Below, piece after piece: positions 1-45,876 of a stretch of DNA of 45,876 nt; the stretch's first letter is position 1; each line of letters opens with the position of its first letter. The notes below the pieces were generated by a model. The model did no database searches and was not told the DNA's origin. It saw only the letters and a list, made by a program, of their open reading frames with translations. Source of the stretch: Spirochaetota bacterium (lineage in GTDB: Bacteria > Spirochaetota > UBA4802 > UBA5550). The position numbers and the translations under genes were made by a program. The DNA lies in contig QKCL01000004.1 of assembly GCA_003246895.1 (NCBI GenBank), forward strand, positions 1-45,876. Direction: 5' to 3'.

Positions 1-84
1 CTTACCCGTTATTTCTTCCGGGCTTAGTGATGAAAAATCTATTTCATCGAGAAGCTTTTCAATTGGATCTTGTGATTTTGCCAT
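1..84 (-). CDS. IS256-like transposase, N-terminal fragment cut by the window edge
   Basis: Only the first 28 codons are in the window; the gene continues past position 1. The peptide begins MAKSQDPIEKLLDEIDF and continues with an acidic stretch ending ITGK. This resembles the start of IS256-family (mutator-type) transposases, which have a short acidic leader before a conserved KQLTK-type segment. An AGAAGG ribosome-binding site lies about 8 bases before the ATG. Just upstream is a terminal-repeat-like sequence (115-145). The family call rests on the leader style plus the terminus; no catalytic residue is visible, so it is tentative. Confidence 0.45.
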   Translation of the reverse strand, partial: MAKSQDPIEKLLDEIDFSSLSPEEITGK

Positions 85-114
85 AATTTTACCTTCTTCT
101 AAAAATTATATCAT

Positions 115-145
115 GGCTATTTACACAATCTTTTTTACACTCTCC
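115..145 (-). mobile_element. Terminal inverted repeat of the left-hand IS256-like element
   Basis: Read inward on the minus strand from 145, the end has GGAGAGTGT, nine variable bases, then TGTGTAAAT, leading to the transposase start. The GTGTAAA spacing is like IS256-family termini (from memory). The tandem array begins at the very next base, 146, so this is probably the exact end of the element. Confidence 0.5.
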
Positions 146-418
146 TCACGACCATGAAGTTTATACTCACGACCATGAAGTTTATACTCACGACCATGAA
201 GTTTATGCTCACGACCATGAAGTTTATACTCACGACCATGAAGTTTATACTCACGACCATGAAGTTTATGCTCACGACCATGAAGTTTATGCTCACGATC
301 ATGAAGTTTATGCTCACGATCATGAAGTTTATACTCACGACCATGAAGTTTATACTTCAGACCATGAATTTTATACAATGATCTATGAAATTCATTCATC
401 GTTCTATAAAAATGATAC
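146..418. repeat. 21-bp tandem repeat array, about 13 units
   Basis: The unit is tcacgaccatgaagtttata plus c. Ten near-identical copies run from 146 to 355, followed by three increasingly degenerate copies to 418. Variation between copies is at two positions: tatac/tatgc and gacc/gatc. The 21-bp period keeps several frames open on both strands, giving repetitive heptapeptides. The differences change amino acids in the minus-strand frame (Tyr/His and Gly/Asp), so there is no sign of selection for a protein. It looks like a minisatellite rather than a gene, and no spacers separate the units, so it is not a CRISPR array. Confidence 0.9.
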
Positions 419-424
419 AACCGC

Positions 425-451
425 GGGGAGTGTCGGGGAAACTGTGTAAAT
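425..451 (+). mobile_element. Second IS256-like terminus, orphan
   Basis: This plus-strand sequence has GGGGAGTGT, nine bases, then TGTGTAAAT. It matches the 145-115 terminus in layout (9+9+9): 8 of 9 outer bases and 9 of 9 inner bases agree. It faces the opposite way, so an element would lie to its right. No transposase fragment can be read in the following 170 bases. The stretch 452-625 holds no gene that I can see; its last 90 bases are A+T-rich and probably contain the promoter of the next gene. Confidence 0.4.
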
Positions 452-625
452 CTTCAGTGGGGGATGATAATATTGCCCTTGAGTACCGGGTACAGAAGAT
501 GTGAGGGAGAAAGGGGGCTGCGCTGTTTAAGCTTTTATAAGAACCTTGACTTTTGATGTTATTTACAGTCCCATATCTGTAATTATTATCCGATTTTTAT
601 ATGAATAAAATTTTGAGGTTTAATC

Positions 626-1504
626 ATGAAATTGCCTAAGTTCCATGAGACATTTTATCCAATACTTGAAATACTTAAAAATGCTAAAATAATTAGCACT
701 AGAGAATTAATTAACGAAGTTGTATCTCAGTATTATTCAGACTTGCCTCAGGAGTTATTGGATCAGAAGACAAAGAGTGGTGATGTATTAATTAATAATA
801 GAATTGCCTGGGGTAAATCTTACTTAAAAAAAGGTGGTTTTATCCATTATCCCGAACGCGGTATGGTACAAATTACTGAAAAAGGGAAAAATTCAAATAC
901 ACAACAAGTTGATTTAAAAGAGGTTGAAAATTCATCAAATTTTTTAGAATTTTATCAAGATGAGAAAAAATCTGAATCACCCGATGAAAACATCAAATAC
1001 TCGTCACCTCAGGATTTAATAGATACCGGTTTTTCTGAAATTGAACTACAGGCTAAAAACGAATTACTTGAAAAACTGAAAAGTATTGATCCATATTATT
1101 TTGAAAAAGTAATTTTGCTGCTTTTAAAGAAAATGGGTTATGGAGACATTATAGAAACTAAAAAATCTGGCGATGGTGGAATTGATGGTATAATCAATGA
1201 AGACAAATTGGGATTAGAAAAAATTTATTTGCAGGCAAAACGATACACTGAAAATAAAATTCGAGAGAAGGATATCAGAAATTTCATTGGAGCCATGAGT
1301 GGGGATACCCAAAAGGGTGTATTTGTTACTACTTCCAATTTTGATGATGCTGCAAAAACAAAGGCCCGTGAAGCACATCATAGCATTATCCTGATCAATG
1401 GTAAAATGTTAGTTGATTTAATGTATCAATATGATGTTGGAGTTCAGGTTGTTAAAACTTATGAAGTAAAAGAAATTGATGATGACTTCTTTATTGAAAA
1501 CTGA
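626..1504 (+). CDS. mrr: Mrr-type restriction endonuclease
   Basis: The 292-residue product has the two-part layout of the Mrr family. Residues 1-95 form an N-terminal winged-helix DNA-binding domain, and residues about 145-280 form the Mrr catalytic domain (PD-(D/E)xK fold). Visible active-site elements are GDGGIDG near residue 181 and QAK near 203-205. This corresponds to the D...QxK version of the nuclease motif typical of Mrr. The family cuts modified (methylated) DNA inside the cell and is usually a solitary type IV enzyme; no methyltransferase gene is adjacent here, which agrees. The start is fixed by GAGG seven bases upstream. The gene is A+T-rich compared with those beyond 4.1 kb and lies beside IS remnants, suggesting horizontal acquisition. 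Confidence 0.85.
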   Translation: MKLPKFHETFYPILEILKNAKIISTRELINEVVSQYYSDLPQELLDQKTKSGDVLINNRIAWGKSYLKKGGFIHYPERGMVQITEKGKNSNTQQVDLKEVENSSNFLEFYQDEKKSESPDENIKYSSPQDLIDTGFSEIELQAKNELLEKLKSIDPYYFEKVILLLLKKMGYGDIIETKKSGDGGIDGIINEDKLGLEKIYLQAKRYTENKIREKDIRNFIGAMSGDTQKGVFVTTSNFDDAAKTKAREAHHSIILINGKMLVDLMYQYDVGVQVVKTYEVKEIDDDFFIEN

Positions 1505-1620
1505 TTTATTAAAAAATCGGTTCTGGCCAAGTATGAGTGTAAAATGAAAATCCTCACATGGAATGCCAATATGGAATTCAGAAAAAATTATAAATAAAAA
1601 TTAAGGGATTTAAGCCATTT

Positions 1621-2586
1621 ATGAAAAAAATATTTTTGGTATTTTTAATTATTTACTGCACAGGATGTTCTTCCATTACTCATTCTTCCCGTGGATGGGA
1701 ACATTATAAAAATTCGAATTACGAGCAGGCATTACTTGAATTTCAGACCGCAAATAAAACCAGTGATAAATCTGGCATATACCTGGGGTTGTATCGAACA
1801 TATATGCGTATGAATAATGAAACTCAAGCTATTATAGCTCTGGAAAAGGGGCTGCAGAAAAATCCGGATGATGGTTTTTTAAACTGGAGCATGTCGGATT
1901 ATTTGTCTGAGAAGAAAAATGATCCCTGTGGCGCCCTAAAATACCTGCAAAAAGTCAAACAAAGCCGTCTCGGCAGAGGAAGCCTTTCCAGGAAGATAGA
2001 CGCTGAAATAATAGCGAACTCAGTTGGATGCAGTAAATCTGCTTTTAAATCACCATATGAAAACCACAAAAAAGTTTTTGAGGAATTCACAAAACAGTTA
2101 AACCTTATTGGTCTTAAATGTCATATACGCCCGGGATTTATGCCTTATAAACTCGATGAACAGAAAAGGAATGATGTAAATTATTATTATGCTGTAAAGC
2201 ATTTAACAGAAAATGTAGAGTTGAGGTTTTCCATATTTCCACGCCCCAAAACTTCAAATAACAAAATTGATGAAACCACCGGATTCTTCGCCTTTACACT
2301 TTGTGTGGTTGAAAACATCGCCGGGAAAGAACTTTCCAAAGGGAAAAAAATTGATCGAATAAAAGACGATATAGTAAAAAAAGTTTTTAATGCAGACATT
2401 GGTTATATGGCAATTGTTGAACCGGAATCTAATTACGGAAAAGGATATAAAAAAGCAATGATCATAGGACTTCTCAAGAAGGGCGTTGGTTATTCATATC
2501 ACACAATTCTTTTTGATGAAGGCAAAAATGACAACATAAATTTTGGCCAACTATTTTACTGTGTACAATTTACTGATAATAAATAA
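1621..2586 (+). CDS. TPR-containing lipoprotein of unknown function
   Basis: The 321-residue product starts with a lipoprotein signal peptide: MKKIFLVFLIIYCTGC, with the lipid-modified Cys at about residue 16. Residues 25-110 read as two or three tetratricopeptide repeats, with segments such as YEQALLEF, QAIIALEKGLQKNPDDG and GALKYLQK. The C-terminal 200 residues are unrecognised and contain mixed charged and beta-like segments. An AAGGGA lies 12 bases before the start, which is rather distant. TPR lipoproteins act as protein-binding scaffolds at a membrane, but no partner is evident here. It stands alone between the mrr gene and a second lipoprotein gene, in the A+T-rich accessory region. 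Confidence 0.65.
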   Translation: MKKIFLVFLIIYCTGCSSITHSSRGWEHYKNSNYEQALLEFQTANKTSDKSGIYLGLYRTYMRMNNETQAIIALEKGLQKNPDDGFLNWSMSDYLSEKKNDPCGALKYLQKVKQSRLGRGSLSRKIDAEIIANSVGCSKSAFKSPYENHKKVFEEFTKQLNLIGLKCHIRPGFMPYKLDEQKRNDVNYYYAVKHLTENVELRFSIFPRPKTSNNKIDETTGFFAFTLCVVENIAGKELSKGKKIDRIKDDIVKKVFNADIGYMAIVEPESNYGKGYKKAMIIGLLKKGVGYSYHTILFDEGKNDNINFGQLFYCVQFTDNK

Positions 2587-3045
2587 AAAATATATATCTT
2601 TCCGGAACCGGCCCCTCTCCCTCTGAGGGGGGAAGGAGAAAATAGAAGGGTTTGAATCAATTATAAGGTGTTATTATTAAGTTTAAAAATTTTAATTAAC
2701 TAATCTCCGAAATGGGATTTCCTGTTATTATATACCTTGAAATGAATTTAATTACCTACACTGTCCTGATATTTAATTATGGAACACCATCCCGGGCAAG
2801 CCCGCTTTGCACTTACACAGGAAAAATTATGCCGTTTCACTGTAATTATGGCATGTGAGCAGACCTGCGGTATACAACAACGTATATCAATTGCGTAGCT
2901 CCGTTCATTTTCCTGAAGTTCAATGGTAGCCAAAAAAAAGTTGCCATTCCCGCAATTTATTCTATCATTTGTACGATGCTGGAGCCGACAGCACGGTTGC
3001 GGGAAGGTTAATAGAACCAAATCTATAAGTAAAAAGAGAAAACAG
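2587..3045. other. 459-base non-coding stretch with hairpins
   Basis: No convincing gene was seen. A hairpin, CCCCTC (2612-2617) with GAGGGG (2625-2630) and a 7-base loop, follows the TPR lipoprotein gene. It lacks a T-run, so it is at best a weak terminator or a dispersed intergenic repeat. A second structure pairs CCCGCAA (2949-2955) with TTGCGGG (2997-3003), with an inner TGCTG/CAGCA stem. Segment 2793-2824 resembles 4035-4069. A 165-codon minus-strand open frame crosses here, but it overlaps the next gene and lacks codon bias or recognisable domains. Confidence 0.5.
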
Positions 3046-3525
3046 ATGAAAAATACAATAATAGTATTAAGTCTGATGATAATGATTTCATGTGCAAACC
3101 AGACTGATAAAAAATCAATCAATTCAGCTGTTAAACCTGATACTAAAATTGATACTGGTATTGCTGTGAATTTTATAAATGGATACGTTGATTTAAATAA
3201 TAAACAAATAGCAATAAACGATAGACTAACTTGGATTAATAACAATAAATTTGGGACTGATAATTTTAAAAAAATAGTTAAAAAGATATTGGGAAAAGCA
3301 AGTAAAGATGAGCCATTGGAAGCAGATCCGGTTTTTAATGCGCAGGATTATCCGGATAAAGGATTCGAGATAGTTAACTTTGATGAAAATTCTGGATATG
3401 TAATACTTAGAGGAATTGGATGGCATGATTTTAAACTAGTAATAAAACTGGTTCAGGTAGATGGACGAACTTTAGTTGATGGTTGTGGTATGATAAATAT
3501 TCCTATTGATAAAAGAATGAATTGA
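3046..3525 (+). CDS. Small lipoprotein, possibly DUF3828-like
   Basis: The chosen ATG at 3046 gives 159 residues that begin MKNTIIVLSLMIMISC, a short lipoprotein signal with Cys at residue 16. A longer in-frame reading from 2923 would put this signal internally, so it is rejected. The body contains NFINGYVDL, ADPVFNAQDYPDKG and a beta-rich end. That pattern recalls DUF3828/YbjP-type lipoproteins, in which a buried Asp-Pro segment precedes the C-terminal strands; this is a loose resemblance. A purine-rich AAAGAGA sits upstream, and a strong terminator (3597-3627) follows, so it is probably transcribed alone. Confidence 0.6.
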   Translation: MKNTIIVLSLMIMISCANQTDKKSINSAVKPDTKIDTGIAVNFINGYVDLNNKQIAINDRLTWINNNKFGTDNFKKIVKKILGKASKDEPLEADPVFNAQDYPDKGFEIVNFDENSGYVILRGIGWHDFKLVIKLVQVDGRTLVDGCGMINIPIDKRMN

Positions 3526-3596
3526 TAATGAAAAAGGATAAATAAAAACACTGCACATAACCAATTGAAGTCTTGCTGCAGTTGACCAAAAGAAGA

Positions 3597-3627
3597 CCGC
3601 TGATATTATTCAGCGGTTTATTATTTT
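3597..3627 (+). terminator. Rho-independent terminator of the small lipoprotein gene
   Basis: CCGCTGA (3597-3603) pairs with TCAGCGG (3610-3616) around a six-base loop, followed at once by TTTATTATTTT. It lies 71 bases after the stop at 3525 and is the cleanest intrinsic terminator in the window. Confidence 0.85.
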
Positions 3628-4170
3628 AAAGATGAAAATATTTTGTTTGTTCCGGAACAACTATGTTAAGATTTTGTTGAACAGACGCCTGCAGCGAGAG
3701 TGTCAGATTTTGTATCAGGAAGGGCGGTTTCATATATTGATTTATCAAATGATACTATCATATCGAGTGTAAATATCAGCATGCCTGCTCACGGAAAATT
3801 TTCCGGTAAAGGAACCGGGAATAAGGAAAAGACTTACTTGAATAGAGTTGGGTAAAATTTTAAGTCCCGGGAGAGTTAGATTTAATCAGACTCCCCCGGG
3901 AGGAGGCAAGGTTAACATTAAGCTTTCGTATTGGAAGTACATTATTATATACGGCATAGGACGCTGAAATAGTGACTTTTTTTGTCTGTTCATGCTTTAT
4001 TTAAGAAAAAAATTCAGGAATTGTTTAAAAATATCGGGCAAACCTCGTGTGCCCGCTTACACAGGAAATTTTTTTGTAAAACCTCCCATTCTCCTGTACC
4101 TTATATAAAAAATAAAAAAAAGCACGGGTGGTCAATGCTGATCCCATGCTTGTCTTCAAGGGGTTGTGTT
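3628..4170. other. Non-coding stretch with a possible gene remnant and a long hairpin
   Basis: No intact gene was seen. A frame open from 3670 to 3855 ends with a normal stop but has only a GTG (3700) as possible start and no ribosome-binding site; it may be a gene remnant. TCCCGGGAGAGT (3865-3876) pairs with ACTCCCCCGGGA (3890-3901) with one mismatch and a 13-base loop. There is no T-run after it on the plus strand. Segment 4035-4069 resembles 2793-2824. The frame of the downstream cyclase is open back to 3982, but the ribosome-binding site supports a start at 4171. Confidence 0.45.
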
Positions 4171-5205
4171 ATGTGGGTGGATATTGATGAGGATATCCTA
4201 AACAGGGTAGGGCCGGATGAAAGGCTTGTCATTGAGGAGAGCGCCGGAAGAAACAGGGAATTATACGAGGCCATATTTGAAAACAGAGCCTATGCCGTAC
4301 TGTTTATTGATCCGCTCTCCCACAAGTTTATAGACTGCAATCAAATGGCCATTGATATATTAAAGGCGGAAACAAAATCACATGTAAAGAACATGCTGCC
4401 TTCCAGTATATCGCCGGAGTTTCAGCCCGACGGCAGAAAAAGTGAGGAAAAGCAGCATGAAATGATTCAGCTGGCCATGGAAAAGGGTCTGCATGTTTTT
4501 GACTGGATGATTGTACAGACAGATGGAAAAGAGATCTGGATTGAAGTTGTCCTCATGAAAATTAAACTCCATAAAAAAGATCTCCTTCTGGTTAACTGGA
4601 AAGATATCAATTACAAAAAAGAGGAAGAAATTATAATCAGAAGGGAAGTGGAGCAGAAAACCATTGAGCTCAAACTGGCAAACGAAAAGCTGTCGAAAAT
4701 GGCATTTTATGACCCCTTGACCAATATTCCTAACAGACGTTACTTCGAGGAGCATCTGGAAATAATTCTGCCCCAGGCTGAACGTGACAATAAAGGCATT
4801 GCCCTTTTTTATATCGATCTTGACGGGTTCAAAAAGATTAATGACAGTGTGGGCCATAAAGCCGGAGACAAAGTCCTTGAAGCCATCTCCTGCAGATTTT
4901 CAAGGAATTTAAGGGTAAATGATTTTATAGCGCGCATCGGCGGTGATGAGTTTTGTATGGCAATATACAACTATAAGAGTATAGGGGAACTGGAAAGCAT
5001 TGCCGGGCGCCTTGTCAGGGAATGCTGTCTGCCGGTGCATGCAGGAGAGAAAGACGTCAGAGTGAGCCTGTCAATAGGTATTGCCCTGTTTCCGGAGCAC
5101 GGCAGTAATTTTGACGACCTCCTGTCAATGGCTGATTCCGCCATGTATGAAGCTAAAAAAGACAGAACCTGCTCATATGTCTTTGCTTCCCCGGGAAAAC
5201 AGTAG
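4171..5205 (+). CDS. PAS-GGDEF diguanylate cyclase
   Basis: The product makes cyclic di-GMP from two GTP. With the ATG at 4171 (AAGGGG seven bases upstream) it has 344 residues and no membrane segment, so it is cytoplasmic. Residues about 30-155 form a PAS sensor domain. A helical linker leads into a GGDEF domain at about 175-335. The GGDEF signature near residue 256 is intact, and RVND five residues before it supplies the RxxD inhibitory site, so product feedback is expected. FYDPLTNIPNRR is the typical entry of an active cyclase. A longer start at 3982 would add a basic, Cys-containing leader without domain features and is rejected. The PAS ligand is unknown. Confidence 0.88.
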   Translation: MWVDIDEDILNRVGPDERLVIEESAGRNRELYEAIFENRAYAVLFIDPLSHKFIDCNQMAIDILKAETKSHVKNMLPSSISPEFQPDGRKSEEKQHEMIQLAMEKGLHVFDWMIVQTDGKEIWIEVVLMKIKLHKKDLLLVNWKDINYKKEEEIIIRREVEQKTIELKLANEKLSKMAFYDPLTNIPNRRYFEEHLEIILPQAERDNKGIALFYIDLDGFKKINDSVGHKAGDKVLEAISCRFSRNLRVNDFIARIGGDEFCMAIYNYKSIGELESIAGRLVRECCLPVHAGEKDVRVSLSIGIALFPEHGSNFDDLLSMADSAMYEAKKDRTCSYVFASPGKQ

Positions 5206-5340
5206 CATATACATAACCTTAAAGAGCTCTGTTTGTTTGCTTTTCCCCCGTAATCCGCTTAATTAAAAGAGAAAGGCCTGTTGCGGCTCCGTTGTCTGAT
5301 CCGGACCCGGCAGCATAAAATACAGTTTTGAAGCATTACC

Positions 5341-6540
5341 ATGAAAAGAAAAAGAATACTTGGATTACATAGAAATGTATTTTTTGCAGGCCTGACCAGT
5401 TTCCTTACAGACACGTCAACGAAAATGGTCTATAGTGTCATGCCCCTTTTTCTGCTGTCCATGGGTGCGTCAAAGACCTCCATATCCCTCATCGAGGGCA
5501 TTGCCGAGAGCACTGCATCTCTCTTTAAGGCCTTTTCCGGATACTGGAGCGACAGGATCGGAAGAAACAAACCCTTCATGATAACCGGTTACGGTATTAC
5601 TGCCCTCATTACTCCCCTCTATGCACTGGTATCTGTACCGGTTCAGGTTCTATTCCTCAGATTCCTTGAAAGAACAGGCAAGGGTTTAAGGGCCGCACCC
5701 AGAGACAGCCTCATCAGCGGTTCTGTGCCGCAGGGGGAGGCGGGTCTGAATTTCGGGTTTCACAAGGCAATGGATAACAGCGGCGCCATTGCAGGGCCCC
5801 TGACTGCATTTCTGTTTTTATACTTCTTCCCCTTGAACTACAGGTATATTTTTATTCTGGCCGCTGTGCCGGCTCTACTGGGTGTTGTCTCCATCGCAGT
5901 TTTTATAAGGGAGGCGGGTTCAGTTAAAAGAGATAATGGCAGGAGATTTCACCTTAATAATCTCCCGAAGAAGTTTTATTTTTTCCTTTTAATCATCTTT
6001 GTTTTCACTCTGGGAAATTCAGCAGATGCCCTGCTTCTTGTTAAAACTGCAGAAACAGGAATCAGTGAGTTTTATATTCCATTTGTGTACATGGTCTTTA
6101 ATACTGTATCTGTTGTCCTGTCTGTCCCGGTCGGTAAAATATCCGATAGAATTGGGCGGGAGAAACTGCTCATTGCAGGATACATTCTTTATTCTATTGT
6201 GTATTTCTTCTTCGGCAGATTCAGTGATATAAAGGTCTTTCTGGTACTGTTCATGTTTTACGGCCTCTACAGTGCCATGACCGATACCTGTCAGAAGGCA
6301 ATGGTGTCAGATCTTGTCAGTGGAGATCTCAGGGGTACAGGATACGGATTGTACCATGCAGTGCTGGGCATTACCCTGCTCCCTGCAAGTCTCATGGCTG
6401 GCCTGCTCTACGACAGGGTGAGTCCGGCCGCCCCTTTTTATCTGGGTTCTGCCATGGCATTGATGGCCGCTCTTTTGTTGATTGTATTTGCATTTTGGGA
6501 GAGAAAATGTAATAGAAGTCGTGACTTACATATTGAATAG
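5341..6540 (+). CDS. Major facilitator superfamily transporter
   Basis: The 399-residue protein reads as about twelve membrane helices. It has the MFS loop motif in both halves: GYWSDRIGRNKP near residue 70 and GKISDRIGREK near 265. The segment RTGKGLRAAPRDSLI after the fourth helix is typical of a subgroup of bacterial MFS proteins annotated only as MFS transporters, so no substrate can be named. It would act in the inner membrane as a proton-driven exporter or importer. The start ATG has no strong ribosome-binding site. The gene stands between the diguanylate cyclase and a small conserved unknown, with 135 bases before it and 83 after. Confidence 0.85.
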   Translation: MKRKRILGLHRNVFFAGLTSFLTDTSTKMVYSVMPLFLLSMGASKTSISLIEGIAESTASLFKAFSGYWSDRIGRNKPFMITGYGITALITPLYALVSVPVQVLFLRFLERTGKGLRAAPRDSLISGSVPQGEAGLNFGFHKAMDNSGAIAGPLTAFLFLYFFPLNYRYIFILAAVPALLGVVSIAVFIREAGSVKRDNGRRFHLNNLPKKFYFFLLIIFVFTLGNSADALLLVKTAETGISEFYIPFVYMVFNTVSVVLSVPVGKISDRIGREKLLIAGYILYSIVYFFFGRFSDIKVFLVLFMFYGLYSAMTDTCQKAMVSDLVSGDLRGTGYGLYHAVLGITLLPASLMAGLLYDRVSPAAPFYLGSAMALMAALLLIVFAFWERKCNRSRDLHIE

Positions 6541-6623
6541 GGCCTGCAGGTTTTTTGTATTTCGGGTTTTTCAGTTTGCAAAAGTGTCTTATAATTTTAT
6601 ATAAACCGGAATCAGGGAGTTCC

Positions 6624-7058
6624 ATGACAGCACAGGCGGAAGAGAGAATTATTTACAGGGGAGAGGAGACCTGGATGCAGGCTGATCCGTTGAGTCCCTA
6701 TTTAAGAAAAATGAACATAAGGTTTCTGCCCCCATCGACAGCCTGCTGGCGGGGGTATTACGGAAGGTGGGAGATTTCTGAAAGCAGACTCTATCTCATT
6801 GGCCTGGAGGCATATGTTGAGGGCCCGGAAAAAGTGGGCCTGAACTATCTTTTCCCCGGGCAGGAGAGGGTCTTTGCGCAGTGGTTCACCGGAACAGTGA
6901 GGATACCACGGGGGGAACTGCTTGAATATGTTCACATGGGGTACTCTTCCGTGTATGAAAAGTACCTGATCCTCTCCTTCTCTGAAGGGGTACTGACCGG
7001 GGAAATGGAAATTGACCACAGTGAACTGCAGGATGGATTAAGTAAGCCTCCGGCGTGA
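6624..7058 (+). CDS. Conserved hypothetical protein, 144 residues
   Basis: AGGGAG five bases before the ATG at 6624 fixes the start; an in-frame start at 6555 lacks one. The protein is soluble, with no signal peptide. It is built of short strands and contains CWRGYYGRWEI near residue 36 and VRIPRGELLEYVHMGY near 95. The Trp/Gly-rich motif looks like a conserved family signature, but I cannot assign a function. A TATAAT at 6590-6595 could be its -10 element. It lies between the MFS and rpiB genes without an obvious link. Confidence 0.6.
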   Translation: MTAQAEERIIYRGEETWMQADPLSPYLRKMNIRFLPPSTACWRGYYGRWEISESRLYLIGLEAYVEGPEKVGLNYLFPGQERVFAQWFTGTVRIPRGELLEYVHMGYSSVYEKYLILSFSEGVLTGEMEIDHSELQDGLSKPPA

Positions 7059-7191
7059 AACTGTTTTATGTAAAGAATTCAGGTCATTGAAACTTTTCAG
7101 ATACATGAGCCGGAGGTGTTTTACCTCTCCGTCATTAAAAAAACATCCGGGAATACGTAAAACTCTCCTCCATGATATTAATTAATAAATC

Positions 7192-7220
7192 TTGACGGAC
7201 ATGCAGATTTTGAAGATATT
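7192..7220 (+). promoter_or_regulatory. Candidate promoter of rpiB
   Basis: TTGACG (7192-7197) and GATATT (7215-7220) are separated by 17 bases. Transcription would start near 7227, giving a leader of about 55 bases before the GGAGGGG ribosome-binding site. Confidence 0.45.
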
Positions 7221-7282
7221 TTCTTTACATATAGCAAAGCAGATAATAGCTGTCTAATAGAAATTACCAATTCGGAGGGGCC

Positions 7283-7717
7283 ATGAAAATTGCCATAGGT
7301 TCGGACCACGCCGGTCTTAAATTGAAGGAACTGATAAAGAAGAGCTTTGAGGAGTATGACTTCATAGATGTGGGTACACATACTGAAGAATCCTGTGATT
7401 ATCCCGATTACGCCGAGGCTGCTTGCATGAAGGTTATTGAGGGGGAAGCGGAAAAGGGTATTGTCATATGCGGAACAGGCATAGGTATTTCCGTTGCGGC
7501 CAACAAGGTGAAGGGAATAAGGGCGGCGCTCTGTTTCAATGAGTTCATGGCCGAGATGTCAAGAAAACACAACAACGCAAATGTTCTGGCCCTTGGTGCC
7601 AGAGTAATAGGGGATGATCTTGCCCTGAGGATTGTGGATAGATGGTTTAATTCGGAATTTGAGGGCGGAAGGCACCAGAGAAGGGTGGATAAAATAGGAA
7701 AAATTGAGGAGAAATAG
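7283..7717 (+). CDS. rpiB: Ribose-5-phosphate isomerase B
   Basis: The enzyme interconverts ribose 5-phosphate and ribulose 5-phosphate in the non-oxidative pentose phosphate pathway. The 144-residue length and layout match RpiB/LacA-type isomerases. It starts MKIAIGSDHAG (the phosphate-binding Asp-His entry), has CGTGIG near residue 67 with the catalytic Cys, and ends with the usual GGRHQRRVDKI. The start has a strong GGAGGGG site and a candidate promoter upstream. It is followed 31 bases later by a surface protein gene with no metabolic link. Confidence 0.93.
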   Translation: MKIAIGSDHAGLKLKELIKKSFEEYDFIDVGTHTEESCDYPDYAEAACMKVIEGEAEKGIVICGTGIGISVAANKVKGIRAALCFNEFMAEMSRKHNNANVLALGARVIGDDLALRIVDRWFNSEFEGGRHQRRVDKIGKIEEK

Positions 7718-7748
7718 CATAAAATACCGATAATCAAGGGAAGACTCA

Positions 7749-9452
7749 GTGAGGTGTCCCTTAAAAATGCGGAAATTGCTAAAAACAGTTATGCCGGTAC
7801 TGCTCCCTTTTTTCTTTATGGCAGTATCGGTTGATAAATTCAGCGAGGTTGTTTTTCAGAAACTTCCTGAACATTCACTTCATAATATTGATATCAAAAC
7901 AGAGGCCAATGGTGACAGGGCATATACTGTAAGCGATACAACATACAGTAAGAACATGCCTGTCTTTGACACGGACCTTCTCCTGACTTTTAACGGTAAT
8001 TCAGATAATCTCAACAGAGATGACACTTCAAAATATTCTGTGGCCTATTGTGAATACTATCCATACAATAAAAATGATTCCCTTGGCGGCGGATGCGCTA
8101 TGTTCTTCAAGAGCAATCATGGAATCAAGATTACAACAGTTCCGGGACTCTGGCTCGGCCAGAGCAGTGATCTGGGTTCATTTACAGTTGAATTCAGGTT
8201 CAGACTCAAAAACAGGGCAGGGGACGGTATTATTTTCTCCCGCCTTAGCAGCCTCTTCGGCATAAAAAAGGGTATTGAAATAAGGGCTGTAAACGGCTCT
8301 CTCTATTCAAAGCTTCACAACATGTTCAAAAAGTCAGACGGTTCCTGGACCGGGTCATCAAATATTTTCACAAAGGTTCCTCTCCTTGATAAGTGGTATC
8401 ACTACGGCCTTTCCTTTGACCGCATGACGGGCAAACTTACCGTGACCATGAACGGAAAAGAGGTTCATGCCGAGTACATGACAGGAACCGGAAATCCCGG
8501 TGAGGATGTATATGTTCCCTATTTCAGCCATGAGGACAGCCCGGGGTCGGGGCATTACATGGCGGACATGCCCCTTGTTAAAATAGGCATAAACTATACG
8601 GGCTGTATAGATGAACTCCGTATTTCCCAGCTTTCAATGGAAAGGCTTAAATCCGTTGGAAGCATAAATGTTTCACCATATAAAAGTACTGAAATGTCGG
8701 GCAGAATTCCCTTCAATCACGAGGGTGTAATAACAAGCCCCGTGTACAGCTTTGAAACAACAGGTTCCATGGTTGATTCCCTGAACTGGGAGGCCCGCAT
8801 GCCTGATAAAACATTCATCTGGGCTGAGTTCCGCATAGCCGACAGATACTTTGACAGAAACGATTCCAGCCTGAAATGGTACAGGGTTAAAAACGGTCAG
8901 CGGGGAATTTTCATGAAGAAAGACCCTTCCGGACTCTTTCTCAGGGGTAAATACTACCAGTGGAGGCTTCATCTTGTTTCATCTCCTGATGGGACAGAGG
9001 CTCCTGTCTTCAAAAAGCTTTCCGTCAGTTACAGAACCGATACAGCGCCTGTTGTGCCCATGTTCACGGAAATTGTAAAGGCCGGGAGCGGAAAGGTTAT
9101 TATCCGATGGAAGAAAAATGTGGATTACGACATTGCCGGGTACAGAATCTATTACGGTACCAGGGAAGGTGTCTATGACGGCATTATTTCCGCCATAAAT
9201 GGAAGAGCCATTGACAATTCAATGGCAAAGGGGACCTATATTGAGGTGGAGCTGGACAACAGTGTAATTGATGAAAACCGTAAAATTGACAGCAGAGGTG
9301 TTCTGAAGTATCCTCTTCTCAGGGATACGGTTCTCTACTTTTTTTCAGTGGCTGCATACGATTCCTACAGGGTCGGGACTGTATATAATCATGAGTCTAA
9401 ACTGTCAAAGCCTGTCACTGCAAGGCCATACGGCGGGTCTGAAATAAACTAA
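7749..9452 (+). CDS. Exported LamG-like / fibronectin type III protein
   Basis: The 567-residue product has an N-terminal hydrophobic signal (MPVLLPFFFMAVSV) and is predicted to be exported. Residues about 75-295 form a LamG/concanavalin-like jelly roll, seen in GSFTVEFRFRLKN, LDKWYHYGLSFD and TGCIDELRIS. Residues about 430-550 form a fibronectin type III domain: VIIRWKKNVDYDIAGYRIYY. Such pairings are common in surface adhesins and carbohydrate-binding proteins; no enzymatic domain is visible. The start could be GTG at 7749 (AAGGGA 6 bases upstream) or ATG at 7767; both keep the signal peptide. The exact ligand is unknown. Confidence 0.75.
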   Translation: MRCPLKMRKLLKTVMPVLLPFFFMAVSVDKFSEVVFQKLPEHSLHNIDIKTEANGDRAYTVSDTTYSKNMPVFDTDLLLTFNGNSDNLNRDDTSKYSVAYCEYYPYNKNDSLGGGCAMFFKSNHGIKITTVPGLWLGQSSDLGSFTVEFRFRLKNRAGDGIIFSRLSSLFGIKKGIEIRAVNGSLYSKLHNMFKKSDGSWTGSSNIFTKVPLLDKWYHYGLSFDRMTGKLTVTMNGKEVHAEYMTGTGNPGEDVYVPYFSHEDSPGSGHYMADMPLVKIGINYTGCIDELRISQLSMERLKSVGSINVSPYKSTEMSGRIPFNHEGVITSPVYSFETTGSMVDSLNWEARMPDKTFIWAEFRIADRYFDRNDSSLKWYRVKNGQRGIFMKKDPSGLFLRGKYYQWRLHLVSSPDGTEAPVFKKLSVSYRTDTAPVVPMFTEIVKAGSGKVIIRWKKNVDYDIAGYRIYYGTREGVYDGIISAINGRAIDNSMAKGTYIEVELDNSVIDENRKIDSRGVLKYPLLRDTVLYFFSVAAYDSYRVGTVYNHESKLSKPVTARPYGGSEIN

Positions 9453-9538
9453 AAGGCTCCTTTCTTCATTATTCCTATTGACTGATATGTCAGATAAAAT
9501 TAACTGGTTTATCAGCATATATTTTATACTTTAAACAG

Positions 9539-10933
9539 ATGAATATGACAAAAAGAGAATTCAATATTCCGGAGAATTTTTACAGAGATCTCCGGAGTTT
9601 TATCAACACCTTTCAGGAAAAGGGTTTTCAGTGCTACCTCATAGGGGGCTGCGTACGTGACCTGATTCTTGAACATGACATATACGATTATGACTTCGCA
9701 ACAGATGCCCGTCCTGAAGATGTTATGAAACTCTTCAGAAGGGTTGTGCCCACAGGTGTCAAGCACGGTACAGTTACTGTTCTGGTACACGGCATGGAAT
9801 TCGAGGTCACAACCTTCCGGGCAGACGGGAAGTACATCGACGGCAGAAGGCCCGAAAAGGTTCATTTTTCCGATTCACTTGAAGAGGATGTAAAGAGAAG
9901 GGACTTTACAATCAACGGACTGGCCTATGATATAAATGACAACAGGGTTATTGACTATGTTAAGGGCATTGCGGATCTTGAAAAGGGTATAATCCGCACA
10001 ATCGGAAGCCCCATGGACCGTTTTTCAGAGGACGGCCTCAGAACATACCGTGCATGCCGGTTTGCCTCAAAACTGGATTTTGAAATAGAGAAGGAGACCC
10101 TTTCGGCCATCAGCAGAACTCTCCATGTGGCGGAACTTGTTTCAGTTGAAAGAATCAAGGACGAGATCATGAAACTTCTCGGTACAGCAAAGCCCTCTGT
10201 GGGTTTTGAATACATGAGAGAAACCGGCCTTCTGAAACTCTGCCTTCCGGAACTGGACCTCTGCTACGGAGTTGAGCAGAACAAGTACCATGTTCACGAC
10301 ATATACTATCACAGCCTCTATGCATGCGACGCCGCGCCCAAGGACCAGCCTTTGATAAGGCTTGCGGCGCTTCTTCACGATATAGGCAAGGTCAGGACAA
10401 GAAGGGAAGGCGCAGACGGAGATTATACTTTCTACAACCATGAGGTAATCGGCGCAAGAATGGTTAGAAAACTAATGCGCAGACTGAGATTTTCAAACAG
10501 CGACCTGGACACTGTAAACAATCTCGTCATTAATCATATGTTTCACTATACCGATGACTGGAGCGACGGTGCGGTCCGGAGGTTCATGAAAAAGGTGGGA
10601 GTTGATAATATCGAAGACCTCTTCTCTCTCAGGGAGGCTGACCGGGTCGGAAACGGTTCAAGAAGCGGACTCCCTGAACCCATAAGGATTCTCCAGAAGC
10701 GGATAGACATTATAATTGAGGCCGAGAACGCCATCTCCGTCAGGGATCTTGACATAAACGGGAATATAATCATGGAACTCTTCAGCATCAGGCCCGGGCC
10801 TGCAATCGGCATAATACTGAATGATCTCCTTGAGCTGGTGCTGGACGACCCTGAACTCAATACTCGTGAGATTCTCATTGAAAACGCGAAGAAAATATGG
10901 TCAGCTCTGGAAGAGGAGGGAAAAGCCAAGTGA
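9539..10933 (+). CDS. cca: CCA-adding tRNA nucleotidyltransferase / poly(A) polymerase family protein with HD domain
   Basis: The 464-residue product belongs to class II tRNA nucleotidyltransferases. Residues 20-160 are the nucleotidyltransferase head: GGCVRDLIL, then YDYDFATDA with the two metal-binding Asp residues, and RRDFTINGLAYD. A poly(A)-polymerase-type RNA-binding region with YRACRFASKL follows. An HD phosphohydrolase domain at about 255-370 contains LLHDIGK and NHEVIGARM. Such HD-containing forms usually add or repair the 3' CCA of tRNA, though poly(A) polymerase activity cannot be excluded from sequence. No ribosome-binding site precedes the ATG, and a TATACT lies only nine bases upstream, so the mRNA may be leaderless. 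Its last 33 bases overlap the convergent barrel gene. Confidence 0.88.
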   Translation: MNMTKREFNIPENFYRDLRSFINTFQEKGFQCYLIGGCVRDLILEHDIYDYDFATDARPEDVMKLFRRVVPTGVKHGTVTVLVHGMEFEVTTFRADGKYIDGRRPEKVHFSDSLEEDVKRRDFTINGLAYDINDNRVIDYVKGIADLEKGIIRTIGSPMDRFSEDGLRTYRACRFASKLDFEIEKETLSAISRTLHVAELVSVERIKDEIMKLLGTAKPSVGFEYMRETGLLKLCLPELDLCYGVEQNKYHVHDIYYHSLYACDAAPKDQPLIRLAALLHDIGKVRTRREGADGDYTFYNHEVIGARMVRKLMRRLRFSNSDLDTVNNLVINHMFHYTDDWSDGAVRRFMKKVGVDNIEDLFSLREADRVGNGSRSGLPEPIRILQKRIDIIIEAENAISVRDLDINGNIIMELFSIRPGPAIGIILNDLLELVLDDPELNTREILIENAKKIWSALEEEGKAK

Positions 10934-12493
10934 CAGGTTTTTCTCTGACCTCCCCCTGGAACGTTCATCTTCATATCTGAAGAATGAACTGCTCTTTCCT
11001 GTTCTGCAGCCTGCCCGGGCTGCATAGACCGAAGTCTTTTCCCAGTAGAATCTTCCTGAGAATGTCCCACTTTCCACAGGGTCTGGTGTAAAGTATATGG
11101 GTAAATCCCTGTCCGGGTCAATGTATGAAAATCCTGCTGACAATTCGAAACCGCTTGTAATTAATAATTTCACTGAAAGGGATGCGCCTGCTGAATATGT
11201 TCCCTTATCCTCCTGGAGAACGGATTTAAGTGAAAGTGAAATGTACGGGGCCGGGGAGGCTGTGAACTTAAATGTTCCCTGTCCGGTTCCGGTTTCTCCG
11301 TTGTAAGTGAGTCTCTTGAGTTTCAGCAGGCAGGAGACAGACTTTCCATATTCTGTTTTCAGGTGCAGTTCCTGAACAGTTTTTCTGTCAAGCTCGGTGT
11401 CGTACCTGTCGGGAGTGAGGTCCCTTTCACTGTAGAATCTGGTTCCCAGGGCCGTAAAATCTGTAAAGGCATATGACATTTTAAGTTCAATTATCCGTTC
11501 AGGCCATGTCCTTCCGGAAGAGTGGGGAGAGTAGAAGTTCCTGTCACAGTCCTTACCGGAAAAGGAGAAAGACGTCCCCTTCTCCTTCATGGAAATTCCC
11601 CATGTCACTGCTTTTCCGTTTCTTGTTTTTTCATCCATGAACGATGAGGCCGCGCCTTCCACATGGGCGCTTAGAAAACTGTCCCTGAATGAAAGAAATG
11701 CCCCCATGTTGCGGGCTCTGGTGATACCGGTGTCTGAACAGTCTGAATCCATGTACCACTTCAGAGGGGAACCGTCCTCGTCGGCAAGTTCTGTCTGAAT
11801 AATGCAGTATCCCAGTGTGAGTTTTTTTAAAAGTGTGGAGGAGAGAATTATTCCCCTGTCCATAACAAATACCGGAGTCCGTGATGTTCCTGTGCAGTAT
11901 ATTTTTGAGAGGACCGTGTCCAGGGATGATCCTGTGCCTCCTGCTGAAACGTCCTGGTCGCTGATGTATCTGGTTCTGCGGGAGATGAATGCTGTCACAG
12001 AAGATGAATAGAATGAATTTATGCCGCCGAACGGGCTGACCTGCAGTGCCATGCCCATGAAGGGGTACAGGGGGCTTGAGTCTCCGGCAAGGGAGATTTG
12101 CCGGCCGCCGGGTGAGAAGAGCCTGGAGGAGAATGGATCTCCGCCCATGAACACCTTTTTCCCCAGGACAAGTCCCGTGCCGAAAGAGGTGGTGTATGCG
12201 CCGGCAATAATTTTTAAAATGGATCTGTCGCTGCCCGATGAAAAACCGAACGTGTAATAGTCTTCGCCCCTGTCTGCGTTGCGGTAGACAGACGATTCCG
12301 CCCTGAGACAGTCCATTGCCGAAACCGATACTGTTCCCCTGAAGTACCGGTTTTCCGCTCCGCTTTCATAATCCTCTATGTCCTGTCCGTATCTGAAACT
12401 CACAAGCGCCGAGTGCTGCGGTGCTGAAGCTTTTACCGGGAAAGTCACGGCAAAGACTGATGCAATGAACGGGAGAATTATTTTTTTGCGCAG
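10901..12493 (-). CDS. Predicted exported beta-barrel-like protein with a non-standard start
   Basis: The body is a long series of alternating amphipathic strands rich in Ser, Thr, Tyr and Gly, ending LSLGFSLLFQS; this is the pattern of an outer-membrane barrel. No ATG begins the frame. The first usual start codon is a GTG at 12448, but the codons before it encode RKKIILPFIASVFAV and an Ala-Ser-Ala cleavage site, a clear signal peptide. That places initiation near a CTG at 12493, overlapping the end of the previous gene. Alternatively the frame is entered by slippage on the seven-A run (12481-12487). The upstream gene encodes a helix-hairpin-helix surface protein. Function unknown; the 3' end overlaps cca by 33 bases. 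Confidence 0.65.
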   Translation of the reverse strand: MRKKIILPFIASVFAVTFPVKASAPQHSALVSFRYGQDIEDYESGAENRYFRGTVSVSAMDCLRAESSVYRNADRGEDYYTFGFSSGSDRSILKIIAGAYTTSFGTGLVLGKKVFMGGDPFSSRLFSPGGRQISLAGDSSPLYPFMGMALQVSPFGGINSFYSSSVTAFISRRTRYISDQDVSAGGTGSSLDTVLSKIYCTGTSRTPVFVMDRGIILSSTLLKKLTLGYCIIQTELADEDGSPLKWYMDSDCSDTGITRARNMGAFLSFRDSFLSAHVEGAASSFMDEKTRNGKAVTWGISMKEKGTSFSFSGKDCDRNFYSPHSSGRTWPERIIELKMSYAFTDFTALGTRFYSERDLTPDRYDTELDRKTVQELHLKTEYGKSVSCLLKLKRLTYNGETGTGQGTFKFTASPAPYISLSLKSVLQEDKGTYSAGASLSVKLLITSGFELSAGFSYIDPDRDLPIYFTPDPVESGTFSGRFYWEKTSVYAARAGCRTGKSSSFFRYEDERSRGRSEKNLSLGFSLLFQS

Positions 12494-13782
12494 AGTCCTG
12501 ATATGGCCTCCCTCTCCGCAGGAGTGAGTTCACTGTCCTGTGACATGAAATATCCGAGTCTTGCCCTGTCAAAGACGGAAATCTCCGAGTATTTAAGGGC
12601 CCTTGATGCCCTGACCCCCCTTGACAGCAGTTTTTTGAACATAACCCTGACTCTTGCTTTTTTCTCAAGAAGCCATGACTTCCGGGAATATCTTTTTTTA
12701 GGGCCCCTGCTTTTCAGAAAGTTATCCCTTTCAAGGCCGTATATACAGGGAAGAATTTCCCTTATCTGCCATGCACTGAGTCCGGCCCTTGCCAGTGCCT
12801 CCTGTGAGATGGGCCCGAATTTTTCCCTGTAAGCAGCAATTCTCCGTGCCATGGTCTCGTCTATGTGCGGAATTTTCAGAAGTTCTTCATGTCCTGCAGT
12901 GTTTATGTTTATGAGTTCCATTTGGGGGATGACGCCGTCCCCATCTCCTTCACCAGTTTTTTTTGCATGGTCCGGAGCAGTTGTGTCTGTCCCCGGGATA
13001 AAGGAGATGCCCATTCTGTGGCTGTAGCCCAGAAATTCGTGGTGGCTCAGCCCGTAGTCAAGAGTCATTCTGCCCAGTATTACTGATACGGACGATGTGA
13101 AGGTTTCTGTGCCCTGGGAGTACCCTGCCCTCACTATTAGTGCCGGAAGGGGCCTTGAGGTGAGGGAGAATGAATTTATTTTTCCCGAAGAGCTGCGGGA
13201 GATGTTCCATGAAAAGGAGATGAGTCTTCCCCGCATGAGTGTAAAGCCTGCGCAGTCAAATGATTCGGGGCCGTATCCTCCTTCGAGGTATGACCTTATG
13301 TTTGTTTTCATTAAAGAAACCGTTAGAATTTCAAGGGGCCTAGATGAAGCAGAAAGGCCGAAGTCACAGAATGCTTCACTGCGGGAGAGCCCGCCGCCGG
13401 AAATATTAAGGCTCCGGATGGAGCCTTCCGCCCCGGCGGAGAAGTACTGGAACGGGGAAAGAGCCCCGGACATGGAATATGTGTTTTCCCTGTAAAAGTC
13501 TGTGCCGAAACTCTCCCACCTGAAGAGAAAGCCGGAATGTTTCCAGGGAAATGAAACCGAAGCAGATGATGTTTCGATTTCACTGCCGTAATATGGGCGT
13601 CCGCATGAGAAATGCGAATTGAACCCCTTTGTAAATGGTATGAGTGAAGGGGTGGTTATTTCCCCGGGAAGAATGTATTCCTGTGATGCGTATGGATATG
13701 GAAAATGTGCAGTTGCTCCGCCGCTGCTGTATTCAAAGGACTGCACAAAGTACAGTGCCGCAGAAACAATGAGCGCATGCAT
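12478..13782 (-). CDS. Exported protein with ComEA-like helix-hairpin-helix domain
   Basis: The 434-residue product starts with a short hydrophobic signal (MHALIVSAALYFVQSF). Residues 20-285 are strand-rich and barrel-like. Residues about 290-345 form a ComEA-type helix-hairpin-helix pair (ELININTAGHEELLKIP, then ARRIAAYREKFGPI), known for non-specific DNA binding. A basic helical stretch follows, ending SGLCAKK. The start overlaps the stop of the lamin-tail gene as TAATG, indicating translational coupling. The last codons are GCA AAA AAA TAA, a slippery sequence; a shift of -1 would continue into the downstream barrel gene. In Bacteroidetes, helix-hairpin-helix segments and barrels can occur in one chain (from memory), so a fused product is possible. 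Confidence 0.72.
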   Translation of the reverse strand: MHALIVSAALYFVQSFEYSSGGATAHFPYPYASQEYILPGEITTPSLIPFTKGFNSHFSCGRPYYGSEIETSSASVSFPWKHSGFLFRWESFGTDFYRENTYSMSGALSPFQYFSAGAEGSIRSLNISGGGLSRSEAFCDFGLSASSRPLEILTVSLMKTNIRSYLEGGYGPESFDCAGFTLMRGRLISFSWNISRSSSGKINSFSLTSRPLPALIVRAGYSQGTETFTSSVSVILGRMTLDYGLSHHEFLGYSHRMGISFIPGTDTTAPDHAKKTGEGDGDGVIPQMELININTAGHEELLKIPHIDETMARRIAAYREKFGPISQEALARAGLSAWQIREILPCIYGLERDNFLKSRGPKKRYSRKSWLLEKKARVRVMFKKLLSRGVRASRALKYSEISVFDRARLGYFMSQDSELTPAEREAISGLCAKK

Positions 13783-14789
13783 TACTTCATAACCATGGAG
13801 AACGTGAGAATCTTCTTCTGTGTACCGCCCTTGTCTGCAACAGCCTCAATATGGAAGAGGCACAGGCCGGTTTTCAGGGGCCTGGTGAAGTCTGCTTTTG
13901 TGAAGGAAAGTGAATGAAAGCCGGGAAAGAGTTTATCGCTGCTCCCCTTTGATGCGATTTTCACGCCGATGGAATTGAATACCCTTACCCTGATGGTGCA
14001 TTTTCTGAATATTTTGAAGTTTACCGATATCCTCTGATTGGGCCTGTCCATGGGGAATACCCTGGGTGTATTTACCACGGAGAATATTTTGCCCGAGTCG
14101 CCGTTTATAAAAATGTTCTCCCTGCCCGGCGTTGAAAAACCTGTCACTGCAAAGTCGGCCAGGCTGTTGCTGTCGGAAACCCTGATCCGCGATAAAGTTG
14201 ACCATTCATTGAGTCCGTCACTGCCCGTGAAGCAGCACCAGTCCTGTGGGTTCAGGGAACCGGTTTTGTTCCATGCAAGCATCGACACTGCGCAGTTCAG
14301 GTATTTTTCAATGTCGCTGTTTATGGAACCGTCCCTGTTTGAGAATGCCACGAAGTCAATGATGCCGCCGTTTTCCGGGTCATCGTCTGTGTCCAGGGCC
14401 ACGACACAGTCCGTGTTCCAGAGTCCGTAATTGCGGCAGTATATGTCCCTGATGCCGTTGCCGTTTATATCTCCTGCCGAATCTGTTTCACTTTCAAGAG
14501 TTTCGGAAGTGAAATGGATTACTGCGAATCGGTCGTCAAAGGGTGTTGCAGGGTCGTCTGCTGGTTTCAGTGTCACCGGAGAGGACGCAACAGGATAATT
14601 TGTGCCCCTGTACATGGTCACATAGAGGACTGAAATGTCCCGGTCTCCCTCTCCTCCATTGTGAAAAATTTCAACCCAGTCCGCTGAGCCGCCTGCGGAT
14701 ATTTCATTTATCAGTATTTCTGCTTCGCCATGGCCTGTGAATGTAAAAATTAAGGCAGCAGCCGCTGTGATTCGTATTATCTGTGTCAT
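13782..14789 (-). CDS. Exported lamin-tail-domain protein with C-terminal strand-rich end
   Basis: With the ATG at 14789 (AAGGA eight bases upstream) the protein has 335 residues. It starts with a signal peptide (ITAAAALIFTFTGHGEA). Residues 24-180 match the lamin tail domain: ILINEISAGGSADWVEIFH at its head, then DTDDDPENGGIIDFVAFSN. The C-terminal 90 residues (RVRVFNSIGVKIASKG...FHSLSF) resemble FlgD-like or type IX-type Ig modules. Lamin-tail domains occur in secreted nucleases and surface proteins. Here it heads an operon with a DNA-binding helix-hairpin-helix protein, so a surface role involving DNA is possible but unproven. A longer in-frame start at 14855 would bury the signal and is rejected. 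Confidence 0.72.
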   Translation of the reverse strand: MTQIIRITAAAALIFTFTGHGEAEILINEISAGGSADWVEIFHNGGEGDRDISVLYVTMYRGTNYPVASSPVTLKPADDPATPFDDRFAVIHFTSETLESETDSAGDINGNGIRDIYCRNYGLWNTDCVVALDTDDDPENGGIIDFVAFSNRDGSINSDIEKYLNCAVSMLAWNKTGSLNPQDWCCFTGSDGLNEWSTLSRIRVSDSNSLADFAVTGFSTPGRENIFINGDSGKIFSVVNTPRVFPMDRPNQRISVNFKIFRKCTIRVRVFNSIGVKIASKGSSDKLFPGFHSLSFTKADFTRPLKTGLCLFHIEAVADKGGTQKKILTFSMVMK

Positions 14790-14942
14790 TGAGGTTTCCT
14801 TTGTCCTTTCTGGTAAAACGAAACAGTCAGCTTTCGGGTTAAGGAGGGAGGGCAAAAAAATGACGTTTTTTGTTTTTTTAGGTGGTAAAAAAACAGTGAA
14901 TATTGATTATCGCTAAGATATTATATAGCCACGGAGATTTGA

Positions 14943-17363
14943 ATGGATTTTGATGATATACTGTCGGAAAACAGCGATTTTTCACTGGAGGCCGAGGTCC
15001 TTGACGGGGATCTTATCTCCATTGACCATGTTCTTCCTGAACAGCTTTTCCTTGTGCCAATCAGGTACAGACCCATATTCCCGGGGATAGTGACACCGTT
15101 GATAATATCCCAGGGGAAATTTACCAAGGTAATTGACCGTGTAATTGAGGAGTCCCGTACCCTGGGCCTCATTCTCATTAAGGATGACGAAAAGGGTGAA
15201 ATCGATTTTGACGATATATATACATACGGTACAGCCGCAAGAATTCTCAAGAAGATCAACCTCCCCGACGGCGGAGTAAATGTTCTCATAAACAGCGTAA
15301 AGCGTTTTAAAATAAAGAAGAGAATCGAACACAAGAAGTATCTCGTTGCCGATGTTGAGTATCTCGATGATATAATGGAAAAAAAGGAGAGGATGGAGAT
15401 CAAGGCCTACACTCGTGAGGTCCTTGGAAAACTAAAGAAACTCTCCGACAACAACCCTCTTTTCACGGAGGAGATGAAACTCACCATGCTCAATGTTGAG
15501 GAGCCTGGTAAAATTGCGGATTTTGTCACTTCTATTCTGAATATTGAAAAGGACGAGTATCAGGAGGTCCTTGAGATACTCAATGTGAGAGACAGGCTCC
15601 AGAGGGTACTTCAGTTTCTCCACAAGGAGATGGAGGTTGCTGACGTTCAGAAGAAGATTCAGAACCAGATAAGCGACAAGATAGACAAGCAGCAGCGTGA
15701 ATACTTTTTAAGGGAACAGCTCAAGGCCATAAGGCAGGAGCTTGGAATCGACGAGGACGAGCGGTCCGTTGAAGTGAGAGAGATGCGCAAGCAGATCGAG
15801 AAACTTAACCTTCAGGGTGAAGTTAAGGAGAAGGTTGAGGAGGAGATCGACAGGTTCCTGTACATGGAACCTGCCTCATCGGAGTACTCCCTCACAAAGA
15901 ACTATATTGACACAATACTGGCACTGCCCTGGAACAACCTCACAGAGGATTCCATTGACCTTGACAAGGCCGAGAAGATACTCAACAAGGACCACTACGG
16001 CCTTGAGGATGTGAAGAAGAGAATTCTCGAGTTCATAGCCCTGAGAAAAATAAAGCCCGATGCCAAGGGTTCAATTATTTGTCTTGTGGGCCCTCCCGGT
16101 GTGGGAAAGACTTCCCTTGGCAAGTCAATTGCCAGATCCCTTAACAGGAGCTTCTTCCGTATGTCCCTTGGCGGTATGCGTGATGAGGCTGAAATCAAGG
16201 GACACAGAAGAACCTATATCGGAGCAATGCCCGGAAAGATCGTGCAGGGACTTAAAATATGCAAGAGCAGAAATCCTGTTTTCATGCTCGACGAAATAGA
16301 CAAACTGGGCCAGAGCTATCAGGGTGACCCGGCGTCCGCCCTTCTTGAAGTGCTGGATCCTGAACAGAATTCCGATTTCAGGGACCACTATCTGGATCTG
16401 CCCTTTGATCTTTCAGACGTTCTCTTTGTAACAACGGCAAATACCCTTGATACAATACCTCAGGTTCTTGCCGACAGAATGGAGATAATAAGGCTTTCCG
16501 GCTACATCGCCATGGAGAAGTACGAAATTGCCAGGAGATACCTCCTTCCAAAACAGCTCCGGGAGCACGGCCTTGAAAAGAGCGCCGTGAAACTGGACAA
16601 GGACGGTTACCTTTCCATAATTCACGGCTGGGCCAGGGAGTCCGGCGTGAGAAACCTTGAAAGACAGATTGAAAAGATATGCCGTAAAACCGCCACCCTC
16701 GTTGCAAAGGGTGAGAAACTACCCAAAAATGCCCTGGAAATTGAACAGCTCAGGGACTATCTGGGAACAGAGGTGTTCCAGCAGGACGAGAAGCCCAGCA
16801 TTACAAAACCCGGAATCGTCACAGGTCTTGCCTGGACATCCCTGGGAGGTGTGACTCTCACTGTTGAGTCAATATCTGTAAAAGGCAAGGGCGGCCCGGG
16901 ACTTAAACTTACCGGGCAGCTCGGTGATGTAATGGTTGAGTCTGCAAACATCGCATATACATACGTAAATTCAATTTTCGCTGAGGATGAAGCTGCCAGA
17001 AAGTATTTTGACGAAATGGTAATACATCTTCATGTTCCCGAAGGGGCAACTCCAAAGGACGGTCCTTCGGCAGGTATTACAATGGCAACAGCCATCTATT
17101 CACTGGTCACAGGGAGAATAGCAAGATCAGACCTTGCCATGACAGGGGAGCTCACACTTTCAGGCAAGGTGCTGCCCATTGGAGGTGTGAAGGAGAAGGT
17201 CATTGCTGCCAAAATGGCGGGGCAGAAGCATATAATTCTCCCATCTGATAACAAAAAAGATCTGCAGGATATTCCGGAATATGTGAAAAAAGGGCTGACT
17301 TTTCACCTCGTAAGTGATATACTAGAAGTAGTGGAGATTGCACTTACCAAAAGGAAAAAGTAG
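14943..17363 (+). CDS. lon: ATP-dependent Lon protease
   Basis: The 806-residue protein has the full bacterial Lon layout. Residues 35-235 are the N-terminal substrate-binding domain, beginning LFLVPIRYRPIFPGIVTPL. A helical linker follows, then an AAA+ ATPase domain with Walker A GPPGVGKTS near residue 381 and Walker B FMLDEIDK. The C-terminal serine protease domain has catalytic Ser in KDGPSAG (near 708) and Lys in GGVKEKVIAAK (near 750). It degrades misfolded and regulatory proteins in the cytoplasm. The start follows CACGGAG. A short N-terminal extension of about 35 acidic residues precedes the usual domain. The ComFB-family gene follows after 13 bases and is probably co-transcribed. Confidence 0.96.
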   Translation: MDFDDILSENSDFSLEAEVLDGDLISIDHVLPEQLFLVPIRYRPIFPGIVTPLIISQGKFTKVIDRVIEESRTLGLILIKDDEKGEIDFDDIYTYGTAARILKKINLPDGGVNVLINSVKRFKIKKRIEHKKYLVADVEYLDDIMEKKERMEIKAYTREVLGKLKKLSDNNPLFTEEMKLTMLNVEEPGKIADFVTSILNIEKDEYQEVLEILNVRDRLQRVLQFLHKEMEVADVQKKIQNQISDKIDKQQREYFLREQLKAIRQELGIDEDERSVEVREMRKQIEKLNLQGEVKEKVEEEIDRFLYMEPASSEYSLTKNYIDTILALPWNNLTEDSIDLDKAEKILNKDHYGLEDVKKRILEFIALRKIKPDAKGSIICLVGPPGVGKTSLGKSIARSLNRSFFRMSLGGMRDEAEIKGHRRTYIGAMPGKIVQGLKICKSRNPVFMLDEIDKLGQSYQGDPASALLEVLDPEQNSDFRDHYLDLPFDLSDVLFVTTANTLDTIPQVLADRMEIIRLSGYIAMEKYEIARRYLLPKQLREHGLEKSAVKLDKDGYLSIIHGWARESGVRNLERQIEKICRKTATLVAKGEKLPKNALEIEQLRDYLGTEVFQQDEKPSITKPGIVTGLAWTSLGGVTLTVESISVKGKGGPGLKLTGQLGDVMVESANIAYTYVNSIFAEDEAARKYFDEMVIHLHVPEGATPKDGPSAGITMATAIYSLVTGRIARSDLAMTGELTLSGKVLPIGGVKEKVIAAKMAGQKHIILPSDNKKDLQDIPEYVKKGLTFHLVSDILEVVEIALTKRKK

Positions 17364-17376
17364 GGGGCTCGTTTAA

Positions 17377-18063
17377 ATGGAATATTTCAATTTGATGGAA
17401 GTCATTGTAAATGATACTGTTGATGAAGTCATCAAGAATAACGGCAACATGAAGGATCTGGAGTATCACAAGACAGATATCATGGCCTATGTTCTGAACA
17501 GGGTTCCTGCCAGATATGTAACAAGTGAAAGGGGAATTATTCACGGCAGGATAGATACAAGACTCAGGTTTCAGCAGCACACGGATATACTCTTTCTCAT
17601 CTATGAAGGCATTGAGATTTTTTCCAAGAGGAGAAAGTGCGGGCCCGAAAACGGATCCTTCGATTCTGTATGGAAAAAGGGCCTCATCCCCCATATAATG
17701 GGAGAGGTTCTGGAGGAGAAAACCCTTTCAGTAATACCGGGTGTGAAGATTACCCTTTTCCTTGACGGTGAACCTGTGAGAATGATTGATGAAAACTGGA
17801 GAAACCCATACTATACAGCAGCGGCAACCAGAGGGTATTTTCATTTCTGGCCTGACATTGATGACAAAATAGATGACACGACTAAAAGTGTCACATTTAC
17901 TGTAAGATATGATCATGACAGCTGTGAGGATCATGAAGTTCAGTTCACCGTGAATCTCAATGAAAAGATGAAGATCGGAAAGTCCCATACTATTCCAATG
18001 GCCCTCATGAAGCTTAAGGAAGGAGCTGATGAGTCAATACTGGTCAGTGACTGCAATCAGTAG
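17377..18063 (+). CDS. ComFB-family protein with an extra C-terminal domain
   Basis: Residues 5-90 match the late competence ComFB family: NLMEVIVNDTVDEVI, then DIMAYVLNRVPARYVTSE. The second half (to 228) is strand-rich with no family I recognise, so the protein is longer than a typical ComFB (about 90-160 residues). ComFB proteins are small cytoplasmic proteins linked to competence and, in cyanobacteria, reported to bind cyclic dinucleotides (from memory). A GGDEF and an HD-GYP gene are elsewhere in the window. It has AGGGGG about ten bases before the ATG and sits 13 bases after lon. Its last 20 bases overlap the convergent tadA gene. Confidence 0.7.
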   Translation: MEYFNLMEVIVNDTVDEVIKNNGNMKDLEYHKTDIMAYVLNRVPARYVTSERGIIHGRIDTRLRFQQHTDILFLIYEGIEIFSKRRKCGPENGSFDSVWKKGLIPHIMGEVLEEKTLSVIPGVKITLFLDGEPVRMIDENWRNPYYTAAATRGYFHFWPDIDDKIDDTTKSVTFTVRYDHDSCEDHEVQFTVNLNEKMKIGKSHTIPMALMKLKEGADESILVSDCNQ

Positions 18064-18514
18064 AGGATCTGCGCTTCTCCCTGAAAAATGATTTCAGCAT
18101 TTCAGAGGCGTCATCTCCCATGATGCCGAATCTTATGACGGGGCGGTGGTTCATTTTTGGATTTCCGCAGACATTGAAAACAGTACCGCATGCTCCGTAC
18201 CTCACATCATGGGCTCCGATTATAACTTCTTCTATTCTCGCATGAACAATAGCCCCGGCGCACATTGCACATGGCTCTTTTGTCACATAGAGTCTGCAGC
18301 CCGTGAGCCTTTCGTTTTTCAGAAATCCGGCAGCTTCCCTTATGGCAATAATCTCAGCATGGCATGTGGGGTCATTGAGCGACCTGTTCAGGTTATGGCC
18401 CCTGCCGATTATCTCATTACCCATTACTATGACTGCCCCTATGGGGATCTCTCCCATGTCTCCCGCTTTTATTGCAAGCTCCAGCGCTACAGCCATGAAC
18501 TCTTCGTCTGACAT
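18044..18514 (-). CDS. tadA: tRNA-specific adenosine deaminase
   Basis: The enzyme converts adenosine to inosine at the wobble position of tRNA-Arg(ACG). The 156-residue length fits TadA. The zinc site is visible: HAEI near residue 52 carries the zinc-binding His and the catalytic Glu, and PCAMCAGAI near 81 carries the two Cys ligands. VHARIEEVIIGA is the usual continuation. AGAGG lies about seven bases upstream of the ATG. The gene lies alone on the minus strand, convergent with the ComFB gene, with a 20-base 3' overlap. Confidence 0.92.
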   Translation of the reverse strand: MSDEEFMAVALELAIKAGDMGEIPIGAVIVMGNEIIGRGHNLNRSLNDPTCHAEIIAIREAAGFLKNERLTGCRLYVTKEPCAMCAGAIVHARIEEVIIGAHDVRYGACGTVFNVCGNPKMNHRPVIRFGIMGDDASEMLKSFFREKRRSSTDCSH

Positions 18515-18596
18515 TGACTAACCTCTGAAATGAATATATAAAATAGTTGTAATTTAATATTGCGCTGTTAATAATACAACTGTTTTTGGAGTTAAT

Positions 18597-19271
18597 ATGC
18601 AGATACTTGATCATATAAGGCTTTCCCTTGATGGCACACCGGGCATAGACGGAAGGGATGAGTACATGTATTCCTCCGTGCTTGTGCCTCTGGTAGAGAT
18701 TGAAGGGGAGCTCCACTTCCTGTTTCAGGAGAGAAGCGAAAATATACGTCAGGGCGGAGAGGTGTCATTCCCGGGGGGACAGTTCGACGGCACCAGGGAT
18801 GGTACCGGAGCTGATACTGCGGTGAGAGAGGCATGTGAGGAACTTGGAATCTGCCCTGGAGACATTGAGATTCTTGGACAGCTCGATACGGTTGTTTCCC
18901 CCATGGGGACAATAGTGGAGGCCCATGTGGGTTTTCTGTCCAGGCCGGTTAAGGAATATGCGGTGAATGAGAAAGAGGTTTCAAGAATATTCACAGTGCC
19001 GGTCTCTTTTTTTGAAGAAACAGAACCTGAAAAACACAATGTAATGATAAGAATTTTTTCAAGGGAAATAGACCCGGAAACCGGAGAGGAAAAGGTCTAT
19101 CTTCCGGTTGAAGAACTGGGCCTGCCTGAAAGATACGGTTCTTCCTGGGGGGCATTCAGGCCCTGGGTCTATTTTTTCAGGCACCATGAGGGGATGATCT
19201 GGGGGCTCACCGCACGAATCATTCTGAATTTTATGAGAAAGACAGGGTACAGGGTGAAAAAATGTTTATAA
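18597..19271 (+). CDS. NUDIX hydrolase of the CoA pyrophosphatase type
   Basis: The 224-residue protein has the CoA-pyrophosphatase form of the NUDIX region. GEVSFPGGQFDGTRDGT near residue 55 is followed by TAVREACEELGI, which holds the metal-binding REAxEE core. It probably hydrolyses coenzyme A or related nucleoside diphosphate derivatives in the cytoplasm. The usual first Glu of the general NUDIX box is absent, as in the CoA subgroup. GGAG precedes the ATG. It is the first gene of an overlapping plus-strand trio: its end overlaps the next start by 10 bases. There is no obvious functional link to the thiol exchanger downstream. Confidence 0.85.
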   Translation: MQILDHIRLSLDGTPGIDGRDEYMYSSVLVPLVEIEGELHFLFQERSENIRQGGEVSFPGGQFDGTRDGTGADTAVREACEELGICPGDIEILGQLDTVVSPMGTIVEAHVGFLSRPVKEYAVNEKEVSRIFTVPVSFFEETEPEKHNVMIRIFSREIDPETGEEKVYLPVEELGLPERYGSSWGAFRPWVYFFRHHEGMIWGLTARIILNFMRKTGYRVKKCL

Positions 19272-21052
19272 AGACAGTACTGACAGCGCTTCTTGCCATT
19301 ATCTTATCTCTGCCGGTTTGTTCAAAAGAAAACGGTATAGTGGTTGAATTTCTTCCTCCAAAAGAGAAAGGTCTTTCCGGCATAATCAGGCTTAATATAC
19401 CGGGGCGGAATTATATCTATGCCAACCCCAAAGGTGAGGGGACAGGAAAGGCTACGGAGATTTTTCTGAAAGATGGAGGGCCCTACCGAATCAGGGTCAT
19501 TTACCCTGCCGGTTCTGTTCACAGGGATCCGGGAAGCAGCAAAAGTGTATTCATATATTCCGGGATTGTGGATATCCCCTATTCAGTTGAAGGGGGGGGA
19601 GAAAACGGCAAAGCCTCAGTTGTAATAGACATGCTCATGTGCAGTTCATCAACATGCATGCCCATGAAGGGTTCATTTGAGATTGAGTTTAAAAGGAATA
19701 ATGCAGGAGATTTTCAGTCCCATGGCCCGGGAGGGTCCATATCCCCTGAACTTTCCGGAGGCAGTGGTGAACTTTTCAGTCTCGATTCAATTGGAACGGA
19801 TCAGGGATCTGATGAAAAGTTCACTCCAAGGTTTCTGCAGCAGAAGGTCACCGGGCTCTGGCAGGCCATCCTTCTGGGAATAATCGCCGGTTTTGTTCTT
19901 AATCTCATGCCCTGCGTTTTTCCCGTAGTGGGCCTGAAGGTCATGGCTCTGGTTAAACATGCAGGCGGAGGGAGAAAACCGGTCATTGTGCACTCCCTGG
20001 TATTTTCAGCGGGGATAATCTCCAGCTTTCTGATACTTGCTTCCCTTGCCGCACTTGGAGGTTACCAGTGGGGAGGACTCTTTCAGAGCAGTTATTTTAT
20101 ATTTTTCATGATTCTTTTTGTAACGGTACTTTCCCTGTCAATGCTGGGGCTCTATACAATAAACATTCCCGGTTTTGCCGCAAGGGCCTCGGTTAAAACC
20201 GTGCCCGGACTTGCCGATTCATTCGTGAAGGGACTCATGGCCACCCTTCTTGCCACTCCATGCAGCGGGCCCTTTCTGGGGGCGGTGCTTGCCTGGCTTC
20301 TCCTCCAGAAGACTGTGTATATATATACGGTATTTGTTTCAATAGGGACAGGAATGGCTCTCCCCTATATGGCCCTTGCTTTGCGGCCGGGGCTTGTGAA
20401 CCGTCTGCCCTCCTCGGGACAGTGGATGGTGAGGGTTGAAAAGGCAATGGGGGTTCTTCTTCTTGGAACTGCATTCTACCTGCTCTATGTAATGAATGGG
20501 GGCTCCAGGTATTCTGCACTTCTGGCCATATCAGCGGCAGGGGTTGCTGCATTCATTGCCCGCAAATATTTATCTTTCATTGATATTAAATTCAAAAAAA
20601 CGGTGTTCTTTGTGGCCATGGCAGTTTTTTCAACGGGGATATACTGGGCAGGCGAGAGGTATGTTTTCAGCAGTTCCGGAGTGCAGCAGCAGGCAGGTGC
20701 AGGCGGCTTTACATTCACCGGGCTTAAAAATTCCGTCTCCGGCGGGAAGACGGTAGTTGTTGAATTCACCGCAGACTGGTGCCCCAACTGCAAGGTCCTT
20801 GAGTATACTGTGTTCAGGGACAGTGAGGTCCGGAAAATTCTCGGTGAAAGCGGAACAGTATTTTTAAAGGCTGATATTACAGTTAAAGGGAGTGAGGGAG
20901 AAGCCCTTCTGAAGAAACTGGGAGGAAGGTCCATTCCCTTTCTGGCTGTGTTCCCGCCGGGGAAGGGCTACACCAGTCCCATATGCCTCATGGACATATA
21001 CAGTACCTCTGACTTTATCAGGGCATATAATATGGCAAAATCGGGGAAATGA
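19262..21052 (+). CDS. dsbD: DsbD-like thiol:disulfide interchange protein
   Basis: The protein would carry electrons from cytoplasmic thioredoxin across the inner membrane to periplasmic proteins. The 596 residues show all three DsbD parts. A signal peptide and an alpha-like periplasmic domain contain CSSSTC near residue 126. A membrane domain from about 205 to 465 carries the redox Cys residues in LMPCVFPVVGLK (near 217) and ATPCSGP (near 334). A C-terminal thioredoxin-like domain has WCPNC near 506. All key cysteines are present. It overlaps the NUDIX gene by 10 bases, with AGGGTGA before the ATG, so translation is likely coupled. Confidence 0.9.
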   Translation: MFIKTVLTALLAIILSLPVCSKENGIVVEFLPPKEKGLSGIIRLNIPGRNYIYANPKGEGTGKATEIFLKDGGPYRIRVIYPAGSVHRDPGSSKSVFIYSGIVDIPYSVEGGGENGKASVVIDMLMCSSSTCMPMKGSFEIEFKRNNAGDFQSHGPGGSISPELSGGSGELFSLDSIGTDQGSDEKFTPRFLQQKVTGLWQAILLGIIAGFVLNLMPCVFPVVGLKVMALVKHAGGGRKPVIVHSLVFSAGIISSFLILASLAALGGYQWGGLFQSSYFIFFMILFVTVLSLSMLGLYTINIPGFAARASVKTVPGLADSFVKGLMATLLATPCSGPFLGAVLAWLLLQKTVYIYTVFVSIGTGMALPYMALALRPGLVNRLPSSGQWMVRVEKAMGVLLLGTAFYLLYVMNGGSRYSALLAISAAGVAAFIARKYLSFIDIKFKKTVFFVAMAVFSTGIYWAGERYVFSSSGVQQQAGAGGFTFTGLKNSVSGGKTVVVEFTADWCPNCKVLEYTVFRDSEVRKILGESGTVFLKADITVKGSEGEALLKKLGGRSIPFLAVFPPGKGYTSPICLMDIYSTSDFIRAYNMAKSGK

Positions 21053-21066
21053 TACCTGGAGGGGTT

Positions 21067-21867
21067 ATGACAGATACGAGTCTTGAAAAGGCATTCTTCA
21101 TTGACATGGACGGAGTTATAAACAAGGGGAACTGCCTCATCAGAGGAGCAGACCTTTTTGTGGAGAAGCTTCTGGCAAGGGGCTGCAGGTTCATGTTCAT
21201 TACAAACAACTCATACCACACCAGGGATGATCTGCAGCAGAGGCTCGCCCGAATGGGTATAGATGCGGACCGGGAGAAGTTTTATACATCGGCAATGGCC
21301 ACATCAAGTTTTATCAGGTCACAGAAGAGGGGATGCAGGGCCTATGTAATCGGAGGGCCCGGGCTCCATGAGGAACTTGAAAAGAGGGAAATAATTATTA
21401 CGGATAAAAATCCCGACTATGTGATTCTGGGCGAGACCGGAGATTATGACTACAGGAAAATAACCGAGGCCATACACCTCATTAATGAAGGGGCAAGGTT
21501 CATTGCCACAAATATGGACATAACAGGGCCCGGTGACAGGGGGCCTATTCCGGCATGCGGGGCACTTGTTGCGCCCATTGAAAAGGTAACCGGCGTGAAG
21601 CCCTATTTTCTCGGGAAGCCAAATCCGGCAATGATGTACTGGGCAAGGAAAAAACTCAACGTCCATTCCAGAAATTCATTCATGATAGGGGACAGAATGG
21701 ACACGGATATTGTGGGCGGAATGGAATCGGGAATGACATGCTGTCTGGTGCTCTCAGGGGTTACGGCCAGGGGGGATGTGGCGAGGTTCCCCTATCAGCC
21801 CGACTATATATTTGAATCTGTTTCAGATATAGACCCTGATTTAATAGTCACAAAGTGGGACAGGTAG
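21067..21867 (+). CDS. HAD-IIA family hydrolase, NagD-like
   Basis: The 266-residue protein has the four HAD motifs: FFIDMDGV (nucleophile Asp), ITNNS, GKPNPAMM (Lys) and GDRMDTDIVGG. A C2-type cap insert lies between motifs II and III, which is the NagD/phosphoglycolate phosphatase group. It is a cytoplasmic phosphatase whose substrate cannot be named. The ATG at 21067 is preferred because GGAGGGG precedes it and the product then starts just before the first motif. An ATG at 21049 overlaps the dsbD stop. It is the last gene of the NUDIX-dsbD-HAD run and overlaps the convergent HD-GYP gene by 20 bases. Confidence 0.85.
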   Translation: MTDTSLEKAFFIDMDGVINKGNCLIRGADLFVEKLLARGCRFMFITNNSYHTRDDLQQRLARMGIDADREKFYTSAMATSSFIRSQKRGCRAYVIGGPGLHEELEKREIIITDKNPDYVILGETGDYDYRKITEAIHLINEGARFIATNMDITGPGDRGPIPACGALVAPIEKVTGVKPYFLGKPNPAMMYWARKKLNVHSRNSFMIGDRMDTDIVGGMESGMTCCLVLSGVTARGDVARFPYQPDYIFESVSDIDPDLIVTKWDR

Positions 21868-22510
21868 TCCCGTTTTTGAAAAGTGCTATCTCCTTCTCAA
21901 CTCTTTGAAGCATCTCTCTTATCTCTTCGTGATGGGAGAGAAAAACATCAACAACTTCAGGGCAGAGCTGATGTGTCCTGCACCTTTCAATTTCTCTCAG
22001 GGCTTCATGGTGTGTTGATGCTTCTTTGTATGTACGTTTGGTTGTGATGGCATCATATGTATCGGCCACGGCTATAATCCTTGCCCCCAGAGGGATCTCC
22101 CTCCCTGAAAGCCTGTCCGGGTAGCCTGAACCGTCAAAGCGTTCATGATGGTGTTTGACATAGAGAGAAATTCCTTCCCAGAGCGGGAGTTTTTTTACTA
22201 TGTTATAGCCTATGATGGGGTGTTCTTTCATCTTTTCATATTCTTCATGTGTGAGGCTGCCTTCTTTGTTGAGTATTGAATCGGGAACGCCCACTTTTCC
22301 GATATCGTGAAGGTGGGCGGCAATATGAATGTTTTCAACCCAGCTTCCGTTTATTTTCATGAGCTCTGCAATTCTTTCTGAAACTGCTGCAACACGCCAT
22401 GAGTGGGAGAATGTGTATGGGTTCCTTGCGTCAAGCACGGTTATTACTGTTTCGATGCAGTCATGGAGGGATATCATTTTCCCCATGAGGGGTTCAATTA
22501 TACTGTTCAT
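21848..22510 (-). CDS. HD-GYP domain phosphodiesterase
   Basis: The 220-residue protein is almost entirely one HD-GYP domain, expected to hydrolyse cyclic di-GMP. Visible motifs are HSWRVAAVSERIA, HLHDIGKVGVPD near residue 70, and HHERFDGSGYPDRLSG near 115, followed by RIIAVADTYDAITT. No receiver or sensor domain is attached, so input must come from elsewhere. It could counter the GGDEF cyclase at 4171. AGGTGAG precedes the ATG. A promoter with an overlapping inverted repeat lies upstream (22538-22572). Confidence 0.9.
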   Translation of the reverse strand: MNSIIEPLMGKMISLHDCIETVITVLDARNPYTFSHSWRVAAVSERIAELMKINGSWVENIHIAAHLHDIGKVGVPDSILNKEGSLTHEEYEKMKEHPIIGYNIVKKLPLWEGISLYVKHHHERFDGSGYPDRLSGREIPLGARIIAVADTYDAITTKRTYKEASTHHEALREIERCRTHQLCPEVVDVFLSHHEEIREMLQRVEKEIALFKNGTTCPTL

Positions 22511-22537
22511 AAACTCACCTGTTAATGGTTTAAAACA

Positions 22538-22572
22538 AAATTAGTATTCCCTAACAGTTTGTCAATACTAAT
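22538..22572 (-). promoter_or_regulatory. Candidate promoter with 9-bp inverted repeat, or AT-rich terminator
   Basis: ATTAGTATT (22540-22548) and AATACTAAT (22564-22572) form a perfect inverted repeat with a 15-base loop. On the minus strand TTGACA (22565-22560) overlaps one arm, and TAATTT lies 16 bases on, so it could be a regulated promoter of the HD-GYP gene. The hairpin followed by TTTGTTTT could instead end the upstream LysE-type transcript. Confidence 0.35.
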
Positions 22573-22599
22573 CTCCTTACCGGAAAATTTCCTTGCATA

Positions 22600-23232
22600 T
22601 CAGGATATGAATTTTCCGGCCATGATGATGCCGTCGTGAATAATCTTCAGGGCAAACAGGAAGAGTACTATTGAAAGGAATCGGGTCATGTAAACATAAC
22701 CTCTCGTGGACAGGATCGAATTGAACCTTGCAACCAGAAACGCAACTGCTATCCGTACACCAAGCAGGCATATATAAAAACCAAGGAGATAGAATACCGG
22801 GAACAGATGGTTCTCTGACCATTGATTTATTATAATAGGCGCGCCAATGGTGAACCAGAATATATAGGCCGAGGGGTTGAATATGTTTGTGATGATTCCC
22901 TTGCGGATGCTTTGCGGTTTTATTTTATTTCGGGAAACAGTGAGGCCGGTGTTCTGCCAGGTTTTCACTGCAAGCCTGGTCAGGTAGAAGGCGCCGGCCA
23001 TGGATATGACAATGAGCATGGGCATTATGTTCTTAAGGGCTGACATGGCTGCGATTGACAGAGTGATGAAGAAAAAGTCAGTGACTGAGGGAATGAGGGC
23101 AATTTTAATGCCCTCTTTTCTGCCATGGGCCATTGTTTCGCTGATAAGCAGAGTGAGCAGAGGCGAGGGGATGAGGGCCATTGTTGTCCCTATGGTAAAG
23201 CCTGAAAGAAGATATAGTATTAAGGAATCCAT
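22600..23232 (-). CDS. LysE-family amino acid exporter
   Basis: With the ATG at 23232 the protein has 210 residues, the normal LysE/RhtB length, and reads as six membrane helices. The N-terminal segment GFTIGTTMALIPSPLLTLLI corresponds to the conserved first helix and its Gly/Pro-rich loop. ITNIFNPSAYIFWFTIGAP is the typical NPxA-containing stretch. It would export amino acids or related small metabolites across the inner membrane; the substrate is unknown. A longer in-frame start at 23283 adds 17 polar residues and is less likely. It lies between the HD-GYP and clostripain-like genes on the same strand. Confidence 0.82.
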   Translation of the reverse strand: MDSLILYLLSGFTIGTTMALIPSPLLTLLISETMAHGRKEGIKIALIPSVTDFFFITLSIAAMSALKNIMPMLIVISMAGAFYLTRLAVKTWQNTGLTVSRNKIKPQSIRKGIITNIFNPSAYIFWFTIGAPIIINQWSENHLFPVFYLLGFYICLLGVRIAVAFLVARFNSILSTRGYVYMTRFLSIVLFLFALKIIHDGIIMAGKFIS

Positions 23233-23320
23233 CTGCACCTGGCCTGTTATTTTCACTGCTGATCCGGATACTTGCAGAGTCAATGTTTTATGTCAAGCGG
23301 TGAATTGATTTAAAAAATAA

Positions 23321-24682
23321 TCACCATGTATCGCTGTTTCGTGTTCCGTCATAGTCGTACCAGTACTCCATGAGCTCTTTCCAGTTTTCCACTGTACCGT
23401 CACTGTCAAATGTGCAGAAGTCGAGTTTTCCGTAGAGATAGGTGCTGCCGTATGTTGTGGTATCTCTTGATGTGTACCACCACTGGGATGAATAGTCGGT
23501 TTCATTGTATGAGAAGAATATAGAGAGGCCCCTGTATACGTCCCCGCCGTCACCGTAGTAACCCCCGTAATATGAACCTGCATATGCCGTAACCACGGCA
23601 TCTGCAAGTGATGCCAGCACATTCTGAGCCGCGTTTCTGAGGTTTGAGGAATATGAAGTGGAGGCTGCAATTTTTGCAGCAAAGCTTCCAAGGTCATAAT
23701 AGGGGAAGCTCACCCTTTCGCTGCTGCTTGTGTAGAAATATGTTGAGCTGTTCCGGGTAGCTTCTATGGTGGACTGTTTGTTTTCGCTGCAGAGTGCCGC
23801 GGCAAAACTGTTTACAGCGGCTGTCAGGGAATCAATCTGAGAGAGGTCAACTGCTGACATTGTCTGGTCTGAATACATTTTTGTGCTGTCGCGGTAGGTT
23901 GAGACACCCAGCCCGGCAAGAAGAACCGGATCGGGAGATGCGTAGTCGTCATTTGTCATGGAGGAGAATATCCTTCCGTAGTCCCAGCCGTATGCCCATT
24001 CGCTTGCCATGGATGCAATCATGTATGAAGCCAGATACTTCATTTCATAGGCAACTTCAACTGTTCCCATGAGGCAGGCATCGAAGCCTATTACATCGAG
24101 TTTTGATGACGAGGAGAAGTTCGCGGCAAGGGCCTGCTGAACTTCATCCATATAGAGAATGTCCGAACTGGTGTCATCTTCGGCGATTGCCTTGGTAATG
24201 GAAGTTGTTGATGTGCTCTTTTTCCGGGAACCGCTTCCGTGATTCCATATTATGAGGGCATAGTGGTCAGCCGCAAAGTAGGTCTTGCAGTGACTGATAA
24301 AATCAGAGAGAACCGAGGGGTCCCCGGTATTTACTTCAACCAGTGCAGGGGTGTGGCCTGTACCTGTGCCTCCGTCATCGAGCTGTTCCCATGTGTTGTA
24401 AGCGGCACGGTACATGGCGCTGTCGCCTGAGCCCGATTTATCCTGCAGAATAATTACGTTGATGTTTGGGTTATTTGACGAAGCAAGACCGTTTTTTATT
24501 TCCTGCACATCAAGGTCGTCGTAGCCGTCGAGGCTGTTGTCTGCGGCAAGGTATATCATGAAGGTCCAGGTTTCTGAGCCGGTTGGTGCGAAATGTACGG
24601 AGTTTCCGTCACCTGAACATGAAACCGACAGGGATGCCGTGAGGGCCAGAAGAAAAGCTGAAATTTTTTTTAAGCCTGTCAT
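23321..24682 (-). CDS. Clostripain-family (C11) cysteine peptidase lipoprotein
   Basis: The 453-residue protein begins with a lipoprotein signal (LLALTASLSVSC), so it is probably anchored at the cell surface or periplasm. The peptidase C11 domain starts WTFMIYLAADNSLDGYDD. It shows the catalytic His in IIWNHGSG near residue 145 and the catalytic Cys in VIGFDACLMG near 202. Clostripain-like enzymes cleave after Arg or Lys. The C-terminal part is rich in Tyr, Ser and Gly and includes a GSYYGGYYGDGGDVYRGL segment. AGGAG lies eight bases before the ATG. It may be followed by the LysE-type gene in the same transcript. Confidence 0.87.
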   Translation of the reverse strand: MTGLKKISAFLLALTASLSVSCSGDGNSVHFAPTGSETWTFMIYLAADNSLDGYDDLDVQEIKNGLASSNNPNINVIILQDKSGSGDSAMYRAAYNTWEQLDDGGTGTGHTPALVEVNTGDPSVLSDFISHCKTYFAADHYALIIWNHGSGSRKKSTSTTSITKAIAEDDTSSDILYMDEVQQALAANFSSSSKLDVIGFDACLMGTVEVAYEMKYLASYMIASMASEWAYGWDYGRIFSSMTNDDYASPDPVLLAGLGVSTYRDSTKMYSDQTMSAVDLSQIDSLTAAVNSFAAALCSENKQSTIEATRNSSTYFYTSSSERVSFPYYDLGSFAAKIAASTSYSSNLRNAAQNVLASLADAVVTAYAGSYYGGYYGDGGDVYRGLSIFFSYNETDYSSQWWYTSRDTTTYGSTYLYGKLDFCTFDSDGTVENWKELMEYWYDYDGTRNSDTW

Positions 24683-24844
24683 GTGCAGACTCCTGGATGT
24701 TTATATTTTACCGGACCCGGGGAAAGGAAAATGCGCCGCAGTTCTCCTTTCCCTTTATGCAGACTGCCGATAATATGTCACTGCCCAATGCAATTATGTT
24801 AAACAATTCCCGGGCAGTAAAGAAAAAAGTTAAACTTCTGTACC

Positions 24845-24895
24845 GGTTCAGGCCAGGCGGAGTACAGGTAACCGGCTTTCTGCCGGACCTGAACC
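24845..24895 (-). other. Nested hairpin between flavodoxin and peptidase genes
   Basis: GGTTCAGG (24845-24852) pairs with CCTGAACC (24888-24895). Inside, CCGGC (24872-24876) pairs with GCCGG (24882-24886). Downstream on the minus strand, about 15 bases on, is a run of six T. It may terminate the flavodoxin transcript; other RNA roles are possible. Confidence 0.4.
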
Positions 24896-24915
24896 GTGTT
24901 GTGCCGGCGGCACTG

Positions 24916-25536
24916 TTACCTGATATAGTTCATCTTTGTCCTTGGTTCAATTTCAGGGTGGGGGAACTTCTCCTTCGAATTATCTATGCATTTCAGAAGC
25001 CAGGCCATGTTTTTGCCCAGGATGCGCATTATCTGGAGGCCTTCTGTGTCCTGTTTCGCCTCTTCAGCGTTGTTGCCGTGGATTGAATTCCAGTAGTGCG
25101 AAGACACGACAGGCATCTGGGCGAAGGTGAAGTACTTGTTGAGCCTGTCGAATGCTGCGCTGTTACCGCCTCTCCTGCAGCTTGCAATTGCCGCAGCCGG
25201 TTTAAAGGCATAGGGATTTGCCTTGAGGTAGAAGACCCGGTCAAGGAGCGCGCAGAGCGTGGCATTGGGGCCTGCAAAGTATACGGGTGAACCTACTATG
25301 AGGCCGTCGGCCTGCTTTAACAGGTCAATGCATTCATTTACCTTTTCGTCGTTAAGGACGCAGTACCCTGTGTCGGCGCATTTCATGCAGGCGATGCATC
25401 CGCTTATGGGTTTTGTGCCTATGTGGAACATGGTTGTGCCTATGCCCTCTTTTTCGAGCTGTGATGATATTTCAGTAAGGGCTGTATATGTTGCTCCCTC
25501 TTTGTGGGGGCTTCCGTTTATCAGTAGTACGTTCAT
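24916..25536 (-). CDS. Flavodoxin-like NAD(P)H:FMN reductase family protein
   Basis: The 206-residue protein starts MNVLLINGSPHKEGATYTAL, the FMN-phosphate-binding loop of the NADPH-dependent FMN reductase / iron-sulfur flavoprotein group. GSPVYFAGPNATLCALLDR is the second conserved segment. A short CIACMKCADTGYC stretch near residue 48 provides clustered Cys residues, typical of iron-sulfur flavoproteins. It is cytoplasmic; the electron partners are unknown. AGGAG lies eight bases before the ATG at 25536 but only two before an in-frame ATG at 25542, so 25536 is chosen. A candidate promoter lies at 25570-25597. Confidence 0.85.
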   Translation of the reverse strand: MNVLLINGSPHKEGATYTALTEISSQLEKEGIGTTMFHIGTKPISGCIACMKCADTGYCVLNDEKVNECIDLLKQADGLIVGSPVYFAGPNATLCALLDRVFYLKANPYAFKPAAAIASCRRGGNSAAFDRLNKYFTFAQMPVVSSHYWNSIHGNNAEEAKQDTEGLQIMRILGKNMAWLLKCIDNSKEKFPHPEIEPRTKMNYIR

Positions 25537-25569
25537 GGTCATTGCTCCTGTTCAGTGGTATTTAAGGGT

Positions 25570-25597
25570 ATGGTATCACCGGAGCGCGCCGGTTCAA
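25570..25597 (-). promoter_or_regulatory. Candidate promoter of the flavodoxin gene with operator-like repeat
   Basis: On the minus strand TTGAAC (25597-25592) and TACCAT (25575-25570) are 16 bases apart. An inverted repeat, accgg (25578-25582) with ccggt (25589-25593), fills the spacer, a position where a repressor could act. Confidence 0.35.
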
Positions 25598-26030
25598 GTT
25601 TTTTTTGGTTATGTGGAATAAAAAGGGGAGGATGGCGGAACCGACTACCGTCATGGCCCCTATGCCCCCGAGTGGGGGATTTCGGCTGCGGCATCGATCG
25701 CGACTATTGAAAGTATTTCCACAGATGGACGCAGATAAGGGATTTGATGTACACAGATGTTTCAGGGATTGGGTTCATGAAATACAGGGTGTTTCGGTTA
25801 TTCCGCGTCACTGACGTGGAGGGCGGCCCCATGGGCCGGTGCGAGAGCACCGTAAGCGGCAGCTGTAGCCCGCAGCGGCAGGACCTGCATTTATTAAGGT
25901 TTCATGGAATCTTCCCGGCCCTGATTCTCTAATTCAGTTCATAACCCTTTTCTGTTTGCAGGTGACGCCCTTAACTGCATTTCTCTTGACTTAATCTGCA
26001 CTGCAAATATCTTAGAATCAGAGGTTTTTT
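25598..26030. other. Intergenic stretch with consecutive G+C-rich hairpins
   Basis: No gene is supported. From 25825 to 25888 there are four adjacent stems: GGCCC/GGGCC (25825-25829, 25833-25837), GGTGC-GAGA-GCACC (25838-25851), GCGG/CCGC (25856-25859, 25870-25873) and GCAGG/CCTGC (25878-25882, 25884-25888). Upstream, around 25730-25770, is cacagatg-like low-complexity sequence. The short open frames crossing the region have no start signals. The last 45 bases hold the hisE promoter. Confidence 0.45.
25986..26013 (+). promoter_or_regulatory. Candidate promoter of hisE-hisG
   Basis: TTGACT (25986-25991) and TATCTT (26008-26013) lie 16 bases apart. The AGAGG ribosome-binding site and the hisE ATG (26031) follow closely, implying a very short leader without an attenuator. 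Confidence 0.5.
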
Positions 26031-26354
26031 ATGGGCAATGATATTTTTGACAGATTATTCGGCATACTCGAAGAGAGAAAGGGGGCTGACCCTGAGAAAT
26101 CCTATGTTTCAAAGCTCATGTACAGGGGTGCTGAAAAGATAAACAGCAAAATAATGGAGGAAGCTGAAGAGGTATGCGAGGCTGCGCTGGGGGATGACAG
26201 AGACCATCTTGTCTATGAAATCTGCGACCTGCTTTTTCATACATTCGTACAGGCTTCCCACAACAATATATCCATAGATGAAATCAGGGCCGAGCTTGAC
26301 AGGCGTTTCGGCACAAGCGGACTTGAAGAAAAGGCAAACAGGGGTGTGAAATGA
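26031..26354 (+). CDS. hisE: Phosphoribosyl-ATP pyrophosphatase
   Basis: The enzyme hydrolyses phosphoribosyl-ATP to phosphoribosyl-AMP, the second step of histidine synthesis. The 107-residue protein has the MazG-like all-helical metal site: EEAEEVCEAALGDD near residue 42 and YEICDLLFHTFV near 65, supplying the Glu and Asp ligands. It is a stand-alone HisE rather than a HisIE fusion. AGAGG precedes the ATG by about six bases. The stop overlaps the hisG start (ATGA), so the second and first steps of the pathway are translationally coupled. The remaining his genes are not in the window. Confidence 0.92.
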   Translation: MGNDIFDRLFGILEERKGADPEKSYVSKLMYRGAEKINSKIMEEAEEVCEAALGDDRDHLVYEICDLLFHTFVQASHNNISIDEIRAELDRRFGTSGLEEKANRGVK

Positions 26355-27217
26355 ATCTGAACGGAAGTGAAAAAATCAAATTTGCAATACCTTCAAAGGG
26401 CAGGCTCAAGGAGCCTACTATCGAGCTTTTAAAGAGGGCCGGGTTCAAGTTCAGGGAGACCGGCAGGCATCTCTATGCCACCTGTACCAATTTCGATCTT
26501 GTATTCATATTTGTCAGGGCGGACGATATTCCGGTGCTTGTAGAATCGGGAGTTGTTGACCTTGGGGTAACAGGCAGCGACCTTATCCTTGAAAGAAATG
26601 CCGATGTTGAAAAGATCTTTTCACTGGGATTCGGGAAATGCAGACTCTGTGTTGCTGTGAAAGACGAGGAAAATCTTCAGGGGCTTGATGATCTTAAAGG
26701 GGCAACCATTGCCACATCCTTTCCGGTGATGACAGAGAAGTTTTTTAAAGATAATAATGTGAGCGTAAACTGCATAGAAATGAACGGTTCTGTTGAGGTC
26801 ATGATTGCACTGAATCTTGCAAGGGCAATAGTTGATATTGTGGAGACAGGAGACAGCCTCAGAGACAATGACTTAAAGGTTTTCAGGGAGATCGGGGTCT
26901 ATGAAACGACTCTCATAGCAAACAGTGAGTCGGTTAAGAAGGATGAGGTAGTGCGTATTAAACGCCGCATCGAGGGTGTTCTGGTGGCAAACATGTACAG
27001 TGTTCTCGAATACAATATCAGACAGGGAGACCTGAAGGAGGCTGAATTTATTACTCCGGGATATGAGTCTCCCACAATCTCAAAACTTGATTCAGGTGAC
27101 TGGTATGCGGTAAAGGTCATGGTGAAGAAGAATGATGTTGTTCAGGTGATGGACAAGCTTGAAGCCCTTGGTGCCACTGCAATCATGGAGACTGAAATTA
27201 CAAACTGCAGGCTTTAG
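26351..27217 (+). CDS. hisG: ATP phosphoribosyltransferase, long form
   Basis: The enzyme joins ATP and PRPP in the first, committed step of histidine synthesis. The 288 residues contain the catalytic domain: KFAIPSKGRLKEPTIELL at the start, GVTGSDLILE near 72, and the PRPP-binding segment IVDIVETGDSLRDND near 160. A C-terminal ACT-like regulatory domain (about 215-288) contains DWYAVKVMVKKNDV. That domain marks the long form, which binds histidine as feedback inhibitor and does not need HisZ. It overlaps hisE by four bases. Confidence 0.94.
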   Translation: MNLNGSEKIKFAIPSKGRLKEPTIELLKRAGFKFRETGRHLYATCTNFDLVFIFVRADDIPVLVESGVVDLGVTGSDLILERNADVEKIFSLGFGKCRLCVAVKDEENLQGLDDLKGATIATSFPVMTEKFFKDNNVSVNCIEMNGSVEVMIALNLARAIVDIVETGDSLRDNDLKVFREIGVYETTLIANSESVKKDEVVRIKRRIEGVLVANMYSVLEYNIRQGDLKEAEFITPGYESPTISKLDSGDWYAVKVMVKKNDVVQVMDKLEALGATAIMETEITNCRL

Positions 27218-27413
27218 TAAGCATTATTTATCCCGGTTTGATTTTGTTAATGACGGAATCCAGCCGGGAGAGAACCTGTATGGTGCAGAAATTATCTGAT
27301 TGCATTCCTTAAAAGACTTCAGCATTGTGTGAATAGCAGCACGGTGTTGACTATCCCTTTGATTTGTCTACTCCGACTCTGAAATTTGACTTTCAAGCCA
27401 GACATTTTTTCTC

Positions 27414-27442
27414 TTGTAAATTAAATATACAAAAGTATATTT
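27414..27442 (+). promoter_or_regulatory. Candidate promoter overlapped by an 8-bp palindrome
   Basis: TTGTAA (27414-27419) and TATATT (27436-27441) are 16 bases apart. AAATATAC (27423-27430) and GTATATTT (27435-27442) form a perfect inverted repeat around AAAA, covering the spacer and -10. It is a plausible operator for the CsgG-like gene. Confidence 0.4.
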
Positions 27443-27503
27443 TGGGTATGTAAAAACCCTATGATTTTTGCGGTGTTTTATTAGCTCATGGAGATAGAAA
27501 GAA

Positions 27504-28610
27504 ATGAAAAAGATATTAGTAATAATTATTGTACTGTTATGGATTCCTGCCACGGCTTCTGTATATGACAATATTGCGGCTGAAATATATAAAAAAATAC
27601 CGGCAAAGAAAAGAAAAAATGCAATCGCGGTTATGCCCTTCAATGCAGGTAAAGCCGGAAGCGATTCCGGTGAGGTGGCCGTATCGGGGATTGAAAAAGC
27701 CCTTGTCAATAAAGGTGCCGTGCTTACTGAAAGGAGGCAGATTGATAAACTGATCAGGGAGCAGGAGCTCCAGATGACCGGATTGGTATCTGACAGGGAT
27801 GCTTATAAAGTTGGCCGGGGTGTCGGAGCGCGATATATTCTGCTCGGGACTCTCTCTGTTATTAACAGGTACGGGGAAAGTGAAAATAAGGGTCTCAGGA
27901 TTAGTGTAAGACTTGTTGATGTCCATACCTACAGGGTAATTGCAGTCAGTTCAGGAGATGTTGCATTGAATGATTCTTCTTCAAAATACAGGCGCCAGAT
28001 CGCGAAAAAACCCTCTGAATATCCGGGATTCCTCGAACTATACGGCGGGATGACAATACTTGAATATAAAGGTGAATTTGATAAGGAACTCGCATACGGA
28101 GGAAAAACAATCGAAAAGATGATGGATCCCGGCTATATACTTGGCGTCAGGTATGTTAACCGCAATTCCGGGTTTTTCACAATGGCATGGGAGTTTAATC
28201 ACACCTCCCAAAAAATGGATTCCGTAGTAAACCGGGTCAGAACCTATCAGGTATCCTGGATACCAATAGTAAGGCTTCCCCTCTGGACATATGCAGACAT
28301 ACTTTCGGATTACACAAATCTCTATGTGGGTTATGCAGTTGGACTCGGTATCAATAATGTAAATTATACTGATGTTGAAAACGGAGTAGAGGAGAAAAAG
28401 AGTTCAAAAGGTCTCGGTGTCTGTTCATCTGTCATCGGCGGTTTGAAAGTGGGCATTACCGAGGCAATAGCATTCTTCGGGGAGTTTAGATATGCACCCG
28501 ACTTTCTTAACAAGTACTGGAGAAGCCATGAGGTTAATGGTGATGGAGATATCTCCGGCGAAAAATTGACCGGCCCGTCATTTTATTTTGGGATAAGCTT
28601 TGTTCCATGA
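27504..28610 (+). CDS. Exported protein with CsgG/FlgO-like domain and C-terminal barrel-like region
   Basis: The 368-residue protein has an N-terminal signal (MKKILVIIIVLLWIPATA). Residues 40-150 resemble the CsgG/FlgO-type domain: AIAVMPFNAG, then IEKALVNKGAVLTERRQIDKLIREQ and ARYILLGTLSVI. That domain occurs in periplasmic and outer-membrane-associated proteins. The rest, about 170-368, is strand-rich and ends TGPSFYFGISFVP, as in a small outer-membrane barrel. GGAG precedes the ATG. It is a single gene bounded by hisG upstream and a palindromic repeat downstream. The exact role is unknown; a surface assembly or envelope-sensing role is possible. Confidence 0.7.
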   Translation: MKKILVIIIVLLWIPATASVYDNIAAEIYKKIPAKKRKNAIAVMPFNAGKAGSDSGEVAVSGIEKALVNKGAVLTERRQIDKLIREQELQMTGLVSDRDAYKVGRGVGARYILLGTLSVINRYGESENKGLRISVRLVDVHTYRVIAVSSGDVALNDSSSKYRRQIAKKPSEYPGFLELYGGMTILEYKGEFDKELAYGGKTIEKMMDPGYILGVRYVNRNSGFFTMAWEFNHTSQKMDSVVNRVRTYQVSWIPIVRLPLWTYADILSDYTNLYVGYAVGLGINNVNYTDVENGVEEKKSSKGLGVCSSVIGGLKVGITEAIAFFGEFRYAPDFLNKYWRSHEVNGDGDISGEKLTGPSFYFGISFVP

Positions 28611-28737
28611 TTTTTGAAACAATTATATCCTGAATTATCTGTGGTCAGCCTGTTCTTTTCTTTTCAGGTCTGCCAGCCGGGGTGGTCTTTTCCCATCCTC
28701 TGTCCGGGATGATCGTCTCTTTATATTGTGCTGAATA

Positions 28738-28816
28738 CCGTCATTACGGGGGATGTGAGAAGTGGAGTATTCATTAAAAAAGGATTTCTCCTCACATGGT
28801 TCGTCGAAATGACAGG
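28738..28816. repeat. Palindromic dispersed-repeat-like element
   Basis: The ends are inverted (ccgtcatt / aatgacagg). An inner stem pairs atgtgag with ctcacat around a loop containing a run of A. The sequence is of the kind found repeatedly between genes in many genomes (tgtcatttcgac ... gaggagaaat, from memory). It would form one long hairpin. No second copy was found in this window. Confidence 0.4.
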
Positions 28817-28822
28817 TGTTTC

Positions 28823-29356
28823 TCATATATCCATGGAAAACTTGTCATCATGGTCGGGGGATGACATATCTGCAAATTTAAGGTCGCCCCCGCATGAGGG
28901 GCATGTTTCAAGGCCGCTTTTCATGGAAAAGTCGCTGCCGCAGTAGGGGCATTTTTTAAGTTTCAGTTTGAACTGGTATCCGTGGAATATGTAGAACATT
29001 ATGCCGTTTCTGGTTTCCCTTCGGGCAATTCCCGATTTTACAAGGGAGTTCAGTTCCTCGTCCAGTGCTTCGGTGCTGTCCGATGTTCCCTGAAAAAGTT
29101 CCTCTCTCACGAGCCCGTTATTCCTTGCCGCGATTAAAAGTATTTTTTTTCTTATGGAAGAGGGAGACATGCTGAGGCCCTTGAGAAAAAGTATTATACC
29201 TGGAATTATGAGAGGTACCGACACAGCAAGCATTATCAGTCCTGTTCTGAGCCGTGAATTCGTTTCATCTGAAGCTGTGACAAAAATAAGTCCCAGGAGA
29301 GCAAGCATTACCCCGGGAAGAAGGAGTATGGAGCCCAGTATTATTTTAAGTGCCAT
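28823..29356 (-). CDS. Membrane protein with C-terminal zinc ribbon
   Basis: The 177-residue protein starts with two membrane helices, IILGSILLLPGVMLALLGLIF and the one around LIMLAVSVPLIIPGIILFL. A winged-helix-like middle follows (KILLIAARNNGLVREELF, then LNSLVKSGIARRE). It ends in a double zinc ribbon, CPYCGSDF and CPSCGGDL. The ATG at 29356 overlaps the upstream stop as TGATG, so it is preferred to GTG at 29362. It is the last gene of the four-gene operon headed by the Cys-His tail membrane protein. Zinc ribbons beside a winged helix suggest protein or nucleic-acid contact at the membrane. Function unknown. Confidence 0.72.
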   Translation of the reverse strand: MALKIILGSILLLPGVMLALLGLIFVTASDETNSRLRTGLIMLAVSVPLIIPGIILFLKGLSMSPSSIRKKILLIAARNNGLVREELFQGTSDSTEALDEELNSLVKSGIARRETRNGIMFYIFHGYQFKLKLKKCPYCGSDFSMKSGLETCPSCGGDLKFADMSSPDHDDKFSMDI

Positions 29357-30621
29357 CACCACTGCTCCTTTGTTCTCTTGTTAAGCTCATCACCCATGGC
29401 TGTAAAATATTTCTCAATATTTTTATCTGTGAGAAATTTATCGGTTTTTTCTTTCATCTCATTTGCGAAATCCATGGGATGGGTTGAACTTTTCTCTACA
29501 TCTATGAATTTCTCCAGATTCTCCAGTTCTGCGAAGAATTCCTCAGAAGCCTTGGGGACATTTATATTCAGCGTGGGGAGCTGGGAATACTGGTCCTCTG
29601 TTTTTTTAACCTTCGCAAGGCTCTCTTTGAATGTCTTCATCCCGTCCCGAAGCCCCTTGATGAGGGCAATGATCGATACAGCTCCCTTTATTCCCTCCTG
29701 TAGCGTGCTGAATACACGGTTCAGTTCTCCGGTCTCAACGAGGCTTCCGGCAATATCCTTCCTGTCCTCGCTGAATGGCTCTCCGCAGAAGTTGCAGTAG
29801 AAGAAGTTTCCTGTGTTTTTATTTCCGCATTTTTTGCACTGGGACGGTTTTTTCACATCCATATCTTTTATAATAAATTTTTCATCTCCCTGAAGTCTCT
29901 TGAGCGCCTCTGTAAATGAGGATTTTTCTATGAGTTTTTCAGCTGATGATGTGAGTGTTTCAATTTTTTCAGAGATTATGGAATACTCCGTCTGAATATC
30001 ACTCCAGTCCTTCTGAATGGCCTCATCCTTTGTGTCCAGGTTCTTCTCCATGTCGATCCATTTCTTCCGGACATTTTCTATACTGACCATGAGTTCTGCC
30101 CGTTTTTCGATGAGTTCATTTTTCTCTTTTTCAATTTTTTTCATTCTGAAGAAATTTGTGATTATTCCGAAACCTGTGTTCAGTTCATCAATTGTGGCAT
30201 TGTACCGGGCAATCTCATCGTCCAGTGTGTTTATCTTTTTTTTAAGTTTCTCCTCGTATTTGTCCAGGTCTGTGTTTGTTTTTCTGAGCTGCGTATAGTT
30301 TTCCTTTTTATCGGCCTTGACCTTTTCGAGTTCCCTGCCCATTTGGCTTCTCTGGTCCTTCAGTTCTGCAAGACGGGCCTGAAATATTTTCTTCTGTTCC
30401 GGAAGGGCCTCTTCATAGTATTTCCTTATTTCACCGGGGAAGTGACTGCTGTCGCTGAAAAAACAGTTCTGGAGAAAGTCGATCTCCCGGTTCCTGGTCT
30501 CTATGACGTTGTTGAAGTTTCTGTTGAATTCAGTTTCAATGGTGTTGAGTTTTTCATAAATTTTTCTGGTTACACCCAGCCCTGAGTCCATGAATTCTAT
30601 CATACTTACAAGTGTTCCCAT
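29356..30621 (-). CDS. Coiled-coil protein with central zinc ribbon
   Basis: The 421-residue protein is soluble, with no signal peptide. Residues about 20-245 are predicted coiled coil, rich in Glu, Lys and Leu heptads. Near residue 265 a zinc ribbon, CKKCGNKN...CNFCGEPF, breaks the coil. A short hydrophobic stretch (GAVSIIALIKGLRDGM near 310) precedes another helical end. The ATG overlaps the stop of the radical SAM gene (TAATG), so the two proteins are probably made in step. No family is recognised. As part of this operon it may tether or organise the modification enzyme and the membrane substrate; this is inference only. Confidence 0.72.
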   Translation of the reverse strand: MGTLVSMIEFMDSGLGVTRKIYEKLNTIETEFNRNFNNVIETRNREIDFLQNCFFSDSSHFPGEIRKYYEEALPEQKKIFQARLAELKDQRSQMGRELEKVKADKKENYTQLRKTNTDLDKYEEKLKKKINTLDDEIARYNATIDELNTGFGIITNFFRMKKIEKEKNELIEKRAELMVSIENVRKKWIDMEKNLDTKDEAIQKDWSDIQTEYSIISEKIETLTSSAEKLIEKSSFTEALKRLQGDEKFIIKDMDVKKPSQCKKCGNKNTGNFFYCNFCGEPFSEDRKDIAGSLVETGELNRVFSTLQEGIKGAVSIIALIKGLRDGMKTFKESLAKVKKTEDQYSQLPTLNINVPKASEEFFAELENLEKFIDVEKSSTHPMDFANEMKEKTDKFLTDKNIEKYFTAMGDELNKRTKEQW

Positions 30622-32036
30622 TATTTACTCCCCGGTGCGGTAATTCCCCTGACACCTTTGCTTTTTACTCTTATTTTGTTTTCCAGGTTCCAGAGAAAGT
30701 TGCCCACCATTGGCTTCCTGTTCCGGACCTCTTCTATCTCCTTAAATGAACCCGCGTTTTCCCAGTAGAGCGGGCATGCTCCTGAACAGAGCGGAACCAG
30801 TTCACATTTTCTGCAGACCGGCGGCGTGTACCTTTTCTCTCTGTAATACAGAGCCTGGTCGGATTCCCAGATAGATTCAAAAGATTTATGGAGGAGACTG
30901 CCGATTCCCCTGTCATAGCTTGAGCATGGTATTATTTCCCCTGAAGGGTTCACAGAGAGAAGCCCTGAAACACAGGCACAGGACTTGGCTCCCAGATTGT
31001 GTTCAACGGGGTTGAATATGCAGTATGGTGTGGGAGAATACCATACAAATTTTACCCCTATGTAATTGCATCTTCGTATTACAGGTTCAATTATGGGCCC
31101 GATTGTGGAGTAGCCTATGTTGATGTTGTCATTATCCCTTGCAATGCCGGTTGCGATTATCATGTTCATTGAAAGATAGGCGGCGTTGAATTCTGTTTTA
31201 ACAAAGTCAACGAGGGGTATGAGGTGATCCATGTTGCCGTGGCATATTGTTGTGTTTGTGTGTGTATGAATTCCTGCGCTTTTAAGATTGTGTATTGCCT
31301 GGATTACAGAGTCATAGGCATTTTCATTTCCCGTAACCCTGTTGTGAATTTCCCTGTCGTGGGATTCAAGGCTCACCTGGGAAGAGTTGAGGCCGGCTTT
31401 TTTAAGTTCTGCGACCAGCTCGCTGTCGCCGCATCTGATTCCGTTTGTGATGAGATTTGTCCGCATGCCGAGTTTTGAGGCATAGTGTACGAGTTCAGGC
31501 AGGTCTGTTCTCAGGGTCGGCTCTCCTCCGGTGAAGGAGATTGTCGGTACCTTTGCCTCTTCATGTATCTTTTTTATAATGGTCTTTATCTGTTCAGTGG
31601 TCATCTCATTCTGCCTGTCACCCCTGTAGGGGCTTGAGGCATAGCAGAATTCACAGCGGTTCTGGCATGAGTATGTAAGTGCTATTTCAGAGAGGACAGG
31701 ATGCTTTATGCTTTCCGGGTCAAAGGGAATTGTATTTATCATGGATGCAGCAGAGTAGTTCTCGTTCATGAGTGAATTTACAGTGTTTATCATTTCAGAC
31801 ATGTCTGCAGTAATGAGGTTCAGGTCTTTTCTGTACTTTTCAGAAAGGAACAGGGCAAGATCCATGGCGGATTTTTTTTCTGCGTACAGGCCGTTCAGTA
31901 TTTCAAAGCCTGTGCTGTTTATGTGATATATCTTGTTTGGCCTTATTATAAGGAGCATGTCATCAGGCCGGAGATAAAGTATCTCTCTTGTTGAATCTAC
32001 ATAGGAATCTATTTTTGTATAAATTTCTTTTTCCAT
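30621..32036 (-). CDS. Radical SAM/SPASM peptide-modifying enzyme with N-terminal PqqD-like domain
   Basis: The start at 32036 gives 471 residues and is supported by AGGCGG directly before it. Residues about 20-90 look like a PqqD-like RiPP recognition element (LRPDDMLLIIRPNKIYHINS, then GFEILNGL and LFLSEKY). The radical SAM core begins with C124-x3-C128-x2-C131 (SCQNRCEFCY), binding the 4Fe-4S cluster, with GGEP at 170-173. The SPASM part has C355-x15-C371 and C408-x2-C411-x5-C417-x3-C421, binding auxiliary clusters. Such enzymes install cross-links or other radical changes on ribosomal peptides. The adjacent Cys-His repeat tail is the obvious candidate substrate. An upstream start at 32177 only translates the repeat DNA out of frame and is rejected. 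Confidence 0.88.
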   Translation of the reverse strand: MEKEIYTKIDSYVDSTREILYLRPDDMLLIIRPNKIYHINSTGFEILNGLYAEKKSAMDLALFLSEKYRKDLNLITADMSEMINTVNSLMNENYSAASMINTIPFDPESIKHPVLSEIALTYSCQNRCEFCYASSPYRGDRQNEMTTEQIKTIIKKIHEEAKVPTISFTGGEPTLRTDLPELVHYASKLGMRTNLITNGIRCGDSELVAELKKAGLNSSQVSLESHDREIHNRVTGNENAYDSVIQAIHNLKSAGIHTHTNTTICHGNMDHLIPLVDFVKTEFNAAYLSMNMIIATGIARDNDNINIGYSTIGPIIEPVIRRCNYIGVKFVWYSPTPYCIFNPVEHNLGAKSCACVSGLLSVNPSGEIIPCSSYDRGIGSLLHKSFESIWESDQALYYREKRYTPPVCRKCELVPLCSGACPLYWENAGSFKEIEEVRNRKPMVGNFLWNLENKIRVKSKGVRGITAPGSK

Positions 32037-32044
32037 GGTGCCGC

Positions 32045-34804
32045 CTAGAAACTGGATACGCATGCAGAGTGGCATGCAGAGTGGCAGGCCGAGTGCACGC
32101 ATGCAGAGTGGCATGCAGAGTGGCAGGCCGAATGCACACATGCAGAGTGGCACGCCGAGTGACATGCAGAATGGCATGCGTCATAGCTGAATGACGATAT
32201 GTTCCCCTCCACGGAGGATGCAATCTTTTCAGCTGCGGCTATGTCTGTTGTCTTGAACAGGCTCTCTATGTTGTCTATGACCTTTGTGGACATCTCCTCC
32301 ACTTCCCCTGCAATGCCGTCGGCAAAGTCAACGATTGATTCGGTAAATGATGATGTATCTGTATTGTCCGGGGTAACACTATTAAGAAATGATATCGCGT
32401 CCCTGTTCTGTGCAGAACCTGAGCTGACTATGTCATTGAGGTATTCACCTGAGTTTCTGTCAAATTCATCATTGATTATTATCCAGGGATTGTTTTTCAT
32501 GAAATAGTCCCTGCGGTAATCGGCTCTGTCAGCAGTAATGAAGTCGTGCCAGTGTTTTTTCACCTTTGTGTCGTAGACTTCCGCTGTCTTGTCTATGTCT
32601 CCCCTCCAGACCTTTGTCTGAAGCGATTTTGTCACTTCCTTCAGTATGAGAGGTGTGCGTTTTTTCCCCAGTGTGCCGTCTTCGGCAATTGATTTCATTA
32701 GCTCCCTCTCGTAGCCTTCCAGGCTTTCATCGGCCTTTTTGATTATGGAGATCTGGAGCGGGTTCCGGTTTATGATGTCAATATAACCTTTTGTATAGAG
32801 ATCCATTACAATGAGGCGTATGGCCTTTGTGGGTTTGTTGAGAAACATGGCTGTTTCAACAGGGTTCAGGTTCTCAACGGTTTCCCCGGTTTTGAATGTT
32901 TCCACCTGTATTTCAGGGGCGATGTATTCAGGTTTCTTTTCAAATCTCTTCTGAACCGCCGGGTGAATTCTTGCAACCTGGTAGAGAAGAGCCAGGAATC
33001 CGGCAATGATGTACCAGATTATTCTGAAGGGAACCAGCAGTGCGTTAAAACTGAGTATCCATCCGGAATTAAGGCTGAACCATTTTCTGCCGGCCGGAAA
33101 GAAAACCTTTTTGAAAATGTCTATTTTTAAAATTTTTCCTGCGATAAATATGAGCCAGCCTGCTGTGACTATTTCAATGAGCAGAATTGGAAAGTTTAAC
33201 GCGAAAATGAAAATTATGGTGAGAATTACTGTTCCGGATACAGAAAGTAGCAGGTTGCTGTCAGCCTTTGTGAAGTTGGAATCGAGCATGTCATTGAGTA
33301 TTATCTTCACGGACTGAAAAAATGTGAGATCCACTGATGTGTAGGGTACATAGAGATTGAAGTTAATGGCCGGAATGGAATTTTTGCCCCAGTTTTCAGA
33401 TATTGCCCGGAAGTCTATGTGTCTTGTGAGTTCGGCAGTATTTTTTTCCGCAGCCCTTTCATAGTATTCCCAGGATTTGAATTTCTCCTTCTCGAACTCA
33501 TATACAAATATCGGTTTTGATGTATTTTCAGGTGATTCGTTGCCAAGTTTATCAAAGTTCCCCTTGAATGGGTGTGATATGTTTACTATGAGTTTTTTGA
33601 TTGGTTTTCCAAATTCTATTCCCCTCCATGCGGCGGAAAATTTTATCTTCTGGTTTATGAGCCTCTTTTCAAAGGGCATGTCTTCATACACGCCGGTTTT
33701 GTAGGGGAAGTGAAATGCTATTTTTTCACCCTTCTTTATTGGCCTTGATGTGATGATGTCGAATAGGCCGTCATGCCGTTTGCCTGCACTGTCAATGTGC
33801 TGACGGAATTTGACTGAAACGGATTTCTCCCAAAGGAGCTTTTTGTATGTTACTGCGTCGTATACTTCAATGGCGGCATACTGCAGGGGCAGCCCGGATT
33901 TAACCGCTGCCCTGTACATATTCCGTTCACCGTTCTCGGTAATGACCATGAATATACTGGTATCCTCCATGAGCCTCTGGGCATTATAGCTGTCCGCGCG
34001 CATGTATATATAGGCAGATGCGCCCTCCAGTTCATAGTCACCCTTTTCAATGATATTTGAGGCTGAAAATGTATTAAGTGTATATGTCCCGCCTTCGGCG
34101 CCCTTTGCAATATATTCTTTTGGAATAAACATCTGAAGATTCTGTTTGTATCTTGGGTAGAGGCTGTTTTTTTCTATGTGGACTGCAAGGTAGTTTCTCC
34201 CCTTCCACAGAGCCGGGTAGTATATCCACCTGTCGTTTGATTTTACAGCCGTGACATTTGCTATGAGTCCGTATTTATTTACAAGGGGGTCCTTGATCTG
34301 TGAGGCTTTTCTGTATTTTTTCGGTATTTCGATGGGGGTGATTATCTGAACGGTCTGTTTTTTTATGGGCAGATCCCATTGAACAGTGGGCCACCAGAAA
34401 GCTCCGTAGGGTTTGTTTTTGAAAGTAGTATCGGTAAACATGGATTTTGAAAGTTTGTACCGTATGTTCACCGTGTATTTTTTTGTCTGTGATGTTGTGA
34501 TGGAGAAGTTTGCGGCGTAGTAGCCGTAACTGTTCTTTGTCATTGTTACGCCGAACCTGTTCTTTCCGGTTGTTCCCCAGGATTCTATTATTGACATTGG
34601 CTCAATGAACTGCCCGATGGACCTGATTTTGTTCCGGGTTTCGTTCTCTGTGAATGTGATGCTGTATAAAATCTCCATCTGGCCGTCCTGGAGGATCGTG
34701 GCAACATATTTGGTATCCTCAATTGTAACAGGCGCGGCAAAAAGCATTGTTTTAACGAAAAGTGCTGAAAGAATCAGTGTCAGTTTCTTTGTAAACTTTT
34801 GCAT
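32045..34804 (-). CDS. DUF2207-like membrane protein with C-terminal Cys-His-Ser-Ala repeat tail
   Basis: The 919-residue protein starts with a signal peptide ending around FAAPVT. A large extracytoplasmic region of about 490 residues has the DUF2207 pattern, from YVATILQDGQMEILYSITF onward. Three or four membrane helices lie between about 500 and 620. A cytoplasmic region includes NPVETAMFLNKPTKAIRLIV, like the conserved cytoplasmic part of DUF2207 proteins. The last 45 residues (about 875-919) are a repeat of ACHS units with interspersed Val, ending ACVSSF: 10 Cys and 9 His. DUF2207 relatives often end in Gly-rich tails, so this tail is unusual. It should be cytoplasmic, within reach of the radical SAM enzyme made from the next gene, whose ribosome-binding site overlaps this stop codon. 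Confidence 0.82.
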   Translation of the reverse strand: MQKFTKKLTLILSALFVKTMLFAAPVTIEDTKYVATILQDGQMEILYSITFTENETRNKIRSIGQFIEPMSIIESWGTTGKNRFGVTMTKNSYGYYAANFSITTSQTKKYTVNIRYKLSKSMFTDTTFKNKPYGAFWWPTVQWDLPIKKQTVQIITPIEIPKKYRKASQIKDPLVNKYGLIANVTAVKSNDRWIYYPALWKGRNYLAVHIEKNSLYPRYKQNLQMFIPKEYIAKGAEGGTYTLNTFSASNIIEKGDYELEGASAYIYMRADSYNAQRLMEDTSIFMVITENGERNMYRAAVKSGLPLQYAAIEVYDAVTYKKLLWEKSVSVKFRQHIDSAGKRHDGLFDIITSRPIKKGEKIAFHFPYKTGVYEDMPFEKRLINQKIKFSAAWRGIEFGKPIKKLIVNISHPFKGNFDKLGNESPENTSKPIFVYEFEKEKFKSWEYYERAAEKNTAELTRHIDFRAISENWGKNSIPAINFNLYVPYTSVDLTFFQSVKIILNDMLDSNFTKADSNLLLSVSGTVILTIIFIFALNFPILLIEIVTAGWLIFIAGKILKIDIFKKVFFPAGRKWFSLNSGWILSFNALLVPFRIIWYIIAGFLALLYQVARIHPAVQKRFEKKPEYIAPEIQVETFKTGETVENLNPVETAMFLNKPTKAIRLIVMDLYTKGYIDIINRNPLQISIIKKADESLEGYERELMKSIAEDGTLGKKRTPLILKEVTKSLQTKVWRGDIDKTAEVYDTKVKKHWHDFITADRADYRRDYFMKNNPWIIINDEFDRNSGEYLNDIVSSGSAQNRDAISFLNSVTPDNTDTSSFTESIVDFADGIAGEVEEMSTKVIDNIESLFKTTDIAAAEKIASSVEGNISSFSYDACHSACHSACHSACVHSACHSACHSACVHSACHSACHSACVSSF
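32048..32182 (-). repeat. Nested 12-nt / 39-nt coding repeat encoding the Cys-His tail
   Basis: Two near-perfect 39-base units (32061-32099 and 32100-32138) and a longer divergent third unit encode HSACHSACHSACV. Within each, a 12-base subunit encodes HSAC. Across all copies the codons vary only at third positions: CAC/CAT, TGC/TGT, TCT/TCG and GCA/GCC/GCG. The peptide is therefore constant while the DNA drifts. Confidence 0.9.
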
Positions 34805-34822
34805 TTAACTTCTCCGGAAAGT

Positions 34823-34828
34823 ATTATA
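34823..34828 (-). promoter_or_regulatory. Candidate -10 element of the Cys-His tail operon
   Basis: On the minus strand TATAAT lies 18 bases before the start codon, with GGAG between them as the ribosome-binding site. No good -35 element is visible, so an activator or another sigma factor may be used. Confidence 0.4.
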
Positions 34829-35007
34829 AGGGGGTTTTCATGTTTTCTGTTCTTGTCCCCTTCCGGACACTCTTTCGGCTTTCAGCAGCCGTACTTGCCC
34901 GGGGAATGCCTGAGTGACAGGTCTCTTGGAATATGATAAGTCAAAGATTGCAACTTATCAAGAAAATATTAATATTTTTCGCATGTTATAGGCAATACAA
35001 ATATGAC

Positions 35008-35035
35008 TTGATAGTACCGGGTGCGGAAATATACT
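35008..35035 (+). promoter_or_regulatory. Candidate promoter abutting the 35043 start codon
   Basis: TTGATA (35008-35013) and TATACT (35030-35035) are 16 bases apart. Transcription would begin at about 35042-35043, the ATG itself. No ribosome-binding site precedes the ATG, consistent with a leaderless message. Confidence 0.45.
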
Positions 35036-35042
35036 GTGGCCC

Positions 35043-36494
35043 ATGAAAACAATAGTGGGATTTATAATTTTTTCTGTTTTCCTGTTCTGTGGGGTTTCAG
35101 GATTCAGTGCTGATAATGTTAAAAGTGATTTTGCTGTCTATTCAGTTTATACTGGCAGGGGGGCGGAGGATTCCGCCCTTAAGGAATGCGAGATCTATAT
35201 AAATGATGTTATCTTTTCCACCGGCAGACTGGTTCAGGTTGAGTATCTGAGAAAAATGGATGCACTCAGGAAAGCGGGCGGAAAAGATGCACTTGATCTT
35301 TATTCAAACGCTTCACTTGACATGGAGCTCTCCCGTTATTTTGTACTGAAGGTTTTTGTGTCACCCGGCAGGTCGGCACTGAACATTTCAGTATACGAAA
35401 AAAACGGAAACCATTTCCAAAGAAAAAAAGAACAGACCATTTATACATACAACTATAAAAACCTTCCGCCAAGAGCCGGGCTCTTTGCACTTGAATATGT
35501 GAAGAATATGCCTCTAACAGCTTCAGTCAAGAAGGAAGGCAGGGATGCAATGTTCATAATAAACAGGGGGCAGTGGAGCGGCCTGAAACCTGGGAAATAT
35601 GGAACAGATGCAGGAGAGATTACTGTGGTAGCGACAACCCGGTTCTCTTCACTGATAAGCTCAAAAAACAGTCTTCCGGGGCAGATCGCTGTGAATATTA
35701 TGCCTGAAACGGAATCAATTGATAAAAGGCTTAAAAATGAGTTGCTCGAGAATGATAATGATAAATTCGGAATAGACAGGGCTCTGAAAAAGAGACAGGG
35801 GCCCATAAAGGAATCACTCATAGGAACATGTATAATCAACCCCGGTGCCAATTTCTGTTTCCCCGTTTACGGTTCGTTCCTTTCCACTGAATATCTGGGC
35901 ATAAAAAAGGCCGAACAGCACTGGCCGGGCCTTATCATAGCAACAGCTGTTTTTGGCGGGCAGCTTGCAGCAGTTCCTGCGAAGTCAGACTTCAGCGCAG
36001 ATTTTTTCCCATGGATTAAGGACAGCAACAAGAGTTCAGCGGATCAGAGGCTGCAGATTGCCCTTTGGGCTGCCATCCCCTTTACATATACCGCATCATA
36101 CTTTGACCAGATGTCCTGGCAGTTCGAGAAAAAGGGCATGCTGCCCCCTGCTTTCATGAACCATGACTGCGCGGCGGCGCTTATGTCCGCATTTGTCCCG
36201 GGAGGGGGCCTTTTCTATAAAGGCTACAGGTACACGGGATGGCTCTTTTATACTTCTGAACTTTCACTGCTTTCATACTCTGTTTATAATATCAATGAGA
36301 AGAAGGGCAAATACGGTTTTGCAGCACTTGGCCTTGTGAAGGCAGTTGACGTTCTATCGGCGCTTGTGCTCTCTCCTTCATACAGGGTCTATGAGAGGGA
36401 GTACGGATCAGGAAGGCCTTCACTGGATTTTTTCACGGCCCCGGAAATTACCGGAGGAACAGTTGCCGGACTCAGATTATCACTGAATTTTTAG
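35043..36494 (+). CDS. Exported protein of unknown function with hydrophobic C-terminal half
   Basis: The 483-residue product has a signal peptide (IVGFIIFSVFLFCGVSGFSA). Residues 30-150 hold a mixed alpha/beta domain. Residues about 265-440 contain several hydrophobic segments, including AALMSAFVPGGGLFYKGYRY. That Gly-rich piece recalls DUF5683-like membrane proteins, where a PGxGxFYxG loop lies between helices; the resemblance is weak. The end (VAGLRLSLNF) looks like a terminal barrel strand. Its 3' end overlaps the convergent gene by 23 bases, and its start is divergent from the Cys-His tail operon, so the two may share regulation through the 238-base gap. Function unknown. Confidence 0.6.
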   Translation: MKTIVGFIIFSVFLFCGVSGFSADNVKSDFAVYSVYTGRGAEDSALKECEIYINDVIFSTGRLVQVEYLRKMDALRKAGGKDALDLYSNASLDMELSRYFVLKVFVSPGRSALNISVYEKNGNHFQRKKEQTIYTYNYKNLPPRAGLFALEYVKNMPLTASVKKEGRDAMFIINRGQWSGLKPGKYGTDAGEITVVATTRFSSLISSKNSLPGQIAVNIMPETESIDKRLKNELLENDNDKFGIDRALKKRQGPIKESLIGTCIINPGANFCFPVYGSFLSTEYLGIKKAEQHWPGLIIATAVFGGQLAAVPAKSDFSADFFPWIKDSNKSSADQRLQIALWAAIPFTYTASYFDQMSWQFEKKGMLPPAFMNHDCAAALMSAFVPGGGLFYKGYRYTGWLFYTSELSLLSYSVYNINEKKGKYGFAALGLVKAVDVLSALVLSPSYRVYEREYGSGRPSLDFFTAPEITGGTVAGLRLSLNF

Positions 36495-37587
36495 ACCTGT
36501 TTTTTGAAAAGAAGAAGAAAAATATATAGGCCATGTACAGCGGGACTGTTACAAATGAAATTTCACGGAAGTATTTTGAAAACGGTGCCAGGATTATTAC
36601 TGCCCAGTGCATGTATATGGCATAGCCCGTGTTCATTTTCAGTGGGAAGTCTCTCCAGCGAAGAATAACAAGCATTCCCGAAAGGTTCCATCCGTAGAGT
36701 GAGAAGAAGGCATGAACCCGCATGACAGGTTTTGCAAAATGCTCATATGGTGTGAGTTTTGTTAATACTATATAGAGAAGGCCCGACAGGGATGATATAA
36801 GCAGAAAGTACATGCCCGATACCAGAAAGTGTTTCTGCTGTACCCTGATCCCGTGCCTGAAGAAGATGGTAAAAATTGCAGCCACAGCAGAAAACAGGAA
36901 AAAGGCAGAGACAATTTCTCCTTCAAATACCCTGAAAATTATGAATATGAAGAATACCCCCACACCGCCTGAAATTGCCCAGAATAGAAAGTGGCTGAGT
37001 TTTTTTGTGTGGGCGGGAGTTTCATTTTTCTCGATTATTTTGAATATGAGATGGAAGGTAATCAGTGATACTGGAAATGAAAACCCCAGAAAGAACATGT
37101 CCAGTTTCAGTTTTTCAAGTTTAACAGCATTAAAATAAATTTCATTTGCTATGACCAGTGCTGATAGAATCAGGGCCAGCTCAAGGCATAGCAGGGACGC
37201 ATGGTGAAATTTTCGTGACGTCTTTTCGTTAACTCTGAAGAATTCCGAGGGTATGAAGGAGAGATATGTGTGCCTGTACCACTCTGCAATTCCTGCCAAC
37301 GCAAGGGACAGTGCAATGGAAGCCATGTAGTATTCCATAAATGCGCAGACTGCATATATAACGCTTAAAGTCAGGAAGATATATGTTTTCCGTGACGGTT
37401 TTTCCCTGCACTCTGTGAGGTGGAGTATTGAAAAGCCTCCGCTGGTGAGGTTGAAAAGGAATATGTGGAGTCTTTCAAAATTTCTGAAAAGAAAAAGGTC
37501 GAGAAAACCGAAAGTGAATGCCGAACTCATGGTAATGAACAGCAGTATATGGAATGGTTTTATGTATGGTCTTTGAACTGTTTTCAT
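36472..37587 (-). CDS. Polytopic inner-membrane protein of unknown function
   Basis: The 371-residue protein from ATG 37587 reads as about ten to twelve membrane helices with short loops and no signal peptide. Conserved-looking polar residues within helices include the segment RVHAFFSLYGWNLSGM near residue 290, with His, and an Arg-Asp pair just after it. The arrangement is vaguely like NnrS- or heme-copper-type membrane proteins but has too few His residues to say so. A TTG at 37599 is an alternative start; neither has a clear ribosome-binding site. The 3' end overlaps the 35043-36494 gene by 23 bases. Substrate or role unknown. Confidence 0.6.
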   Translation of the reverse strand: MKTVQRPYIKPFHILLFITMSSAFTFGFLDLFLFRNFERLHIFLFNLTSGGFSILHLTECREKPSRKTYIFLTLSVIYAVCAFMEYYMASIALSLALAGIAEWYRHTYLSFIPSEFFRVNEKTSRKFHHASLLCLELALILSALVIANEIYFNAVKLEKLKLDMFFLGFSFPVSLITFHLIFKIIEKNETPAHTKKLSHFLFWAISGGVGVFFIFIIFRVFEGEIVSAFFLFSAVAAIFTIFFRHGIRVQQKHFLVSGMYFLLISSLSGLLYIVLTKLTPYEHFAKPVMRVHAFFSLYGWNLSGMLVILRWRDFPLKMNTGYAIYMHWAVIILAPFSKYFREISFVTVPLYMAYIFFFFFSKNRSKNSVII

Positions 37588-37922
37588 GGTATTGAACAAT
37601 CAGTGTTTCTGATAATATGTTAGAATACTGCTGAACAGAAGACAATCAATTTTTATAAACCATGACTTCTATTGTGCCTCTTTATTGGGGAAGGCTGATT
37701 CCGGCTAGGTTTAATTGGGAAATATGGATGGTAACCATGACAACACTGGCCCGGCTGTTTTCCTGCTGCCGTAAAAAATTTCTACGCTGTCTCAAATAGA
37801 CGTATCATTCAGTGAAATTGTTTCTTTGGAGCGTGAAATCTATATTGATATAAATTTCAATAATAAATATATTATTAAGAATGTGACTATTGATAAACCA
37901 GATAAAATGGAATGATTTGAAT
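37588..37922. other. 335-base gap with a candidate promoter
   Basis: No gene is seen. TTGTTT (37818-37823) and TATATT (37841-37846) with a 17-base spacer could serve the sensor gene at 37923. The right part is A+T-rich. No terminator-like hairpin is visible. Confidence 0.35.
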
Positions 37923-39320
37923 ATGAAGATTCTTAATAATAAGACATTTTTATCATCCCGGGCATCAATACGCACAGTGCTTCTGATTGTTGTAATTATG
38001 CTCGGGTCATGGAGTTTAATCTGTTCGTTTCAGCGGATGGGCGGCAACCTGTCAGACTACAGCCGCAGCAGAAACCTTTCAATCTGGGCCGGTTTTGGTA
38101 CCAGACTGCTTACTGCTGCACAGCATTTTGCATATGAACGCGGCCGTACCGCTGTGGTTCTTTGCTCTTTTGACAGGATTTCACAGAAAAACCGTATGTT
38201 TCTGGATAACCGCAGAAAACTGGCAGATGCCGCATTGACTTCTGTTTTCGAAAAAGTTGAAGAACTGCCGGAGATTGGATACAGTGATGCCTTAAAGAAC
38301 TGGAATATTCTAAAAGAAATACGGCAACAGGTGGATCGTGATTCTGCATTATTAAGTGCTTCCCGTGATCCCTATCTGCCGGGGAAATGGGTCCATGCCG
38401 CAAATAATCTTATAATGAGCATACAGCAGCTCATACAGAATCTTGTGGGATATTTTCCTCCCGGTGGAATAACAACGCGCCTTACTCTTTTGGGGTCATC
38501 AGCTCTGGAACTTCGTATCAGCGCAGGTATGGAAGCCAACCTGATAGCACAGGCTTTATCTGCACATAAAATACCTGAACAAGAATTTATGCAGTCTGTT
38601 TATAAATTGCGTGGAAAGGAAAACAGGTTGTGGAATGAAATTGACCGCCTGGCTTCCTATCTAAAAATGACAAGTCTTCAGAATATGGCAAGTGAAGTGA
38701 AACGGCATCATGTCTTTGAATTTCGTCCAATCCAGGATCAGGTATTAAAGAATTTACAATCCGGCAGAAAGTCATCAGTTTTAATAGAAAAACTTACCGA
38801 TGCTTCTTTGCCGGTACTTGACGGAATATCAAACCTGACAACATTTACGGCCGAAAATACAGTTAAGATTGCCGAAGAAGGAATGATACGATCGCGGAAT
38901 AAACTTGTTATAAATTCAGTATGGTCATTTCTAATCTTCCTTTTTTCAGTAATGGCTGTAATTTATGTTGTACGATTTATTGTTAAACCACTTGAACAGA
39001 TAGATGCAAAGCTGCGCCGTATAGGGGCATTGTCAAAGATTGAAGAAAGCGGTAACGAAATAAGCCGGCTTGACGCAAGTACGGATGCGCTTGAAAATGC
39101 CTTGAATGAATTACAAAAGGCCCTTGCAAACGTGAAAAAGTTGTCTGGTCTGCTGCCGATGTGTTCCAACTGTAAAAAGGTAAGAGATGATAAAGGGTAC
39201 TGGCAGCAGGTGGAGGAATATGTTTCGCAACATTCAGATACTACCTTCAGTCATGGTTTATGTCCCGATTGTATTATAAAACTGTACCCTGATATTGCAG
39301 ATGAAATACTTAAAAAATAG
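37923..39320 (+). CDS. Membrane sensor protein ending in a Cys-rich motif, without a kinase
   Basis: From ATG 37923 the protein has 465 residues. A membrane helix (IRTVLLIVVIMLGSWSLICSF) leads into a helical extracytoplasmic sensor region of about 300 residues. A second helix (SFLIFLFSVMAVIYVVRFIV) and a HAMP-like, coiled-coil stretch follow. It ends with CSNCKKVRDDKGYW, then HSDTTFSHGLCPDC and LYP. This Cys-Cys...Cys-Cys module is known to me from many PAS, receiver and kinase proteins, but without an assigned role; the Cys pairs could bind a metal. No histidine kinase, cyclase or methyl-accepting domain is present. The frame is open to a TTG at 37890, which is less likely. Confidence 0.65.
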   Translation: MKILNNKTFLSSRASIRTVLLIVVIMLGSWSLICSFQRMGGNLSDYSRSRNLSIWAGFGTRLLTAAQHFAYERGRTAVVLCSFDRISQKNRMFLDNRRKLADAALTSVFEKVEELPEIGYSDALKNWNILKEIRQQVDRDSALLSASRDPYLPGKWVHAANNLIMSIQQLIQNLVGYFPPGGITTRLTLLGSSALELRISAGMEANLIAQALSAHKIPEQEFMQSVYKLRGKENRLWNEIDRLASYLKMTSLQNMASEVKRHHVFEFRPIQDQVLKNLQSGRKSSVLIEKLTDASLPVLDGISNLTTFTAENTVKIAEEGMIRSRNKLVINSVWSFLIFLFSVMAVIYVVRFIVKPLEQIDAKLRRIGALSKIEESGNEISRLDASTDALENALNELQKALANVKKLSGLLPMCSNCKKVRDDKGYWQQVEEYVSQHSDTTFSHGLCPDCIIKLYPDIADEILKK

Positions 39321-39387
39321 AATACTTTTATCCGGATCCGCCGGTTCTGTTTAACATGCCGGTGTGTGTTTTTATTGAGTCGTGGCA

Positions 39388-40548
39388 TTACTTGAAATCA
39401 ACTTTGTCTTTTCCCAGTATGTGAATGATTCTGTTTTTTTCACCGGCACTGATGCCGTTTCCTCCTGCACGGATCTTCTTTATTTTAATGAGCAGCGAAA
39501 GATTTTCCGGAAAGCGTTTTATGCGGTTGTTCCTTATATCCACCTCGTTAAGGCTTGCATATCGGGTAAGGGGAACGGGAAATTCACTCAGTCTGTTCCC
39601 TTTGAGATTGATCCAGTTAAGGCTGGAACATCGCTCAAGTTCACTGGGCAGGCTCTGAAGCATGTTTCCGCCCAGGTGCAGAACCCTGAGTTCCGTGAGT
39701 CTGCCGATGTCAGGGGGAAGTTCAGTAATTCCGCTGTTATTGAGAAAGAGCATTTTTGTTTTTTGCGGTTTTTTCAGTGCTTCATCAAGCGAATGCTCTC
39801 CTTCAAAAAATGGAAAGAGAACGCCTGCCGCTACCAGAACAAGAGACAGATAAAAAATCGCGTTCTTCAGCATGGAATCTCTCTTCTCTGTGAGGAAAAA
39901 CGGCAGAAGAAGCGGCATGTAAAGCATAAGAAAGAGGATCAGAATGAGAACTGCATTCAGTATGAGCATGCCCATGTTCTGCCATGATGCCTGCAGGTAA
40001 TTGTCATAATTACCAGGTCCAAGTATATTTCCTATGACAACTGTATATGTTACGGAATAAAAAACTGCGAAAAGGAAATCGGCGGCCAGGCCGGCTTTCA
40101 TTGATCCGTTTCCTTTGCTGTCTCCAGCCATAATAATCATCAGTATGAAAAGCTCCTTTATCACTGTGCCGAAGAGTACCGAAGACATTATTCCAGTATG
40201 CCGTTCAAATGTGACACCGAAAGACAGCATGGCCGATATGGACATAATGACAGCTATGACACTGTGGAACATCCAGAGGAAAAAAAGTCCCGGGCTTTCA
40301 CTCTTTATGCCAGATGACTTCATCTTCAGGTAATAGGCAATGAGTTCTCCGGCAATGACAAGGAGCAGCACTATTCCTAAAAACGGGCTGATCTCTCCGT
40401 CGTAGATAACCTTTCTGCTTGTTTCGCTTATGGTATCATTAAAAAAATAACCGTAGACCCTTTCATTTAGGAAAAAAAGGTAACCGGAAAAAAGCAGGTT
40501 TGCAAGTATTGATCCGTTCCGGGAGAAAGGGGCCGGAATTTTCAGCAT
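39388..40548 (-). CDS. Membrane protein with C-terminal leucine-rich repeats
   Basis: The 386-residue protein has about seven membrane helices in residues 1-245, then a leucine-rich-repeat region. The repeats read LFLNNSGITELPPDIGRL, LRVLHLGGNMLQSLPSEL, LNWINLKGNRLSEFP and LNEVDIRNNRIKRFPENL, giving four to five units of 23 residues. LRR surfaces bind proteins; their position after the last helix would place them on one side of the membrane. GGAGG lies seven bases before the ATG within a small GGAG/CTCC hairpin. No relative with this membrane-plus-LRR order is recalled. Function unknown. Confidence 0.7.
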   Translation of the reverse strand: MLKIPAPFSRNGSILANLLFSGYLFFLNERVYGYFFNDTISETSRKVIYDGEISPFLGIVLLLVIAGELIAYYLKMKSSGIKSESPGLFFLWMFHSVIAVIMSISAMLSFGVTFERHTGIMSSVLFGTVIKELFILMIIMAGDSKGNGSMKAGLAADFLFAVFYSVTYTVVIGNILGPGNYDNYLQASWQNMGMLILNAVLILILFLMLYMPLLLPFFLTEKRDSMLKNAIFYLSLVLVAAGVLFPFFEGEHSLDEALKKPQKTKMLFLNNSGITELPPDIGRLTELRVLHLGGNMLQSLPSELERCSSLNWINLKGNRLSEFPVPLTRYASLNEVDIRNNRIKRFPENLSLLIKIKKIRAGGNGISAGEKNRIIHILGKDKVDFK

Positions 40549-40808
40549 GGGAGCGCCTCCTGTTGAAATTAAGCAGCTGAATATTGTATGTTTGAATATC
40601 AGTCTTTTATGAAATATATCTATTTTTTGATAAAAATACCTCTATGTATAACATTTAATCTAATTATCTAATACATGGAGTGCCTGTTGAGACGTGGGCT
40701 CCACGGCTGCTTGTGCAAAGGGTGCGCCTTTTTGTTTATTACAGTGTTCATTTTTCATGGATGTGTATTTGTGGGAGATGCTGATCACATATGCAGAAGA
40801 GAGCTTTC

Positions 40809-40837
40809 GGCCCGGTTTATCCGGGCCTTTGAGTTTT
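40809..40837 (-). terminator. Likely terminator of the M18 aminopeptidase gene
   Basis: GGCCCGG (40809-40815) pairs with CCGGGCC (40821-40827) around a five-base loop, just past the stop at 40836. The T-rich side faces the plus strand (TTTGAGTTTT), so efficiency on the minus strand is uncertain and it may act in both directions. The rest of the gap to 40548 shows no gene. Confidence 0.55.
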
Positions 40838-42272
40838 AGTTATGAAAAAATGCTCTGTAGAGTTCAAATGCGCTGTAAACGTCGGCCTTTGATGTGAGCT
40901 CGCAGTCTGAATGCATGGCAAGTACACAGGGACCAGCGTCCAGGCAGTCCATGCCGTATCTTGACATGAGCATGGCGATTGTTCCGCCGCCGCCCACATC
41001 AATTTTACCGTTTTCGCCGGTCTGCCATGGTATGCTGTGATTCATTACGAGTGATCTGATGAACTGCATGTATTCGGCATGTGCATCATTTGTTGAATAC
41101 TTTCCGCCGCCTCCGCCGTATTTTTCAATTGAAACACCCTTTCCGAGGAATGAAACATTCTGTGGATCATTAACTGAAGAGAATGTCGGGTCCATGGCTC
41201 CGGTTACATCTGCGGAAAGTGCCCTTGATTTTTCCAGAACCCTGAATGGGGATATGTCCATTTCCATGAGTTTCAGTATTTCTTCGGTAAAGTTCAGGAG
41301 TGCAAAACTCTCCGCCCCGGTGTCTCCGTTTGAACCGGTCTCCTCTTTGTCTGAGAAATAGAGTACGGCAGTGTTGACAGGGTTCTGGACCTCAAGAAAT
41401 GCCATGAGTGATGTAAAGGCGCAGACCCTGTCGTCCTGGCCGTATCCTGCAATGATTGCGCGGTCAAAGCCTATGTCAACTGGCTGCTGTGCGGGGACAA
41501 ATTCAAGTTCTGCACATATGAAGTCCTCCTCAATGAGACCGTACTCATCGTTGAGGTATTTCAGAACATTGAATTTTACCTTGTCCTTTATGTCGGGATC
41601 ATTGACAGGTATATGGCCGCAGATGATATTCAGGTCTTCACCTTCTATTATTTTTGCCGCTTCCTTTTTCATTTGATCCTTTGCAAGGTGAGGGAGAAGA
41701 TCCGGAATTATGAATTTAGGGTCTTCCGGTTTCCCGCCCAGGTGTATATCCACTTCCTTGTTGTCCTTTGTAAAGGCCACACCATGGAGTTCGAGAGGAG
41801 TATTGACCCAGTGGAATTTTTTAATACCGCCGTAGTAATGGGACTGGAAAAGTGAAACTTCCGCGTTCTGGTAGAGTGGGTTCGGTTTCAGGTCGAGTCT
41901 GGGTGAATCAACATGGGACCCTACAAGACTGATTTTCTCAGCTGTGCCGCCTATGATGGCGGCAACGAGGCTTTTGCCCTTTATGTCCTTGTATACTTTG
42001 CTTCCCTTTTTAAGGGATTTGCACTTTTCAATCTCCTTGAAGCCCTTTTTTTCAAGGGCTGAGACTGCATAATTTATACAGAGTCTCTCTGTCTTGCACT
42101 GGCCAAGGAAATCTTTATATTTTTCGGCAAAGTCGAAAATTTTTTTCTGGTTTTTGGGACCGTATTCGGTCCAGGAACTTTCTTTTTTGTAAAACAGTTT
42201 TTCTTCAAGTTTCTTGTTGATGGATTTTTTTTCCTGAGTCAAGGTGCACCTCTTCTTTGAATGAATCTGCAT
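40836..42272 (-). CDS. M18-family aminopeptidase
   Basis: The 478-residue enzyme is a zinc aminopeptidase I (M18). Motifs are GSHVDSPRLDLKP (first zinc His and Asp), DKEETGSNG (catalytic and metal Glu), GYGQDDRVCAF, and AMHSDCELTSKADVY near the C-terminus carrying the last metal His. It would release N-terminal residues from peptides in the cytoplasm; there is no signal peptide. The ATG at 42272 has no ribosome-binding site. An in-frame TTG at 42242 is preceded by AGAGG six bases upstream and may be the real start. The gene is probably transcribed alone, ending at the hairpin after 40836. Confidence 0.9.
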   Translation of the reverse strand: MQIHSKKRCTLTQEKKSINKKLEEKLFYKKESSWTEYGPKNQKKIFDFAEKYKDFLGQCKTERLCINYAVSALEKKGFKEIEKCKSLKKGSKVYKDIKGKSLVAAIIGGTAEKISLVGSHVDSPRLDLKPNPLYQNAEVSLFQSHYYGGIKKFHWVNTPLELHGVAFTKDNKEVDIHLGGKPEDPKFIIPDLLPHLAKDQMKKEAAKIIEGEDLNIICGHIPVNDPDIKDKVKFNVLKYLNDEYGLIEEDFICAELEFVPAQQPVDIGFDRAIIAGYGQDDRVCAFTSLMAFLEVQNPVNTAVLYFSDKEETGSNGDTGAESFALLNFTEEILKLMEMDISPFRVLEKSRALSADVTGAMDPTFSSVNDPQNVSFLGKGVSIEKYGGGGGKYSTNDAHAEYMQFIRSLVMNHSIPWQTGENGKIDVGGGGTIAMLMSRYGMDCLDAGPCVLAMHSDCELTSKADVYSAFELYRAFFHN

Positions 42273-42335
42273 ACATGTGTATGTCTGATTTAGATAAGGT
42301 ACAGGTCTGTATTAGCCATGTCAAATAAAAACTGG

Positions 42336-43508
42336 CTATTGAACAGGTTCTTCTGTTCCGACTGCTGTTGTGGGGTCATTTGATGAATCCGGCCCTGCTG
42401 TAGTATTTCTTCTTTCATAGTGACCCAGAACTTCATTTGCTGTGAGTGCAGTATTATAAATTTTGATTTCATCAATTGTGCCTGTGAATTCATTACCGTT
42501 ATCTGAGCCTTCCATATCTCCAAATATAAGATCACTTGTCCCTGCAAAAATTGTCAGAGCCCATGTGTCACTAGTGCCGCCGGATAAAGAGCCATTTATG
42601 TATATGCTCTTAACTGCTCCGTTTGATGTGGCGACAATATGGTAGGTGGAGTTAGTTGAAAGTGAGCCTCTGTTCATATTGTGGGCCGATCCGACCGCCC
42701 CACCATTGGTAGTTGCAAAGTAGATAACGCTGTCAATTATATCCAGAGAGTAGCTGCATTGATTTACTCCATCCCATTTAGATACAATGTAATGGGTTCC
42801 TGCAAGGTCAGATGCGTTTGCAGTTGTCTTTATCCATGCTTCTATTGTAATGTAGTTTACATCCAGACTGTTGTCGTCGGAAACAGATACATAGTCACTT
42901 CCGTCAAAATAAAGTGAATCACCGCTTGGGAAAGAAACAGCAGTGCTGCCCCAGTACCCTCCGTCATAACCGTTCCATGAAGCACCATTGTTTGTGCCGT
43001 TGTTTCCGTATCCTGACGAATCATTTGTGGACCCATCCATGTGCCATTCACCGACAAGGCCTGGCTGGTTAAATGTCTTGGTGAATGTATCGGAAAAACT
43101 TGATGCAGCTGTCCTGGTGCTGTCGCCGTAGTACATATATATTACAAGGCCGGTCGCTGGTATTGACGGCACCTTTACCCATACGGTTGCTGTCTCTCCA
43201 ACCTGGCTCCAGTTTTCTATGTAGTAAGGTATTGAGTCACCATTATAGTTGAATCTGATATCTTCACCGTTTGCCTGGGAATTGGTGAATATGGAACTTA
43301 AACCGTCGAGTGTAATTTTTATCTGGAAGTCTGAAAGAGTTGAGCCCGAGTTTTCTGTAATTGTTATTGCTCTTCTGTAGGCAAAATCGGACCAGTTTAT
43401 CCCGCTCTTTTCTTTTAATAAATCCAGTCCCTCTCCGCACATGAACAACAGACTGATTAAGAAAAGCATGATGAGAACTCTTATATGTAATCTATCAAAA
43501 CTTTTCAT
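42336..43508 (-). CDS. DUF2341-LamG surface lipoprotein
   Basis: The 390-residue protein starts with a hydrophobic signal ending LLFMC, a likely lipoprotein Cys near residue 24. Residues 35-150 are a DUF2341 domain (WSDFAYRRAITITENSG, then YYIENW and IYMYYGDS). Residues about 160-365 form a LamG/concanavalin domain (GEWHMDGSTNDSSGYGNNGT, YITIEAWIKT, GTIDEIKIYN). This pairing is common in secreted and surface proteins of unknown ligand, often beside MotA/ExbB-type transport genes, which are absent here. AGGG lies nine bases before the ATG. It ends the minus-strand cluster that starts beyond the right edge of the window. Confidence 0.8.
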   Translation of the reverse strand: MKSFDRLHIRVLIMLFLISLLFMCGEGLDLLKEKSGINWSDFAYRRAITITENSGSTLSDFQIKITLDGLSSIFTNSQANGEDIRFNYNGDSIPYYIENWSQVGETATVWVKVPSIPATGLVIYMYYGDSTRTAASSFSDTFTKTFNQPGLVGEWHMDGSTNDSSGYGNNGTNNGASWNGYDGGYWGSTAVSFPSGDSLYFDGSDYVSVSDDNSLDVNYITIEAWIKTTANASDLAGTHYIVSKWDGVNQCSYSLDIIDSVIYFATTNGGAVGSAHNMNRGSLSTNSTYHIVATSNGAVKSIYINGSLSGGTSDTWALTIFAGTSDLIFGDMEGSDNGNEFTGTIDEIKIYNTALTANEVLGHYERRNTTAGPDSSNDPTTAVGTEEPVQ

Positions 43509-43568
43509 TGCCGGTTACCCTAATCAAATGCGTCACAGTATTAATATAATTATTATTCAGGAAAAAAA

Positions 43569-44402
43569 TTAAAATTTAATAATTAATCCGGCGGAAAGTC
43601 CTGCGGAGTGGAAAAAAACGTCTTTATCATAGACATAAAGGTGGCAAATGTTTATGAAAAATCCAGTTCTGTTCATGCGGTATTCGTAGCCCAGATGGCT
43701 GAAAGTGGTAAAGGAAATGGTGTCTGCTTTATCCGTCTCGTTGCTTATGTTCATGTAGGAGGCTCCAGCAGTAACAGATCCTGTTATCCAGTGATTTAAT
43801 GAACCTTTTACGGGTGCTGAAAATCCGGGCCCTCCGAGGGTTGTTGCAATTCCAAGTTTGTAGGGGGCGTTGTTATGGTAGATGTAGCCTCCTCTCAAAT
43901 AAATATTAAAAAAGGGGAGGCTTTCGAAGTCCCTGGAATATGAAAGGAGTGCTCCGTAACCGTATGGTATTGAGCTGCCTAGTTCTCCCATGGTTTTTGT
44001 AAAAACCGGTTCAATTTGTATTCTGTTTCTTCGGGTTGTTTCTTTTTCGGTCTTACGGGTTTCCGTGCCTGCTTTCAGTTTTTTTACCTCAGAAGGGGTC
44101 AGACTCTTGTCTCCTTCACTGTAATTTTTTCTTATGTCAAGGGCATTGAAGTTAAGTCCAAGCTTTTTTCTTATTGTGATGTCCTCTTTATAACTTTTTG
44201 TTTCATAGAGTTTTTTAATCTGATCCCGACTTACATTGAATGCGCCGTATGAATTTTTGAAAATGATTCTGTCCTCATATTTACCCTTAACTTTGCCCAC
44301 AAGAACTGTCTCGTTTTTCAGAATCAGCGTATCACCCAGAAGGGGCAACCCTATACCTGACAGTATCAACACGAAAAAAAATTGTCTAAGTGTCCTCGCC
44401 AT
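43569..44402 (-). CDS. Exported barrel-like protein with an N-terminal SH3-like segment
   Basis: The 277-residue protein has a signal peptide (FFFVLILSGIGLPLLGD). Residues 25-68 form a small strand-rich module, DTLILKNETVLVGKVKG...IIFKNSYGAFNVSRDQI. A Lys/Thr-rich linker follows, then about 140 residues of alternating strands ending HSAGLSAGLIIKF, the mark of an outer-membrane barrel. The same kind of module ends the upstream TPR protein, suggesting that the two proteins work together. The start is three bases after that gene's stop. Function unknown. Confidence 0.68.
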   Translation of the reverse strand: MARTLRQFFFVLILSGIGLPLLGDTLILKNETVLVGKVKGKYEDRIIFKNSYGAFNVSRDQIKKLYETKSYKEDITIRKKLGLNFNALDIRKNYSEGDKSLTPSEVKKLKAGTETRKTEKETTRRNRIQIEPVFTKTMGELGSSIPYGYGALLSYSRDFESLPFFNIYLRGGYIYHNNAPYKLGIATTLGGPGFSAPVKGSLNHWITGSVTAGASYMNISNETDKADTISFTTFSHLGYEYRMNRTGFFINICHLYVYDKDVFFHSAGLSAGLIIKF

Positions 44403-44405
44403 ATG

Positions 44406-45752
44406 TTACCGCATAGTTTCCCTTTTAGTAATATCCTTCTTATTAATAATAACAAATCCGATTGAAGTTTTTATTTTAATAGTATTTTTGTTCTCTTTTA
44501 CAATGTATCCGGTAAATATGTTCCCGTCTGAAATATATATCTTCATGAGTTCAGGTTTTTTTTCTGTAATTCTTTTTTCTGTATTCCTGACATTTTGGGA
44601 CCTCAGATCCCTGAGAATTCTGTTCACAGCCTCTGTTTCTTTGCTGTCGGTGGATTGATCTGAAGTCTTTTTGTCTCCATTTTTTTCAGTTGAACTGTCT
44701 TTACTTCCCAGCTTTTTAAGCTTTGAATATTTCTCAGTAATTGAGCTGAATTCCTTGTCTCTGATTTTTTTATTATTCTCACTGGCAAGATCAATGTATG
44801 GTTTTCCGGAAGTATCTGATTCTCCCATGATGTATATTCTTCTGTTGGCAGAAAGTGCAAGTTTTGATCTGGAATTCATCTCTATTATCTTTTGATAATT
44901 TTTTACAGCTTCATTTTTACGTCCCAGCTCTTCAAGTGCCCTGGCCTTGAAAAAGGCAATATTTTCGGCTTCTTTTTCTCCTGCTGATTCTTCGATGTGT
45001 TTCATTACTTCAAGTGATTCCCTGTAGGCAATGAGCCTGTATAGTTTCTTCCCCTTTTCGACAGAGTCGGTCTCATGGGACATTATTCTGTCTATTTCGC
45101 GCCTGAATCCGTCTATGTATCTCAGAAGCAGGGCTGCCGTTATTGCGATTTTGGAATCCCCGTATTGTTTTATTACATTAATGTATTTTTCTCTGGCTTT
45201 TTTGTAATCTCCCATTATGGAAAGGCAGTAGCCCTGGTGTATGAGAATACTGGCCCTCATGTTGCCATGCACATTGCCCTCCGCTAAAATTTTTGAGTAG
45301 ATTTCATTGGCTCTTGAGTATCTTTTGTTCCGTTCATGGAGGTATGCCGATTCGAGAAGGTATGAGCTGTCCTGTTCCGGATCAAGAGTTATGGGAGGCA
45401 GATCAAGAAGAAAGCGGATAAAGTTTATAATATGTATTACCGGGTATGAAAGGAGAGGGTATCTGGTTTTGAATTCAGGCTGATCAAATTTTGATGACGA
45501 CAGCGCATTTTTTATTTTCAGTTCAATAATCGCTGATTCAGCATCGTTGATCCTTTCTTCGTAAAGATCCTTGTGTGTCTTATAGTTTATAAGCAGGGAT
45601 ACATGGTCAATGTTGTTGTCTGTCCTGTTTCCTTTTTGTATGAATATCTTCATCTCTTCCAGACGTATTTCAATGTTCATCCTGTTCAAAACCATGGAGG
45701 AGACAAGTGTGGTGAGTGTTATGATTAAGAGGATCAGATCTGTTCGTTTCAT
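44406..45752 (-). CDS. TPR protein with N-terminal membrane anchor and C-terminal SH3-like module
   Basis: The 448-residue protein starts with one membrane helix or signal anchor (LILLIITLTTLVSSMVL). From about residue 130 to 320 there are TPR-like helical pairs: AYLHERNKRYSRANEIYSKI, GYCLSIMGDYKKAREKY and ARALEELGRKNEAVKNYQK. A charged linker rich in Lys, Glu and Ser leads to a final module, MKIYISDGNIFTGYIVKENK and then IINKKDI, resembling the N-terminal module of the downstream barrel protein. The ATG is one base after the stop of the phosphatase gene, so the three are one operon. It may link a cytoplasmic or periplasmic signal to the envelope; unproven. Confidence 0.68.
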   Translation of the reverse strand: MKRTDLILLIITLTTLVSSMVLNRMNIEIRLEEMKIFIQKGNRTDNNIDHVSLLINYKTHKDLYEERINDAESAIIELKIKNALSSSKFDQPEFKTRYPLLSYPVIHIINFIRFLLDLPPITLDPEQDSSYLLESAYLHERNKRYSRANEIYSKILAEGNVHGNMRASILIHQGYCLSIMGDYKKAREKYINVIKQYGDSKIAITAALLLRYIDGFRREIDRIMSHETDSVEKGKKLYRLIAYRESLEVMKHIEESAGEKEAENIAFFKARALEELGRKNEAVKNYQKIIEMNSRSKLALSANRRIYIMGESDTSGKPYIDLASENNKKIRDKEFSSITEKYSKLKKLGSKDSSTEKNGDKKTSDQSTDSKETEAVNRILRDLRSQNVRNTEKRITEKKPELMKIYISDGNIFTGYIVKENKNTIKIKTSIGFVIINKKDITKRETMR

Positions 45753-45753
45753 A

Positions 45754-45876
45754 TCATTTTACTTCAATTATAAGAACAGTTGCATCGTCCTTTAGATTTT
45801 CAATATCTGTGAACAGTGAGAAATTCATTATTATTTCACGGAGCAGTTCATCGGGATTTTTGCTGTGATTTTTTTT
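45754..45876 (-). CDS. C-terminal end of a SpoIIE/RsbU-type PP2C phosphatase
   Basis: Only the last 40 codons are present; the gene begins beyond the window. The peptide contains NPDELLREIIMNFSLF, then DDATVLIIEVK before the stop. The closing DDATVLI-type strand, with two metal-binding Asp residues, is characteristic of PP2C-like SpoIIE/RsbU phosphatases, which dephosphorylate anti-sigma-factor antagonists. No other domain can be judged. It is followed after one base by the TPR gene. Confidence 0.6.
   Translation of the reverse strand, partial: KKNHSKNPDELLREIIMNFSLFTDIENLKDDATVLIIEVK

Follow-up and report, generated by a model that had tools for sequence, protein, structure and literature searches.

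A Cys-His-Ser-Ala-tailed membrane protein beside a radical SAM/SPASM enzyme: a candidate system for tail modification in place

Radical SAM peptide maturases are known for acting on short precursors, which are later cut out and exported. What, then, is such an enzyme doing beside a large membrane protein whose C-terminus is a repeat of Cys-His-Ser-Ala? The operon that raises this question lies in the window, a term used here for the whole 45,876-nucleotide stretch of DNA that was analysed. A preliminary description of this DNA inferred that the tail is modified in place on the membrane protein rather than on a short free precursor, and named two findings that would refute the idea: tails without a nearby radical SAM gene, and enzymes paired with a different, short precursor. 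Both refuting tests came out in its support, as explained below. Modification of the membrane protein's own tail by the radical SAM enzyme is the reading that we regard as probable, thioether cross-linking being the likeliest chemistry; the modification itself and its chemistry are still inferred.

The operon consists of four tightly packed genes on the minus strand. The first (32045..34804) encodes a membrane protein of 919 aa with a signal peptide, a large beta-rich outer domain, approximately three transmembrane segments, a winged-helix-like part that is predicted to be cytosolic and the C-terminal tail. This tail, the proposed substrate region, spans 32048..32179 and has the sequence ACHSACHSACHSACVHSACHSACHSACVHSACHSACHSACVSSF. 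It comprises 44 residues, including 10 Cys and 9 His, and ends in CVSSF; the length of 45 given originally is reached only if the preceding Asp is included, and the Cys and His counts stand. The second gene (30621..32036) encodes the 471-aa enzyme, the proposed maturase, and its ATG at 32036 is eight bases past the membrane-protein stop (32045). The enzyme gene overlaps by 1 base with gene 3 (29356..30621), encoding a 421-aa coiled-coil protein with a CxxC..CxxC motif. Gene 3 in turn overlaps by 7 bases with gene 4 (28823..29362), encoding a small, 179-aa protein with two hydrophobic N-terminal segments and a C-terminal zinc ribbon. The coordinates agree with the order first reported, that is, the tail protein, the enzyme eight bases on and two further genes with stop/start overlaps. 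These last two had both been called zinc-ribbon genes; gene 4 encodes a membrane and zinc-ribbon protein, and gene 3 is mainly coiled coil. Pfam and PDB profiles revealed nothing convincing about the function of either.

The mechanical list of open reading frames assigns 518 aa to the enzyme, starting at a false start within the tail repeat, in the other frame. This ORF was rejected as an artefact: read in the enzyme frame, the repeat contains no stop codon and provides false starts inside the tail. Over 32036-32177 the enzyme frame is open backwards through the repeat, where automatic callers may add a false N-terminal extension (PLCMPLCM...), and several relatives contain the same trap. Two other repeats were recorded separately. 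A 21-bp tandem repeat of eleven copies is located at the window's edge (145-376), and a 107-aa ORF of repeated 'TEIVLKS' units in relative G014 (L013:11854-12177) is possibly a tandem repeat only.

As the tail is itself a tandem repeat at the DNA level, it might merely reflect a 12/39-bp minisatellite that expanded by chance and is fortuitously translatable. Its DNA pattern is matched 4 times in the window and 0 times in 100 shuffles. The last 47 residues are identical between the window and two same-family genomes (L014 and L017), and identity falls to only 40-54% over the remainder of the host protein. Within the last 47 codons, positions 1 and 2 match in 94 of 94 cases, and third positions match in 26/47 (L014) and 19/47 (L017). 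The tail protein has remained unchanged while third codon positions diverged, and therefore selection acts on the protein. Such conservation despite third-position divergence, maintained over more than 25 phylum-level groups, is not what a minisatellite predicts; the artefact is rejected by the codon comparison and we give it practically no credence. Consistent with conservation at the protein level, most of the invariant columns in an alignment of 34 host proteins fall in the tail.

A scan of 84,980 bacterial and archaeal species genomes for the tail pattern gave matches that, as listed, are a lower bound. Together with the same-family genomes they amount to at least 71 true-tail loci and, as the listing is incomplete, the true number is higher. 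These loci are distributed over more than 25 phylum-level groups, as named in the database records, and include Spirochaetota, Chloroflexota, Myxococcota, Planctomycetota, Thermodesulfobacteriota, Acidobacteriota, Bacillota, Omnitrophota and WOR-3, as well as the archaeal Thorarchaeota, Heimdallarchaeota and Thermoproteota. Single taxon labels may be misbinned, because most of the tail genomes are MAGs. One carrier that is in culture is Desulfobulbus alkaliphilus DSM 24258 (L056). Across the at least 71 loci, the repeat unit is C-H-x-A, in which x is Ser in 475/548 units and mostly Asp in the remainder, and the Cys-Cys gap is exactly three residues in 580 of 646 cases. Most tails consist of seven to nine units, with either CVSGG-x-H/R or CVS-x-F at the end. 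They are of two types: in the plain type the repeat is continuous, and in the interrupted type, to which the window's tail belongs, V, VH or VC breaks it up.

The adjacent enzyme was originally described as a radical SAM/SPASM protein with a PqqD-like N-terminus, and the Pfam domains and fold model bear this out, with a reservation for the window's own PqqD score. Pfam identifies Radical_SAM (2e-30) and SPASM (1e-8) in the window enzyme, and PqqD only weakly, at 18.9 bits, below the cut-off of 23.4. Among 41 homologues, PqqD is found in 19 (best 6.6e-11) and SPASM in 40, and the Cys residues of the CX3CX2C radical SAM motif (C124, C128 and C131) and of the SPASM region (C339, C353, C371, C408, C411, C417 and C421) are invariant. 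The AlphaFold2 model (pLDDT 90.4, pTM 0.91) begins with an RRE-like domain (residues 1-95, 31752..32036; pLDDT >90 over most of it), built from the three strands and three helices typical of PqqD/RRE domains. The best PDB matches found by Foldseek are SkfB, SuiB and CteB, all of them RRE-bearing peptide maturases. An anti-phage system was also considered and rejected, since PADLOC returned only generic viperin and coiled-coil scores.

None of the NCBIfam equivalogs reaches its cut-off with the enzyme. As the best scores are those of NirJ2 (129.6 bits), AhbD (118.9) and PqqE (115.3), the enzyme could instead make a small-molecule cofactor, as do PqqE or the haem enzymes NirJ/AhbD, with the membrane protein serving as carrier or sensor. 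The scores are, however, far below the respective cut-offs of 500, 500 and 381 bits, no conserved cofactor genes adjoin the enzyme, and the structural matches favour peptide maturases, so that cofactor synthesis appears improbable. The same scores still count against peptide modification, as do the subthreshold PqqD match and the lack of any demonstrated modification.

If the tail were commonly found without a nearby radical SAM gene, modification in place would be refuted. Among the matches listed, the enzyme gene is directly downstream and on the same strand in 63 of the 71 tail loci, and the other eight are accounted for. Two of these (L048 and L067) end at the edge of the stretch and an archaeal one (L042) is likewise cut. 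Three further archaeal loci have the enzyme gene in another position, divergent from the tail gene in L020 and L075 and upstream of it in L088. L023 has a tail gene without an adjacent enzyme, and a second tail copy in that genome (L030) has one. In L084, from WOR-3, the enzyme is elsewhere in the genome and truncated at its N-terminus. Six of the genomes with exceptional loci were searched and the enzyme is present in all six. The separation of the genes in some archaeal loci and one WOR-3 genome, and the L023 tail, are points against the preferred reading.

The second refuting test concerns an enzyme paired with some other, short precursor. In Spirochaetota, the enzyme is present in 21/393 genomes and the tail in exactly the same 21 (Fisher 3e-35); the sister enzymes of Chloroflexota, described below, also pair with large membrane proteins. 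In a search of 198 genomes of the window's phylum, the host protein minus its tail was found only in genomes with the enzyme. Every tail whose host gene is complete sits on a large membrane protein, and the short tail ORFs are those cut by the end of a stretch. No short, separate precursor peptide with a leader was found at the tail loci examined, and no conserved alternative substrate candidate was seen in the gene neighbourhoods. A single-sequence search of genome contigs with the enzyme gave no relatives, as the patterns were too specific, and a plasmid search gave no match. Because the tail is almost always beside the same enzyme, the enzyme probably modifies it in place. The near-obligate pairing is an observation and the role of the tail as substrate an inference; the case for the tail as substrate is strong but indirect.

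Some individual loci have features of their own. In G004 (L017:5189-6510) the enzyme gene is split in two ORFs, perhaps by a frameshift or an assembly error, and the tail is intact. On a WOR-3 chromosome (L229:6947-9431) the enzyme lies apart from the tail gene, has a foreign N-terminus and is beside a type-2 third gene; it is a rearranged or decaying copy. In L078, L047, L020, L075 and L084, from WOR-3, Aminicenantes and Thorarchaeota, a conserved gene of approximately 130 aa and of unknown family either immediately precedes the tail gene or lies divergent close to it.

Further support for a functional association came from the tree of 59 enzymes, on which one change (support 100/99) suffices to separate plain from interrupted tails. 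The coiled-coil third gene, as in the window, accompanies interrupted tails in 16/16 cases, and a different membrane protein of approximately 330 aa takes its place with plain tails in 32/32, so that the third gene matches the tail type in 48 of 48. This tracking of the enzyme tree by tail type and third gene is expected if enzyme, tail and partner act together.

A related pairing emerged when the enzyme profile was applied to 251 Chloroflexota genomes. The three strong enzymes all have a CHSA tail, and each of 15 weaker sister enzymes (15/15) lies beside a large membrane protein with a (CA)n tail. The sister hosts have the same transmembrane/winged-helix plan and the C-terminus (CA)nGCACACAGGGR. 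One genome (G409) has both systems, with a small RelE-like gene between tail and enzyme. The CHSA and (CA)n tails have Cys and Ala in common, not His; if the chemistry is shared, it can be inferred that Ala or Cys is a likelier reaction partner than His. At L200-L213 and L228:4624-8253, the sister enzymes and hosts are often accompanied by an additional PqqE-like gene, whose SPASM-like end is degenerate, and by other conserved genes; none of these is named by a family model.

These comparisons bear on the possibility that the tail is not modified at all and instead binds metal or iron-sulfur clusters in the service of the enzyme, through iron or cluster delivery or membrane recruitment, the enzyme's substrate being something else. 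Cys/His-rich repeats are generally known to bind metals in many proteins, the partner genes have CxxC or zinc-ribbon motifs, and the hosts are mostly anaerobic, judging from the record names. Yet the enzyme has an RRE, the usual reader of a substrate peptide, the tail type follows the enzyme phylogeny, the sister enzyme is found with a Cys tail of another kind, without His, and the neighbourhoods contain no other conserved candidate substrate. An unmodified, metal-binding tail is accordingly judged unlikely, short of being dismissed.

For modification in place, the tail must be where the enzyme can reach it. Pfam gave no hit for the window membrane protein. The best score for DUF2207 (PF09972, cut-off 24.4 bits) is 22.2 in a relative, with no hit for the window, and TIGR04222 (near_uncomplex, cut-off 43 bits) scores 16.6 for the window and 33.1 for the best of 10 relatives. 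The earlier label 'DUF2207-like' is therefore fair as the expression of a weak relationship that lies below family thresholds. In most relatives, a signal peptide and an outer beta domain precede one strong transmembrane segment, which has positive charge behind it, and the winged-helix-like part and the tail come next; the window's lineage has approximately three transmembrane segments, also an odd number. The K/R value after the main transmembrane segment is 4.1 versus 2.0, and positive charge follows it in 32 of 44 proteins. Positive charge past this segment, together with the odd number of segments, places the tail in the cytosol; in the window protein, the part predicted to be cytosolic comprises approximately residues 640-919. 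This location is inferred, a prediction from hydrophobicity and charge only, and differs from the periplasmic one that has been published for TIGR04222 tails (PMC12452194). Confidence in the model is low for the tail itself, a PDB profile search with the membrane protein gave no match, and a fold search gave domain-level matches only, to the OST subunit ribophorin I and M1 aminopeptidases (TM 0.16-0.17).

The predicted location also affects a proposal that the tail is exported and attaches haem in multihaem fashion, CHSACH being CX3CH. Each repeat does contain C-X3-C-H, although the canonical motif is generally known to be CXXCH and not CX3CH, neighbouring motifs share Cys residues, and the (CA)n sister tails have no His. 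With the tail predicted to be cytosolic as well, haem attachment is very hard to credit.

In the preferred mechanism of modification in place, the anchored membrane protein would expose its beta-rich domain on the outside and keep the winged-helix part and the (CHSA)n tail cytosolic. The enzyme would recognise and dock on it through the RRE domain, and would then modify the tail repeatedly while the tail stays attached. The chemistry may consist of sactionine/ranthionine-like thioether cross-links made by the Cys sulfurs, with the invariant Ala or with His as possible partners. SkfB- and CteB-like enzymes acting on Cys-rich substrates most commonly form thioethers, and for this reason thioethers are our first guess, one by analogy and held with somewhat less than even confidence. 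The product would be a stapled tail, possibly metal- or redox-active.

The purpose is likewise inferred. Judging from the pairing, the modification would be housekeeping-like and would affect a large membrane protein whose repeat has hardly changed over the more than 25 phylum-level groups. Should the tail prove to be modified, its four-residue code would constitute, together with the (CA)n sister, a substrate grammar simple enough to test, and the modified tail could represent a new type of site with a metal, redox or structural role. A broader proposal, to which we give even chances, is that of a bacterial and archaeal class of radical SAM enzymes that modify the tails of full-length, membrane-anchored proteins in place. 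(CHSA)n and (CA)n would then be two tail codes, perhaps among others, each of them read by a distinct enzyme clade, and the outcome would be a permanent cross-linked or metal-binding organ on the membrane protein with no released peptide.

How does this arrangement relate to known systems? In the open literature, no paper was found that contains the tail sequence, DUF2207 alongside radical SAM, or the combination; bioRxiv and most subscription journals were outside the scope, and absence is not proof. Among maturases, the window enzyme resembles SkfB, SuiB, CteB and TigE in fold, RRE, radical SAM core and SPASM Cys, and differs in that identity is 15-20% and the candidate substrate belongs to a large membrane protein, as its tail, instead of being a short free precursor. 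The ACGX system (TIGR04340/TIGR04341) also has, by its family names, a radical SAM/SPASM enzyme, and its target, which we take to be a four-residue Ala-Cys repeat, resembles the window tail. The window enzyme, however, scores 90.7 bits against TIGR04340 (cut-off 400), and the TIGR04341 target model has no match in the window's own genome, where the controls were equally silent. In the His-Xaa-Ser system (HxsB/HxsC), radical SAM chemistry acts on a His/Ser repeat; here, in contrast, the repeat is Cys-based, there is one enzyme rather than two, and HxsC scores 78 bits against a cut-off of 267.9.

The remaining comparison is with TIGR04222 membrane proteins, whose Cys-rich tails are proposed MNIO substrates (PMC12452194). 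As tail modification on a membrane protein has already been proposed there, it is not a new idea. What differs from the MNIO proposal is the radical SAM version with a strict CHSA code spanning bacteria and archaea; no such system was found in the NCBIfam, Pfam and open literature searched. The two systems are alike in that a large membrane protein with a Cys-containing, low-complexity C-terminal tail is encoded beside a RiPP-type enzyme gene, modification is proposed on the protein itself, and the host proteins are weakly homologous, with the TIGR04222 cut-off unmet. They differ in that Pfam and NCBIfam detect no MNIO among the operon genes, the window enzyme being a radical SAM/SPASM protein with its own RRE, and in that the window tail is a strict CHSA repeat, not Ser/Gly-rich, and is predicted to be cytosolic, not periplasmic.
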